From Eubacteriales bacterium (lineage in GTDB: Bacteria > Bacillota > Clostridia > Oscillospirales > Oscillospiraceae): DNA of 50,890 nt. The stretch covers positions 1 through 50,890 of the forward strand of contig JAUNSH010000015.1 in NCBI GenBank assembly GCA_030539285.1, in the 5' to 3' direction. The position numbers were made by a program, and so were the translations under genes. Positions 1-50,890 of the stretch are shown here, in pieces; the stretch's first letter is position 1, and each line of letters begins with the position of its first letter. The notes under the pieces are model-generated. The model was not told where the DNA came from. It saw only the letters and a list, made by a program, of their open reading frames with translations, and did not search any database.

Positions 1-79
1 CGGATGCCGTGATGGTCAGAAAGGACATACACAGCATCAGCACCGCCAACAGGGTGAAAAAGCGGCGATTAAGCCTCAA
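1..79 (-). CDS. DUF4366 / CD1107-type ICE protein, N-terminal fragment (runs off left edge)
   Basis: Only the first 26 or so codons are in the window. The frame opens with TTG at 79-77, placed nine bases after a strong AAGGAGG, and overlaps the end of the DUF4315 gene by 11 bp. The peptide begins MRLNRRFFTLLAVLMLCMSF, a classic signal peptide or membrane anchor with basic residues followed by a hydrophobic run. In Tn1549-like elements the gene after NlpC/P60 and DUF4315 is usually a secreted DUF4366 (CD1107) protein. The assignment therefore rests on position plus the signal peptide, not on the domain itself, which lies outside the window. Confidence 0.6.
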   Translation of the reverse strand, partial: MRLNRRFFTLLAVLMLCMSFLTITAS

Positions 80-314
80 TGGAAGCATCCTCCTTTTCCT
101 TGGTTTCGGCAGCTTTGGGGGAAGCCTGGACTTTTGCCAGCAGACCGGACAATTCCTCCGGGGTCAGACCGCACTCCCGAACCATGCCGATGATGTCGAT
201 GTTCTCCAGCTCCTGAATCTGCTGTTTCAGCTCTGTATTTCGGGACTGGAGCTTGCTGATCTTCTCCGTGTTTTTTTCCAGTTCGGCACGGAGTTTTTGA
301 AGTTTGGGATTCAT
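69..314 (-). CDS. DUF4315 family ICE protein
   Basis: An 81-residue protein starting MNPKLQKLRAELEK. The ATG at 314 is preceded by AAGGAGCG at good spacing, which is better than the upstream in-frame ATG at 347 that overlaps the previous gene. The first half is a charged heptad-like coiled coil (KLQKLRAELEKNTEKISKL). The second half has a short helix with TPEELSGLLAKV. Such small coiled-coil proteins sit directly after the NlpC/P60 gene in Tn1549/CTn-type elements and are annotated DUF4315. The role is unknown but it is presumably part of the mating apparatus. It lies 16 bp after the hydrolase stop, so it is co-transcribed. Confidence 0.82.
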   Translation of the reverse strand: MNPKLQKLRAELEKNTEKISKLQSRNTELKQQIQELENIDIIGMVRECGLTPEELSGLLAKVQASPKAAETKEKEDASIEA

Positions 315-330
315 AAAATCACGCTCCTTA

Positions 331-2025
331 TCAGGGCAGACGCCCATAGGTGTAGAAATGGGACTGCCAGTATTGTGTGTTGATATTTGTGTAGGTGATG
401 GGGTCGCCGCAGTGGATCATGCGATTGTTGCCTACATAGATACCTACATGGGAAACGCCGGGTGTGTCATAGGTTCCGACGAAAAATACCAGATCACCGG
501 GACGGGCGTTGCTGCGGGACACAGGCGTACAGATATTGCACAGGCCCTGGGCGCTTAACCGCCCCACGTTCCAGCCGCTGTGATTGATAACCCAGGAAAC
601 AAAGCCGGAGCAGTCGAAGGAGGTGCTGGGACTGCTGCCGCCCCAGACATAGGGATAGCCCAGATATTTTTCCGCTTCCTTTATCATGGCGGCAAATTCC
701 GCATCCTCCAGCGCTTCAGGTGGAATATCGTAATCGGTGTAGCTGTTTACCAGATGCTTGTCGATGTATTCGGAATCCGGGAACAGGTCAGGGCGGTTGC
801 CAAGAGTAGCCATATACAGTGCATACCGGCTTAAAGTTTCCTCATTCATGATATACACAGGCACATGGCTCAGATCAAAGTTCTCCAGCGTTACCGTACA
901 GGAGGAATAGTCATACGGCTCAGCATTTTCCGCCCAGGCGGGAACATCCTCCCCGGTGTCAGGATCACGGTAACGGGTTTCCGTTTCCACATCCACAGTC
1001 AGGATATACTGCTTTTCAAACAGCATATCCAGCGTATCCATTACCTCGCTGAGTGTCCATTCTCCCGGATGAAGGGCGGACAGAATTGCTGTCAGCACAT
1101 AGGGGTCATGGCCGATTTCATCCAGATCGCAGCTGTATTCGTCGTAGTCATGGGTGATTTCAAAGCGGTCAAGCTGCCGCTGCAATGCCTGTTCCATGGC
1201 ACAGTAAGCAGCTTCCGCCCCGACAATGGCATCATCCGAAGCGGCATAGCTTCCGGAGGCAAGTCCAGCGCCGATACCCTCCACCATCATGGAGCAGGAG
1301 GACACGGCATTGAGCAGAAATGCCAGCATCAACAGGAGGCCAAGGACAGCGGCGAACCCCTTTTTATGACGCAAGACGAAAGCCGCTGACTTTCCTGTTT
1401 CCTCTGCCGTGGTTTTCGCAGCCTTTGCGGCATTCCCGGCAGTGTGAGCGGCAGTGGATGCCCCTCTGCCAGCTTTGGCAGCAGCATACTGGCGCTTGAT
1501 GGCCTGCTTCTGACGCCACCGGGACAAAGGGTTGCTGGTGGGCTGTTCCACCTCCGCTTTCTTTTGCAAGGCGTGGAGATTGGCTTTCTCAAGCTGCTTT
1601 TCCGCACGGGCAGCGGCACGGTAGGGCTGGAGCTGGGCATGATGGTGGGCTTCCTGAAGGAGGTGCCCTGTGCCCTCGGCGGTATCCAAAGTGCTCCCCG
1701 CAGCTTCCACCCCTGCATTATCATCCTCGGATTCCCGTAGATTCCGGCGAATTTGTCTGCGGACAGCGGCGGCAGGAGCGTCGGTGACTTTGAGCTGGGA
1801 GGGCGGCTTTTTCTCGGTATCTTCAAAATGCAGCTTCACCTTGATTTTGCCGCTGCTGTTGTCGGTAATCAGTTCCCGCTTGATAACTTTTTTGGTGGGG
1901 ATTTTTGCCTGGGCTTTCTCCGCCTTGTCAGCAGCCTTTTCCGCTTTCCGAACCGCCTTGCCCATGACGGGATCAGCTCGCTCCGCATCGGTGAATTGCA
2001 GCCGGGATTCATGCAAACCAACCAC
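331..2025 (-). CDS. NlpC/P60 peptidoglycan hydrolase of the conjugation machine (CD1108 type)
   Basis: This is a membrane-anchored cell-wall hydrolase that opens peptidoglycan for the type IV secretion channel. Residues 1-200 are a cytoplasmic, highly charged Lys/Ala-rich region. A single membrane segment follows (FAAVLGLLLMLAFLLNAVSS), then a linker domain and a C-terminal NlpC/P60 domain of about 120 residues. The catalytic Cys is in FDCSGFV (near 472), the His in SHVGIYVG (near 526), and a third polar residue lies in MIHCGD (near 538). All the active-site positions look intact. The listed start is GTG at 2025. A TTG at 2016, five bases after AGGTGG, is equally plausible. The gene overlaps the upstream small gene by 17 bp. 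Confidence 0.9.
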   Translation of the reverse strand: MVGLHESRLQFTDAERADPVMGKAVRKAEKAADKAEKAQAKIPTKKVIKRELITDNSSGKIKVKLHFEDTEKKPPSQLKVTDAPAAAVRRQIRRNLRESEDDNAGVEAAGSTLDTAEGTGHLLQEAHHHAQLQPYRAAARAEKQLEKANLHALQKKAEVEQPTSNPLSRWRQKQAIKRQYAAAKAGRGASTAAHTAGNAAKAAKTTAEETGKSAAFVLRHKKGFAAVLGLLLMLAFLLNAVSSCSMMVEGIGAGLASGSYAASDDAIVGAEAAYCAMEQALQRQLDRFEITHDYDEYSCDLDEIGHDPYVLTAILSALHPGEWTLSEVMDTLDMLFEKQYILTVDVETETRYRDPDTGEDVPAWAENAEPYDYSSCTVTLENFDLSHVPVYIMNEETLSRYALYMATLGNRPDLFPDSEYIDKHLVNSYTDYDIPPEALEDAEFAAMIKEAEKYLGYPYVWGGSSPSTSFDCSGFVSWVINHSGWNVGRLSAQGLCNICTPVSRSNARPGDLVFFVGTYDTPGVSHVGIYVGNNRMIHCGDPITYTNINTQYWQSHFYTYGRLP

Positions 2026-2368
2026 CTGCCAGCATATCTTTCAGAAGGACGTTCATTTCCGCATACACAGCGAACCGATCCAACGTCAGTTTGGGATAAA
2101 AAAGCATACAGGCCCAGAATGTCAGTAAAACCCTTTCTGCTGCATCAAAACCGCCATTCTGAGGCATCCTCTGAAGCGGCTGCTCTTTTGCGAGAATCGC
2201 ATTGAAGCGTGCGAATCCTGCCTGCCCGATTTCGGTCAAAGCTGCTTCGCTGCCCTTATTTTCGGTACAGTAGTCGATTGCCAGGGCAAGCATCTGAATA
2301 CATTTGCTGTATTCAGCCGACACAGCAATGGGCAGTGCTTTTCCGTTCCGGATTTCATTCGCCGTCAT
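2009..2368 (-). CDS. Hypothetical ICE protein between virB4 and the NlpC/P60 gene
   Basis: A 119-residue soluble, mostly helical protein with no signal peptide, no membrane segment and no motif I recognise. ATG at 2368 follows AAGGAGG by nine bases, a very good ribosome binding site. It overlaps virB4 by 14 bp upstream and the hydrolase gene by 17 bp downstream, so it is translationally coupled within the conjugation operon. The sequence is rich in Ala, Leu and aromatic residues (ERVLLTFWACMLFYP). A cytoplasmic accessory role in mating-pair assembly is possible from position only. Confidence 0.65.
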   Translation of the reverse strand: MTANEIRNGKALPIAVSAEYSKCIQMLALAIDYCTENKGSEAALTEIGQAGFARFNAILAKEQPLQRMPQNGGFDAAERVLLTFWACMLFYPKLTLDRFAVYAEMNVLLKDMLAGGWFA

Positions 2369-4751
2369 TGGTGTTTTCCTCCTTTTGATCTGCTGGACGG
2401 GTGGTCATGAGGCGGTAAAGCTCCGTATCCTTGGGGAAGTTATCCACGAAGGGCACAATGGTATCGCCGTAGAACAACAGTCCCTCCCCCGAATTGGAAT
2501 GGGTCACATAGGAAAGCTGGTGGGGAGAAATGCCGAGCTGCTGGGCGAGAATCTTCCGGTCGCCAGCGGCCTGATTGAGCATATAGATAAAATCCGAATT
2601 TTCAAAGATATTCTCAACCTCGCGGCTGGCAAGCAAGTCCTTGACATTCTGGGTAATGCCGGTGGGGATTCCGCCCCATTTACGGAACCGCTTCCAGATT
2701 TCCACGGAATAGGCGGCGGTCTGTTCCTCCTTCAGCAGCAGGTGGAACTCGTCAATGTAGTACCGGGTGGCTTTGCTGGCTTCCCGGTTGATGGTGACGC
2801 GGTTCCAGACCTGATCCTGAACAATCAGCATACCGATCTTCTTGAGCTGCTTACCCAGCTCCTTGATGTCATAGCACACCACCCGGTTGCTCACATCCAC
2901 ATCGGTCTGGTGGTTGAACACATTCAGAGAACCGGTGACATAGATTTCCAGAGCCGTGGCAACAAACTGGGCTTCCTTTTCCTCCTGCTTACGCAGGCAA
3001 TCATAGAGATCGCCGAGGATGGGCATATTCTCCGGCTTGGGGTCGTTGAGGTAGTCCTGATACACCATCCGCACACAGCGGTCAATGATGGTTTTCTCCA
3101 CCGGCTTCAGGCCGTCCTTGCCGCCCACAATCAGCTCACACAGAGACAAAATAAAGTCCGATTTCAGCGAAAGCGGGTTTTCCTCGTCGCTGTAATTGAG
3201 GTTGATGTCCATGGGGTTGATGTGGTGCTTGGAGGTGGGCGAAATCTTGATGACCTGTCCCTCCAGACGCTGCACCAGGGGAAAGTATTCGCCTTCCGGG
3301 TCGCAAATCATAATGTCATCGTCGGTGGCGAGGAACACATTGGAGATTTCCCGTTTGGCGGAGAAGGACTTGCCGGAACCGGGGGTGCCGAGAATCAGAC
3401 CGTTGGGATTTTTCAGCAGCTTCCGATCCACCATGATGATGTTGTTACTTAGGGCGTTGATACCGTAGTACAGCGCCTCCGGGCTGTCCTGGAACAGTTC
3501 CTGGGTGGTAAAGGGAACGAAAATCGCCACGCCGGAGGAGGTCAGTCCCCGCTGAATCTCAATCTGGTTTAGGCCCAGGGGCAGGCTGCTGACCATACCT
3601 TCCTCCTGCTGATAGTCCAGCGCCGTAATGCTGCAATTATATTTCTGGGCTATGGAATTGGTCTGAAACACATTGTTGTCCAGCTGCCGCTTGGTATCGG
3701 CGGTGTTGAGGATCAGGAAAGTGACCAGAAACATACGCTGGTTCCGGCTCTGAAGGTCAGACAGCAGCTTTTTCGCTTCGGCCCCGTAGGTGGCAAGGTC
3801 GGAGGGAATGATATCCATGTCATATCCGGCACGGACAGCCTTTTTCTGTTCCTCAATCTTACTCTTATCCAGATCGGTGATGGTGCGCTTGATGGTTTTG
3901 ATGGCGCTGACCTGATCCACGGACTGCACATGGATATTCACCACAATGTTGCTTTCAATATCCAGAAAGTCCTTGAGAATCCGGTCACTCAGCTCCGGGG
4001 CCAGAATCTGCAGGAAGCTGACAGATGCAAACTTCCTGCCCATGCGGAAATCCTTCGCACGGCTGAACAGGAAGGAGCTGGGGGCAATGTAATCCTTGGT
4101 GGACAGCCCGGAGCGGGGCAGATCTTCCCAGCGGAACACAAAAGGCTCCGGTGTGTCCATGCGGAGAATGTCATGGAGAACCCGGAGCCGTTCCTGTCCG
4201 TTCAGCACCTCGGCGCTGACGCCCAGCCGTTTGAAGTTGTTGAGGATGTCCGTTTCAATGCGTTCCAGCCGGGGCTTTGCAGAGCGGATGTTGTCGGCAT
4301 CGATGCCGAAGGTGAGATACTTGGTTTTTACAATGCCGTTGTTGCCCTTTGCCTGCTGCTCCTGGATGATTTTGGACAGCTCCCGCTGGATGCTCTCAAA
4401 CTGGTCAGAGCGCAGCGGAATTGCCCGGGCAAAGGATTCCCGGAGCGCGGTCAGATTCACGAAGGAAAACTGGAACTTGATGGAGCTGTCAAAGTAATTG
4501 AGGAAATCACACCAGCCGTCGAAAATGGCCTGCTTGTCCTCGTTGTCCGAGAGCTGGTAGTTGATGTCCCGGAACTGGATGGTTTTGGTAAAGTGGGTGG
4601 GCGTGACCTGACAGATTCCGTCTACACGGATTTGCAGGTAGGGAATGCTGTCCTGGGCGGACATTTCCTTCTTATCTGTCCGCTTTGCCCTTGAGATAGC
4701 GGCCTGTACTGCTTTCCTTTCGGCGCGGGACAGCTTTCTTTGGGTGGACAA
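2355..4751 (-). CDS. virB4: VirB4-type conjugative ATPase
   Basis: This is the main ATPase that energises assembly of the type IV secretion system of the ICE, acting at the cytoplasmic face of the membrane. In the 798-residue protein the N-terminal half (about 30-430) is the VirB4/TraE family domain. The C-terminal half is a RecA-like domain with Walker A GTPGSGKS (455-462), a DPEGEY segment soon after it, and Walker B YYIDEFHLL (Asp667, Glu668). The start is TTG at 4751, nine bases after a perfect AAGGAGG. This gives an 80-bp overlap with prgI. An ATG at 4664 just after the prgI stop is the alternative but has poor spacing. The protein is full length and intact. Confidence 0.93.
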   Translation of the reverse strand: MSTQRKLSRAERKAVQAAISRAKRTDKKEMSAQDSIPYLQIRVDGICQVTPTHFTKTIQFRDINYQLSDNEDKQAIFDGWCDFLNYFDSSIKFQFSFVNLTALRESFARAIPLRSDQFESIQRELSKIIQEQQAKGNNGIVKTKYLTFGIDADNIRSAKPRLERIETDILNNFKRLGVSAEVLNGQERLRVLHDILRMDTPEPFVFRWEDLPRSGLSTKDYIAPSSFLFSRAKDFRMGRKFASVSFLQILAPELSDRILKDFLDIESNIVVNIHVQSVDQVSAIKTIKRTITDLDKSKIEEQKKAVRAGYDMDIIPSDLATYGAEAKKLLSDLQSRNQRMFLVTFLILNTADTKRQLDNNVFQTNSIAQKYNCSITALDYQQEEGMVSSLPLGLNQIEIQRGLTSSGVAIFVPFTTQELFQDSPEALYYGINALSNNIIMVDRKLLKNPNGLILGTPGSGKSFSAKREISNVFLATDDDIMICDPEGEYFPLVQRLEGQVIKISPTSKHHINPMDINLNYSDEENPLSLKSDFILSLCELIVGGKDGLKPVEKTIIDRCVRMVYQDYLNDPKPENMPILGDLYDCLRKQEEKEAQFVATALEIYVTGSLNVFNHQTDVDVSNRVVCYDIKELGKQLKKIGMLIVQDQVWNRVTINREASKATRYYIDEFHLLLKEEQTAAYSVEIWKRFRKWGGIPTGITQNVKDLLASREVENIFENSDFIYMLNQAAGDRKILAQQLGISPHQLSYVTHSNSGEGLLFYGDTIVPFVDNFPKDTELYRLMTTRPADQKEENTNDGE

Positions 4752-5103
4752 TCCGATATACCTCCTTGTCTAACTGGTTTTGCCGTTCAATGACGGCATA
4801 GAAGTTGTTGGTTTTGTAGGGGCGCTTTTTGGGGCGAAGCACCAGAACCCGAATCATATTGCGGATGATGACCTCCAGATGCTGCCCGTTCTTTTCGTAC
4901 AAGGCGAACAGAAAAGCAGGCAGCATGGTGAGAATCATGAGCATGGCGGCAGAGGAATTGCCCAGCGGCTCCTTGGTTGCGAAATACAGGGGGATGCCAA
5001 TGAGCAGGCCAAGGCTGAAGCAGATCAGCTGCCGCTTGGTCAGATTGAAAAGAACCTTGCTTTTGACCTTGGTAAGGTCCTTGGGAACGGTTACATAGGG
5101 CAT
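4672..5103 (-). CDS. PrgI family conjugal transfer membrane protein
   Basis: A 143-residue inner-membrane component of Gram-positive conjugation systems, equivalent in position to VirB3. It begins MPYVTVPKDLTKVKSKVLF, the usual opening of PrgI proteins (short tail, then PKDL). Two membrane segments follow (LICFSLGLLIGIPLYFA and AAMLMILTMLPAFLFALY), then a basic cytoplasmic tail. The ATG is preceded by AAGGAGG at seven bases. It sits between virB6 and virB4, the standard order in MPF-FA type systems, and its 3' end overlaps the virB4 start region by 80 bp, implying coupled translation. Confidence 0.9.
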   Translation of the reverse strand: MPYVTVPKDLTKVKSKVLFNLTKRQLICFSLGLLIGIPLYFATKEPLGNSSAAMLMILTMLPAFLFALYEKNGQHLEVIIRNMIRVLVLRPKKRPYKTNNFYAVIERQNQLDKEVYRIVHPKKAVPRRKESSTGRYLKGKADR

Positions 5104-5115
5104 TTTCTATCCTCC

Positions 5116-5985
5116 TTAGTGGGCATTGAATACGGAGCGGGCAAGGCTGCTGGTCTTGAACAGGCAGAAGCAGAGCAGCACCGTGTAGCCCATACAGGTC
5201 CAGATGGCGGTGCTTATATCGGTGGATACGGAGATGTTCTGCACCAGCACCGAGTAGATCGCTACGCAGACCATAATGAGAAACGCCTGAAAGCCCAGGG
5301 CGAACAGGGTGCGCAGATAGTTCTGCCCCATCTGACCCCATTCCCGGTTTGCCATGGTCGCCATTGGAATTGGGGCTACCGAAGTCACCAAGTACACCTC
5401 AATCATGCGCCCGTAGATGACAATGAAAATGCAGATGGTGATGGCCCAGGTACAGATACCCACGAACAGGGACTGAAACCACAGTCCCAGCAGCGGCCCC
5501 ACATCCACTTCCATGAGCCTGCTTTCCAAATCCGTGACCACCGAGGAAATGTCGATGCTGGTATTTCCGATCATGACCCCGGCAGCGCCGTTGACAACGC
5601 TCTGGGCAGCATCAAAGATGCCCATGACGATTGTCCAGGTGTTGGACACGATGAGAACCGCGGCGGCGGACTTGAACACCCATTTGAAGAACATCCAGGT
5701 GTCCACATCATTGAGGTTATTGCGGTCCGTGATGAGCTGGATCAGCTCCAGGGTCATGACGATTGCTAGAATCGCTCCGGCCAGGGGGAGAATCACATTA
5801 TTGGAAAGGTTCTGAATCATGTTGAAGATGCCGCTGTTCCACGCCTGGGGGGTCAGACCAACCTGACCGGCGATTTCTCCAATCTGTTCATTGGTGGAAT
5901 CGAACATTCCGGACAGGTTGCTGACGATACCGCTGACAAGCACCTCCTTCAGCCAGTCCGTGATGCTGTTCCAGATAAAATCCAT
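5116..5985 (-). CDS. VirB6/TrbL-like polytopic conjugation protein (CD1112 type)
   Basis: A 289-residue polytopic membrane protein of the mating channel. At least six hydrophobic segments are visible, for example NVILPLAGAILAIVMTLELI, AAAVLIVSNTWTIVMGIF, WAITICIFIVIYGRMIEVYL, FALGFQAFLIMVCVAIYS and MGYTVLLCFCLFKTS. The order virB6, prgI, virB4, NlpC/P60 is the core of Tn1549-like transfer modules, where this protein is annotated VirB6/TrbL (CD1112 family). ATG at 5985 follows GGAGGT by seven bases. Only 12 bp separate it from prgI. The gene directly upstream is a sortase, so the pilus cargo feeds straight into the transfer operon. Confidence 0.88.
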   Translation of the reverse strand: MDFIWNSITDWLKEVLVSGIVSNLSGMFDSTNEQIGEIAGQVGLTPQAWNSGIFNMIQNLSNNVILPLAGAILAIVMTLELIQLITDRNNLNDVDTWMFFKWVFKSAAAVLIVSNTWTIVMGIFDAAQSVVNGAAGVMIGNTSIDISSVVTDLESRLMEVDVGPLLGLWFQSLFVGICTWAITICIFIVIYGRMIEVYLVTSVAPIPMATMANREWGQMGQNYLRTLFALGFQAFLIMVCVAIYSVLVQNISVSTDISTAIWTCMGYTVLLCFCLFKTSSLARSVFNAH

Positions 5986-6003
5986 TGTGTTACCTCCGAT
6001 CCG

Positions 6004-6780
6004 TTATGATTTTTGGGCTTCGGGGGATTCCACACGCTCACAGTAAACCACATACCGCTGCTTTCCCCCGGAAGCGTAGGGGTGGCAGGTCAGCAGGGTC
6101 AGCAGCTCCCGCCCCGGCTGAATCAGAATTTCCTCTACATCGTTGGGGTCGATGATCTTAATTTCGCAGACCCGGTAGGTCAGCGTCTCCCAAAGGTTTG
6201 TAATGGAAACCGTGTCACCGACCTTTAGCTTGTCGATGTAGCGAAAGTAGCTGGCACCGTTGTAGCCCCGGTGTCCGGCAATGACGCAGTTGGTGTTATC
6301 CCCGCCAATGGGCAGGCTGGTTTGGCTCAGATGGGCGGCACCGGCTGCCATGTGCTGTTCTGTTGCACCGAGAAAGATCGGCATTTCCAGCTCCATAGCC
6401 GGAATGGAAATCACGCCGAAAACCTCATCCGCAAGACCATACTGCGTCAGGGTAAAGCTGGGCTTCTGGTAATCGTATTGGCAGGACAGCCCTGCCTGCC
6501 CCTGAGTGTAGATGGTTTCGTTGTAGCAAACCATGTCTGCCCACAGCTCCGGGTAGGCCCTTTCATTTTCCGGGGCAGTCGGCTCGGTGGAATCGATGGT
6601 GACAATGACTTCGGCAGTCGGTGCGATTTCACCCCGTTTCAGAAAATTCTGAGCATTCAGGAGAATCTCCCGGTCAACCATGGCACCCCAAAGATAGGGG
6701 TACAGGAGAAAGGCAAGACCGGAGGCGAACACCAGCAGCATCAGGGCAATGAGAAAGGCTCGGAGTTTACCGTTTCGCAT
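6004..6780 (-). CDS. Sortase (second sortase of the pilus cluster)
   Basis: A 258-residue membrane-anchored cysteine transpeptidase. An N-terminal signal anchor (LRAFLIALMLLVFASGLAFLL) precedes the sortase fold. The catalytic His lies in CVIAGHRGYNG, the Cys in LTLLTCHPYASGG, and the Arg in QRYVVYCER. The TLLTCHPYA signature differs from the TLVTCTPYG of the neighbouring class C enzyme. This one is therefore probably not the polymerase and may anchor the pilus or adhesin to the wall (class A/D-like; class not certain). ATG at 6780 follows AGGAGG and overlaps the upstream sortase stop by 14 bp. An in-frame ATG at 6927 would add 49 unrelated residues and is rejected. Confidence 0.88.
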   Translation of the reverse strand: MRNGKLRAFLIALMLLVFASGLAFLLYPYLWGAMVDREILLNAQNFLKRGEIAPTAEVIVTIDSTEPTAPENERAYPELWADMVCYNETIYTQGQAGLSCQYDYQKPSFTLTQYGLADEVFGVISIPAMELEMPIFLGATEQHMAAGAAHLSQTSLPIGGDNTNCVIAGHRGYNGASYFRYIDKLKVGDTVSITNLWETLTYRVCEIKIIDPNDVEEILIQPGRELLTLLTCHPYASGGKQRYVVYCERVESPEAQKS

Positions 6781-7606
6781 AGCAGCCTCCTTTCTTCCTT
6801 TTTCGGAACTTCTTCCAGCACTGTACCGAAAGGACAACCACCAGAATGACCCCTGCGGCGGCGAGAATCCCAATGAGGATGCCTTGCAGGTATTTTGCTT
6901 CCCATGTGGACACTTCCGGTTCCGCACTCTGGATTTCTTCTGTCAGGGCAGCGGCTTCCTCGTAGGGAATCCGGGAACCGCGCACCAGAAGCCGGTGTGT
7001 GTTCACTCCATAGGGGGTGCAGGTGACCAGCGTACACAGATCCTCGCCGGGGACGATACCCAGCAGGCTGGTGTCGTAGGGCAGCACAGTGTTGATCTCC
7101 ACCACCTGATACGCCAGGGTTTCGTTCAGAACATGGAGATAGAACACATCCCCGGCGGTGAGCTGTTCTAAGTCGGTGAACATTTTCTGACTTGCCATGC
7201 CGCTGTGACCGGACAAAATGGAATGAGTGCTTTCTCCACCAACTGGAAGAGAGCTGCCAAGAAGGTGCCCGATGCCGCGTTCCAGAGAATCATTTTCGGT
7301 GCCGTGATAAATGGGCAGATTTACGCTGATTTTTGGAATTACCACATAGCCCATAATGCCGTTTCCAGCGATATTGAGCTGATTGTCATAGTCTTCGGAT
7401 GCTGCCTGCAATCCTTCCTGACTGTAGGCTTCTGTCGCACCTGGGACGATGGCGCGGTTGTAAGCATTGGCAAGTTCCTTTGCTTTAAGAAGTTCGCTGT
7501 CATCTGCCTGCTCAATAATCTCCTGATAGGCAGCATGAATCTGGGAAGCATACTTCTGGTTTACATAATTACTGATAACGGGATACAGGGTCAGCCCCAG
7601 GGCCAT
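6767..7606 (-). CDS. Class C (pilin-polymerising) sortase with a non-standard start region
   Basis: This is a pilus-assembly sortase. It shows the class C hallmarks: an N-terminal anchor, a lid-type region, catalytic His in ILSGHSG, Cys and Arg in TLVTCTPYGVNTHRLLVRG, and a C-terminal transmembrane segment (GILIGILAAAGVILVVVLSV) with a basic tail. The first ATG in frame (7606) lies inside the N-terminal hydrophobic anchor. The reading frame stays open upstream to an AAGGAGG, and seven bases after it stands ACG (7654-7652) followed by KQKRITIALAVIAFL. The natural start was probably there, 16 residues earlier. The gene must either initiate at ACG or another weak codon, or make an N-terminally clipped protein. 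It overlaps the next sortase by 14 bp. Confidence 0.88.
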   Translation of the reverse strand: MALGLTLYPVISNYVNQKYASQIHAAYQEIIEQADDSELLKAKELANAYNRAIVPGATEAYSQEGLQAASEDYDNQLNIAGNGIMGYVVIPKISVNLPIYHGTENDSLERGIGHLLGSSLPVGGESTHSILSGHSGMASQKMFTDLEQLTAGDVFYLHVLNETLAYQVVEINTVLPYDTSLLGIVPGEDLCTLVTCTPYGVNTHRLLVRGSRIPYEEAAALTEEIQSAEPEVSTWEAKYLQGILIGILAAAGVILVVVLSVQCWKKFRKRKKGGCYAKR

Positions 7607-7678
7607 CAGGAACGCAATGACCGCCAGGGCGATTGTGATACGCTTTTGCTTCGTAGGAAACCCTCCTTATGGGGAAAG

Positions 7679-7702
7679 CCCCGGAGGAATGTCCCTCCGG
7701 GG
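7679..7702 (-). other. GC-rich hairpin between pilin and sortase genes
   Basis: CCCCGGAGG and CCTCCGGGG form a perfect 9-bp stem with a six-base loop, between the pilin stop (7715) and the ribosome binding site of the class C sortase. On the minus strand it is followed by CTTTCCCC, not a run of T. It is therefore more likely an mRNA processing or stabilising hairpin, or a leaky terminator that sets the pilin to sortase ratio. Confidence 0.6.
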
Positions 7703-7714
7703 CGGCGGTGAAAA

Positions 7715-9820
7715 TCAGACGGAGCGCTTCTTGCGGCTTACCAGGACGATGACAGAGGCTGCACCAGCCATCAGCAGGATGCCGATGACGGTAAACATCA
7801 TGGTGCCATTGTCACCGGTCTTGGGCAGGTCAAAGCCACGGGTGTTCACCACGGTCAGGGGCGCTTCGGCATTCCGGCTACCGTTGTCCTCCACCATGTT
7901 GACCTTCTTGCCATCCACGGCAGCGGAAGCGGTCAGCAGCTTATGCTCCAGATGCGCCTGGGGCATATTGTGCAGGTCGCCTGTGTCCTTGATGATGCTG
8001 GCATACCGGGGATCGTTCTGGATCAGGCCCAGCACATCGGAATCGTAGAAGTCGCACAGGTCAGTGGTTTCGGTCTGGGAAATGACCACATCGATGCCCT
8101 GCTTCAGCATCACATAGCCGCTGTCAGTGCGAACCTCGGTCATGGTATAGGTATCGTCCTCCAGACCCTTGACGATGATTTTGCCCTTGGAATCAGCAGC
8201 CTTGACGGGCACAAAGTGGGTGGCGTCGGCTTCCGCAGCCACATGGTCAACCACATAGTAAACGCCCTCGTCCTCGTTCAGCTCGGCTTTCACAAAGAAA
8301 TTGTCGGTTTTGTTCTGGATCAGGAACTCTACCTTGGAGAAATCACCGTTGCCGTCGCTGAACAGCTTGGTCAGGTCAATGCCGTAGGTAAACACATGGC
8401 AATCGTCAACCAGGGTATCATAGTAGTCCTGAGAAGAACGCTTCCAGATCAGAACCACATCGTTGGGGTTTCCGGTGTCGCCGTAAACAACGGAGCCGTC
8501 GCTGTTCATGGTCGCCTGATAGGCGATTCTCACAGTGCAGTCGGAGAAGCCGGAGTTGACCATGGAAGCGTCGGTATAGACTGCCTTGGAGGTGTTGATC
8601 TCACTCAGACCGGCAGCGGACATCTCAATGGTCATAACGGATTCTCCGGCAGAGGTGGTATTATAGGAAACGGTGAACTTGCCGTCAGCTTCCGTCCACT
8701 TGGCAACGGAATCGGTGCAGGCGGCATCGGTGAAGAACTCCAGTACCACATCGCCCTTGTTGTAGGTCAGGCCCTTGGACAGAGTATCCACGAAGGTGTA
8801 GCAGGACAGGTAGGTGGATTCGGAGGTGATGGAGGGCAGGGTGGAAATGATCTGGTAGTCGATGACATCACCATCGGAAGCGGTGCCGGTGTGGGCGTAA
8901 CCGTCTGTGATATCAGCAGCGGAGCCGCCGTTCTTACCAGTGTCAGTCACCTGCTCCCGCAGGGTCTTTTCCAGAGAGGGAATGCCGGTCAGGTTCTTGG
9001 GGTACAGGGTAATGTCATAAATCCAGCGGGTGCCGCCGTCAGTGGCGTTGCTGCCGTCAACGGAGGTCATGGGGACGGATACCAGGAAGGGATCGGTGGT
9101 GGACACAACCATTTCGGGAACCTTGGTTTCCACAACCAGGTACAGGCCCAGAGCCAGATCGGCAGCCTGGGTCTTGCCGTAGGAATCGGTCAGGGGCATG
9201 GCAGTGCCGCCGCCCTCAGCGCTGTAGGCTTCCAGAGCGTTCTTGACTACGGTGGAGTTGGCTTCCAGGCGAGCGGCCAGGGCGTCAATCAGCACATCGG
9301 ACTGGTAGAAATACTTGGAGGAATCCAACTGGTCAGCGTTGGTATAGCGATTCAGGCCATTTTCCAGCCCCAGGGCCTTCAGGAAGTCCGCACCCTTGGT
9401 CTTATCGATGGCGTACAGCACTTCCACATGGCTGTCGGCGCGGTTATCCGCCTCGGACTCGGAGAACTGGACGACATCCGCAACCTTGACATAGGTGAAC
9501 TCCACGCCCTTGATGGCGTAACCGTAGGACACTTCACCGTTGCCCAGGTCAGACTGGGTATCGGTGTCTCCGGCCCGGACTGCGCCGCCCAGAACATCGT
9601 TCACGCCGGTCTGGTCAAACACACCGGTGGAAACATAGGAGGAATCCCAAACGCCGTCCTTTTCCGCGTTGGTCAGGTCATACTTGTAGATGGTCAGGGA
9701 GCCGGTCTTGGATTCGTCGATGGTGGCGTCGCCCACTTCGGCGGCAGAAGCGGCAACGGGGAAGCACAGCAGCATGGCCAGTGCCAGAAGGAGGGAAAGA
9801 ATTTTGGTAAAGTTTTTCAT
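7715..9820 (-). CDS. LPXTG-anchored pilin backbone (isopeptide-forming fimbrial protein)
   Basis: This 701-residue protein is the major pilus subunit, exported and then polymerised by class C sortase. A signal peptide (residues 1 to about 27, cleaving near ASAAE) opens the protein. A pilin motif WIYDITLYPKN at 266-276 supplies Lys275 as the probable nucleophile for chain growth. An E-box-like YTMTEVRTDSGY lies in the last Ig-like domain. The sorting signal LPKTG (665-669) is followed by a hydrophobic stretch and SRKKRSV. The middle is built of Cna-B/SpaH-type domains that normally carry internal Lys-Asn isopeptide bonds. ATG at 9820 follows AAAGGA. It is the likely substrate of the two sortases immediately downstream. 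Confidence 0.92.
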   Translation of the reverse strand: MKNFTKILSLLLALAMLLCFPVAASAAEVGDATIDESKTGSLTIYKYDLTNAEKDGVWDSSYVSTGVFDQTGVNDVLGGAVRAGDTDTQSDLGNGEVSYGYAIKGVEFTYVKVADVVQFSESEADNRADSHVEVLYAIDKTKGADFLKALGLENGLNRYTNADQLDSSKYFYQSDVLIDALAARLEANSTVVKNALEAYSAEGGGTAMPLTDSYGKTQAADLALGLYLVVETKVPEMVVSTTDPFLVSVPMTSVDGSNATDGGTRWIYDITLYPKNLTGIPSLEKTLREQVTDTGKNGGSAADITDGYAHTGTASDGDVIDYQIISTLPSITSESTYLSCYTFVDTLSKGLTYNKGDVVLEFFTDAACTDSVAKWTEADGKFTVSYNTTSAGESVMTIEMSAAGLSEINTSKAVYTDASMVNSGFSDCTVRIAYQATMNSDGSVVYGDTGNPNDVVLIWKRSSQDYYDTLVDDCHVFTYGIDLTKLFSDGNGDFSKVEFLIQNKTDNFFVKAELNEDEGVYYVVDHVAAEADATHFVPVKAADSKGKIIVKGLEDDTYTMTEVRTDSGYVMLKQGIDVVISQTETTDLCDFYDSDVLGLIQNDPRYASIIKDTGDLHNMPQAHLEHKLLTASAAVDGKKVNMVEDNGSRNAEAPLTVVNTRGFDLPKTGDNGTMMFTVIGILLMAGAASVIVLVSRKKRSV

Positions 9821-9881
9821 TTTGCATTTTCCTTTCTTATATCGTAGTTTTGAATTGTGAGATGTGGATGAAGGTAGGCAT

Positions 9882-9907
9882 GAAAAAAGCCAGGGCTGGT
9901 CCCTGGC
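9882..9907 (-). terminator. Intrinsic terminator/attenuator upstream of the pilin gene
   Basis: GCCAGGG and CCCTGGC form a 7-bp GC stem with a five-base loop. On the minus strand it is followed by TTTTTTCAT. It lies in the leader of the pilin gene, about 60 bp before its start and just downstream of an AGGAGG with no obvious gene attached. The position suggests either the end of a short leader transcript or an attenuator of the pilus genes. Confidence 0.7.
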
Positions 9908-9955
9908 ATGAAAAAAGGTTGAGATACGAATTTACCTCCTGTTCTAAAAAAATGG

Positions 9956-9984
9956 TTGCATTTCTGCGGAGAATTGCATATAAT
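9956..9984 (+). promoter_or_regulatory. Sigma70 promoter of the type III toxin-antitoxin locus
   Basis: TTGCAT (9956-9961) and a perfect TATAAT (9979-9984) are separated by exactly 17 bp. Transcription would start near 9990, just ahead of a small GAACC-GAGA-GGTTC hairpin (9991-10004) that caps the antitoxin repeat RNA. The promoter is on the plus strand, opposite to the surrounding ICE genes. Confidence 0.82.
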
Positions 9985-10006
9985 AATGGTGAACCGAGAG
10001 GTTCTT

Positions 10007-10089
10007 AGCGGGTGTTTCGCCACCCAAACATAAGTGCGAAGCGTTACAGCAGGTGTTCCGCCACCTATATCCCAAGTGCGGGGCGTTAA
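10007..10089 (+). repeat. Two-unit tandem repeat of the antitoxin RNA
   Basis: Unit 1 is 10007-10047 and unit 2 is 10048-10089. The first 20 bases align with only two changes and the last 14 with two. A variable A/T-rich linker with a one-base length change sits between them. The stem GGGTG/CACCC of unit 1 becomes AGGTG/CACCT in unit 2, so pairing is kept. Confidence 0.88.
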
Positions 10090-10097
10090 CGATACGG

Positions 10098-10122
10098 GGG
10101 GATGCAAATCCCCTCGTTTTTT
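10098..10122 (+). terminator. Intrinsic terminator between antitoxin repeats and toxin gene
   Basis: GGGGAT (10098-10103), loop GCAA, ATCCCC (10108-10113), then a run of six T (10117-10122). In type III systems this terminator lets most transcripts stop after the antitoxin and only a minority read into the toxin, keeping RNA antitoxin in excess. Confidence 0.88.
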
Positions 10123-10140
10123 GTGAGAGGGACTATAGAA

Positions 10141-10710
10141 ATGAACATCCGATTTGAAAATCTGGGTCTATACAATATTGATACCGATTATTTGCGGTAT
10201 CTCAATGGTATCGAGCCGGAAGTACAGTTCACGCAGGAAAAGGACTATGAGCAAAAGCCCTTCCTCGGTATTCTCGTTACCATTGATACATATTCCTATT
10301 TCATCCCTCTGACCTCTGGGAAACCGAAACACGCCAAGTGGAAAAATGTGGGGCCTGCCCATTACCTGATTTACGAACAGGTAAAAAAGACGGAGCTTCG
10401 TAAGCGGGATATTTTCAAATCCATCTCAGAGACGGACGCATTGAAAATCTTTGCTGCACTTGACCTGAAGAAGATGATTCCTGTCCGGGAATCGCTATAC
10501 ACATGGATTGATTTTTCTGCTCTGCCTGACAGAAAGTACGCAGACCTGTTAGAAAAGGAATACCGCTTCTGCCAGAAGATACAAGATGGCATTTTGGCTA
10601 AAGTAACACAAATCTACCGGGAGCAGAAAGAAACTGGAAAAGTCCATCCCATGTACTGTGATTTCGCAAAATTGGAAACTGCCTGTGATGAATACACGAC
10701 TGAAGAATAA
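10141..10710 (+). CDS. Type III toxin, ToxN/AbiQ-like endoribonuclease
   Basis: A 189-residue protein of the ToxN/AbiQ family, an RNase that cuts cellular and phage RNA and processes its own repeat antitoxin. Family marks visible are an N-terminal LYNIDTDYLRYLNG, then KPFLGILVTI with Lys39, and the active-site block PLTSGKPKHAKW with Thr58-Ser59 and Lys61. Further on are the C-terminal KMIPVRESLYTWID and a long helix YADLLEKEYRFCQKI. These match the order K..F.GI, PLTS.K, MIPV, Y..LL..QYRF known for the family. ATG at 10141 follows GAGAGG; the upstream ATG at 10102 lies inside the terminator and is rejected. The two ~41-nt repeats resemble the CptIN subgroup, but that is from memory. Likely roles are element maintenance and phage abortive infection. 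Confidence 0.88.
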   Translation: MNIRFENLGLYNIDTDYLRYLNGIEPEVQFTQEKDYEQKPFLGILVTIDTYSYFIPLTSGKPKHAKWKNVGPAHYLIYEQVKKTELRKRDIFKSISETDALKIFAALDLKKMIPVRESLYTWIDFSALPDRKYADLLEKEYRFCQKIQDGILAKVTQIYREQKETGKVHPMYCDFAKLETACDEYTTEE

Positions 10711-10729
10711 TCCGCAATCCTCTGTAATC

Positions 10730-10758
10730 GCCGGAAGCCGATGCGTTTCCGGCTTTTT
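10730..10758. terminator. Terminator between toxin gene and convergent adhesin gene
   Basis: GCCGGAA and TTCCGGC form a 7-bp stem with a loop of about ten bases, followed on the plus strand by a T-rich run (CTTTTTCTTTT). It ends the toxin transcript 20 bp after its stop codon. On the minus strand it lies just past the adhesin stop at 10775 but lacks a clear T run there. Confidence 0.75.
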
Positions 10759-10774
10759 CTTTTGGTACAGAAAG

Positions 10775-13700
10775 TTATTTCCCTTTTTTCCGAAATAGAA
10801 TCATCACCAGACAGCCGATGGCAGCGATCATGCTGAGAACTCTGAGAATCAGCCCCGTGCTGGCTCCGGTGTCGGGCATGGTGAAGATACGGGCGTTAAT
10901 CACACGCACTGCGATCTCCAAGTCATCAACAGGAAGCTCTCCTTCAAAAGCAGTGTTGGTGAGCAGCTTGAAGCCGTCCGGTGCCTTGGTTTCCGTCAGG
11001 CGGTACTGTAAGCCGGGATAGAGGCTGCCCCATTCCAGAATACCGTCCGCTCCAGTGGTCAGGCACCCTTCCAAAACATCGGGATTGGAGCAGCTGCCCC
11101 GCACCACAACTTCGGAATCAGAAAAGGTTACGGGATACCACAGAGAACCCTCCGCACTCCATTCCAGCAGGAAAGTAGCCCCTTCCAGGGGGCTTCCGGT
11201 GGTGTCTACCTTCTCTACGGTGATCTTACCAGGACGCAGGGTGTTGGTGAAGAAAACCCCTGCGGTCTTGCCCTGGGCAACTGTAATTCTCTGGGGATTC
11301 TCACTTTTGCAGTAGAACAGGCTGTCCGCTGGGAACAGTTCTTCGATGGTGTACTCACCGGGAAGAATGTTTTCCGTCAGGATGGTGCCGTCTGCCTGGG
11401 AGGTAAAGGGAGAACCATTAATTTCTGTCCCGTTGGCATCCGTGATCTTGAACTGCCAGCCTTCTACGCTGCCGTCGCCCTCTACGGTTTTGGTGATTTT
11501 CAGCCTGCCGTACTGGATATTGGTGAAGGAAATGGAAACATCCTCATGGGGCTTGATCTCAAATTCCTGAACGGTTTCATCCACCATCCAGTATTCATCC
11601 TCGAAGCGTCCATACTCGTCTCCGGTTTCCTTGGCCCAGTAGGTGCCGGGGTCAAGATAGTACCCAGCCTTCCCATCCTCGTTGGTGATAAGCGTGCCGA
11701 TCTCCTGGGTGCAGGCTTCATCCGCATAGACTGTAATGTGCCAGCCCTCAACGGATTCTCCAGTGTTGGTTTTCTTGTAGAACCAGCCAAGGCCCTGTTC
11801 CTTGTTCAGCCAGGTGTCCACAGAGGTTTTTCCTGCGATGACGGTTACATCATGGAAGCCCAGTTCCGTACACCAGTAATTATCCTCTGTAGGCAGCTCA
11901 ACAATAAGATAGCGTCCCGGAGCCAGTTTTCCGGTGCAGGCATAGCCGTTTTCGTCTGTGGTGTAGTCACCCACAACATTGCCGTCGGAGTCCTTTACCC
12001 GGAATGTCCAGCCTTCCAGATGATTGCCCGTATTGGTGGTTTTCTGGAACTCGATACGTCCATACTGCGTATTGGTATAGGACACTTCCGCCTGTGAACC
12101 GGCTGTGACCGTTACCTGCTTTTCTACGGTGGCATCGTACTCCCAATAGGTGTCATCCCGGTCATGAACTTCCCGCACATAGTAATTTCCAGGCAGCAGC
12201 TTCCCCGAACAGGCGCAGCCGTCCGCTCCGGTTTTGACGGTAGAAAGGATGTTTTTGTCGGCATCCAGAATCTGGAAGCTCCATCCCTCCGCGGAACCGT
12301 TCACTGCGTTCTTTTGAATGCGCAGATCGCCGTAATGGGTATTGGAGAACGTTACAGTTGCCGTGGCATTGGCTGTGACTGTTACCATTTCCACAGAGGA
12401 ATCGCAGACCCAGTAAGGATCACTGATGTCTGCTTCCTTTGCGTAATAAGTTCCGATGGTCAATCCTGTAACCGTCACGCTGCCGTCTACCCCAGTGATA
12501 AAGGGAGAGCCGGTGACAGCACTGGTGCAGGCAGCATCATAGTAAAGCCCAATCTGCCAACCACTCAGGTTCTGACCTGTGTTTGTGGTCTTGACCAGCT
12601 TCACGCTGCCGGTGTTCAGCTTGTTTGTGAAGCTGACCGTTGCTGTGGCACCTGCGGTCACAGTTACCGACTGCGGGTTGGTGCTGGCACAGTAGTACAG
12701 GGCATTGATGGCGCTGTCCGTATGTCCCAGCTCCTTAACGTAGTAAGTGCCTGCAGACAGTCCGGTTACGGAAATCTTTCCGCTGCTGTCCGTGGTATGC
12801 GGCCCGGATACCAGGCTGGTGCAAGCGGAATTGGAGTAAATCCCAAATCTCCAGCCTGACAGATTTTTGCCGTCCTCCGTGGTTTTCGTCAGACTGATGG
12901 CTCCCAGCGCAGGCGCTTTCAGCTTAAAATAGGCATTGAGATTGCCGCTGTAAGCGCTGTACAGGTTGATACAGGTCTGATAGGTTGAACCGGACATATA
13001 CCAAATATTGTAGGTAGAATTGGCAGCGGAGGGAGCATACCGGGTTGCCGTAAAGATCGTGGACTCCGAAATGGTTCCGGTTTGGGTGATCGTCAGTGTG
13101 TTTCCGCTCTTGCTGAAGCTGGCCCCGCTTCCATTGGAGAAGCTGAAATTGGACAGCACGCCGTTGGAATCCGTTACAGAGGTGGACGTACCGTTCAGAG
13201 TGATCGTCGGCGCACTGCTGCTGGATTTGCTGGTGAAACTGGGGATCTTCATTGCCGACTGAATATAGGAAACCAGCGTATTGTAGTTCGGGGCGAAGTT
13301 GGAAACACTGTCAACACCTGCGTTGTAGAATACGTCACCGCTGGTGCCGCACTCATTTGCAGAGTTGAGCGTAAAGGTATTGGGATCTCGCAGCCCACAG
13401 ACAATTTCATAAATCAGGAACTGGGTTGCCACACGAAGCGGAACGTTGGGATTGTTGGCTTTGGCGGTGGTGGTCACGCTGATGGAGTGATCCCACATCT
13501 GGTTGCTGTACAGCAGGATCAGGCCAATAGCTTCCCGTCTCGCAGCAGGCAGCGCATACCAGACATTGGAGCCTTGGGTGCTGCCACTGCCATCCAGAGT
13601 CACACCCCGGTCAACTGAGTTGCCGGAGGTGCTGGCTGCATAGGTGCGCCAAGGCTCAATGCAATAGATGGGGTCATCCGCATAGGCAACGCCGCCGTAC

Positions 13701-14149
13701 CGGGCAAAATGCCAGCCCAGGTTCTTGATGTACGCCGTCCGGGTCGTATCAGTGCCGTTGGGTTTGTAGGTACAGGACACCTGGTAGTTTAATACCGTGG
13801 TGTAATTGCCATTGTCCGCATAATCGAACAGCATGATGCTGTTCTGGGTGCTGGCAATGCTCATAACGGCGTAATCATCGGAAGCGAATGCCATGATTTT
13901 CGACTCGTCTCCCAAGTCTTCCTCTTCCAAGCCTTCGACGGCTTCTGTCTCAGGCTCCGTTGACGGGGACGTTGTTTCCTCTGCCTGGGTTTCTTCGTCA
14001 GGAGTGGTTGTTTCCCCGGCTTGCGTCGATTCCGGTTCCGTATTGACTCCCGGTGTATCCGCTTCTGCGGCTGACACACCGGGAACTAAACCAAAGCACA
14101 GAATCAACACCAACAGGAGGGAAATCATTCTCCGTAAGCGTTTCATCAT
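10775..14149 (-). CDS. Pilus-tip adhesin with thioester domain, Cna-B repeats and MPDTG anchor
   Basis: This large 1,124-residue surface protein is the probable tip adhesin of the ICE-borne pilus. A signal peptide (residues 1 to about 28) is followed by a Thr/Glu-rich spacer. The thioester (TQXA) domain has Cys163 in PIYCIEPW and Gln243 in ATQFLIYEI, the pair expected to form an internal thioester that can react covalently with host surfaces. Seven Cna-B/SpaA-like repeats of about 80-100 residues follow, each with a Lys-rich first strand (e.g. SVKLVKTTNTGQNLSGW) and a closing FTN/YTN strand. The wall-sorting signal is MPDTG, not LPXTG, then a membrane segment and FRKKGK. It is separated from the pilin by the toxin-antitoxin locus. 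Confidence 0.92.
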   Translation of the reverse strand: MMKRLRRMISLLLVLILCFGLVPGVSAAEADTPGVNTEPESTQAGETTTPDEETQAEETTSPSTEPETEAVEGLEEEDLGDESKIMAFASDDYAVMSIASTQNSIMLFDYADNGNYTTVLNYQVSCTYKPNGTDTTRTAYIKNLGWHFARYGGVAYADDPIYCIEPWRTYAASTSGNSVDRGVTLDGSGSTQGSNVWYALPAARREAIGLILLYSNQMWDHSISVTTTAKANNPNVPLRVATQFLIYEIVCGLRDPNTFTLNSANECGTSGDVFYNAGVDSVSNFAPNYNTLVSYIQSAMKIPSFTSKSSSSAPTITLNGTSTSVTDSNGVLSNFSFSNGSGASFSKSGNTLTITQTGTISESTIFTATRYAPSAANSTYNIWYMSGSTYQTCINLYSAYSGNLNAYFKLKAPALGAISLTKTTEDGKNLSGWRFGIYSNSACTSLVSGPHTTDSSGKISVTGLSAGTYYVKELGHTDSAINALYYCASTNPQSVTVTAGATATVSFTNKLNTGSVKLVKTTNTGQNLSGWQIGLYYDAACTSAVTGSPFITGVDGSVTVTGLTIGTYYAKEADISDPYWVCDSSVEMVTVTANATATVTFSNTHYGDLRIQKNAVNGSAEGWSFQILDADKNILSTVKTGADGCACSGKLLPGNYYVREVHDRDDTYWEYDATVEKQVTVTAGSQAEVSYTNTQYGRIEFQKTTNTGNHLEGWTFRVKDSDGNVVGDYTTDENGYACTGKLAPGRYLIVELPTEDNYWCTELGFHDVTVIAGKTSVDTWLNKEQGLGWFYKKTNTGESVEGWHITVYADEACTQEIGTLITNEDGKAGYYLDPGTYWAKETGDEYGRFEDEYWMVDETVQEFEIKPHEDVSISFTNIQYGRLKITKTVEGDGSVEGWQFKITDANGTEINGSPFTSQADGTILTENILPGEYTIEELFPADSLFYCKSENPQRITVAQGKTAGVFFTNTLRPGKITVEKVDTTGSPLEGATFLLEWSAEGSLWYPVTFSDSEVVVRGSCSNPDVLEGCLTTGADGILEWGSLYPGLQYRLTETKAPDGFKLLTNTAFEGELPVDDLEIAVRVINARIFTMPDTGASTGLILRVLSMIAAIGCLVMILFRKKGK

Positions 14150-14174
14150 AAGTCTCCTTTCGTTTTAGAATGGG

Positions 14175-14203
14175 AAAACTCCTACCCCAAAAAGAGGTAG
14201 GAG
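14175..14203 (-). terminator. Hairpin terminator between maff2 and the adhesin gene
   Basis: CTCCTACC (14179-14186) and GGTAGGAG (14196-14203) form a perfect 8-bp stem; on the minus strand it is followed by TTTT only. It lies just before the adhesin ribosome binding site, so it may act as a weak terminator that separates pilus from transfer gene expression. Confidence 0.6.
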
Positions 14204-14225
14204 CCTTTGTAATTACCGCATTGGG

Positions 14226-14444
14226 TTAGACAGTGAACAGACCGGACAGCAGCGGCACCAGGGTGATGCCGATCAGCGCCACACCGCCGCCAGCCATAAG
14301 CTGCTTCATGCCCTGGGACTTTGCGCCGGGGTTGTCATTGCCGTAACCTTCCAGCAGATTGATTGCGCCCCATACGCCAAGACCAGCGCCCAAAGCAACG
14401 ACCAGGGTCTGCAAAACATTGATAGCGGAATTGAAAAATGCCAT
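14226..14444 (-). CDS. Maff2 family small membrane protein
   Basis: A 72-residue protein starting MAFFNSAINVLQTLVVALGA with two membrane segments (LQTLVVALGAGLGVWGAINLL and MAGGGVALIGITLVPLLSGLF) and a short polar loop GYGNDNPGAKSQG. This matches the Maff2 family found after virD4 in Tn1549-like elements. The small two-span, VirB2/TrbC-like layout suggests a channel or pilin-like subunit, but function is unproven. ATG at 14444 has GGAGGT eight bases upstream; the longer frame from 14492 lacks a good site and is rejected. Confidence 0.88.
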   Translation of the reverse strand: MAFFNSAINVLQTLVVALGAGLGVWGAINLLEGYGNDNPGAKSQGMKQLMAGGGVALIGITLVPLLSGLFTV

Positions 14445-14530
14445 ATAAGTGAACCTCCAAAAATTCATAAAGATTTTGAAGGGACACTTCACAGTTGACT
14501 TCTCTGAACCTTTCTAAAGATTCTGCCCGG

Positions 14531-16315
14531 TCAGGCAGTTGTGTCGGACGGATTGGATTCATACACCTCGCAGACTGCGTCCGCTTTCAGCCGGAGGCGG
14601 TGGGACAGGAAACGCTCTAAGTCCAATTCGTTTCGCTTGTCAAAGTCGGATGTGAACTTATAGTTGGGGTGCTTGGTGATGTCATATTTGTTGGACAGAA
14701 ACGGGCGGACGCCTCGAAGCTGCAAAACGCACTTGCCGCCGTCCATGACAGCCAGTTCGTCCTGGCTCATAAGCTCCTTGCCCAGTTTCTGATAGTTGAG
14801 GGAATGGGAAACCTCCCGCCCACGGCTCTCTCCCGTGTTGAACGTATCAATCGTTTCTTTCCCCAGCGCGGCGGACAGCTCCTTCAGGGTGGTCGGCTCC
14901 TTGCCGCCCAGAAAGATGGAGGTGTCCATGTTTCCGATGATGGTGTCGGCGTTGTCCTTATAGATTGCCTTGAGCTGGGACTGTGCTTGCAGCACCAGAC
15001 AGCAGGAAATCTCACGGGAGCGAATGGTTGCCACCAGCTTTTCCAGCCGGGGAATCTGACCGATGTTTGCCGCCTCGTCGATCAGGCAGCGGACATGGAC
15101 GGGAAGCCTGCCGCCGTACACATCGTCCGCCTTTTCACACAGCAGGTTGAATAGCTGGGTGTAGCAAAGGGAAATGAGGAAATTGAAGGTATCGTCGGTA
15201 TCCGACATGATGATGAACAGGGAGGTCTTGCGATCCCCCAGCGTGTCCAGCTCCAGCTCGTCATAGGCTGTCAGGTCACGCAGCTCCTGAATATCGAAGG
15301 GAGCCAGCCGCGCGCCGCAGGAAATTAAGATCGACTTTGCTGTTTTGCCGGCGGCTAATTTGTATTTCTTATACTGCCGGACAGCAAAGTGCTGGGGCTT
15401 TTCCTTTTCCAGCTCCGCGAACATCATATCAACCGGATTCTGAAATTCTTCATCATCCTCCCGGACCTCCATGGCGTTGATGAACTCAATGAGAGTGGAG
15501 AAGTTCTGCTCCTCCACCGGGGCTTCATAGTGGATGTAGCCAATGAGCGCCGTGTACAGCAGGGTTTCCGCTTTCACCCAGAAATCATCCCCGGCTTTGC
15601 CCTCGCCCTTGGTGTTGGCGATCAGAGCTGTCACCACTTTCAAAATGTCCTTTTCGCTGTGAATGTAGGCGAAGGGGTTATAGTGCATGGACTTTTTGAA
15701 GTTGATGGTGTTCAGGATTTTCAGCCGGTAGCCAAAATGCAGAAGCATTTTTCCACACTCGTTGACGATGCCGCCTTTCGGATCGGTGACCACGAAGCTG
15801 ACCGGGTACTTTTTGGAAGTACACTGCATCAGGTTTGGTTTCAGCCAGAACCGGGTCTTACCGGAACCGGAGCCGCCGATGATAAGGACATTCTTATTTC
15901 TGGCGGTTTTGGGATCGGCAGGACGGTTGTTCATGGTCAGGCTTTCTGTCTGGGTGAGGATGATGTTATTTTCAAACACCGGGTCAACAAAGGGCCTTAT
16001 ATCCTCTGCTGTACCCCACCGGGCGGAGCCGTATTCCAGATTCTTGCGAAACTTTTTCGCGTCCTTGCCCTTTACATAGACAGCCAGCCGAATTGCCGCC
16101 GCGGCAGCAATGCCAACACAGAGATCCGCCGGGTGAAAGCTGGGCACGGCGGTATCGAATGCTGCTGCCATACCCTCCATGAAGTGCAGAAGCTTCCCAG
16201 ACAAATCGGCACCGGGAGCCAAGCGAAAAGCCTGCCCTAATTTGGTAGCAAACAGACCGATGAACACATATGGGATGTTCGGCAGAATGATCTTCTTCCA
16301 GTTTGCCTGTCTCAC
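14531..16315 (-). CDS. virD4: VirD4/TraG-type coupling protein
   Basis: A 594-residue coupling ATPase that brings the relaxase-DNA complex to the secretion channel. Two N-terminal membrane segments (about 14-30 and 63-80) anchor it. The TraG/VirD4 NTPase domain has Walker A GGSGSGKT (147-154), an adjoining FVVTDPKGG, and Walker B CLIDEAANIG with Asp413-Glu414. The tail has the family signature around QLRGVRPFLSNKYDITKHP. It overlaps pcfB by 4 bp (ATGA), a tight translational coupling, and lies about 90 bp upstream of maff2. Everything needed for activity appears present. Confidence 0.93.
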   Translation of the reverse strand: MRQANWKKIILPNIPYVFIGLFATKLGQAFRLAPGADLSGKLLHFMEGMAAAFDTAVPSFHPADLCVGIAAAAAIRLAVYVKGKDAKKFRKNLEYGSARWGTAEDIRPFVDPVFENNIILTQTESLTMNNRPADPKTARNKNVLIIGGSGSGKTRFWLKPNLMQCTSKKYPVSFVVTDPKGGIVNECGKMLLHFGYRLKILNTINFKKSMHYNPFAYIHSEKDILKVVTALIANTKGEGKAGDDFWVKAETLLYTALIGYIHYEAPVEEQNFSTLIEFINAMEVREDDEEFQNPVDMMFAELEKEKPQHFAVRQYKKYKLAAGKTAKSILISCGARLAPFDIQELRDLTAYDELELDTLGDRKTSLFIIMSDTDDTFNFLISLCYTQLFNLLCEKADDVYGGRLPVHVRCLIDEAANIGQIPRLEKLVATIRSREISCCLVLQAQSQLKAIYKDNADTIIGNMDTSIFLGGKEPTTLKELSAALGKETIDTFNTGESRGREVSHSLNYQKLGKELMSQDELAVMDGGKCVLQLRGVRPFLSNKYDITKHPNYKFTSDFDKRNELDLERFLSHRLRLKADAVCEVYESNPSDTTA

Positions 16316-16773
16316 CGTTCCAGCTCCTTCTTCCTAGTCCGATCCACAACAGCAGACTGGATAAGAGACTTGAACTTTTCCAGTTTGGCAAGCACTGAGG
16401 GACGGGAGTGCTTTTTCACCGTCTGGGCGGTGTACTCCTTGAAAGCGGCTGTCATGGCATCCGCATCCTGACTTTTGAAGAAAATCAGATACCTGTCCTG
16501 ATCTTTTGCTTTGAAGGGGGCAAAGTCGATTCCGTACTTCCTGGCGATCCTGGTAAACGAGCCGATATTCTGATCCGTGACCTCGACGCTCTGCATACCG
16601 CGATTCTGAGCGGCAAGCTGCTTGACGGTCATCTTGCCGTGGGGCTGCTTATTTTGGCGGTGGTTTTTCATCTGCGCGAGCAGTTTGCTCAGCGCCTTTC
16701 GCAGCTCCTGTTCCGTCAGCTTAGAGCAGTTGACGATGAGGGTGACAACTCTCTGTTCCACTTCTTCCTGCAT
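16312..16773 (-). CDS. PcfB family protein (DUF3801)
   Basis: A 153-residue cytoplasmic protein. The N-terminus MQEEVEQRVVTLIVNCSKLTEQELRKAL and the central GKMTVKQLAAQNRGMQSVEV..FTRIARKYGIDFAPFK match DUF3801/PcfB. In the enterococcal pheromone plasmid, PcfB is an accessory substrate-presenting factor next to the VirD4 protein PcfC. Here it likewise directly precedes virD4 with a 4-bp overlap. The C-terminal tail is strongly basic (RKKELER). An AAAGGAG-like site (GAAAGGAGCG) supports the ATG at 16773. Confidence 0.88.
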   Translation of the reverse strand: MQEEVEQRVVTLIVNCSKLTEQELRKALSKLLAQMKNHRQNKQPHGKMTVKQLAAQNRGMQSVEVTDQNIGSFTRIARKYGIDFAPFKAKDQDRYLIFFKSQDADAMTAAFKEYTAQTVKKHSRPSVLAKLEKFKSLIQSAVVDRTRKKELER

Positions 16774-16822
16774 GGAAAATCACGCTCCTTTCTGTGGATT
16801 TGCAGGGAGAAGGTAATCCGCA

Positions 16823-16867
16823 CTAGGGCGGAACCACCAGGCGGTGCAGCAGTGTTTTCAGTTCCAT
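16823..16867 (-). CDS. Possible 14-residue leader peptide upstream of pcfB
   Basis: A very short frame MELKTLLHRLVVPP with AAGGAGG four bases before its ATG. It ends in Pro-Pro followed by a stop. It occupies the gap between the preceding 103-residue gene and pcfB. A terminal Pro-Pro can stall ribosomes, so a leader-peptide role is conceivable. It could equally be a chance frame, since AAGGAGG sites are common here. Confidence 0.3.
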   Translation of the reverse strand: MELKTLLHRLVVPP

Positions 16868-16876
16868 AGAACCTCC

Positions 16877-17188
16877 TTATCGTATCTGGTCTTTGCGGTC
16901 ATAGAGAAGATTTCCTCGAATGACTTTTGCATGGGACAGAATCTGGATGTTTCCGTTCTTTTCGTTCTCCAGAGCCTTGCGATAGCCCTTTTCGGAGAGA
17001 AACAGGCGCATCCTGTCGCCTTTGTCACCCACCGGGGAATCGTGGGTCAGGACATGGAAGATAATCATGTGCCGGGTGTTTTCATCGAACCGGGCCAAAT
17101 CCATGTAGCCATGCCCCTTGTAATTCTGGGCACCGGCCTGAATCCGGGCTTCCTCCATCCGCTGGGCAATGGTTTTGCTGTTTTGCAT
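16877..17188 (-). CDS. Hypothetical ICE protein, paralogue-like to the 18840-19103 gene
   Basis: A 103-residue soluble protein starting MQNSKTIAQRMEEARIQAGAQNYKGHGY. No known motif is recognised. Its middle (RHMIIFHVLTHDSPVGDKGDRMRLFLSEKGYRKA, in part) resembles the 87-residue product of 18840-19103 (RHMVIFDDLVEKEHHRVRLY). Both have a hydrophobic strand after Arg-His-Met, a loop, then Arg-x-Arg-Leu-[FY] and a helix. It lies between the DUF6017 gene and pcfB, after a terminator at 17222-17247. Regulatory or DNA-processing roles are possible but unsupported. Confidence 0.7.
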   Translation of the reverse strand: MQNSKTIAQRMEEARIQAGAQNYKGHGYMDLARFDENTRHMIIFHVLTHDSPVGDKGDRMRLFLSEKGYRKALENEKNGNIQILSHAKVIRGNLLYDRKDQIR

Positions 17189-17221
17189 TGTGATTTTCCT
17201 TTCTCCCGGTATCCAGGCATG

Positions 17222-17247
17222 AAAAAAGCGGCTCAGAACGAGCCGCC
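17222..17247 (-). terminator. Intrinsic terminator at the end of the DUF6017 gene
   Basis: GCGGCTC and GAGCCGC form a 7-bp stem with a five-base loop, followed on the minus strand by TTTTTTCAT. The stop codon of the upstream gene (17233-17235) lies inside the hairpin. The next gene starts about 35 bp on. Confidence 0.85.
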
Positions 17248-18153
17248 AAAATCGCTGTTTGCCTGCATGGTGTAGTAACTGTCCAGTGTGGAAACGGCAT
17301 TGAACAGTGCCGCCAGGAGGTAGGCTTTTGTATTTCGCACCTGGGTGTGATTATCCCGGATGCCATCGCAGACACGCTCAATGTGCATGGATGTGATTCG
17401 GGAGAACCGATCCTGAACATAGGCCGTTGGATATTCCGAATCTCTGCCAATACGAATCGTAGGACTGCGATTCATGGAAACCTCCAGCATGATCTCCACA
17501 AGCTCATCCAGCTGCTCCCGGCTATACCGCTCCCGCATAATATCATAATCAATCTGCGCTCTGATCTTTTCTCTTTCTGTCCTTCCGTCTGTCAGCGGAG
17601 CCTGCCTGTTTACCGGAACTGCCCCCGTAGAAGGAAAGAATGAATCTTTACTTGATAGATCAGTATTTGATTTTTCTGTAATTGATTCTTGTATATTTAA
17701 TTGGGCGGGATTATCCTGTTCAGGTTCCTCCTGTTCAGGAATTGCCTGTTCAGGGAAAGCCTGTTCAGGATTATCCAAGACTGGCTTTTCCCGTTTAGGT
17801 GGTGTCCCGGCTTTTGCAGAGCTGTCGGGCAGCGCGGATTCCTCCGGAGACGCTGTGCGGACAGGCTTTTCCAGAATCGTATACTCGATCTCCGTGAGAT
17901 GCCCCAGTTCATTCCTGAGCCGTCTGCGCTGGACATATCCGGCTTTTTCCAGCTCTTTGACTGTGGAACAGATGCTGTCTACACCGTCCTTGCAGATGCA
18001 GGCAAGCCCCTTGGTGGTGTAGTCCCATCCCTCCGGCAGGGAGAGCATCAGGGACAGCAGACCCTTGGCTTTGAGGGAAAGAGATATATCCCGAAGGTGA
18101 TAGTTTGCCATCACCGTATAATTTTTGTTCTTTTCAATGCGAAATACAGCCAT
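17233..18153 (-). CDS. DUF6017 replication/regulatory protein with winged-helix N-terminus
   Basis: A 306-residue protein starting MAVFRIEKNKNYTVMANYHL. The N-terminal 95 residues look like a replication-initiator or replisome-organiser winged helix (LRDISLSLKAKGLLSLMLSLPEGW, split across helices). A low-complexity linker rich in Pro-Glu-Gln follows. The C-terminal domain (DYDIMRERYSREQLDELVEI onward) matches DUF6017 of gut ICEs. ATG at 18153 follows GGAGGT by seven bases; the upstream ATG at 18198 lies in a hairpin and is rejected. A role in ICE replication or expression is inferred from the domain type and its position next to parB-type genes. Confidence 0.8.
   Translation of the reverse strand: MAVFRIEKNKNYTVMANYHLRDISLSLKAKGLLSLMLSLPEGWDYTTKGLACICKDGVDSICSTVKELEKAGYVQRRRLRNELGHLTEIEYTILEKPVRTASPEESALPDSSAKAGTPPKREKPVLDNPEQAFPEQAIPEQEEPEQDNPAQLNIQESITEKSNTDLSSKDSFFPSTGAVPVNRQAPLTDGRTEREKIRAQIDYDIMRERYSREQLDELVEIMLEVSMNRSPTIRIGRDSEYPTAYVQDRFSRITSMHIERVCDGIRDNHTQVRNTKAYLLAALFNAVSTLDSYYTMQANSDFGGSF
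17712..17786. repeat. Imperfect short tandem repeats encoding Pro-Glu-Gln units
   Basis: Five copies of CCTGTTCAGG-like units at 15-18 bp spacing encode the linker FPEQ-IPEQ-EPEQ in the DUF6017 protein. In-frame repeats like these vary easily in copy number. Confidence 0.6.
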
Positions 18154-18175
18154 TTGATTTACCTCCAAAATGCAC

Positions 18176-18205
18176 GGAGGGCATGAATCTGCGTTCATGC
18201 CCTCC
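18176..18205 (-). other. Strong 12-bp hairpin in the DUF6017 leader
   Basis: GGAGGGCATGAA and TTCATGCCCTCC pair perfectly around a six-base loop, 22 bases before the DUF6017 start codon and ending near its ribosome binding site. On the minus strand it is followed by GTGCATTTTGG, which is too poor in T for a firm terminator call. It could be a leaky terminator or a translational control element. Confidence 0.6.
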
Positions 18206-18278
18206 CATGCAAAGCGTTTTTCTAAGCGTTCTGCGCTCCAATCATATTAAATTTTGATGATGGGTCGGTGCTGATGTA

Positions 18279-18806
18279 TTAAGGCTCGTAGATAATCGCC
18301 TTCAGCGCAGCGTCAAGTTCTTCATCGCCGCAGTCCTGGTACTTATCGATCAGAGACTGCCACAGCTCCAGAATGTTCACAGGGACCAGGTGAGCGGGCC
18401 ATTCGTCACCTTTGTATTCCCGATACTCGGTGATATAGCTGGCAGCGGAATTGAGGACACGGAAGCAGGAGACGGCAGCGATGGTCATATCTTCCAGCAG
18501 CCAAAGCTCGTTGGAGTAGGAAGTGGAGATGTTGTCATCGCCCAGCGGTTCCCCCTCGTCACTCCAAATCAGCGTTGCATGCGCCGGGAACAGCTTGGTG
18601 CTGTGATACTGGTGGGAATCGCAGATACCGCCCCCGGCACAGCAGACATAGACGGGTTCCGCTGTGTCGCACAGAACGCTGTACAGCTGCTTATAATTCA
18701 GGCTGCATACCAGCCGCTCGATTTCACCGGGGGTATAGCAGAATTTCTCACCCTCACTGCGAAAGAGGGCGCGGATGCTTTCGTGCAGCTTTTCAATTTT
18801 GTTCAT
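18279..18806 (-). CDS. Hypothetical ICE accessory protein
   Basis: A 175-residue soluble acidic protein. It has no signal peptide and no recognised family motif. The middle has several Cys (PVYVCCAGGGICDSHQYHS), perhaps a metal site but with no standard spacing. ATG at 18806 is preceded by AGGAGG at good distance. Codon use matches neighbours, so I accept it as a real gene. It sits among accessory genes between the 87-residue gene and the DUF6017 gene, and any function would be a guess. Confidence 0.65.
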   Translation of the reverse strand: MNKIEKLHESIRALFRSEGEKFCYTPGEIERLVCSLNYKQLYSVLCDTAEPVYVCCAGGGICDSHQYHSTKLFPAHATLIWSDEGEPLGDDNISTSYSNELWLLEDMTIAAVSCFRVLNSAASYITEYREYKGDEWPAHLVPVNILELWQSLIDKYQDCGDEELDAALKAIIYEP

Positions 18807-18839
18807 GGAAATAAACCTCCTGATAGATTTGGAAAATGA

Positions 18840-19103
18840 TTATTTGTGCTTGTGCTTTCTGCGCCGGGGGGAATCCGGCTCGGAGCAGCCCTCCACGATT
18901 TCTTCGTGGTGAACGATCCGAAGCAGCCCATCGGCTTCCGCCTTGCGGATCATTTCGTAAACCGGGGCCGAAACATAGAGCCGAACCCGGTGGTGTTCTT
19001 TTTCCACCAGATCATCGAAGATGACCATGTGACGAACATCGCTGCGGTAGCGATGGAGGGAATAGAGGGAATGACCGTCAGTAACGCCAAAATCACGGCT
19101 CAT
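18840..19103 (-). CDS. Hypothetical ICE protein with basic C-terminal tail
   Basis: An 87-residue protein with a compact alpha/beta-looking core (RHMVIFDDLVEKEHHRVRLY, then VYEMIRKAEADGLLRIV) and a highly basic tail RRRKHKHK that suggests nucleic-acid contact. Its core resembles the 103-residue product of 16877-17188, so the two may be diverged copies of one family. It overlaps the upstream gene by 11 bp, implying coupled translation. Function unknown. Confidence 0.7.
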   Translation of the reverse strand: MSRDFGVTDGHSLYSLHRYRSDVRHMVIFDDLVEKEHHRVRLYVSAPVYEMIRKAEADGLLRIVHHEEIVEGCSEPDSPRRRKHKHK

Positions 19104-19701
19104 GGGATATGTCTCCTTTCAAATTGAATGCGGCGGTGGCGTACTTGGCAATGAGAAGGGCATTCATAATCAGCCGGAATGCTTCCTCGTCGATTACCTC
19201 TGGATCGGCAAGCTCTGATTCTGTTACGCCTCCGGCATGGCGCAGCCCCTTGGCGGCACAGAACAGGGCGTAGTTGTGCGGAGAAATGCCGCGAAGAACG
19301 GCATAGGAAAAGTCAATGCCGCCGTGGTAAAAGCAGTTGGCAGTCCGCCGGTACAGTGCGTCGTTGGAGGTCAGAAGGTACAGGGCTGCGTAATAGCTGG
19401 GGGTGTTTCTGCTTTTGATGTAGCCCAGACGGTTATCAAAGACCTTCATTCTGGTTTCGTGCTTTTCATCTGCCCAGAGGGAGCCGGGGAAACCGTGAAT
19501 CAATCCAGGCAGACGGGGTCGGATACTGCTTGTAGGTGGAATCAGCGAAGAAATTGCTTCCCCGTAGGAAATGACACCGGCTTCAATCCGTTCCGCATAA
19601 TAGGGACAGAAATCCTGTCGGCATCCATTTCTTCTAAAATGCTCTGTGCATAATTTGCAATCCACATCCTCGGCAGAATAAGTGAACTTATGGATATACA
19701 A
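19093..19701 (-). CDS. Hypothetical Cys-rich ICE protein
   Basis: A protein of about 202 residues starting (M)YIHKFTYSAEDVDCKLCTEH. The Cys/His cluster CKLCTEHFRRNGCRQDFCPY near the N-terminus looks like a zinc-binding knuckle. The rest is helical, with NTPSYYAALYLLTSNDALYR and ISPHNYALFCAAKGL. I recall similar proteins next to parB in Tn1549-like elements, without a known role. The start is uncertain. TTG at 19701 is only three bases from AAAGGAG, whereas an in-frame ATC (19695) is nine bases away. The ATG at 19737 lies within the parB terminator and is rejected. Confidence 0.7.
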   Translation of the reverse strand: MYIHKFTYSAEDVDCKLCTEHFRRNGCRQDFCPYYAERIEAGVISYGEAISSLIPPTSSIRPRLPGLIHGFPGSLWADEKHETRMKVFDNRLGYIKSRNTPSYYAALYLLTSNDALYRRTANCFYHGGIDFSYAVLRGISPHNYALFCAAKGLRHAGGVTESELADPEVIDEEAFRLIMNALLIAKYATAAFNLKGDISHEP

Positions 19702-19721
19702 TGTCTCCTTTGCTTGGAAAT

Positions 19722-19752
19722 GAAAAAAGCCTGACAAGAGGGCTTGTCAGGC
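19722..19752 (-). terminator. Intrinsic terminator after parB
   Basis: GCCTGACAAG and CTTGTCAGGC form a perfect 10-bp stem around a four-base loop, followed on the minus strand by TTTTTTCAT. It lies 18 bp after the parB stop and just before the ribosome binding site of the next gene. Confidence 0.9.
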
Positions 19753-19769
19753 TGGGGAATATGGAATTG

Positions 19770-20651
19770 TCATCTGCTGTTGTCACGCTGACGCTTGCGT
19801 ATCCATGCGTCCAACAGCTTGAAGATGGTTTCTTCGATTCTTTGTGGGGAGTAGGAGCGTGGGAAATACTTGCGAAGTTTCTCACCGGACAGGGTAATGT
19901 CATTCCTTTCCGGTTTTTTCTGCTCCATCATAATCTGGAGCATAGAATCTTCGTTCAGTTCCCCATTTTGGGCGAGCTTGCGAATACGCTGCGCCTGAGA
20001 TAGAGAGGGAGTTGCCTGCTCACTTTCAATAGTGTCGTAGAGCAGATTCTGACTTTCCTGGGGGAGTGCGGCGATCTGATAGGCAGGGCTGAGTGCGATT
20101 TTCTTTTCATCCACCATCTCCATCAGTTCAGGAATCAGGTTTGTCAGGGAGATATAATTGCGGATTGTATCGCCGCTGACGCCAGCCAATTCTCCGATGG
20201 AATCATCGCTGCGGAAATTCGCCGAAATTTTCGGCGAATTTCTATCTTCCTCCTTTTGGGGCCTTCCGGCCTTCTTTTTGACGGCTTCCATGCGGAGTTT
20301 ATAGGCTTTTGCCCTTTCTGAGGGAAGAATGTTTTCACGCTGGATGTTGCTGTCAACGAGTTGGATAATGGTGTCGTTGTCATCGAGGTTCATCACAATC
20401 ACCGGCATGGAATCCAAACCGGCAAGCTGACTGGCTCTCTGACGGCGGTGACCGGCAACCAGCTCATAGCCTCCATCCGGCTTCGGTCTGGCAATGGCCG
20501 GAACCAGAACGCCATGTTTCTTCACGCTTTCAATGAGTTCCAGCATGGAAGCGTCGTCCCGAATACCAAAAGGATTGTCCGGGTGTGGGTGGAGTTGGTC
20601 GATGGGAATGCTGTAGATGTTGCCTATCGATTCAGGGGATTTGCGAGGGAT
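19770..20651 (-). CDS. parB: ParB/Spo0J-like partition protein
   Basis: A protein of about 293 residues. The ParB N-terminal domain has IPIDQLHPHPDNPFGIRDD, then VPAIARP and the CTP-binding-type block GYELVAGHRRQRASQL. It is followed by a helix-turn-helix region (GELAGVSGDTIRNYISLT) and a helical C-terminus. In ICEs, ParB-like proteins aid element maintenance or regulate transfer genes. No parA is seen beside it. There is no ATG, GTG or TTG between the upstream terminator and the conserved domain. The frame follows AAAGGAG by nine bases at ATC (20651), giving (M)PRKSPESIGNIYSI. The ATG-started longer frame to 20747 crosses a terminator and is unlikely. The start is therefore odd. Confidence 0.85.
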   Translation of the reverse strand: MPRKSPESIGNIYSIPIDQLHPHPDNPFGIRDDASMLELIESVKKHGVLVPAIARPKPDGGYELVAGHRRQRASQLAGLDSMPVIVMNLDDNDTIIQLVDSNIQRENILPSERAKAYKLRMEAVKKKAGRPQKEEDRNSPKISANFRSDDSIGELAGVSGDTIRNYISLTNLIPELMEMVDEKKIALSPAYQIAALPQESQNLLYDTIESEQATPSLSQAQRIRKLAQNGELNEDSMLQIMMEQKKPERNDITLSGEKLRKYFPRSYSPQRIEETIFKLLDAWIRKRQRDNSR

Positions 20652-20682
20652 AAAGCGAGGCTCCTTTCGTAAGAGTGTATAT

Positions 20683-20706
20683 GAAAAAAGCACCCAACCG
20701 GGTGCT
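20683..20706 (-). terminator. Terminator or attenuator in the parB leader
   Basis: AGCACCC and GGGTGCT form a 7-bp stem around AACC, followed on the minus strand by TTTTTTCAT. No gene is seen upstream on this strand within the element end, so it lies in the parB 5' leader. That favours an attenuator over an ordinary gene terminator. Confidence 0.8.
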
Positions 20707-20943
20707 AAATTCATCTTGAAATTAACTGTGACAGAGGGTATAATCAAGAAAGAAATACTTCTGTTGTATTTATAGAGAAGGCAACGGATTATTCAGAAGC
20801 AACGAATATGGGATTATCTTAAAAGATTCCGTAAAAGTTCGGAATTGCCGTTTTTTGAACCTGAGAAAATCAAGCCAGAATCCATCCTTAAAAGTTGGGG
20901 ATGTCAAGCCTGTCAGTACCGGCAACTTTTTCGGAAACAGCAC

Positions 20944-20971
20944 TTGGCGGAAACTTGGCGTTAATTTGGCG
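20944..20971. repeat. Three TTGGCG direct repeats at exact 11-bp spacing near the ICE end
   Basis: TTGGCG occurs at 20944-20949, 20955-20960 and 20966-20971, one helical turn apart, about 135 bp inside the tRNA attachment site. This looks like a binding array for integrase arms or an excision factor. No coding gene is seen in 20748-21103; an 84-codon minus-strand frame there (20770-21024) has no convincing features. Confidence 0.6.
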
Positions 20972-21103
20972 TTATTTTTTCTCAAAAATGGCCTAATGAT
21001 ACCCCATAAGACGGGATGACACAAAACCCTGGAAACGAAAAAGTGCTTGCAATACCATCACTTTCCGCAAGTTACGAGAAGCTGCCGAATGCTTTGGCGC
21101 GCG

Positions 21104-21148
21104 CTCGTAATGAGAAGGTCGCCTGTTCGAGTCAGGTCACTAGCTCCA
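21104..21148 (+). other. 3' part of tRNA-Thr(CGU): right attachment site of the ICE
   Basis: The sequence starts at the anticodon loop (CTCGTAA, anticodon CGT at 21106-21108). It continues through TGAGA, the variable loop, a complete T arm (GCCTG, TTCGAGT, CAGGT), the 3' acceptor strand CACTAGC, discriminator T and CCA. The 5' half is absent: the upstream bases cannot pair with TGAGA, and no GCTAGTG acceptor strand is nearby. A 45-bp tRNA 3' end without a 5' half is what an ICE or phage leaves at its distal end after integrating into a tRNA gene. The intact tRNA should lie at the other end of the element, left of this window. Confidence 0.85.
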
Positions 21149-21149
21149 C

Positions 21150-21187
21150 CGAAAAGCCCTAGAGCCGCAACGGCTTTGGGGCTTTCG
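21150..21187 (+). terminator. Terminator-like hairpin after the tRNA fragment
   Basis: A long stem pairs CGAAAAGCCC..AGCCG with CGGCT..GGGGCTTTCG around a short loop, two bases after CCA. It is the probable original terminator of the tRNA-Thr transcript and marks host sequence. Confidence 0.7.
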
Positions 21188-21204
21188 CCATTTTGCAGAA
21201 AAAC

Positions 21205-21253
21205 CGCTCTGGATGCCAAATGGTGACCATTTGGTGACCAGAGCGATTTTTTT
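21205..21253. terminator. Bidirectional terminator between tRNA fragment and integrase remnant
   Basis: CGCTCTGG (21205-21212) and CCAGAGCG (21238-21245) form an 8-bp stem. T runs lie on both sides (ATTTTTTTT on plus, GTTTTTC on minus). The loop holds two copies of TGGTGACCA. It would end the minus-strand integrase transcript. Confidence 0.75.
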
Positions 21254-21257
21254 GTTC

Positions 21258-21753
21258 TCAGGCGTGTTTGGTGAGCATATCTTCCAGCGCTTCCGCTGCC
21301 TTCTTGTCTGTCTCTTTCAGAGCGTGGGCGTAAATGTTCATGGTGGTGCTTGCCTGGGCATGGCCCAACCGGCTGGACACCGTGCGCACGTCCTGCTTGC
21401 TGGCGATCAGAAGGGTGGCGGATGTGTGCCGCAGTCCATGGAAGGGAATGTGGGGCAGCTGGTCGGCTTCCTTGTGCGTGGCGTTGTACCGGGCTGGTAT
21501 CCTCGAAGGCGGAGTAAGGCGTTAAGGAAACGCTGAATAAATCGTCTGCGGCTTGTCGGCGAATCTTTTGCCGCCAGCTCTTGCCGATTTAATCAGCGCT
21601 TCTTTGAGTAGGACATTTGCCTGCCGTTGTCCTGGATGAACACCCACTCGGCCCCCTGCCAGTAGTCGCCCAAGCCGAGCCGGTAGCGTGTCCGCTCTGC
21701 TTTCAGCTCCCGGAGCCGCTGCGTCAGAAAGTGGGGAATGGTCACCGTTCTGA
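21258..21753 (-). pseudogene. Degraded tyrosine recombinase (integrase), C-terminal pieces
   Basis: Two pieces of one integrase can be read. The 3' piece (about 21258-21500) encodes RYNATHKEADQLPHIPFHG, LRHTSATLLIASKQDVRTV, SSRLGHAQASTTMNIYAHAL, with the HxLRH box, LGH box and catalytic Tyr, then stop at 21258. The upstream piece (about 21603-21753) encodes RTVTIPHFLTQRLRELK and YWQGAEWVFIQDNGRQMSYS. Between them lies a 76-bp palindromic insert plus a frame change. The N-terminal domain and the first catalytic Arg are missing. It sits directly beside the tRNA attachment fragment, so it is probably the relic of an older element that used the same site, not the integrase of the intact ICE. Confidence 0.85.
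21527..21602. mobile_element. 76-bp MITE-like palindromic element inside the integrase remnant
   Basis: The ends GAAACGCTGAATAAATCG and CGATTTAATCAGCGCTTC are inverted repeats matching at 16 of 18 positions, and the inside is also self-complementary (TCGGCGAATC..). It interrupts the integrase frame after QMSYSK. No clear target duplication is visible, so the exact ends are approximate. Confidence 0.65.
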
Positions 21754-21773
21754 AAAAATAGACAAAGCATTAC

Positions 21774-21792
21774 GCAATATATTGCGCAATAT
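21774..21792. repeat. Overlapping palindromes, possible operator
   Basis: GCAATATATTGC (21774-21785) and ATATTGCGCAATAT (21779-21792) are perfect palindromes sharing seven bases, upstream of the integrase remnant. The surrounding 21754-21945 stretch shows no gene I can support. An operator of the lost element is one reading. Confidence 0.45.
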
Positions 21793-21945
21793 CTCGCCTC
21801 GATATATTTTCTGCTTGTTGAGGTGCTGCACCAATCCCCGCAGAATACAGAAAGCGTGTTCTGGAAATGCTGGAAGGATCCGGCGGCTGCGCGATTTTGC
21901 CATGACAATGCCCCCCATTTTTTCTCAAGAAAATTAAAGAAAACT

Positions 21946-21966
21946 GCCACTCCGGCCCGGAGTGGC
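21946..21966 (-). terminator. Terminator-like hairpin downstream of the ABC exporter operon
   Basis: GCCACTCC and GGAGTGGC pair over 8 bp around a five-base loop, followed on the minus strand by AGTTTTCTTT. It is the first terminator-like structure with a T-rich tail after the ABC gene stop at 22144. Confidence 0.6.
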
Positions 21967-22025
21967 AGCAGCTTTATGGGGCTTTCCGCTTTGGAGCGGC
22001 GCATTTTCTTTTATACTGATATTCA

Positions 22026-22121
22026 ATAGAAAACTTTAATTTGGAACAAATTGAAGTTTTCTATATGAAGATCATAATGAGACGGGTATTCATGATTTTC
22101 TATTTCGAAAATCATGAATAC
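22026..22121. repeat. Two AT-rich long palindromes
   Basis: The first (22026-22064) pairs ATAGAAAACTT.AATTTG with CAAATT.AAGTTTTCTAT (17 pairs plus one mismatch, loop of three). The second (22086-22121) pairs GTATTCATGATTTTC with GAAAATCATGAATAC (15 pairs, loop of six). They sit in the noncoding gap 22027-22143 directly after the ABC operon. Confidence 0.75.
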
Positions 22122-22143
22122 GACAACGCCGTAGGCAATAGTA

Positions 22144-23883
22144 TTAGTGCGCGAACTGGCTTTGGTAGAGCTTAGCGTAGAAGCCCTGCTTTTGGAGCAG
22201 TTCCTCATGTTTGCCCTGCTCCACAATGTGCCCGTCCTTCATGACGAGGATCACATCCGCCTCCTGGATGGTGGACAGCCGGTGGGCCACGATGAAGGAG
22301 GTACGGCCACGCATCATGGTGTCGAAAGCCTTCTGAATTTTGATCTCCGTCCGGGTGTCGATGGAGGAGGTGGCCTCGTCCAGGAACAGCATGGGCGGCA
22401 GGCACAGCATGACCCGGGCGATGCACAATAGCTGCTTCTGGCCCTGAGACAGGTTGCCGCCGTTCTCGGAAACCACCGTGTCGTAGCCCTTGGGCAGGCG
22501 GCGGATAAAGCTGTGGGCGTGGGCCTGCTTCGCCGCGGCGAGAATTTCCTCCTCAGTGGCATCGGGCTTACCCATGGCGATGTTTTCCCGGATGGTGCCC
22601 GCTTTCAGCCAGGTATCCTGCAGGACCATGCCCACGCAGTGCCGCAGATCGTCCCGGCGCATATCCCGGGTGTTCACGCCGTCCAGCAGAATTTCGCCCC
22701 CGTCCGGGTCATAGAACCGCATGAGAAGATTAATGAAGGTGGTCTTTCCGCAGCCCGTGGGGCCAACGATGGCAATGCGCTGACCCGGCTTGACGCTGAG
22801 GTTAAAGTCGTCGATCAAGGGCTTTTCGGGGTCATAGGAGAATTTCAGGTCGTGGATCTCCACGCTGCCCTGAACGGATTCCGGCCGCTGGGGATTCTCC
22901 GGTTCGGGGGTGCGCTCCGGAGCCTCGATCAGTTCGAAGACGCGGCCCGCGCAGGCAAGGGCATTTTGCAGCTCCGTCACCACGCCGGAAATTTCGTTGA
23001 AAGGCTTGGTGTACTGATTAGCATAGTTTAGGAAACTGGTCAGATTGCCCACGGAAATGCCGCCGCTGATGGCAATGAGCGCACCGGTGAGACCCACCCC
23101 TGCGTAGACCACGGAGTTGACGAACCGGGTACAGGGGTTGACCAGAGAAGAGAAGAAGATGGCTTTCAGCGACGCCTTTTGCAGCCTGCCGTTGATCTCA
23201 TCGAACTGCTCCATGGTGGCATCCTCATGTCCAAAGGCGCGAACTACTTTGATATTGCCGATGGTTTCATCGATCAGGCCCGTCTGCTCGCCCCGGGTGA
23301 CGGTTTGCAGCCGGAACATGGAATACGTCCTTGTTGCAATGAAGTTGGCGACCAGCAAAGACAGCGGCGTGATGCAGACCACCACCAGCGCAATGCCCCA
23401 GTGGATGCGGAGCATAAAGAGCAGCGTACCCAGAATGGTCATAATGCCGGTAAACAGCTGGGTAAAGCCCATTAACAGGCCGTCGGCGAAGGTATCCACG
23501 TCCGCAATGACCCGGCTGACGATGTCGCCCTGGGGGTGGGCATCCAAATAACTCAGCGGCAGCTTCTGGATGTGGCGGAAGGCCTCGTTGCGGATGTCCC
23601 GGGTGACCTGATAGGTCATGCGATTGTTCAGCTCGCCCATGAGCCACTGAGAAGCAGCGGCCACGGCGGCGCAGATCACCACGCCCCGCAGCTGTGCTGC
23701 CATGGCGGAAAAATCTACCCGGCCCGCTTCCACGATGCAGTCGATGGCGTTGCCAACCAGGATGGGGATATACAGGGTCATGACCACGTAGAGCGTCGCC
23801 AGCAAAAGGGATAAAATCAAGCTTCCCCAGTAGCGGCGGATGCGGTGGAGGACCTTTTTCAAAACAGTCATCTGATTATGCAT
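22144..23883 (-). CDS. ABC exporter half-transporter, catalytically complete subunit
   Basis: A 579-residue fusion of a six-helix membrane domain (about 1-310) and an ATP-binding domain (about 335-579). Walker A is GPTGCGKTTF, the signature NLSQGQKQ, Walker B MLFLDEATSSID with the catalytic Glu present, and the H-loop IVAHR. With the upstream gene (8-bp overlap) it forms a heterodimeric multidrug or lipid exporter of the LmrCD/BmrCD/TM287-288 type. The ATG at 23883 is nine bases after AAGGAGG. Substrate cannot be told from sequence. Location after blaI-blaR1 suggests a drug or cell-wall-stress role. Confidence 0.92.
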   Translation of the reverse strand: MHNQMTVLKKVLHRIRRYWGSLILSLLLATLYVVMTLYIPILVGNAIDCIVEAGRVDFSAMAAQLRGVVICAAVAAASQWLMGELNNRMTYQVTRDIRNEAFRHIQKLPLSYLDAHPQGDIVSRVIADVDTFADGLLMGFTQLFTGIMTILGTLLFMLRIHWGIALVVVCITPLSLLVANFIATRTYSMFRLQTVTRGEQTGLIDETIGNIKVVRAFGHEDATMEQFDEINGRLQKASLKAIFFSSLVNPCTRFVNSVVYAGVGLTGALIAISGGISVGNLTSFLNYANQYTKPFNEISGVVTELQNALACAGRVFELIEAPERTPEPENPQRPESVQGSVEIHDLKFSYDPEKPLIDDFNLSVKPGQRIAIVGPTGCGKTTFINLLMRFYDPDGGEILLDGVNTRDMRRDDLRHCVGMVLQDTWLKAGTIRENIAMGKPDATEEEILAAAKQAHAHSFIRRLPKGYDTVVSENGGNLSQGQKQLLCIARVMLCLPPMLFLDEATSSIDTRTEIKIQKAFDTMMRGRTSFIVAHRLSTIQEADVILVMKDGHIVEQGKHEELLQKQGFYAKLYQSQFAH

Positions 23884-25612
23884 TGCCCGCCGCCTCCTTT
23901 GGGAACTGAGAATAGTAGATCTCCTGATAGGTAGGGCAATTCTTTAACAGATCGTCGTGGGTGCCCCTGCCCACCAGCAGGCCGTCGTCCAGCACCAGAA
24001 TTTCGTCGGCATACCGGACGGAGGCCGCCCGCTGGGAGACGATGAAGGTGGTGGGCGGGTTATCCATATTTCGGATAGCCATGCGAAGGTTGGCGTCCGT
24101 GGCGTAGTCCAGTGCGGAAGCGCTGTCATCCAGAATCAGGATGGAAGGCTTTCGCACCAGCGCACGGGCGATGGTCAGGCGCTGACGCTGACCGCCGGAG
24201 AAATTGGCACCGCCCTGTTCCACAGGAGCGTCCAGACCGCCGTCCTTGCCCTGCACCACCTCCTGAGCCTGGGCGGTTTTCAGAGCCTGCCACAGCTGGT
24301 CATCCGTGGCGTTTTCGTTGCCCCACTTTAGATTCTGCCGAATGGTGCCCTTGAACAGCACCGCCTTTTGGGGCACCACGCCGATCTTCTGCCGCAGGGA
24401 GACCATATTATAGTCCCGCACGTTCTTCCCGTCCAGCAGCACCGCACCCTCGGCTGCGTCGTAGAGTCGGGGGATCAGGTTCACCAGCGTGGTTTTGCCA
24501 GAGCCGGTGCCGCCGATGATGCCGATGGTCTGGCCGGGCCTTGCGTGGAAGGAAATGTGCTCCAAAGAGGGGCTGGCAGAACCGGCATAACGGGCGGTCA
24601 CGTCCCTAAACTCCACCTCACCGGACAGCTTCTCCGCCTTTTCTTCGCCGTCAGCCTGATCGCTTTCCAGTTTCAGCACGGCGGACAGGCGGTTGCCGCA
24701 GGCCACGGCCTTGGCGAGAGTGATGATCAGATTCGCCATCTTGATCAGTTCCACCAAAATCTGGGACATGTAGTTGTAAAGCGCGATCACAAGGCCCTGC
24801 GTCAGGAAGCCGTGTTCCACCTTGACGGCCCCCACGTTCACCAGGATCACCACTGCCAGATTGATGACCACGTAGGTCACGGGGTTCATCAGGGCAGAGA
24901 TACGTCCTGCGGACAACTGCCGGGTGGTCAGGCCCCCGGTCTTCTCCTCAAAGCCCGCCACCTCGGCATCCTCCTTGCAGAAGGCCCGCAGCACCCGGAC
25001 GCCCGCCAGATTCTGCCGGGTAGCGGAGGTCACGCCGTCAAGCGCACTCTGCACCCGCTTGTACATGGGCATGGTGATGAGCATGATGCCGAAGACGATG
25101 AGGCACAGCACGGGGATGACCCCGGCAAACACCAGCGCCGCCTGAAAATCGATGGTAAAGGCCATGACCATAGCGCCGAACACCACGAAGGGCGACCGCA
25201 GCAGCAGCCGCAGGGTCAGGTTCACGCCGTTCTGCACCTGATTGATGTCGGAGGTCATGCGGGTCACCATGGTGGAGGTGCCCAGCTGGTCAATTTGGCT
25301 GTAGCTTAAATGCAGGATGTGCTCCATCAGCACATGGCGGAGCCTTGTGGAGAAGCCCACCGCCGCCACAGCGGAAAAATACTGGGCGCACACCGCCATG
25401 ACCAGGCCGATGATGCCCAAAGCCACCATCACCAGACACATTTTGACAATATACCCGGTATTGCCGCTGCCGATGCCCTGATCCACGATCCGGGCCACCA
25501 CCAGCGGGACCAGCAGCTCAAAGGTCGCTTCCAAAAGCTTGAACAGCGGGCCTAACACGCACTGTTTTTCGTAGCCTTTCAGATATTTCAGAAGATTTTT
25601 CAATACAGTCAC
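23876..25612 (-). CDS. ABC exporter half-transporter with degenerate ATP site
   Basis: A 578-residue partner subunit with membrane domain about 1-310 and nucleotide-binding domain about 335-578. Walker A is GGTGSGKTTL and the signature NFSGGQRQRL. Walker B reads ILILDDSASALD: the catalytic Glu is replaced by Asp496, and the H-loop His by Gln527 (IVSQRAAS). This is the pattern of heterodimeric exporters in which one of two ATP sites hardly hydrolyses ATP. The listed GTG start at 25612 lies too close to its AGG; TTG at 25603 after GAGGTG is at least as good. A promoter is seen upstream at 25627-25655. Confidence 0.92.
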   Translation of the reverse strand: MTVLKNLLKYLKGYEKQCVLGPLFKLLEATFELLVPLVVARIVDQGIGSGNTGYIVKMCLVMVALGIIGLVMAVCAQYFSAVAAVGFSTRLRHVLMEHILHLSYSQIDQLGTSTMVTRMTSDINQVQNGVNLTLRLLLRSPFVVFGAMVMAFTIDFQAALVFAGVIPVLCLIVFGIMLITMPMYKRVQSALDGVTSATRQNLAGVRVLRAFCKEDAEVAGFEEKTGGLTTRQLSAGRISALMNPVTYVVINLAVVILVNVGAVKVEHGFLTQGLVIALYNYMSQILVELIKMANLIITLAKAVACGNRLSAVLKLESDQADGEEKAEKLSGEVEFRDVTARYAGSASPSLEHISFHARPGQTIGIIGGTGSGKTTLVNLIPRLYDAAEGAVLLDGKNVRDYNMVSLRQKIGVVPQKAVLFKGTIRQNLKWGNENATDDQLWQALKTAQAQEVVQGKDGGLDAPVEQGGANFSGGQRQRLTIARALVRKPSILILDDSASALDYATDANLRMAIRNMDNPPTTFIVSQRAASVRYADEILVLDDGLLVGRGTHDDLLKNCPTYQEIYYSQFPKEAAGNA

Positions 25613-25626
25613 CTCATTCCAGAGGA

Positions 25627-25655
25627 ATTATAGCACTTCTCCGGGACGGGTGCAA
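25627..25655 (-). promoter_or_regulatory. Sigma70 promoter of the ABC exporter operon
   Basis: On the minus strand TTGCAC (25655-25650), a 17-bp spacer, and a perfect TATAAT (25632-25627), about 15-25 bp before the exporter start. No copy of the BlaI-type dyad seen at 28257-28300 is present here, so the exporter may be expressed independently. Confidence 0.75.
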
Positions 25656-25672
25656 TAGGCTGGCGGAAAAAG

Positions 25673-27868
25673 TCAGTCCGCGAACTGGGGCGGGCTGCTT
25701 TCCATGGCCTCAAACACGGTATTGATCAGGCTCTCCATTTCCTCGTGATTGCCGTAGTATTCCAACTGCCAGCCATTTTCCGCGAAGTGCCGCTGCGCGC
25801 CCAAAATCACAAACAGCACGTCTTTTCCGTCTTGCCGGGCCGTGCAGACCGTGCTTGCCGTCCCACGGTAATAGGAAAAACCGCCTGTTACCCGGACATC
25901 ATAAAATTCCGGGATGGTTCGGTCGTCAAACAGATAATTCGTGGTCACTGCCGTATATTCCTCCCCGGTGTCCGGGAAATGGAAGGTATAGTCCCTCGTT
26001 GACCAGATTTGGGACAGGCAGGGGTCGGACAGCATTCGGCTTACAAGGAAAATGGTATCCATGCCCGTTGTGTACTGCCCCTCCGATAAGCCGTAGAGAT
26101 CGGTGTAGTTCGTATCCATGCAGGCGTATTTGACATACTCGTTCATCTTTTCCACCATGGCTTCCTCGCTGCCCGCGTCAAACCGGGCAAGGGCGTAGGC
26201 CGCGTCGTCAGCGCCCCGTATCAGCATCAGGGTCAGCAGGTCTTCCACGGTCATCTGCTTCATGCGCTCCAGAGACAGCTCCGGTTTTGCGAAAGGAAAC
26301 GCCTGACGGTAAGTGTTTTCATCCTTCAAATACGCCGGGAGCCCGGTGGTATCCACCAGTTCCTCCGCAGAATGGTTCTCCATCACCACCAGCGCCAGAG
26401 CCAGCTTGTTCAGGTCACCGGGAGCGGTTTTCATAAAGCGCTGGTAAGAGTAAAGAAGATTTCCGGTGGTCAGATCATAGGCATCGGCATCCGCGGCTGT
26501 GGCGGGTTGGTAGAAGGAAATGTCCTCCACCCTCCGCTGGAAAAGCAAAACTCTGCGGGAATCGGAATTGACATTCTCCAAATAGAAGTCGTTGGCGCTC
26601 AGCATAAGGTGCATGGAACGCGAATCATCCCGGATGGGAATTGGCTCCATGGCCCCGGTGGCTTCACACAGCCGCCAGTTCTCCGTATCGCCGTTCATGT
26701 CCGGGTCAATGATGGACACGACGGTCCCCGGTTCCGTCAAAAGGATGGTCTGTTCGTATGCTTCCCCGCTGCCGTCCCGCGCCGTCCGGGTTTTCGCGCC
26801 GGAAACCTTGTCGATTTCCAGCGTCAGGCCGCCATTGGTGTAGGTATAATAACCATCAAGCTGTTGATATTCCTCCGCCGTTTCCGTGGGGACCGTATCC
26901 GGCACCGTCTGCAAAATTTCTTCTTCCTGTTCCGCTTTGGGGTTTGTCAGGAAACACACCGCCGCAATGAGGGTGATCACCAGCACCCCGGCGATGACCC
27001 AGAAGCCCGCCTTTTTGAAACGGAGCACATTTTTGATCCTGGATTTCACACTGTTCTCTCCAAAAGCCAGAGGACACGCCGCCACGGCCTGTCCGGGTGC
27101 GGCGCAGGACAGGAGCGCATAGGAATAGGCCTTCCGTTCCACTTCCCCCATGCCCGCCACCGCCCGCTCGTCACAGGCCATTTCCAGGTCCCGGCAGAAC
27201 AGCAGGTAGGCAATCCACACCAAAGGGTTAAACCAATAAATGCTGAGAAGCCCAAACCCCAGCGGCTTCCACCAGTGGTCGTGATGCCGCAGATGGGCCT
27301 GTTCATGCTTCAGCACATAGGTCTGGTTTTCGGGGTCCATGTCCGATGGCAGGTAGATTTTTGGTTTCAAAATGCCCAGAATAAAGGGCGTTTGGATGCC
27401 GTCGCACAGATAAATCTTACCTCCCATAGGAAGAGAAACCCTGACTTTCCGGGACAGCCGGGAATAGCTGAAAACGGCGTACAAAAGCATCACTACTACG
27501 CCCGCAAGCCAGATGGCAGACACGATGGTCAGAATAATCTGCATAGGATTCACGCTGGCCCCGGCTGTGGGTGCAAAACTCTCCGCCATCACCGGGTTCA
27601 CCGCCCGGTCGATCACCGCCACGCCGCTGTCGATGGCGGGCACAGGAGAATAGGCGATGTCCGTAGGAATGGGCCTGGCCTTGGGAATGAGACTGAGGGC
27701 GCTCTCCAAGGAGAACGGCAGGGCCAGACGCAGGCCCACCAGTCCCCACAGCCAGAGCAAAAGATTCTTGGGCAGCCTGCGCAGAAGCAGCCGCAGGATC
27801 AGCACTGCCAAAATCAGATAGCTGGCCGTAATGCTCAGATTGGCAAGATTTAGAAAAATCTTCGTCAT
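25673..27868 (-). CDS. BlaR1-like M56 metalloprotease fused to a degenerate D-Ala-D-Ala carboxypeptidase domain
   Basis: A 731-residue membrane sensor-protease. Residues 1-300 form the M56 part: membrane helices, zinc motif HEQAH (188-192) and CDERAV (Glu234), then a last helix (AGFWVIAGVLVITLIAAVCF). After an extracellular linker, residues about 460-725 follow the S11 carboxypeptidase pattern (TGNLLYSYQRF, VEDLLTLMLIRGADDAAYAL, SEEAMVEKMNEYVKYACM, DVLFVILGA). All three catalytic motifs are changed, however: SxxK is GDLNK (484-488), SGN is RGA (551-553), and KTG is VTG (660-662). It probably senses without acylation. ATG at 27868 overlaps the blaI stop (ATGA). The frame extends upstream through blaI but that part is spurious. 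Confidence 0.88.
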   Translation of the reverse strand: MTKIFLNLANLSITASYLILAVLILRLLLRRLPKNLLLWLWGLVGLRLALPFSLESALSLIPKARPIPTDIAYSPVPAIDSGVAVIDRAVNPVMAESFAPTAGASVNPMQIILTIVSAIWLAGVVVMLLYAVFSYSRLSRKVRVSLPMGGKIYLCDGIQTPFILGILKPKIYLPSDMDPENQTYVLKHEQAHLRHHDHWWKPLGFGLLSIYWFNPLVWIAYLLFCRDLEMACDERAVAGMGEVERKAYSYALLSCAAPGQAVAACPLAFGENSVKSRIKNVLRFKKAGFWVIAGVLVITLIAAVCFLTNPKAEQEEEILQTVPDTVPTETAEEYQQLDGYYTYTNGGLTLEIDKVSGAKTRTARDGSGEAYEQTILLTEPGTVVSIIDPDMNGDTENWRLCEATGAMEPIPIRDDSRSMHLMLSANDFYLENVNSDSRRVLLFQRRVEDISFYQPATAADADAYDLTTGNLLYSYQRFMKTAPGDLNKLALALVVMENHSAEELVDTTGLPAYLKDENTYRQAFPFAKPELSLERMKQMTVEDLLTLMLIRGADDAAYALARFDAGSEEAMVEKMNEYVKYACMDTNYTDLYGLSEGQYTTGMDTIFLVSRMLSDPCLSQIWSTRDYTFHFPDTGEEYTAVTTNYLFDDRTIPEFYDVRVTGGFSYYRGTASTVCTARQDGKDVLFVILGAQRHFAENGWQLEYYGNHEEMESLINTVFEAMESSPPQFAD

Positions 27869-28236
27869 TTTCTCCCGCCTCCTCCATAGGAATCGATCAT
27901 TTTTCGAATTTCCAGAAGATCCTGATCCGACAGACTGCCGCCCTCGGCAAAGGCGGCGATGAAAGCGGGCAGAGAGCCGGAGAAGGTATCCTCCACGAAC
28001 CGGCGGCTCTGGTGGGACTGAAATTCCTTCTGGGACACCACCGAGGTCACAATACCGTCCCGGTTTTGGAAAATCCCCCGGTCGCAGAGCTTTTTCAGCA
28101 CCGTGTAGGTGGTGGATTTCTTCCACTCCAGCTCCTTTGCGCAAAGCTTCACCAGTTCGCCGGAGGTCAGCGGCTCATTGGCCCAAATCAGCTCCGCAAA
28201 GCGGGTCTCCACAACACCCAGTCTGAAATCATCCAT
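27865..28236 (-). CDS. blaI: BlaI/MecI family transcriptional repressor
   Basis: A 123-residue winged-helix repressor starting MDDFRLGVVETRFAELIWAN. It shows the BlaI pattern: ELVKLCAKELEWKKSTTYTVLKKLCDRGIF as the DNA-reading region, and a C-terminal dimerisation helix (SLPAFIAAFAEGGSLSDQDL). The usual cleavage region for BlaR1-triggered release lies between them. ATG at 28236 follows AGGAGG. It is coupled to the blaR1-like gene by a 4-bp overlap and preceded by a promoter with two inverted repeats, so it most likely represses its own operon. Confidence 0.92.
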   Translation of the reverse strand: MDDFRLGVVETRFAELIWANEPLTSGELVKLCAKELEWKKSTTYTVLKKLCDRGIFQNRDGIVTSVVSQKEFQSHQSRRFVEDTFSGSLPAFIAAFAEGGSLSDQDLLEIRKMIDSYGGGGRK

Positions 28237-28256
28237 AGCGGTTCCTCCTTTGAATC

Positions 28257-28311
28257 GGTCTATTCTTATAGACCCTTTTTGAAGTCTATCATCAATAGAC
28301 CAATTTGTCAA
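28257..28311 (-). promoter_or_regulatory. blaI promoter with two operator dyads
   Basis: On the minus strand a perfect TTGACA (28311-28306), 17-bp spacer, and TAGACT (28288-28283). Two similar palindromes are present: GTCTATCATCAATAGAC (28284-28300) covers the spacer and -10, and GGTCTATTCTTATAGACC (28257-28274) lies between the -10 and the start codon. The shared half-site is GTCTAT. BlaI-family repressors bind such paired dyads; the TACA/TGTA core of staphylococcal operators is not present. Confidence 0.82.
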
Positions 28312-28365
28312 CAAAAAATCCCAGAGCCACACCGCTCTGTTTCGCGGATATCGGCAAAGAAACCC

Positions 28366-28394
28366 TTGCAATTACTGGCGGTTTCGACTATAAT
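28366..28394 (+). promoter_or_regulatory. Sigma70 promoter of smc
   Basis: TTGCAA (28366-28371), 17-bp spacer and perfect TATAAT (28389-28394), 35 bp upstream of the smc start. It faces away from the blaI promoter, so the two promoters are divergent with about 55 bp between them. Confidence 0.8.
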
Positions 28395-28429
28395 AAATTG
28401 AATTATTATCTTTTGTATGAGGTTACGCT

Positions 28430-31400
28430 GTGTATTTAAAATCACTGGAACTACAGGGCTTCAAATCCTTCCCGGATAAAACGCTGATCCGCTTTGGCGA
28501 CGACATCACCGCCATCGTCGGCCCCAACGGCTCCGGAAAGTCGAATATCTCCGACGCGATCCTCTGGGTGCTGGGCGAGCAAAGCTCCAAGTCCCTGCGG
28601 GGCGCGAAGATGGAGGACGTGATCTTTGGCGGCACCCAGAAGCGCAGCGCCGTGGGCTTTGCCGAGGCCACCCTGACGCTGGACAACACCGACCGGGCGC
28701 TGGCCTACGACGCCGACGAGGTCATGATCACCCGCCGGTATTACCGCTCCGGCGACGGCGAATACTATATCAATAAGCAGTCCGCCCGGCTGCGGGATAT
28801 TAACGAATTGTTCATGGACACGGGCCTGGGCAAGGAGGGTTACTCCAACATCGGCCAGGGCCGCATCGACGAGATCCTCTCCCTGAAAAGCGGTGACCGC
28901 CGGGAGATCTTCGAGGAAGCCGCCGGTATCTCCAAGTACCGCCACCGCAAGGAGGAAACCGAGCGGAAGCTGGCCGCCACGGAGGATAACCTGCTTCGCA
29001 TTGGGGACAAGGTCTCCGAGCTGGAATTGCAGCTGGAACCGCTGAAGGTGCAGTCAGAAAAGGCGAAAAAATATCTGGAACTCAAGGATGAGCTGAAGGG
29101 CGTGGAGGTTGCCGTCTGGCTGGACACGCTGGATAAGCTGTCCGCCGCCGCCAAGAAGGCCGAGGAGGACTACGCTTCCGCATCCTTTGTCTTACAGCAG
29201 GCCCACGACGATCTGGATGCCCTCTACCGGCAGGCGGAGGAGCTGGGCAGGACCCTTCACGACCGGGATGGGGAGCTGGAAACCGTTCGCCTGAAAGCCA
29301 ATATGCTCTCTGCCACCCACCAACAGCTGGATGGTCAGATGGCGGTTTTGCAGGGCAACATGGATAATAACCGCTCCAACCTTGCCCGCATTGAGGAAGA
29401 ACTGAAAGGGCAGGAAGACCGCAGCGGCGGCATCACGGCCCAAATTCAGCAGACCGAAGTACGGATCAGGGAAATTGAGGGCAAGCTGGAAGAGAAACGG
29501 GCGGAACTGAGCAAATGCCAGCAGGAATTGACGGCCCTCACCGCCAGCGCTCAGGGCATTACCAAACAATATCTGGAACTTCGGGGCAAAGAATCCACCC
29601 TCGCGGCGGAGATCGCCGGGGCGGAAGCGGACGTGCGGGGTCTGGAAGAGAGCATGGTCCAGTCCCGGACGCGCTTAGAGCAGCTGGACGGCGACCTGTC
29701 CTCTGGCAGCGCCCGGCGGCACGAGGCCCAGACCAATCTGGATGGCTGCCGTCAGGAATTGAAGACCGCCCGGGAGAACGTAACCGCCGCGAATAACACC
29801 ATCTCCGGCTACACCCTGCGGAAGACTACCCGCGATAAGCGCCGGGAGGACTTAGAAGAGAAGCAGCGGGACCTGGACAGAACCCTGGATTCCGTGGCTG
29901 CGAAGATCAAGGTCTTCCGGGCCATGGAGCGGGATTTTGAAAGCTACAACAAGGCCGTCCGCATGGTCATGCAGGAGGCCCAGCGGGGCGCGCTGCGGAA
30001 CATTCACGGTCCTGTGTCCCGGCTGATTCGCACCGAGGACAGCTACGCCGTGGCAGTGGAAATCGCCCTGGGTGCAGCCATGCAGCAGATCGTGGTGGGA
30101 AGCGAAGCCGACGGCAAGGCGGCGATTTCCTACCTCAAGCGCACCGGCGGCGGCCGGGCCACCTTCCTGCCCATGAGCAATATTCAGGGCAGAAGCCTGC
30201 AGGAGACGGGTCTTGAAAACTGCCGGGGCTTTGTGGGAATTGCCTCCCAGCTTGTCAAAAGTGATGAAAAATACCGGGAGATTATTGAGAATCTGCTGGG
30301 CCGCACGGTCATCGTGCAGGACATGGACGCAGCCATCCATATGTCCCAGAAGTATCGCAGCCGCTTTAAGATCGTGACCCTGGACGGACAGGTCATGAAC
30401 CCCGGCGGCTCCATGACCGGCGGCTCCGTCAACAAAGATGCGGGTATCCTGTCCCGGGCCAACGAACTGGAAAAGCTTTCCTTACAGGAAAAGAAACTGC
30501 GGGAAGACCGGCAGGTGCTGGAAGCGGAGCTGACGGAAGCCCGCCGCCAGTGCGATCAGGTGGAGTTCCAGCTTTCCGCCGCCCGTGACCAGCTCCGGGA
30601 AGCGGAGGATCAGGTGCTCCGGCTGGAGGGCATGGAAAAGCAGCATGAAATTCTGCTCAACGCCATTGTGGAGGCGGAAAACGCCGCCCGCCGGGAGCGG
30701 GAAGCCCTCAACGAGCGCAACCGCACCGACCGGGAGCGCTACAGCGCCCAGCAGGCGAAAATTCAGGTATATAATCGTGATCTGGCGCAGACCCGGGAGA
30801 AAATCGGCCTCTTGGAGGGCAGCCAGACCGAGGCCGCCAACGAAAACGCCGCCATCACCGACCGCATGACGGCTCTCAAGACCGAGGAAGCCGCCATGGA
30901 GGCCGAGCGCTCCACGGCCCTGAGCCATATGGCGGATCTGCGGCAGCTGCAAGGGGCCATGGAGGGCGACCGGGAGAAGAAACAGGCCCTCATCGACTCC
31001 ATCCGGCAGGACAATGTCCGGCTGGAAGGGGAGATCGGGGAGCTTAAGCAGCGGCAGGCGGAAAACGACGCGGAAAACGCCGCCATGAACACAAAGGTAC
31101 AGCAGGTTCTGGAAAGCCGCATTGCCGCCGAGGCTGCCAAGACCAAGGCCGAGCGGGACGCTCAGGAGAAGAACAAGGACATCCTGAACATGGAGCGGGC
31201 CTGCGCCCTGCTGGAACAGAAGAAGGTCACCTCCTCCATGGAGGAGCGGCAGATCATCGACAAGCTGTGGGACACCTACGAGCTGACCCCCGGCACCGCC
31301 CCGGAATTCCGGGGGGAGATCGAGAACGTCACCGCCGGAAACCGCCGTATCGCGGAGCTGAAACGAAAGATTGCCGCCCTGGGCACTCCCAACCTGGGCG

Positions 31401-32002
31401 CCATCGAGGAATACGCCCGGGTCAATGAGCGGTATACCTACCTGGCAGGGCAGCGGGACGACGTGCTCAATTCCAAGCGGGAGCTTGAGAGCATCATCCG
31501 GGACATCACCGCGGAAATGACAACGATTTTTGTCACGGAATTTACGAAAATCGACCACTATTTCGGTCAGACCTTTGAGGAAATGTTCGGCGGCGGCAAG
31601 GGCCAGTTGATTCTGGAGGACCCGGAGAACCCCCTGACCTGCGGCATTGAGATCCGGGTGCAGCCTCCCGGAAAGCAGGTCAAGACCATCACGCTGCTCT
31701 CCGGCGGCGAGAAGGCCTTCGTGGCAACGGCACTGTACTTTGCCATTTTGAAGGTGCGGCCCACGCCCTTCTGTCTGCTGGACGAAATTGACGCGGCGCT
31801 GGACGACCGGAACGTGGAGCGGTTTGCAAGCTACCTGCACAATCTGTCGAAGAAGACACAGTTCATCGTCATCACCCACCGCCGGGGCACCATGGAGGCC
31901 TCCGACGTGCTCTACGGCGTGACCATGCAGGAGCAGGGCGTGAGTAAGCTTTTGCGGCTGGACCTGAACCAGATGGAAGAATATTTGGGCATCGTTGAGT
32001 AG
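28430..32002 (+). CDS. smc: Chromosome segregation protein SMC
   Basis: The 1,190-residue SMC ATPase of the condensin complex, which loops and compacts DNA together with ScpA and ScpB. The N-terminal head has Walker A GPNGSGKS (31-38). Two long coiled coils flank a hinge at about 500-660 (HGPVSRLIRTEDSYAVAVE, GRATFLPMSNIQGR, NPGGSMTGGSVNKD). The C-terminal head carries the ABC signature LSGGEKAF and Walker B FCLLDEIDAALDD. Length is standard. The start is GTG at 28430 with GAGGT upstream (GTATGAGGTTACGCT). It opens the housekeeping run smc-ftsY-rdgB-yhbY, a common order in Clostridia. Confidence 0.96.
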   Translation: MYLKSLELQGFKSFPDKTLIRFGDDITAIVGPNGSGKSNISDAILWVLGEQSSKSLRGAKMEDVIFGGTQKRSAVGFAEATLTLDNTDRALAYDADEVMITRRYYRSGDGEYYINKQSARLRDINELFMDTGLGKEGYSNIGQGRIDEILSLKSGDRREIFEEAAGISKYRHRKEETERKLAATEDNLLRIGDKVSELELQLEPLKVQSEKAKKYLELKDELKGVEVAVWLDTLDKLSAAAKKAEEDYASASFVLQQAHDDLDALYRQAEELGRTLHDRDGELETVRLKANMLSATHQQLDGQMAVLQGNMDNNRSNLARIEEELKGQEDRSGGITAQIQQTEVRIREIEGKLEEKRAELSKCQQELTALTASAQGITKQYLELRGKESTLAAEIAGAEADVRGLEESMVQSRTRLEQLDGDLSSGSARRHEAQTNLDGCRQELKTARENVTAANNTISGYTLRKTTRDKRREDLEEKQRDLDRTLDSVAAKIKVFRAMERDFESYNKAVRMVMQEAQRGALRNIHGPVSRLIRTEDSYAVAVEIALGAAMQQIVVGSEADGKAAISYLKRTGGGRATFLPMSNIQGRSLQETGLENCRGFVGIASQLVKSDEKYREIIENLLGRTVIVQDMDAAIHMSQKYRSRFKIVTLDGQVMNPGGSMTGGSVNKDAGILSRANELEKLSLQEKKLREDRQVLEAELTEARRQCDQVEFQLSAARDQLREAEDQVLRLEGMEKQHEILLNAIVEAENAARREREALNERNRTDRERYSAQQAKIQVYNRDLAQTREKIGLLEGSQTEAANENAAITDRMTALKTEEAAMEAERSTALSHMADLRQLQGAMEGDREKKQALIDSIRQDNVRLEGEIGELKQRQAENDAENAAMNTKVQQVLESRIAAEAAKTKAERDAQEKNKDILNMERACALLEQKKVTSSMEERQIIDKLWDTYELTPGTAPEFRGEIENVTAGNRRIAELKRKIAALGTPNLGAIEEYARVNERYTYLAGQRDDVLNSKRELESIIRDITAEMTTIFVTEFTKIDHYFGQTFEEMFGGGKGQLILEDPENPLTCGIEIRVQPPGKQVKTITLLSGGEKAFVATALYFAILKVRPTPFCLLDEIDAALDDRNVERFASYLHNLSKKTQFIVITHRRGTMEASDVLYGVTMQEQGVSKLLRLDLNQMEEYLGIVE

Positions 32003-32031
32003 AGATACAAGATATTCTTGACAATAACAGT

Positions 32032-32142
32032 CCGTAGGGGGCGATGCCCACATCGCCCCGCGGTATCGGCATACGATGCTTGCAGCGTTTCGGCGAATAC
32101 GAAGCCTGTGCCAAGGGGCGATGTGGGCATCGCCCCCTACGG
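32032..32142. mobile_element. 111-bp MITE-like element with perfect 28-bp terminal inverted repeats
   Basis: Positions 32032-32059 and 32115-32142 are exact reverse complements, starting CCGTAGGGGGCGATG and ending CATCGCCCCCTACGG. The inside is noncoding. It sits between smc and ftsY. The GTAGGGG ends recur in the element at 38632-38721. Confidence 0.85.
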
Positions 32143-32174
32143 TAAGCGTATAATTTTTAGACTAGGAGAAAACT

Positions 32175-33080
32175 ATGGGATTTTTTGATAAAATCAAGGA
32201 AGGACTGGCGAAGACCCGAGACGCTCTCAGCGATTCTCTGGGCAGCGTGTTTACAGGCTTTACCGAAATCGACGACGATTTCTATGACGAATTGGAGGAG
32301 AGCCTGATCCTGGCGGACCTGGGCGTGGACACGGCCTGCAAGGCGGTGGAGCGGCTGAGAAAAGCTGTCCGGGAAAAGCATCTCAAGACCACTGAGGAAG
32401 CCAGAACCGCCCTCAAGGAGATTCTGGTGGAAATGCTGAACGTGGGGGACACGGCCCTAAACTTAAGCACCACCCCCAGCGTGGTGCTGGTCATCGGTGT
32501 CAACGGCGTGGGCAAGACCACCACCATCGGTAAGATCGCCACCCAGCTGACCCGGCAGGGGAAGAAGGTCCTGCTGGTGGCGGCGGACACCTTCCGGGCG
32601 GCAGCTGCTGACCAGCTGGAAATTTGGGCACAGCGCAGCGGCGCGTCCATCGTCCGGCAGAACGAGGGTGCCGACCCGGCATCTGTTGTCTACGACGGCA
32701 TTCAGGCCGCCCGGGCGCGGCAGGTGGACGTCATCATCATCGACACCGCCGGACGGCTCCACAACAAGGCAAACCTCATGAACGAGCTGAACAAGATCAG
32801 CCGCATCATCGACCGGGAGCTGCCCGGTGCCGCCCGGGAGACCCTGCTGGTGCTGGACGGCACCACGGGTCAGAACGGCCTGATCCAGGCCAAGCAGTTC
32901 AAGGAGATCGCCGGGGTCACCGCCATCGCCCTGACCAAGCTGGACGGCACCGCCAAGGGCGGCATCGTCATCGCCGTGGCGGATGCTTTGCAGATTCCCG
33001 TGAAATTTGTGGGCGTGGGGGAGCAGGCCGATGACCTGATGCCCTTCGAAGCCAGGGATTTTGTGGAGGCGCTGATCTGA
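32175..33080 (+). CDS. ftsY: Signal recognition particle receptor FtsY
   Basis: A 301-residue SRP-receptor GTPase that docks ribosome-SRP complexes at the membrane. The short N-terminal helical domain (about 1-85) is followed by the G domain. G1 is GVNGVGKT (108-115), then DTFRAAAADQL, DTAGRLHNK and TKLDGTAKGG, and the C-terminal end is DLMPFEARDFVEALI, typical of FtsY. It lacks the long acidic A domain of E. coli, as usual in Firmicutes. AGGAGA precedes the ATG. Its stop overlaps the start of rdgB by one base (TGATG). Confidence 0.96.
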   Translation: MGFFDKIKEGLAKTRDALSDSLGSVFTGFTEIDDDFYDELEESLILADLGVDTACKAVERLRKAVREKHLKTTEEARTALKEILVEMLNVGDTALNLSTTPSVVLVIGVNGVGKTTTIGKIATQLTRQGKKVLLVAADTFRAAAADQLEIWAQRSGASIVRQNEGADPASVVYDGIQAARARQVDVIIIDTAGRLHNKANLMNELNKISRIIDRELPGAARETLLVLDGTTGQNGLIQAKQFKEIAGVTAIALTKLDGTAKGGIVIAVADALQIPVKFVGVGEQADDLMPFEARDFVEALI

Positions 33081-33685
33081 TGAAAGTAGTTTTGGCAAGT
33101 AAAAATCCCCACAAATTGGTGGAGATCAGTAAAATCACCGAGAAATTCGGCTTTGAATTGGTATTACAGTCCGAGTTGGGCGTGGACATCGACGTGGAGG
33201 AAACGGGAACCACCTTTGAGGAAAATTCCTTTATCAAGGCGGAAGCGGTCATGAAGGCCACGGGGCTGCCGGCGCTGGCGGACGACTCCGGCATCGCGGT
33301 GGACGCTCTGAACGGCGAACCCGGCATCTACTCCGCCCGGTACGGCTTTGACGAAAGCCTTGACGACTGGGGCCGTTTGCAGCTGCTGCTGAAAAATACG
33401 GAAAACGTCCCCGACGGGCAGCGGCAGGCGAAATTCGTCTGCGTCATCACCATGGTGACCCCTGAGGGGCAAGTAATTCAGGCCCGGGGCGAAATCCACG
33501 GCGAGCTGCTCCGTGCTCCCGCTGGGGAAAACGGCTTCGGCTACGACCCCATTTTCTATTACCCGCCCATGGGCAAGACCACGGCAGAGATGGCCCCGGA
33601 GGAGAAAAATCAGGTGTCCCACCGGGCAAACGCCCTGCGGGTGTTCTACGACAAATTAAAGGAGGCAGGCTATGCTGACAAGTAA
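33080..33685 (+). CDS. rdgB: XTP/dITP diphosphatase (RdgB/HAM1)
   Basis: A 201-residue house-cleaning pyrophosphatase that hydrolyses dITP, XTP and ITP to monophosphates, keeping deaminated purines out of DNA and RNA. Family marks are the N-terminal VVLASKNPHKLVEI, then TGLPALADDSGIAVDALNGEPGIYSARY, and GFGYDPIFYYP, with SHRANAL near the end. All are intact. It begins on the last base of ftsY and overlaps yhbY by 14 bp, so the three are translationally coupled. Confidence 0.95.
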   Translation: MKVVLASKNPHKLVEISKITEKFGFELVLQSELGVDIDVEETGTTFEENSFIKAEAVMKATGLPALADDSGIAVDALNGEPGIYSARYGFDESLDDWGRLQLLLKNTENVPDGQRQAKFVCVITMVTPEGQVIQARGEIHGELLRAPAGENGFGYDPIFYYPPMGKTTAEMAPEEKNQVSHRANALRVFYDKLKEAGYADK

Positions 33686-34142
33686 GGAACGGGCCCAGCT
33701 GCGGGCGCAGGCCAATACGCTGGAAACCACCCTGATGGTGGGCAAGGACGGCGTGACGGAAGCGGTGGCGGCGGAAGCGGATCGGCTGCTGACCGCAAGA
33801 GAACTGGTCAAGGGCAAGGTGCTGGAAACCGCCCTCATGAGCCCTCGTGAAGTGTCCGACGCCCTGTGCGAGGTCACGGGAGCCGAGGGCATCGCCTGCG
33901 TAGGCAATAAATTCGTGATCTGGCGGTTCTCCGAAAAATGCCAGGAGGCCCGGAACCAGACCGGCCGTGCCAAGCGGAAGGACCCCCCAAAATCCAAGGC
34001 TGACCCCGTGGGCAAGGGCGTCCGCGCCCGTCGTGCCGCCGCGAAAAAAGTTCGGGAGCAGCGCAACCAGTATTTCCGGGAACAGGCCATCGAAAAGTCC
34101 ATCGAGCGCAGCCGGGAAAAGCAGCTGCGGGGCGAGGACTGA
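33672..34142 (+). CDS. yhbY: YhbY/CRS1 RNA-binding ribosome assembly protein
   Basis: A 156-residue protein whose first 95 or so residues are the CRM domain found in YhbY, a factor that binds pre-50S ribosomes. Recognisable blocks are LTSKERAQLRAQANTLETTL, VGKDGVTEAV and GKVLETALMSPREVSDAL, with a GNKFVIWR end strand. The last 50 residues are a very basic extension (RARRAAAKKVREQRNQ) absent from the short E. coli protein and probably an RNA contact. AAGGAGG lies at good spacing upstream, within the end of rdgB. Confidence 0.9.
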   Translation: MLTSKERAQLRAQANTLETTLMVGKDGVTEAVAAEADRLLTARELVKGKVLETALMSPREVSDALCEVTGAEGIACVGNKFVIWRFSEKCQEARNQTGRAKRKDPPKSKADPVGKGVRARRAAAKKVREQRNQYFREQAIEKSIERSREKQLRGED

Positions 34143-34144
34143 GC

Positions 34145-34443
34145 AAGTTGAAAGTTGAAAATGGAAAGTTGAAAGTTTGAAGGTTCCAACGGAACAAATT
34201 GAAATCATCCCCAAAGATGTGATTCAAGGTTTAAATCTTGCAAAAAGCCCGAAAAAAGAGCGTATGTAATCCTGAGCGGAGCGGCTTGCCGCGTAGTCGA
34301 AGGATCTTCGCACTGATTCAACCATTCTGCCCCATGAAATGCGTAGATCCTTCGACTCGCTGCGCTCGCTCAGGATGACATAAACGGACATTTTGCGTTA
34401 TTCGTAACATTAATTTTCAACTTTCAACTTTCAATTTTCAATT
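34145..34443. repeat. Composite palindromic repeat with TTGAAAG-rich ends
   Basis: The 320-bp gap between yhbY and nadD contains no gene. The left edge is a run of AAGTTGAAA-type units and the right edge is its inverse (TTTCAACTTTCAA). Inside lies an inverted pair, TCCTGAGCGGAGCGG..TCGAAGGATC and GATCCTTCGACTCG..CGCTCAGGA. Similar ends are seen at 36046-36146 and 50866-50890, and a related layout at 42378-42680. Confidence 0.8.
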
Positions 34444-34462
34444 AAAAAGAAGAAGGGGTACT

Positions 34463-35641
34463 ATGGAACGAATCGGCATTTACGGCGGGACTTTCAACCC
34501 ACCCCATATTGGACACATACAGGCGGCGAAGCAGGCCGTCACGGCGCTGGGGCTGGGGAAACTCCTGCTGATTCCGGCCTATGCCCCGCCCCACAAGGCG
34601 GTGCTGCCGGTGCATTCCCCCACGGCCCGGCAGCGTCTGGAAATGCTGCGCATTGCCGCGGCGGACTACCCGGAAATCGAGGTTTCCGATATGGAGCTTC
34701 GGCGGGAGGGCGTCAGCTACTCCTTTGAAACGGTGGAAGCGGTACGGGGGCAGTACCCGGACGCAGAGCTGGTGCTGCTTATGGGCACGGATATGTTCCT
34801 GACCTTCGACACCTGGATGCACCCGGAGGAGATCCTGAAAAACGCATCATTGGGTGTCTTTTATCGGGGAGATAAGGGGGAACAGCCCGCTATCGCCAAG
34901 AAAAAGGCGGAAATGGAAGAAAAGGGTGCCACAGTCTATCTGGTGCGCAACGATGTGATCCCCATTTCCTCCACCCAGATGCGCAGGCTTCTGGCCTTCC
35001 GCTGCGCCGGGGAGTTCCTGCCGGAGGGGGTGCTGGATTACATCCGGGAGAACCGTCTCTACGACACCCGGTCGGCCTGGAAGAACCTGCCCATGGAGGA
35101 GCTGGAACAGGTGGTGGTGAGTCTCTTAAACCCCAACCGGGTGGCCCATGTGCTGGGCTGCCGGGACACGGCGGTGGCGCTGGCCAAGCGCTGGGGGGCG
35201 GACGTTAAGGACGCGGCCCGGGCAGGGATCCTGCACGACATTACCAAGGCCATTGACGGCCCCCTGCAATTGACATTGTGCGACGCCTATGGTAAACTGT
35301 TAGACGATTTTTCCAAGCGCTATCCCAGAACGCTTCACGCGCTGACCGGCTCCATGGTTGCCCAGCGGATTTTTGGGGAAAATGAGAACGTGGTCTCCGC
35401 CATCGAGTTCCACACCACCGGAAGGGCAAATATGACCCTGCTGGAAAAAATTATCTACGTGGCGGACTACATGGAGCCAAACCGGGACTTCCCCGGAGTG
35501 GAGCGGCTGCGGGAACTGGCCTTTACCGATATTGACGCGGCGCTGAAGCTGGGGCTGGAAATGACCTTGGAGCACCTGCATGAGCAGGGAGCTGAAGTTT
35601 CTCCCGCCTCCCAAAGCGCCCTGGCGTGGCTCAACCGATAA
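34463..35641 (+). CDS. nadD: NadD-YqeK fusion: nicotinate-nucleotide adenylyltransferase plus HD-domain hydrolase
   Basis: A 392-residue two-domain protein. Residues 1-197 are NadD, which joins ATP and nicotinate mononucleotide in NAD synthesis: GIYGGTFNPPHIGH at the N-terminus, VLLMGTDMF, and ISSTQMRRLL near the end. Residues about 205-392 are an HD domain like YqeK (RVAHVLGCRDTAVALAKRWG, AGILHDITKA, IEFHTTGRANMTLLEKIIYVAD in sections), an Ap4A-type hydrolase. In Bacillus these are separate neighbours, yqeJ and yqeK. Here one frame reads through with a short linker (RLYDTRSAWKNLPMEELE). Both active sites look intact. rsfS follows 25 bp later. Confidence 0.93.
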   Translation: MERIGIYGGTFNPPHIGHIQAAKQAVTALGLGKLLLIPAYAPPHKAVLPVHSPTARQRLEMLRIAAADYPEIEVSDMELRREGVSYSFETVEAVRGQYPDAELVLLMGTDMFLTFDTWMHPEEILKNASLGVFYRGDKGEQPAIAKKKAEMEEKGATVYLVRNDVIPISSTQMRRLLAFRCAGEFLPEGVLDYIRENRLYDTRSAWKNLPMEELEQVVVSLLNPNRVAHVLGCRDTAVALAKRWGADVKDAARAGILHDITKAIDGPLQLTLCDAYGKLLDDFSKRYPRTLHALTGSMVAQRIFGENENVVSAIEFHTTGRANMTLLEKIIYVADYMEPNRDFPGVERLRELAFTDIDAALKLGLEMTLEHLHEQGAEVSPASQSALAWLNR

Positions 35642-35666
35642 ATAGTATCCAGAAAGGATAGATGTT

Positions 35667-36035
35667 ATGTTAACACCCAAAGAAATTGCCTATGAGGTAA
35701 CCAAGGCCTTGGATGCCAAGAAGGGCATGGACATTAAGCTTTTGAAAATCGACCGGGTCAGCAGTCTGGCAGACTACTTCCTGATCTGCACCGGCACCTC
35801 CAACACCCACGTCAAGACCCTGTGCGACTACGCCGAGTACACCCTGGAACAGCTGGGAGAGCCGATGCTGGGCCGGGAGGGCCACCGGGGCAGCGCCTGG
35901 GAGCTATTAGACTACGGCACCATCGTGGTCCACGTCTTCACCGAGGAAGCCCGGAAGTTCTACGATCTGGAACGCCTGTGGGCCGACGCCGAGGTCGTGG
36001 ATTTGAAGGAAATCATCCCGGAATTGCAGGACTGA
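35667..36035 (+). CDS. rsfS: Ribosomal silencing factor RsfS
   Basis: A 122-residue RsfS (YbeB/DUF143) protein, which binds ribosomal protein L14 and blocks subunit joining when nutrients run low. Family marks are DIKLLKIDRVSSLADYFLIC, GTSNTHVKTLCDYAEYTLEQ, and GREGHRGSAWELLDYGTIVV with HVFTEEARKFYDLERLW. The length is standard. It follows nadD-yqeK by 25 bp, with AGAAAGGATAG before the ATG, the usual gene order in Firmicutes. Confidence 0.95.
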   Translation: MLTPKEIAYEVTKALDAKKGMDIKLLKIDRVSSLADYFLICTGTSNTHVKTLCDYAEYTLEQLGEPMLGREGHRGSAWELLDYGTIVVHVFTEEARKFYDLERLWADAEVVDLKEIIPELQD

Positions 36036-36045
36036 GCGGATAGTT

Positions 36046-36146
36046 GAAAAGGAAAATTGAAAGTTGAAAGTTAAGGAGTCCCTGCGGGACAAATTTTAAT
36101 CATCCCCGAAGGGGATACCACAACTTTCCACTTTCAACTGTCAACT
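36046..36146. repeat. TTGAAAG-type palindromic repeat between rsfS and leuS
   Basis: The left edge AAAATTGAAAGTTGAAAG and right edge CTTTCCACTTTCAACTG are inverse. Inside are two short hairpins, GTCCCTGCGGGAC and ATCCCCGAAGGGGAT. It fills most of the 164-bp gap, so there is no room for a T-box leader before leuS. Confidence 0.8.
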
Positions 36147-36199
36147 CTACCGATGATATTATTGCCGCAAGAAAGCGGTTTAAGAGAGGAATGTTCATC

Positions 36200-38623
36200 A
36201 TGAACTACGATTACGCAAGCATAGAAGCCAAATGGCACAAATACTGGGAGGAAAACGACACCTTCCACACCGATGTGTGGGATTTCACTAAGCCCAAGTA
36301 TTATGTGCTGGATATGTTCCCCTACCCCAGCGGCGTGGGCCTGCACGCGGGCCATCCCGAGGGCTACACGGCTACCGACATCATGTCCCGCATGAAGCGG
36401 ATGCAGGGCTACAACGTGCTGCACCCCATGGGCTACGACTCCTTCGGCCTGCCCGCGGAGCAGTACGCCGTGAACACCGGTCACAACCCCAACGGCTTCA
36501 CCCAGAAGAACATCGAGACCTTCTCCCAGCAGCTGAAAGAGCTGGGCTTTGACTACGACTGGTCCAAGATGATCGCCACCTCCGACCCCTCCTTCTACAA
36601 GTGGACCCAGTGGATCTTCAAGAAGCTCTACGAAGCCGGCTACGCCAAGCGCATCGAGATGCCCGTCAACTGGTGCGAGGAGCTGGGCACCGTGCTTTCC
36701 AACGATGAAGTCATCGACGGCAAGTCCGAACGGGGCGGCTTCCCTGTTGTCAAGAAAAATATGATGCAGTGGGTCATTGACCAGCCTGCCTTCGCTGAGA
36801 AGCTGCTGGAAGGGCTGAACGAGATCGACTGGCCCGAATCCACCAAGGAGATCCAGCGCAACTGGATCGGCAAGTCTACCGGCGTAGAGGTGGACTTTAA
36901 GCTGGTGGGCGGCGGCGAATTCTCCATCTACACCACCTGCATCGAGACCATCTACGGCATCACCTTCATGGTGCTGGCCCCCGACGGCAAGATCGTCCAG
37001 TCCCTGATGGACCGGGTGCAGAACAAGGAAGAGGTCCAGGCCTACATCGACGAGACTGTGAAGAAGAGCGACATGGATCGTACCGACCTGAATAAGGGCA
37101 AGTCCGGCTGTCCCCTGAAGGGCGTCTACGCCATCAATCCTGTCAACGGCAAGGAAGTGCCCGTATTCATCGGCGACTTTGTGCTTGCCAACTACGGCAC
37201 CGGCGCAGTCATGGCCGTGCCTAGCCACGACCAGCGTGACTTTGAGTACGCCGTGGTGCACAACATCCCCATGGTGCAGGTCATCGAGGGCCGGGACGTT
37301 TCTGAGCGGGCCTTCGAAAAGCAGGACTACCTTGGCAAGGGCTGCAAGCTCATCAACTCCGAGGAGTTCACCGGCCTGACGGTGGAGGAGGCCAAGGAAG
37401 CCATCACCCAGAAGCTTGAAAAGATGGGCGTTGCCCGCCGAAAGAACAACTACCACTTCCGGGAGTGGATCTTCGCCCGCCAGCGCTACTGGGGCGAGCC
37501 GGTGCCCTGCGTGTACACCGATGACGGTAAGACTGTGTTCCTCCCTGACGAGGAGCTGCCCCTGATCCTGCCCGAGCTGGAAGATTACAAGGGCCGCAAC
37601 GGTCAGGCCCCGCTGGAAAACGCCGCCGAATGGAAGAAATACGACCGTAATGGCATCCATGGCGTCCGGGAAACCTCCACCATGCCCGGCTCCGCAGGCT
37701 CTTCCTGGTACTATATGCGCTATATCGACCCCCAGAACGACAAGGAGCTGTGCGACCCGGAGCTTCTCAAGCACTGGCTACCCGTTGACCTGTATGTGGG
37801 CGGCCCGGAGCATGCCGTGGGCCACCTGATGTACTCTCGGATCTGGAACCGATTCCTGTACGATCAGGGCATTTCTCCCGTGAAAGAACCCTTCCAGAAG
37901 CTGGTGCATCAGGGCATGATCCTTGGCGAGAACGGAATCAAGATGGGCAAGCGCTTCCCCGAATACGTGGTGAACCCCAGCGACATCGTCCGGGACTACG
38001 GCGCGGACACCCTGCGGCTGTATGAAATGTTCATGGGCCCTCTGGAGGTCTCCAAGCCCTGGAGCACCACCGGCGTGATTGGAGCCAAGAAGTTCATCAA
38101 CCGTGTGTGGAACTTCTTCACCGAGAGCGCCAACATCACCGACACCGACGACGGCAAGCTGACCAAGATCTACCATCAGACCGTGAAGAAGGTGACGAAC
38201 GACTTTGAATCTCTGGGCTTCAACACCGCCATTGCCCAGATGATGGTCTTCGTCAACGAGGTCTACAAGAACGGCACTTGCCCCAGAGAGTACGCCGAGG
38301 GCTTCATCAAGATGCTCTCCTGCATCACCCCCCACGTGGGCGAGGAGATGTGGCAGCTCCTGGGCCACGACCACACCATCGCCTACGAGCCCTGGCCCAC
38401 CTACGACGAGGCCAAGTGCAAGGACCATGAGGTCAACATTGCGGTGCAGGTCAACGGCAAGATGCGCGGCACCGTGCTGATGGACGCGGACCTTCCCGAC
38501 GAGCAGGTGATCGCCAACGCCACCGCCGATGAGAAAATTGCGAAATTCCTTGCCAAGCAGGGCGGCAATATCGTCAAGACCATCGTGGTCAAGAACAAGC
38601 TGGTCAACCTGATCGTGAAGTAA
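36200..38623 (+). CDS. leuS: Leucyl-tRNA synthetase
   Basis: An 807-residue class Ia synthetase that charges tRNA-Leu. The HIGH-type motif is HAGH (49-52) in PYPSGVGLHAGHPEGYTATD. The CP1 editing domain is present (about 220-400, with VFIGDFVLANYGTGAVMAVP then HDQRD). The second catalytic motif reads KMGKR (581-585) in place of KMSKS. An anticodon-binding domain and C-terminal domain end with IVVKNKLVNLIVK. ATG at 36200 has GAGAGGA at nine bases; the ATG at 36191 is too close to that site. It stands alone after a repeat and is followed by a MITE. Confidence 0.96.
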   Translation: MNYDYASIEAKWHKYWEENDTFHTDVWDFTKPKYYVLDMFPYPSGVGLHAGHPEGYTATDIMSRMKRMQGYNVLHPMGYDSFGLPAEQYAVNTGHNPNGFTQKNIETFSQQLKELGFDYDWSKMIATSDPSFYKWTQWIFKKLYEAGYAKRIEMPVNWCEELGTVLSNDEVIDGKSERGGFPVVKKNMMQWVIDQPAFAEKLLEGLNEIDWPESTKEIQRNWIGKSTGVEVDFKLVGGGEFSIYTTCIETIYGITFMVLAPDGKIVQSLMDRVQNKEEVQAYIDETVKKSDMDRTDLNKGKSGCPLKGVYAINPVNGKEVPVFIGDFVLANYGTGAVMAVPSHDQRDFEYAVVHNIPMVQVIEGRDVSERAFEKQDYLGKGCKLINSEEFTGLTVEEAKEAITQKLEKMGVARRKNNYHFREWIFARQRYWGEPVPCVYTDDGKTVFLPDEELPLILPELEDYKGRNGQAPLENAAEWKKYDRNGIHGVRETSTMPGSAGSSWYYMRYIDPQNDKELCDPELLKHWLPVDLYVGGPEHAVGHLMYSRIWNRFLYDQGISPVKEPFQKLVHQGMILGENGIKMGKRFPEYVVNPSDIVRDYGADTLRLYEMFMGPLEVSKPWSTTGVIGAKKFINRVWNFFTESANITDTDDGKLTKIYHQTVKKVTNDFESLGFNTAIAQMMVFVNEVYKNGTCPREYAEGFIKMLSCITPHVGEEMWQLLGHDHTIAYEPWPTYDEAKCKDHEVNIAVQVNGKMRGTVLMDADLPDEQVIANATADEKIAKFLAKQGGNIVKTIVVKNKLVNLIVK

Positions 38624-38631
38624 AAAATATC

Positions 38632-38721
38632 GTAGGGGAGGGTCATTGACCCTCCCGTCCGCGAAGCGGCACAAGGAACGTGCGGCTTACGCCGAAGGGC
38701 GGGTCAATGACCCGCCCCTAC
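38632..38721. mobile_element. 90-bp MITE-like palindromic element (GTAGGGG family)
   Basis: The ends GTAGGGGAGGGTCATTGACC and its near-inverse GGTCAATGACCCGCCCCTAC match at 23 of 25 positions. Each end is also internally palindromic around GGGTCATTGACCC. It lies 9 bp after leuS and shares the GTAGGGG border with the element at 32032-32142. Confidence 0.8.
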
Positions 38722-38761
38722 ACTGGTTGGCGCTTAATTTGTAAAAAAACCAAATTCCCGC

Positions 38762-38790
38762 TTGACAATTGGGGAAACAGCGTATATAAT
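38762..38790 (+). promoter_or_regulatory. Strong sigma70 promoter of rpsU
   Basis: TTGACA (38762-38767), 17-bp spacer, TATAAT (38785-38790): both boxes match consensus fully. A leader of about 65 bp with GCATCC/GGATGC pairing follows before the start codon. Confidence 0.92.
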
Positions 38791-38860
38791 ATTCAAGCCT
38801 AGTATGAGGCCCTGAACGCATCCTGGATCAAGCCGGATGCCATCGGAGGGAGGGAAAACC

Positions 38861-39043
38861 ATGTCTGAAATTCGCGTCAAGGAGAACGAGTCTCTGGAGA
38901 GCGCTCTGCGCCGTTTTAAGCGGAGCTGCGCTAAGGAGGGCGTTATCGCCGAAGTGAAGAAGCGCGAGCATTACGTCAGCCCCAGCCTGAAGCGCAAGCA
39001 GAAGTCCGAGGCCGCCCGTAAGAACAAGAGAAAGTTCTACTAA
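38861..39043 (+). CDS. rpsU: 30S ribosomal protein S21
   Basis: A 60-residue basic protein of the small ribosomal subunit starting [20 protein letters not shown] and ending in the usual Lys/Arg tail ([16 protein letters not shown]). S21 helps base-pairing of the mRNA Shine-Dalgarno sequence with 16S rRNA. ATG at 38861 follows GGAGGGAGGG at good spacing; the in-frame ATG at 38837 precedes that site and is rejected. It is a single-gene unit with its own consensus promoter and a terminator 24 bp after the stop. Confidence 0.95.
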
Positions 39044-39066
39044 TATCCCTCTTGAATACGCTCGAA

Positions 39067-39096
39067 ACCGCTCTGCCGCAAGGCAGGGCGGTTTTT
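39067..39096 (+). terminator. Intrinsic terminator of rpsU
   Basis: ACCGCTCTGCC and GGCAGGGCGGT form an 11-bp stem with one T-G wobble around GCAA, followed by five T. Confidence 0.92.
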
Positions 39097-39194
39097 GTGT
39101 CCTCAGGGCGGACAGCCAATGCGTGCCCGGGTGGTCTGTATTCGTTACGCCATTGGGCATTGCTCGGTATCGTTCCCGCGCAATTGCTGCATTA

Positions 39195-39352
39195 ATACTA
39201 AAACCTGATTAAAAACTTTAAATCTTTCCGGTCTGAATTGCGTCAGAACGCGTTATCTTCCTTGATGGGCGTCAGCCCATCTGCGTCATCTGCCTTTTTT
39301 GACACAATTCATCCTCGGAAATCTTTTAAAGCTTTCAATCAGGTTTTAGTAT
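39195..39352. mobile_element. 158-bp MITE-like element with perfect 16-bp terminal inverted repeats
   Basis: ATACTAAAACCTGATT (39195-39210) and its exact inverse (39337-39352) bound a noncoding stretch. The arms continue to pair imperfectly for about 55 bases (ACTTTAAA, TTTCCG, GAATTG..GTCA). It lies in the 354-bp gap between rpsU and the YgiQ gene, which otherwise holds only the rpsU terminator. Confidence 0.82.
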
Positions 39353-39397
39353 AAGGCGTTTGGAGTGAGGAGCGAGAATGAACTCCCCACTCCTCAC

Positions 39398-41275
39398 TTA
39401 CCTGCCTTTGCGTCGCACAGGCTTGACAGGCGGTTTCTTTGGCTTTCCTGGCTTCTTGGGCGGCGGGGTGCTGGGGCCGCTCTTGGGGGGCACCGCTCGG
39501 ATGAGGCACTTGGGACCGGAGCCGATCAGGTCCTCCCGGTGAGCTTTCAGCAGCGCTTCCTTTACAAGGTAGTAGTTCTTGGGGTTGCGGTACTGTATGA
39601 GCGCCCTTTGCATGGCCTTCTCGTGTGGGTCGGTTGGCACGTAGACCCGCTCCATGGTGCGGGGGTCAAGGCCCGTGCAGTACATCACCGTGGACAATGT
39701 GGAGGGGGTGGGGTAGAAGTCCTGCACCTGCTCCGGGTTGTAGCCCATATCCCGGATGTACTCCGCCAGCTCCACCGCTTCCTTCATCGTCGAGCCGGGA
39801 TGGCTGGACATCAGGTAGGGTACCAGATACTGGTCCATGCCGTACTGCTTATTCAGCGCGAAATACTTCTCCACGAACCGGTTGTAAACCGCGTTTTTGG
39901 GCTTGCCCATGCGGCTGAGCACCGCGTCGGAGACGTGCTCCGGGGCGACTTTCAGCTGGCCGGAAATGTGGTACTGCACCAATTCCTTGAAAAACGTATC
40001 CTTTTTGTCCGCCAGAAGGTAGTCAAAGCGGATGCCGCTGCGTACGAACACTTTCTTCACCCCGGGAATCTTGCGGAGCTTGCGCAGCAGGGCGATGTAG
40101 TCACTGTGGTCGGCGTTCATATTCTTGCAGGGGGTGGGGTAGAGGCACTGCCGCCCGCCGCAGGCCCCTTTGGTCATTTGCTTCTCGCAGGCGGGGTGCC
40201 GGAAGTTGGCGGTGGGGCCGCCCACGTCGTGGATGTAGCCCTTGAAATCCGGGTCCTTCACCATTGTTTCCGCTTCCCGGAGGATGGATTCATGGCTTCG
40301 CACCTGCACGATCCGTCCCTGATGGAAGGTCAGGGCGCAGAAGGAGCAGGCCCCGAAGCAGCCCCGGTTGGAAACAAGGCTGAACTTGACCTCTTCGATT
40401 GCGGGCACACCCCCGAGTTTACCGTAGCTGGGATGCCATGTCCGCTCGTAGGGAAGGTCATAGACCGCGTCCATTTCCTCGGTAGTCAGGGGCTTCTGGG
40501 GCGGGTTCTGCACCACGAATTCCTTGCCGTAGGGTTCCGCCAGACGCTTGGCGGTGAAGGGGTCACAGTTGCCGTACTGGATTTTGAAGGATTCCGCGTA
40601 CTTTTTCTTATTGGCCTTTAGTTCGTCAAAAGAGGGGAGCACGATGGTGGGAAGGCTCCCGTCCAGCTCGCTGGCCCGGAACACCGTGCCGTCAATGTAG
40701 GTGATGTCCCGGACGTGCATACCGGAATTCAGGGCTTCGGCGATCTCCACGATGCTCTTTTCCCCCATGCCGTACATGAGCAGGTCCGCCTGACTGTCGA
40801 GGAGTATCGAGCGCTTCATGCTCTCTGACCAGTAGTCGTAGTGGGCAAGACGGCGCAGGCTGGCTTCGATGCCGCCAATTAAAATCGGCACATCCTTGTA
40901 GGTCTGCCGAATGAGGTTACAATAGACGATGGTGGCATAATCCGGGCGCTTCCCCATGACGCCTCCGGGGGTAAAGGCATCGGTCTTGCGGCGGCGCTTG
41001 CTGACGGAGTAGTGGTTCACCATGGAGTCCATGTTGCCCCCGGACACCAGAAACCCCAGCCGGGGCCGACCGAACACGTCAATAGATTTGGGATTTTTCC
41101 AGTCCGGCTGGGAGATGATTCCCACGCTGTAGCCGTTCGCTTCCAGAACCCGGCTGATGATGGCGTGGCCGAAGGAGGGGTGGTCAACGTAGGCGTCGCC
41201 GATGACGTAGACGAAGTCGCAGGTTTCCCAGCCCCGCTCCCGCATTTCCTTCTTGTTGATGGGCAGAAATGCCAT
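39398..41275 (-). CDS. YgiQ family radical SAM protein
   Basis: A 625-residue radical SAM protein of the YgiQ family (UPF0313). The N-terminal B12-binding-like part ([28 protein letters not shown]) is followed by the radical SAM core with the Fe-S motif CFGACSFC in [20 protein letters not shown]. Then come VGGPTANF and the YgiQ-specific C-terminal part ([20 protein letters not shown]). The tail is Pro/Lys-rich and basic. The reaction catalysed is not known. ATG at 41275 is preceded by AAAGGAGG at good spacing. DUF896 lies 12 bp upstream. Confidence 0.92.
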
Positions 41276-41287
41276 GGGATCCCTCCT

Positions 41288-41491
41288 TTATTTGCGCTCC
41301 AGCTTGGTTTTCGTGCCGTCGGGGCGGACGATGTAGGTGTTTTCCAGCTGACCCACAAGGTTTGCCTTGACGGAATCGATGTAAATTCTTCTCAGCTTGT
41401 CCCGCTCGGCAGTCTCCTCAGCGGTCAGGCCCTCGGTTTTCGCTTTTTTCGCCAGAACGTTGATCCTGGTGATGACTTCACTCATATTCAT
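41288..41491 (-). CDS. DUF896 family small protein
   Basis: A 67-residue protein, MNMSEVITRINVLAKKAKTE and so on, with the DUF896 hallmarks INVLAKK, GLTAEE, E..KLRR.YID and VR.NL-like (VKANLVGQLENTYI). B. subtilis YnzC is the best known member, a small two-helix protein reported among the SOS-response genes, with no firm function. GAGGA lies six bases before the ATG. It is squeezed between the YlmH-like and YgiQ genes with 9- and 12-bp gaps, so the three probably form one transcript. Confidence 0.92.
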   Translation of the reverse strand: MNMSEVITRINVLAKKAKTEGLTAEETAERDKLRRIYIDSVKANLVGQLENTYIVRPDGTKTKLERK

Positions 41492-41500
41492 AATTTTTCC

Positions 41501-42286
41501 TCACACATAGCGGTGGATGACCACCGAAATTCTGCCTTTTTTGGTTTTTCCATTGATTTTTGCGAGCTGAATCTTCCCAAGGCCCCGGACGGAGATTTTG
41601 GCCCCCTCAGATACCAATTTGTCGGGCTTTTCACAGGGCAGACCGTCAATGGCAGCCTTGCCGGTGGTGACGTACTGCGCCGCGAGACTCCGTCCAATGC
41701 GGAAACCCGAGGAGATCACGCTGTCCAATCGCAGGGATGCCAGGGTGTCCTTGATTTCCTTCACCTCCGGTGCGGGAATAGCGGCATCCAAAAGGGGAAT
41801 CTGCTCCAAATGGAGTTTGGTGCGCCCGGCGGAGGTGAAATTCTGCAAAAGGTAAGGGGCGATCTCCGCCGTGACGAAAAAATCACAGCGGCCCTGGCCC
41901 ACGCAGATATCGCCAACGGTCTCCCGCCCGATGCCCGCCCCCATCAGCGCCCCCAGAAAGTCCCGGTGGCTGGGGCTGTCCCCCTGATAGAAGGTGGCGC
42001 GCAGGCAAAGGCAGGGAGAATCCTCCTCCCAAAGGGAGGCTTCTTCCAGATAGTCCGGCAGAAAATTGAGCATTTTCCGCTCGGCATCGACATAGCCGCC
42101 GAAGAAGTGCAGCCCCTCTTGTGCCCCAAACAGGTATCTTGCCATCTCCTGCTCCCGGGGAGAGAGAAAGCAGGTGGAAGCGGGGATGTTCCTGCGCATC
42201 CCGGCGTTTATTTTGTCCCAGAGCTTGGCAAGGAGCACCTTGTCCTCCTGCGATTGGGCGATTTTGTCAATATTGCTTCTATCCAT
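41501..42286 (-). CDS. YlmH-like S4-domain RNA-binding protein
   Basis: A 261-residue protein with an N-terminal YlmH-type domain (NIPASTCFLSPREQEMARYL, HRDFLGALMGAGIGRETVGD and ICVGQGRCDFFV) and a C-terminal S4 RNA-binding domain (about 185-255: LDSVISSGFRIGRSLAAQYV, TTGKAAIDG, VSEGAKISVRGLGKI). In B. subtilis YlmH binds ribosomes and helps rescue stalled peptides; in streptococci it lies in the division cluster. Here it is instead upstream of DUF896 and YgiQ. The start at 42286 has only a weak GGTGAT ribosome site. Confidence 0.92.
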   Translation of the reverse strand: MDRSNIDKIAQSQEDKVLLAKLWDKINAGMRRNIPASTCFLSPREQEMARYLFGAQEGLHFFGGYVDAERKMLNFLPDYLEEASLWEEDSPCLCLRATFYQGDSPSHRDFLGALMGAGIGRETVGDICVGQGRCDFFVTAEIAPYLLQNFTSAGRTKLHLEQIPLLDAAIPAPEVKEIKDTLASLRLDSVISSGFRIGRSLAAQYVTTGKAAIDGLPCEKPDKLVSEGAKISVRGLGKIQLAKINGKTKKGRISVVIHRYV

Positions 42287-42377
42287 GGTATCACCAAAGG
42301 GGATTATACCATATTTTTCGGGGCATGAAAAGGTTTTTCTTGTGTAAATGCAGGATATCGAGTATAATTATAGAAAA

Positions 42378-42680
42378 TTGACAGTTGACAATTAAGAAGT
42401 CCCTACGGGACAATGTTGATCATCCCGTAGGGATACTATAATTGTCAATGCGAATCAAGAGTTGATATGTTCGGAAAATACGGGAAACGCACCCTATCTG
42501 TCATTCCGACCGAGCAAAGCGAGTGGAGGAATCTTCCGCGTTACCGCTTCTGGAAACGTCAAAGGAAGGACGAACGGGAAAGATTCCTCCATTTCGCTGC
42601 GCTCCAGTCGGAATGACATACGTTTTTTCTATTATTTACGTTTTCCAACATTGATTCACATTGTCAATTCCAGAAAGGAA
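42378..42680. repeat. Composite palindromic repeat in the gap before the flavoprotein genes
   Basis: This fills the 402-bp gap 42287-42688, which has no gene. Edges are ATTGACAGTTGACAATTAAG and the inverse ATTGTCAATTCC. A hairpin pair (TCCCTACGGGA, CATCCCGTAGGGAT) lies near the left edge. A large inverted pair, TGTCATTCCGACCGAG..GGAGGAATCTT and GATTCCTCC..CAGTCGGAATGACA, lies inside. The plan is like that of 34145-34443 but with a different internal arm. Confidence 0.78.
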
Positions 42681-42688
42681 ACGGTTGT

Positions 42689-43900
42689 ATGACAGTAGGT
42701 GTGATTGGCGGCGGGGCGTCGGGTATGGCGGCGGCGCTGGCGGCTGCGGAAAATAAAGAAGTACAAGTGGTTCTCATGGAGCGCCAGACCCGGGTGGGGC
42801 GAAAGCTGCTGTCCACGGGAAACGGACGGTGCAACTTAACGAATCTTCACGCCGGGGAGGGGGGCTATCACGGAAACGCCCCGGAATTTGCCCGTTACGC
42901 AATTGAACAGTTCCCCCCGGAAGCGGCGCTGAACTGGTTTCATTCTCTTGGCCTTCTCACCGTGGCGGAAGATTCCGGCCGGGTGTACCCCTATTCCGAT
43001 CAGGCCAATTCCGTGGTGGATGTGCTGCGTTTTGCACTGGAACAGCCGAATATTACGGTAAAGCTTGGCTTTGAAGTGGAAAAAGTGAAGAAAACCCCCA
43101 AGGGCTTCCGGGTGGAAGCGAAAGGCGAAACAGTAGAATGTGAGAAACTGATCATCGCCTGCGGCGGCCTGGCAGGAACCAAGCTGGGCGGTTCCATGTC
43201 TGGCTATAAGCTCCTGCGCTCTCTGGGCCATTCCTGTACCAAGCTGCGGCCCACGCTGGTGCAGATCAAATCCGGTTGGGGCGGGTGTCCGTCCCTCAAG
43301 GGCGTCCGGGCCAATTGCCGCGCCGAAATCCTGCACAATGGGGAAGTGACCGTCCAAAGCACAGGCCAGCTCCAATTCACGGAGTACGGCCTGTCCGGGC
43401 CGGTGATCTTTGAAGTTTCTAGGGACGTGTGCCAAGGCGGGGGAGACTGGACCTGCCGGCTGGATTTCCTACCCGAACTTCCAGAAGATGACATTCGCCG
43501 GGAGCTGTCCAGAAGACGGGAGACAAACCTTCCTGTGTCCGAGCTGCTGACGGGCATTCTCCACAACCGACTGGGCCGGGTGCTGACCCAGAGCGCAGGG
43601 CTGACCCCCAACGCCCTCGCGCGGGACCTGTCCGACTGGGAGATCGGGCAGGCGGTATCCGCTGTGAAAGCCTTGGAAGTCTCTCTCACGGAGCCTATGG
43701 GCATGGACAGCGCACAGGTCACCGCCGGGGGCATCGTGACCACAGAATTTGACGAAAAAACCATGGAAAGCCGCCTTGTGCCCGGGCTTTACGCCTGCGG
43801 TGAGGTGCTGGATATCGACGGCGACTGCGGCGGCTACAATCTGCAATGGGCGTGGAGCTCGGGCCGTCTGGCGGGGCTGCACGCGGGAGGTACACTATGA
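42689..43900 (+). CDS. HI0933/YhiN-type FAD-dependent oxidoreductase
   Basis: A 403-residue flavoprotein of the BaiN/HI0933 family (TIGR00275). The N-terminal FAD-binding Rossmann motif is VIGGGASGMAAALAAAE. Family blocks follow: LLSTGNGRCNLTN, GGLAGTKLGGSMSGYKLLRS, and the C-terminal GGIVTTEFDEKTMESRLVPG with LYACGEVLDIDGDCGGYNLQ. The last block is the second flavin contact. Substrate is unknown; one clostridial relative reduces bile-acid intermediates. AAAGGA precedes the ATG. Its stop overlaps the start of the next flavoprotein (ATGA). Confidence 0.92.
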   Translation: MTVGVIGGGASGMAAALAAAENKEVQVVLMERQTRVGRKLLSTGNGRCNLTNLHAGEGGYHGNAPEFARYAIEQFPPEAALNWFHSLGLLTVAEDSGRVYPYSDQANSVVDVLRFALEQPNITVKLGFEVEKVKKTPKGFRVEAKGETVECEKLIIACGGLAGTKLGGSMSGYKLLRSLGHSCTKLRPTLVQIKSGWGGCPSLKGVRANCRAEILHNGEVTVQSTGQLQFTEYGLSGPVIFEVSRDVCQGGGDWTCRLDFLPELPEDDIRRELSRRRETNLPVSELLTGILHNRLGRVLTQSAGLTPNALARDLSDWEIGQAVSAVKALEVSLTEPMGMDSAQVTAGGIVTTEFDEKTMESRLVPGLYACGEVLDIDGDCGGYNLQWAWSSGRLAGLHAGGTL

Positions 43901-45471
43901 TTCGACTGCGGGACATTTCCCTGCCGCCGGAGCACAATGCCCACCAGCTTCAGTTTGAGGCGGCGCGGATGCTCCGGCTGTCCAATTCCAAAATCCGCAA
44001 GCTTTCCATCGTCCGCCGCAGCGTGGACGCACGGAAGAAACCGGATGTGAAGATCATCTACACCGTGGACGTGGCGGTGGAGGGGAACGAACAGAAAATT
44101 CTCCGGGCCAGCGGCTGCAAGCGGGCATCCATCGCTCCCACATCCTTCTATAAAGCGCCAAAAAATGCGCCTGCCCCGGAAAAGCGGCCCGTGGTGGTGG
44201 GCTTTGGCCCGGCGGGGATGTTTGCCGCCCTGATCCTGGCGCTGGCGGGCTGGAAGCCGCTGGTTTTGGAGCGGGGCGAGGACGCGGCGACGCGCCATGA
44301 AAAGGTGGAGAAATTCTTCGCCACGGGAGTTTTGGACGAAAAAAGCAACGTCCAGTTCGGCGAGGGCGGCGCGGGCACCTTCTCCGACGGCAAGCTGAAC
44401 ACCGGGGTCAATAACCCCCGCATCGGCTGGGTGCTGGAACAGTTTGTGAGAGCGGGCGCCCGGGAGGACATTCTCTACGACGCCAAGCCCCATGTGGGCA
44501 CGGATGTTTTGCTCACTGTGGTGCAAAATATCCGAAAACGCATTATTTCCCTCGGCGGCGAGGTGCGCTTCAACACGCAAGTGACGGGGCTTTGTGTGGA
44601 AAATGGACAACTCACCGGCCTGAAAACCGTTTCCGGGGAAATCATCCCCTGTGATGCGGCGGTGCTCGCCATCGGCCACAGCGCCCGGGATACCTTTGAA
44701 ATGCTGGAAGCAGCGGGCATTCCCATGGAGCCGAAGCCCTTCGCCATGGGTGCCCGCATCGAGCAGAAGCAGAGCGTCATTGACCGGGCGCAGTACGGCA
44801 TGGAAAATCCGGTCCTGCCCCCGGCGGACTACAAGCTGGTGGAGCATCTGGAAGACGCCACCGTTTACACCTTCTGCATGTGCCCCGGCGGCCACGTGGT
44901 TGCGGCAGCCAGTGAAGCGGGCCGCATCGTCACCAACGGCATGAGCAACGCGGACCGGGAAGGGGAGAATGCCAACGCGGCATTGCTCGTCACGGTGAAC
45001 CCCGCCGACTTCCCCTATGAGGGGGTCTTGGGCGGTATGCGCTGGCAGCGGGAGATCGAGGAACGGGCGTACAGGGTGAGCGGCAGCTACCGCGCCCCCG
45101 CGCAAAAGGTCGGTGATTTTTTGGCCCACCAGCCCAGCGCAGGCGAGGGAAGCGTGCATCCCACCTACCGCCCCGGCGTGACCTGGTGTGACCTCCACGA
45201 GGTTCTGCCTGAGAAGCTGACCGCCGCCATGGAGCAGGCCCTGCCGAAGCTGGACAGAAAGCTAAATGGCTTTGCCGCCCCGGACGCGGTGCTGACAGCC
45301 CCCGAAACCCGCAGCTCCTCTCCCGTTCGCATTCTCCGGGGCGAGACTCGCCAGTCGGCAATTCGGGGCCTGTATCCCACCGGCGAGGGCGCGGGCTACG
45401 CCGGAGGTATCATGTCCGCCGCTGTTGACGGTATCATGACTGCGGAAGCAATTTTGAGTATTGGAAAATGA
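43897..45471 (+). CDS. FAD-dependent dehydrogenase (COG2509 type)
   Basis: A 524-residue flavoprotein. The N-terminal 90 residues (LRDISLPPEHNAHQLQFEAA, RKKPDVKIIYTVDVAV) are the extra domain typical of COG2509. The FAD-binding motif is VVVGFGPAGMFAALILALAG, and the family stretch NVQFGEGGAGTFSDGKLNTG follows. FCMCPGGHVVAA and GEGAGYAGGIMSAAVDGI near the end match the flavin-binding C-terminus. The reaction is unknown. ATG at 43897 follows GGAGGT and overlaps the previous stop by 4 bp, so the two flavoproteins are made together. The longer frame from 43846 is rejected. Confidence 0.92.
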   Translation: MIRLRDISLPPEHNAHQLQFEAARMLRLSNSKIRKLSIVRRSVDARKKPDVKIIYTVDVAVEGNEQKILRASGCKRASIAPTSFYKAPKNAPAPEKRPVVVGFGPAGMFAALILALAGWKPLVLERGEDAATRHEKVEKFFATGVLDEKSNVQFGEGGAGTFSDGKLNTGVNNPRIGWVLEQFVRAGAREDILYDAKPHVGTDVLLTVVQNIRKRIISLGGEVRFNTQVTGLCVENGQLTGLKTVSGEIIPCDAAVLAIGHSARDTFEMLEAAGIPMEPKPFAMGARIEQKQSVIDRAQYGMENPVLPPADYKLVEHLEDATVYTFCMCPGGHVVAAASEAGRIVTNGMSNADREGENANAALLVTVNPADFPYEGVLGGMRWQREIEERAYRVSGSYRAPAQKVGDFLAHQPSAGEGSVHPTYRPGVTWCDLHEVLPEKLTAAMEQALPKLDRKLNGFAAPDAVLTAPETRSSSPVRILRGETRQSAIRGLYPTGEGAGYAGGIMSAAVDGIMTAEAILSIGK

Positions 45472-45476
45472 AAAAG

Positions 45477-45495
45477 CCTTCCCCTTTGGGGAAGG
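45477..45495 (-). other. Hairpin after the flavoprotein operon
   Basis: CCTTCCCC and GGGGAAGG pair over 8 bp with loop TTT, six bases after the stop codon. Its T run is on the minus strand, so it is in the wrong orientation for a plus-strand terminator. It may be the edge of another small repeat, since GGGAAGGTGGGCTGACGGAAG follows. Confidence 0.5.
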
Positions 45496-45581
45496 TGGGC
45501 TGACGGAAGAGGGCGTCGAGCGCGGCCTTTCCGTTGTCTGGCGTTCATTGAAAGATTTTTCCGTATTCTGTTGAACACTGT

Positions 45582-45610
45582 TTGACAAACAGCAGGAATG
45601 GTGATAGGAT
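45582..45610 (+). promoter_or_regulatory. Sigma70 promoter of the secreted coiled-coil protein gene
   Basis: Perfect TTGACA (45582-45587), 17-bp spacer and TAGGAT (45605-45610), leaving a leader of about 100 bases before the start codon. Confidence 0.8.
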
Positions 45611-45715
45611 AAAGTTGTTGCCATCTGTATGGCGTACTACAGTATATTCTGAACGATGGAAGCCGCCGGCAGTGTCTGCTGGTCAGGCGAGATCCGGTCA
45701 GAAGAGGAGGTACTT

Positions 45716-46804
45716 ATGAGGAAGAGAATCGTTGCCTTTTTGCTGACCATAGCAATGGTCATATCCATGCTGCCGGCAGCTGCGCTGGCAGAGGAACCGA
45801 CGGTTACGCCCGAGGAAGCCAGCGAGGCCATTGAGAAGGCGCAGGAGTCTGAGGGGGCGGCTGCTGGTGCTGCGGAAGCGTCCGGCGAGATCAAAACGGC
45901 GGTGGATGAGGTGGTTGCCATTGCGAACCAGCAGCAGGCACAGGGCAATCTGAATGCCGCTGTTGGCGTGGTGGAGAAAGCAGACGCCGAGACCGCAGAG
46001 CAGGAGCAGAATGCCGAGCAGGCTCAGAAGGATGCTGAGGCTGCCAGCACCGCGGCAGATGAGCTGAATGCTGCCGCCAAGGATGCCGCCGATGCCGCGG
46101 AGAAGGCGCTGGAAAACGCGCAGAACGCGGAAAATAAGGAACAGGCGGTTCAGGCTGCCGACAAGGCGCAGGAGCAGAGCGAGGCGGCTGCCAATGCCGC
46201 CGCCGAGGCAGTCGTCCAGTCCCAGACCGCTGCCCAAAAGGCAGAGCAGGCGCAGAGCGCATATGAAGCCGCCAAAAAGGCAGCGGAGGATGCGGACGCC
46301 GAGGCGAAGAAGCTGCTGGAAGACGGTCTGATCAGCATGGAAGAAGCGGACCGCAGAGCAGCGGAAGCGGCGGAGCTGGCCAACCAGAAGTATGAGGAAA
46401 TGCAGAAAGCCCAGGCTGAGGCGGACAAGGCTGCTGCTGCCGCGCAGGCTGAGGCGGATGCCGCGAAGGAAGCTCTGCAGGCTGCGTCCGAGGAGCTGAA
46501 GAACGTTATTGAGGAGAACGCCGGGAATGTCCTGGACAAGACCGTCACTACCGTTGTTACCGGCGGCGCGCTGGCTGCCGCCAAAGTGGCGACCGAGTTA
46601 GCTGAGGCGGTGGTGGATGCCTACCAGAACGATATCGACGATCTGCAGGCGCAGGTCGAAGAGCTGAATGCTGCCATTGACGAGGCGCAGGCCGCCATCA
46701 ATGCTGCCCAGGCGGAGCTGGATGCTCTGAATGAGGACGATGCGGATATCCCACTGCTCTGCGGGAGCTGGAAGCCGCGCAGAACGCACAGGCCGAAGCG
46801 GTGA
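45716..46804 (+). CDS. Secreted alanine-rich coiled-coil protein, N-terminal part (frameshifted)
   Basis: The first 362 codons of what looks like one protein of about 1,033 residues. ATG at 45716 follows GAGGAGG; a signal peptide (RKRIVAFLLTIAMVISMLPA, cleaving near ALAEE) follows. The mature part is an Ala/Glu/Lys-rich heptad coiled coil (e.g. AEKALENAQNAENKEQAVQA). The true coding frame shifts at about 46733-46760. Downstream, the other frame reads TALRELEAAQNAQAEAVKVK, a perfect continuation of the coiled coil, whereas this frame ends in the unrelated tail CGSWKPRRTHRPKR. It is therefore a pseudogene, a phase variant or a sequencing error. No slippery heptamer is seen. Role unknown; likely cell surface. 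Confidence 0.85.
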   Translation: MRKRIVAFLLTIAMVISMLPAAALAEEPTVTPEEASEAIEKAQESEGAAAGAAEASGEIKTAVDEVVAIANQQQAQGNLNAAVGVVEKADAETAEQEQNAEQAQKDAEAASTAADELNAAAKDAADAAEKALENAQNAENKEQAVQAADKAQEQSEAAANAAAEAVVQSQTAAQKAEQAQSAYEAAKKAAEDADAEAKKLLEDGLISMEEADRRAAEAAELANQKYEEMQKAQAEADKAAAAAQAEADAAKEALQAASEELKNVIEENAGNVLDKTVTTVVTGGALAAAKVATELAEAVVDAYQNDIDDLQAQVEELNAAIDEAQAAINAAQAELDALNEDDADIPLLCGSWKPRRTHRPKR

Positions 46805-48816
46805 AGGTCAAGGAGAACGCGGAGACCATCATCGCCGCCAAACAGCAGGCGGAAGCGGATGGCAATGCGGACACCATGAAGGAACTGCAGAAAAAGGTCA
46901 ACACTGGTGACGCCAGTGTGGAAGACAAACGGAAGCTCACCGAGATGGTGCTGAAGAATATCAACACCTATGACGAGGACACCGCGTTCGGTGAGATCAC
47001 CTGGGATGAGAATAATGAGAATGTGTTCTGGGTAAAGGATGAGGAAGGAAACGAAAGCGCCTATGAGGTCAGGACTGTAGAACGCGAGGATGGAACGAGC
47101 TGCCTGCAGTACTTCAAGACCGAATTAAAGACAGAGACTGAGGTTAAGAGTCTCCCCGATGCGGAAAAAGCCGGAGAAACCATCTATAAGGCATACGATG
47201 AGGACGGTAAAGAGTACAATATTACGGTGGAACGCACGGGCTTAGGAACAAAGCTCTCACCTTTTAAGTACACGTATAGAGTGGATCTCGGTCTGGGCAA
47301 GGCTAATCCTGTTCTTACATCCACAGAGGATGGATTTTGCATTGATTATTTTATAGGTACAATCAATCTCACTGTAGTGGATACTACACCCCGCTTTAAA
47401 ACCGAGGACACTGCCATTGGCACCAACTCTAACAGCATTACGGACCAGTGGAAGGCCGCGGAACAGGCGGAGCAGAATCTGATCGATGCCACGGAGAAGC
47501 TGGACGATGCTCAGAAGAAATATGATGAAGCGAAGACGAGATATGAAAGCGCAACGGCAGCTCTGAACGAGATCATCGACACCAACACCGGCATAGTGAA
47601 AGATAACGGGGCCGAGGTCGAGAAACTCAGCGCCCAGATCGCGGAGCTGGACAGAGAGCTCAACGGCGGTATCGGTGATCAGCTCCTTCGCGCCATAATC
47701 GAAGGCGACACGAAGGCCGAAGCGGATGCTGGTGTCAAAATTGCAAAACTCATGGCAAAATTGGCGTTTGGCAGTTTGACTGAGGAAGAGCAGAGCGAGC
47801 TGGAAGAGCTTAAGAATGGCCTGAGCACAGGCGGGGAGATGCTGAATGTTATCACCGGTGTGGCGGACGGCATTGACGGTGAGGATATCAAGAATATCAT
47901 TGGCCTGCTGGCGGACAATACGCTCTCCGCGAAGACCCGTCTGACCATCGCCCGCGCACTGGAAAGCGTGTTCCAGACCCAGCACGAAAAGGCGGTCCAG
48001 GAACTCAAGGACGCGATCGCCACGGCCGGGAAAGAGATCGCTGAACAGACCGGCGTAGTTGGAGAAGCGGCTAAGAACGCTGCGGAAAAGGAACTTGCCC
48101 TCGTTGATGCCAACCTGAAGGCATGCCTGGCCAAGGAAGCCGCTGAACGGGCGGAAAATCTGAAGGAACTGGCCGACAAGGCAGCGAAGGATGCGCACGA
48201 TGCCTACCTGACTTACAAGTATCTGATTGACGCCTATGCTTCTGACAAGCAGGCTGTTGAGGACGCGAAGAAGGCATACGAAGATGCCCAGAAGATCGCG
48301 AATGAGGCAGCCAAAGCGGCAGAGGATGCCGCCGAGGAGGCAAAGCGCGCGGAGGATGCCGCTGAGGAGGCACGCAGAATTGCTGACAGCTTCCCTGTAC
48401 CCAGCGACGACACCACCGAAACGGTAGAAGAAGTGAGTGTGAGAAAGTGGATGACCCTTGCGGAGTATGCCTACAGCCTGCGGGGTACGCTTCCGAAAGG
48501 ATTCGGCGGCAAGGATATCTCCGAGCTCACCAGCGCCGATTTCGTAGAGACCGTCTATGCCCGCTATGGGTATACCATTGACCTCAGCTCCAATAAGGTC
48601 GAGGATGTGGAAAAGAATGGTACCCTTGTGGACAACGAACAGGTCCGCCCCGGCGACATTGTCTGTGTGCTTGCCGCTGACGGCAGCATTGAGACCTTTG
48701 GCATCTACTACAACAAGGATGTCTATGTGTTCTACAACGAGACCTCCCATCTGGTGGAGACTGCCGACTGCGCGAAGGCCCCCAATGGCTGGGCGACCGT
48801 AAATGTCATTGCGTAA
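46801..48816 (+). CDS. Secreted coiled-coil protein, C-terminal part with inactive NlpC/P60-like domain
   Basis: This 671-codon frame continues the preceding one after a frameshift; its apparent GTG start has no ribosome site. It contains a globular domain (about 45-205), a second coiled coil (about 205-540) and a C-terminal domain of about 120 residues with an NlpC/P60 outline: MTLAEYAYSLRGTLPKGFGG, then LTSADFVETVYARYG, VRPGDIVCVLAADGS, TFGIYYNKDVYVFY. The catalytic positions are changed: the DCSGFV motif is TSADFV, and the HVxIYIG His is Thr. It therefore cannot be an active peptidase and may bind cell wall. There is no anchor motif at the C-terminus. Confidence 0.82.
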   Translation: MKVKENAETIIAAKQQAEADGNADTMKELQKKVNTGDASVEDKRKLTEMVLKNINTYDEDTAFGEITWDENNENVFWVKDEEGNESAYEVRTVEREDGTSCLQYFKTELKTETEVKSLPDAEKAGETIYKAYDEDGKEYNITVERTGLGTKLSPFKYTYRVDLGLGKANPVLTSTEDGFCIDYFIGTINLTVVDTTPRFKTEDTAIGTNSNSITDQWKAAEQAEQNLIDATEKLDDAQKKYDEAKTRYESATAALNEIIDTNTGIVKDNGAEVEKLSAQIAELDRELNGGIGDQLLRAIIEGDTKAEADAGVKIAKLMAKLAFGSLTEEEQSELEELKNGLSTGGEMLNVITGVADGIDGEDIKNIIGLLADNTLSAKTRLTIARALESVFQTQHEKAVQELKDAIATAGKEIAEQTGVVGEAAKNAAEKELALVDANLKACLAKEAAERAENLKELADKAAKDAHDAYLTYKYLIDAYASDKQAVEDAKKAYEDAQKIANEAAKAAEDAAEEAKRAEDAAEEARRIADSFPVPSDDTTETVEEVSVRKWMTLAEYAYSLRGTLPKGFGGKDISELTSADFVETVYARYGYTIDLSSNKVEDVEKNGTLVDNEQVRPGDIVCVLAADGSIETFGIYYNKDVYVFYNETSHLVETADCAKAPNGWATVNVIA

Positions 48817-48937
48817 ACAGTTCCGGGATGCACGGCTGTGACGCAAAAATGGGATCGCGGCTGGTGTGTACCAGCGGAATGGGGATCTGTCCCATTCCTC
48901 GGCGAAATTCGATTTTGAATTGAAAATTTAACATGAT

Positions 48938-48980
48938 AACAGGCGGTACTTGGCCAAAATGTGACCAGGTACCGCCTGTT
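48938..48980. terminator. Long hairpin between the coiled-coil gene and DUF1294
   Basis: AACAGGCGGTAC and GTACCGCCTGTT pair over 12 bp around a 19-base loop, between two convergent genes. The right arm ends in TGTTTCTG. It probably works as a shared terminator. The rest of the 209-bp gap shows nothing else I can support. Confidence 0.65.
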
Positions 48981-49025
48981 TCTGCAATCTGGGGGATAAA
49001 ATCGGGGAGTATATGCAGGGGGGAA

Positions 49026-49313
49026 TTACGGTTTCCCGGCAGCGCCTGCCCCCAGCGCCATGACCAGCACGACGACAAAGCACTGTGCCGCCAGAATCAG
49101 GGGAATACCCACCGTGAATTTGAGATGCAGGGTCTTGTGACGGAACAGGTACATTCCCGCAAGACTCCCCACGCTGCCGCCGAGGGCAGCAACCAGCAGG
49201 AGCGTGGACTCCCGGATGCGCCAGTGGTTTTTCTTTGCTTTCCACTTGTCCACAAGCATAAGCAGGAACCCTGCCGCATTGATTATAAGCAGGTAGTAAT
49301 ACAGTAATTTCAT
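49026..49313 (-). CDS. DUF1294 family small membrane protein
   Basis: A 95-residue protein with three likely membrane segments (YYYLLIINAAGFLLMLVD, LLLVAALGGSVGSLAGMYLF and LILAAQCFVVVLVMALGA). The DUF1294 marks are DKWKAKKNHWRIRE after the first segment and RHKTLHLKFTVGIP before the last. Function is unknown. Its ATG is 26 bp from the divergent lipoprotein start, and its ribosome site AAAGGA is part of the palindrome AAAGGATCCTTT. Confidence 0.9.
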   Translation of the reverse strand: MKLLYYYLLIINAAGFLLMLVDKWKAKKNHWRIRESTLLLVAALGGSVGSLAGMYLFRHKTLHLKFTVGIPLILAAQCFVVVLVMALGAGAAGKP

Positions 49314-49339
49314 AAAGGATCCTTTCGGGAGGGATTTGG

Positions 49340-49831
49340 GTGAAGAAAATCATTGTAGGACTGATGCTGACGCTCCTGCTGTCCGGCTGCGGGGCCAAGG
49401 AAACCCTGGAAACCATAGCGGATGACATTCCCTTACAGCCGGTGATGGCGGAGCCGGCGCAGATCTCCGTGCGCCTGCCGGACAACGCGGTGTCCCCGGT
49501 GCTGGAAAGCGACATGGAGCAGGTCTACCTGAGCGAGGATTATGAGATCGCCATCGAGACCCGCTCTTCCGGTGACATTGGGGGCACCATCACCGCCCTG
49601 ACGGGCTTTGACCCGGACCAGCTCACCGTCATGCACACGAAGCAGGAGAGCGCTGACCGGTATGAATTCGTCTGGGTGTCCGCCGGGGAAGAAGGCTCCC
49701 AGCTGGGCCGGGCCGTGGTGCTGGACGACGGCAGCTACCACTATTGTATGTCGGTGTTGCGGGACGCAGAGAACCAGAAAAAATCTCAGGTGGTGTGGAG
49801 CGACGTGTTTTCGTCCTTCTCGCTGGCATAG
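49340..49831 (+). CDS. Putative lipoprotein of unknown function
   Basis: A 163-residue exported lipoprotein. The N-terminus MKKIIVGLMLTLLLSGCG has a lipobox LLSGC with Cys17 as the lipidation site. The mature part is acidic with alternating beta-type segments, e.g. DYEIAIETRSSGDIGGTITA and RAVVLDDGSYHYCMSVLRDA. I do not recognise the family. The start is GTG at 49340 with GGGAGGG upstream. It is divergent from DUF1294 and convergent with the WYL regulator gene. Confidence 0.8.
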   Translation: MKKIIVGLMLTLLLSGCGAKETLETIADDIPLQPVMAEPAQISVRLPDNAVSPVLESDMEQVYLSEDYEIAIETRSSGDIGGTITALTGFDPDQLTVMHTKQESADRYEFVWVSAGEEGSQLGRAVVLDDGSYHYCMSVLRDAENQKKSQVVWSDVFSSFSLA

Positions 49832-49869
49832 ACCACCCGCCTTTGCCTCCCCTAAAAGGGGAGCTGTGG

Positions 49870-50850
49870 CTATTCGTACTGCGCCAGGGCCTCCCGGCAC
49901 ATGGCCTTGCAGGCATCCACCACGCTCTGAGGGTACAAAATCTTCGCCTTGCTGCCGAAGCCGATGACCCAGCTCAGGAACATGGGAGACACGGCCACGT
50001 TCACGGTGAAGACGAAGTGCTCATCATCGTCGGGGATCAGCAGAATGTCCTTTCCAAAGCGGTCAATGACCACATTGACAAGGCTGCGGTGAAACCGGAG
50101 CTTTACATCGGCGGTGGTGCCTGAATACATCTGAAACAGCCGGTTGGCGTGCTCTATCAGGGCCTTGCCCGTCAGCTCCGGGCAGGGGACCCGGGGTTCG
50201 TCCAGCAGCTGAATGTCACTCATGCGGTCTACCCGGTAGGAGGTCACGCCGTGGCGGGGGGACAGGGCCAGCAGGTAGCAGTTTTCGTTGTCCTGGCACA
50301 GGCCGTAGGGGCTGGCCTGATAGTCCCGGTTCCGGTAGACCCGCTTCCGATTCAGGTCAAAGTCAAAGTAGCGGAAGGAGATCTGCTTATTTTCGGCAAT
50401 GGCGTCCTGAATGGCGTCTACATTATAATAGATGGTCTCATTCATGCTCTTGACCCGGCCGGACACCAGCACGTCCCGGCGCATGAGCCGGGCGTCATAG
50501 ACGCTGCACTGGTTGCACAGCTTTTCGATCAGCTCCCGGGATTTTTTCTCCGTGAGGAAGCGGCTGGACTGCACCGCGTCGATGAGCAGCTTCAGCTCCG
50601 GCAGCTCAAAGTTCCGGGAAGCGATGTAGTACCCGCCGCCCTTGCCCGGCAGAGATACGATGTCTACGCCGTACTCCTGCAAGGCAGAAATGTCCGAGTA
50701 GACGGTTTTGCGGTCACATTTAATATCGTGCTGCTGCTCTAACATCGCTTGCAGCTCCGAAGCTCTCACCGGGTGCTCCCGGTGGGAGTTTCTTTGCAGA
50801 TAGTCGAGAATGTAGAAGATCTTTAATTTTTGGTTGTCTGACTTGGGCAC
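49870..50850 (-). CDS. WYL-domain transcriptional regulator (YafY type)
   Basis: A 326-residue DNA-binding regulator. The N-terminal helix-turn-helix of the DeoR/HTH_11 type (about 1-65: KIFYILDYLQRNSHREHPVR, DRKTVYSDISALQEYGVDIV) is followed by a WYL domain (about 130-225: ISFRYFDFDLNRKRVYR, YQASPYGLCQDNENCYLLAL, GVTSYRVDRMSDIQLLDEPR) and a WCX C-terminal part. WYL domains bind ligands or nucleic acids; the signal here is unknown. The start is GTG at 50850 after AGGGGGG. A typical repeat edge begins 16 bp upstream. Confidence 0.92.
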   Translation of the reverse strand: MPKSDNQKLKIFYILDYLQRNSHREHPVRASELQAMLEQQHDIKCDRKTVYSDISALQEYGVDIVSLPGKGGGYYIASRNFELPELKLLIDAVQSSRFLTEKKSRELIEKLCNQCSVYDARLMRRDVLVSGRVKSMNETIYYNVDAIQDAIAENKQISFRYFDFDLNRKRVYRNRDYQASPYGLCQDNENCYLLALSPRHGVTSYRVDRMSDIQLLDEPRVPCPELTGKALIEHANRLFQMYSGTTADVKLRFHRSLVNVVIDRFGKDILLIPDDDEHFVFTVNVAVSPMFLSWVIGFGSKAKILYPQSVVDACKAMCREALAQYE

Positions 50851-50865
50851 TGAAATCCCCCCTGA

Positions 50866-50890
50866 GAAGTTGAAAATTGAAAGTTGAAAG
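50866..50890. repeat. Edge of another TTGAAAG-type repeat at the window end
   Basis: AAGTTGAAAATTGAAAGTTG and the following bases match the borders at 34145 and 36046. The rest of the element lies beyond the window. Confidence 0.75.

What the first reader, a model, noticed from the sequence alone, without database searches (positions are those of the whole stretch)
9956..10758. Compact type III toxin-antitoxin locus (RNA antitoxin plus ToxN/AbiQ-like RNase) inside an ICE
Seen directly: a perfect 17-bp-spaced promoter, a capping hairpin, two 41/42-nt tandem repeats, an intrinsic terminator, then a 189-codon gene, all on the strand opposite to the ICE. The protein carries the ToxN-type blocks KPFLGI, PLTSGK and KMIPV. 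Promoter, repeat, terminator, toxin is the known plan of type III systems. The unusually short array of two units, and its placement within a pilus cluster of a conjugative element, suggest a variant that may act in ICE maintenance or phage defence.
Basis: partly seen in the sequence, partly recalled or inferred. Interest (0 to 1): 0.9.

Follow-up and report, generated by a model that had tools for sequence, protein, structure and literature searches.

The report
Ordinary RNA-blocked toxin pair in ICE
A gut bacterium's conjugative element carries a known kind of self-poisoning switch, an RNA-cutting toxin held in check by two copies of a small knotted RNA; it is a clear new example of a familiar system.

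Summary
The 189-aa protein at window 10141-10710 is a ToxN/AbiQ-family RNase (Pfam PF13958, E 1.3e-49; hits to solved ToxN and AbiQ). Upstream lie a -10 box, a GNRA-capped hairpin, two tandem units and an intrinsic terminator. Each unit fits an H-type pseudoknot: in 22 units from 10 loci 93.5% of pair cells hold and 27 cells carry compensatory changes (0 of 500 shuffles reach either). So this is a ToxIN-family type III toxin-antitoxin locus.

Corrections: the -35 (TTGCAT) matches consensus at 3 of 6. Two-unit arrays are not unusual: CptI has two, and by my reading so do 13 fetched ToxN loci. By the sequence tests run, the protein is neither TenpN nor CptN.

The ICE setting holds. A relative ICE with 91-93% identical flanks lacks the module at this point. 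A different ICE lineage carries other toxIN subtypes, or a Fic gene, between its pilin gene and virB6, so toxIN has entered transfer modules more than once. Some ToxN relatives have single-unit antitoxins. Overall: a new member of a known kind, with modest interest in the ICE cargo slot.

The parts
9956..9984 (+). promoter TTGCAT-17-TATAAT
   Evidence: same boxes and spacing in L002, L003, L013; not listed by the consensus scan
9991..10004 (+). 5' hairpin GAACC-GAGA-GGTTC (GNRA loop), beginning about where transcription should start (start site inferred)
   Evidence: comparable GNRA hairpins in L002 and L004, none in L033 or L043
10007..10047 (+). antitoxin unit 1: S1 GGGUG/CACCC, S2 UUUCGC/GCGAAG
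10048..10090 (+). antitoxin unit 2: S1 AGGUG/CACCU, S2 UUCCGC/GCGGGG (compensated differences from unit 1)
10094..10117 (+). intrinsic terminator between antitoxin and toxin
10141..10710 (+). toxN, 189 aa, ToxN/AbiQ-family endoribonuclease; K39, T58, S59, K61 match the active-site residues named for E. coli ToxN
10730..10753 (+). intrinsic terminator after toxN
9920..10784 (+). module absent from the relative ICE G403:C14 (L069)
7715..9820 (-). ICE pilin-like surface protein (SpaA, pilin D1, LPXTG anchor)
10775..14149 (-). ICE SpaA-repeat / thioester adhesin

Best explanation
A ToxIN-family type III toxin-antitoxin module carried as cargo by an ICE. One promoter transcribes two pseudoknot RNA units. 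Most transcripts stop at the terminator, and a minority read through into toxN. ToxN is an RNase that cuts the precursor into units, is captured by them in a closed RNA-protein ring, and is thereby kept inactive. If antitoxin supply falls (ICE loss, or shut-off of transcription by a phage), free ToxN cuts RNA and stops growth. That would stabilise the ICE and could abort phage infection. Shown here: homology, active-site residues, pseudoknot covariation, gene order, presence in one ICE and absence from close relatives of it. Inferred from the family: cutting, ring assembly, the read-through ratio, and the biological benefit.
For: PF13958 E 1.3e-49; PADLOC AbiQ 4.1e-29; solved ToxN 7d8o, 4ato, 2xd0 and AbiQ 4glk hit at 7.5e-15 to 0.0029. 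K39/T58/S59/K61 match Lys33/Thr52/Ser53/Lys55 of E. coli ToxN (alignment; PMC8860590 passages). Pseudoknot pairs hold in 93.5% of cells, 27 cells changed on both sides, 0 of 500 shuffles reach either; slid versions pair 58% at most. Related antitoxin arrays stand next to related toxins. Flanks 91-93% identical to an ICE without the module.
Against: Nothing tests expression, processing, toxicity or phage defence. The junction between the units reads UUACAG where most of the aligned relatives read UUAAAG or UAAAG, so the cutting site may differ. In one search two of five measures (pairs with a change on both sides, further pair types) do not exceed shuffles. No Rfam family reaches its gathering score. 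NCBIfam names it only weakly as TenpIN (14.7 bits against a cut-off of 90).
Confidence: 0.88

Rival explanations
1. A decayed or passenger toxIN: it came in with DNA exchange and gives the ICE nothing.
For: In this genus only 4 of 136 genomes (own included) have a ToxN match; of the other three one is split (G454) and one is weak (G536, 26 bits). Related loci L010, L015, L016 and L043 have interrupted toxin frames, and L047 and L048 lack the start of the toxin.
Against: The window's toxin frame is complete with active-site residues kept, the S1 and S2 changes between its two units are compensated, and both terminators and the shared promoter boxes are intact.
Confidence: 0.1
2. A CptIN or TenpIN locus rather than ToxIN.
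For: A two-unit array with units over 40 nt resembles CptI (45 nt, two repeats). A sub-threshold TenpIN hit.
Against: PF13958 matches residues 9-185 of 189. Solved ToxN and AbiQ are found and no CptN is, up to E 1. The TenpIN score is far below its cut-off.
Confidence: 0.03
3. The repeats are a regulatory element of the toxin mRNA (attenuator) and not a trans-acting antitoxin.
For: The units sit in the leader of the toxin transcript, before a terminator.
Against: Separate pseudoknot units with covarying stems beside ToxN in several lineages match ToxI, which neutralises by direct binding in studied systems (PMC5086642, passages and sections).
Confidence: 0.03

Closest known systems
ToxIN family (P. 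atrosepticum, B. thuringiensis, E. coli) and AbiQ/antiQ of L. lactis
   Same: PF13958 toxin with the same active-site residues; tandem pseudoknot RNA, terminator, toxin gene
   Different: units of 41-43 nt against 34-36 nt, and two units against 2.8-5.5 in the three systems named by PMC5086642; a GNRA-capped 5' hairpin before unit 1
CptIN of Eubacterium rectale (PDB 4RMO)
   Same: type III plan, two repeats, unit over 40 nt
   Different: no sequence match of the toxin to CptN; CptI is described with a different pseudoknot from the ToxI kind
ToxN of Lachnospiraceae MAG MI.11_2 (L002) and of E. faecalis plasmid pGTC3 (L093)
   Same: closest relatives found in genome contigs and in plasmids: L002 54% protein identity and units nearly identical to the window's unit 2; L093 43%
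   Different: three units instead of two; none of the window's ICE proteins found next to them

Membership tests
ToxIN (type III TA) | toxin of the ToxN/AbiQ family | tested here: met
   PF13958 168.9 bits against a cut-off of 25; ToxN and AbiQ structures
ToxIN (type III TA) | active-site residues Lys, Thr, Ser, Lys | tested here: met
   K39, T58, S59, K61
ToxIN (type III TA) | tandem RNA repeats upstream of the toxin | tested here: met
ToxIN (type III TA) | each repeat folds as an H-type pseudoknot | tested here: met
   by covariation only; two in tandem in 0 of 2000 shuffles
ToxIN (type III TA) | Rho-independent terminator between repeats and toxin, one promoter upstream | tested here: met
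   the -35 matches only 3 of 6 and the scan does not list the promoter
ToxIN (type III TA) | toxicity neutralised by the RNA; precursor cut by the toxin; heterohexamer | not testable with these tools
   needs bench work; structure prediction switched off
CptIN | CptN-type toxin | tested here: not met
   no CptN chain among PDB matches up to E 1
TenpIN | toxin over the NCBIfam TenpIN cut-off | tested here: not met
   14.7 against 90 bits
ICE of the CD1107/Tn1549 kind (family label recalled) | VirB4, VirB6, VirD4 and mobile-element genes around the locus | tested here: met
   CD1107-like protein, topoisomerase and ArdC-like domain in the collinear relative
ICE of the CD1107/Tn1549 kind (family label recalled) | relaxase and integrase in the same element | tested here: inconclusive
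   the contig begins inside the ICE; the only relaxase over the cut-off lies on another contig of the genome; no integrase was sought

The most novel reading that the evidence does not exclude
The interval between virD4 and virB6 in ICEs of gut Clostridia is a recurrent cargo slot in which different toxins (at least three ToxIN subtypes over two ICE lineages, and a Fic protein) replace one another, so the conjugation module itself carries the addiction or defence gene. ToxIN antitoxins in these lineages range from one to three units, including natural single-unit antitoxins whose 5' end appears to be set by the transcription start rather than by ToxN cutting.
Probability: 0.4. Interest if true: 0.5.

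Novelty: new member of a known kind. Interest (0 to 1): 0.28.

Why it matters
It adds a well-formed ToxIN on an ICE, where a clean empty site shows that it arrived as cargo. Together with the toxIN-occupied and empty copies of a second ICE lineage it gives material to test whether type III systems stabilise ICEs or guard them against phages. Single-unit relatives, if functional, would show that tandem repeats, used as a search criterion for type III systems (PMC5086642, its section 7), are not required.

Tried and rejected
CptIN and TenpIN membership: not met. Rfam: nothing at gathering threshold over the window, and only three sub-threshold unrelated families for 9940-10140. RNA fold without pseudoknots: z -1.46, no support on its own. 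IMG/VR: no stretch matched the peptide patterns. Structure prediction: switched off, so no fold comparison was made. NCBIfam scan of the 21 aligned toxins at E 0.01: no type III toxin family, only 2 weak unrelated ones. Another insert near this place in the window's ICE lineage: the 3-kb extra piece of L072 lies by the 5' part of the pilin gene and holds a 636-aa ORF that I take, from memory and without a scan, for a group II intron reverse transcriptase, not a toxin. The second pseudoknot stem of the 51-54-nt units (L005-L011, L014, L016, L037) could not be settled, because those units hardly vary.

An error of my own, mended: I first took L047 and L048 for single-unit loci, because a script cut their upstream sequence inside the second unit; one search shows two units and a toxin without its start.

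Literature: searches. 'ToxIN' is read by the search as 'toxin', so these are weak for novelty claims, and I make none from them. One search (ToxN with 'integrative and conjugative element') listed four papers, none read. I saw passages or named sections of PMC5086642, PMC8860590, PMC4627078 and PMC12373285, and the rest as listings only.

Full report
WHAT IS THERE. The window at 9956-10758 holds, on the + strand: a -10 box TATAAT 17 bp after TTGCAT; a hairpin GAACC-GAGA-GGTTC; two tandem units (41 nt, then 43 nt as aligned; Tandem Repeats Finder period 41, 2.0 copies, score 99); an intrinsic terminator; a 189-codon ORF starting at 10141; and a second terminator. The genes on both sides are on the - strand. 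The -35 matches consensus at 3 of 6 and is not listed by the promoter scan. The same two boxes with the same spacing stand before the arrays of L002, L003 and L013, and a near form stands before L004.

THE PROTEIN. P0001 matches PF13958 ToxN_toxin at E 1.3e-49 over residues 9-185, PADLOC AbiQ at 4.1e-29, and the solved structures 7d8o, 4ato, 2xd0 (ToxN) and 4glk (AbiQ) at 7.5e-15, 2.2e-14, 2.8e-10 and 0.0029. The NCBIfam TenpIN model gives 14.7 bits against a cut-off of 90. K39, T58, S59 and K61 fall on the active-site residues Lys33, Thr52, Ser53 and Lys55 of E. coli ToxN (alignment; passages of PMC8860590). In the 21-protein alignment S59 is invariant and K61 at least 90% conserved; K39 and T58 are not in either list.

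THE RNA. Both units fit an H-type pseudoknot. Unit 1 has S1 GGGUG/CACCC and S2 UUUCGC/GCGAAG. Unit 2 has AGGUG/CACCU and UUCCGC/GCGGGG, so both stems differ by compensated changes. I aligned 22 units from 10 loci. Left out: both units of L048 and the second unit of L047 (the latter seen only), the three units of L093 (fetched later), and all units of other ToxN subtypes. On 21 distinct rows, 93.5% of 231 cells pair, 27 cells have changes on both sides and the covariation score is 0.434; 0 of 500 shuffles reach any of these three. The two other measures (pairs with a change on both sides, further pair types) do not exceed shuffles (reached in 420 and 373 of 500). Sliding the partner by 1-3 columns drops pairing to 33-58%. 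The outer two pairs of S2 are the weakest (4 and 8 unpaired cells of 21). In shuffles of the region two such pseudoknots appear in 0 of 2000 and at least one in 88 of 2000; the ungapped repeat identity was reached in 6 of 2000. A fold without pseudoknots is unremarkable (z -1.46).

RELATIVES. Genome contigs gave 17 loci with a relative, the nearest 54% identical in alignment (L002). In all 14 that have upstream sequence (L002-L011, L013-L016) I read at least one unit. By my reading, thirteen loci have two units (L005, L006, L023, L029, L033, L036, L037, L039, L041, L042, L044, and L047 and L048, whose toxin lacks its start). Single units stand before complete toxin frames in L007, L008, L009, L011, L014 and L040, and before interrupted frames in L010, L015, L016 and L043. 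These counts are by eye. L007-L010 and L016 are near copies of one lineage, L011 and L014 of another. In L007, L008, L009 and L040 the single unit begins 5-7 nt after the -10 box, in L014 11 nt after; for L011 the scan chose a box 68 nt upstream. So in at least the first four the 5' end of the unit would be about the transcript's own start. Known natural arrays of two (CptI, PMC4627078 passage) and 2.1 repeats (TenpI and CptI, as cited in PMC12373285, passage) mean that the window's two units are not exceptional. A single CptI repeat gives full antitoxicity when tested (PMC4627078 passage), and antiQ with 1.8 repeats works while clones with 0.8 were inviable (PMC5086642 passage). DNA of the antitoxin region aligns with L002, L003, L004 and L013 at 76-93%, while their toxin genes give no match at that setting; of eight loci compared only L005 gives a toxin-gene match, of 37 bases. 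So in those four the RNA has changed less than the toxin DNA.

THE SETTING. Genes around it are VirB4, VirB6, two sortases, an LPXTG pilin-like protein, a SpaA/thioester adhesin, VirD4, DUF3801, DUF6017 and ParB. From about 28 kb on are SMC, a leucyl-tRNA synthetase and others, i.e. chromosome. Window 1-20.6 kb is collinear with G403:C14, mostly at 89-94% and at 70-79% beyond 17 kb, with gaps; G403 further holds a topoisomerase, a CD1107-like protein and an ArdC-like domain. In G403:C14 the flanks meet: window 9919 is joined to 10785 with 19 bp between. G448 and G409 are likewise without the module, at about 79% and 73-80% identity. In this genus 4 of 136 genomes, own included, have any ToxN match. 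The ICE stretch 8800-11800 matches in 35 of 149 relatives, own included, many by short pieces only. The other two ToxN loci of the genus that I fetched (G400, G454) share no DNA with the window's first 28 kb at the setting used.

IS ICE PLACEMENT UNUSUAL? I searched with ten ICE proteins of the window in 45 ToxN neighbourhoods: 29 stretches covering 30 of the 48 places listed, and 16 others. Four of 45 (all within the 29) hold T4SS genes: L107, L108, L111 and L116. Zero of 29 arbitrary control stretches do. The controls are the first up to 16 kb of contig 5 or 8, several of them short, and are not matched for contig type. Many neighbourhoods are cut by contig ends, and only this kind of ICE could be seen. 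In all four, toxIN lies between a VirB2-like pilin gene (TrbC, just over its cut-off) and a virB6-like gene, on the ICE strand. That virB6-like protein matches the window's VirB6 by tblastn at 1e-12 to 1e-15 in three of the four but has no Pfam match at 0.001. The toxins are of two subtypes about 30% identical to each other and 28-32% to the window's. A search of 391 genomes of the class for that protein gave 12 places at 79% identity or more; 4 have ToxN next to it. Of the other 8 I read 6: the pilin-virB6 gap is 63, 71, 71, 81 and 212 bp in five, and 1395 bp with a Fic-family gene in one. Two partial matches (G237, G306) were not read; one search lists no ToxN in those genomes. The query came from a toxIN-bearing ICE, so 4 of 12 is biased upward. 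In the window the module also lies between virD4 and virB6, but beside a sortase-type pilin gene and on the opposite strand.

HOW IT MOST LIKELY WORKS. As in studied ToxIN systems: read-through of the terminator gives little toxin and much RNA; ToxN cuts the precursor and is trapped by the units (review passages and sections; passages). All of this is inferred for the present locus. The 5' hairpin probably protects or defines the 5' end of unit 1; it has GNRA counterparts in L002 and L004, longer hairpins in L003 and L013, a hairpin in L038, and none in L033 or L043. The unit junction UUACAG differs from the UUAAAG or UAAAG of most aligned relatives, so the cutting site needs testing.

VERDICT. 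The locus is a new member of the ToxIN family, carried as cargo on an ICE. The recurrent slot and the single-unit relatives are the parts worth following.

Noticed in passing
window 3375-3379; L098:1109-3907: virB4 of the relative ICE (G403) carries about 135 extra residues between GTPG and SGKS of the Walker A motif, with a weak hit to Intein_splicing (33.1 bits, below its cut-off of 35.8); G448 has an extra piece of the same length there. The window's VirB4 reads GTPGSGKS without it.
   Followed up: partly
L007, L008, L009, L011, L014, L040: ToxN loci with a single antitoxin unit and a complete toxin frame; in L007, L008, L009 and L040 the unit starts 5-7 nt after the -10 box.
   Followed up: partly
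L160:1322-2482: A Fic/DOC-family gene occupies the pilin-virB6 gap that holds toxIN in related ICEs.
   Followed up: partly
L107:2183-4981: A 932-aa SIR2-domain protein lies just before virD4 in an ICE that also carries toxIN.
   Followed up: no
L027, L028, L030, L032, L034: Arrays of three units that differ strongly in sequence from one another yet look like the same pseudoknot; read by eye.
   Followed up: no
L015, L043, L047, L048: Possibly decaying copies: L015 and L043 have one unit and an interrupted toxin frame; L047 and L048 have two units running straight into a toxin that lacks its start.
   Followed up: partly
L072:1055-2965: A 636-aa ORF that looks like a group II intron reverse transcriptase (recalled, not scanned), in a 3-kb piece inserted by the pilin gene of an ICE relative.
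   Followed up: no
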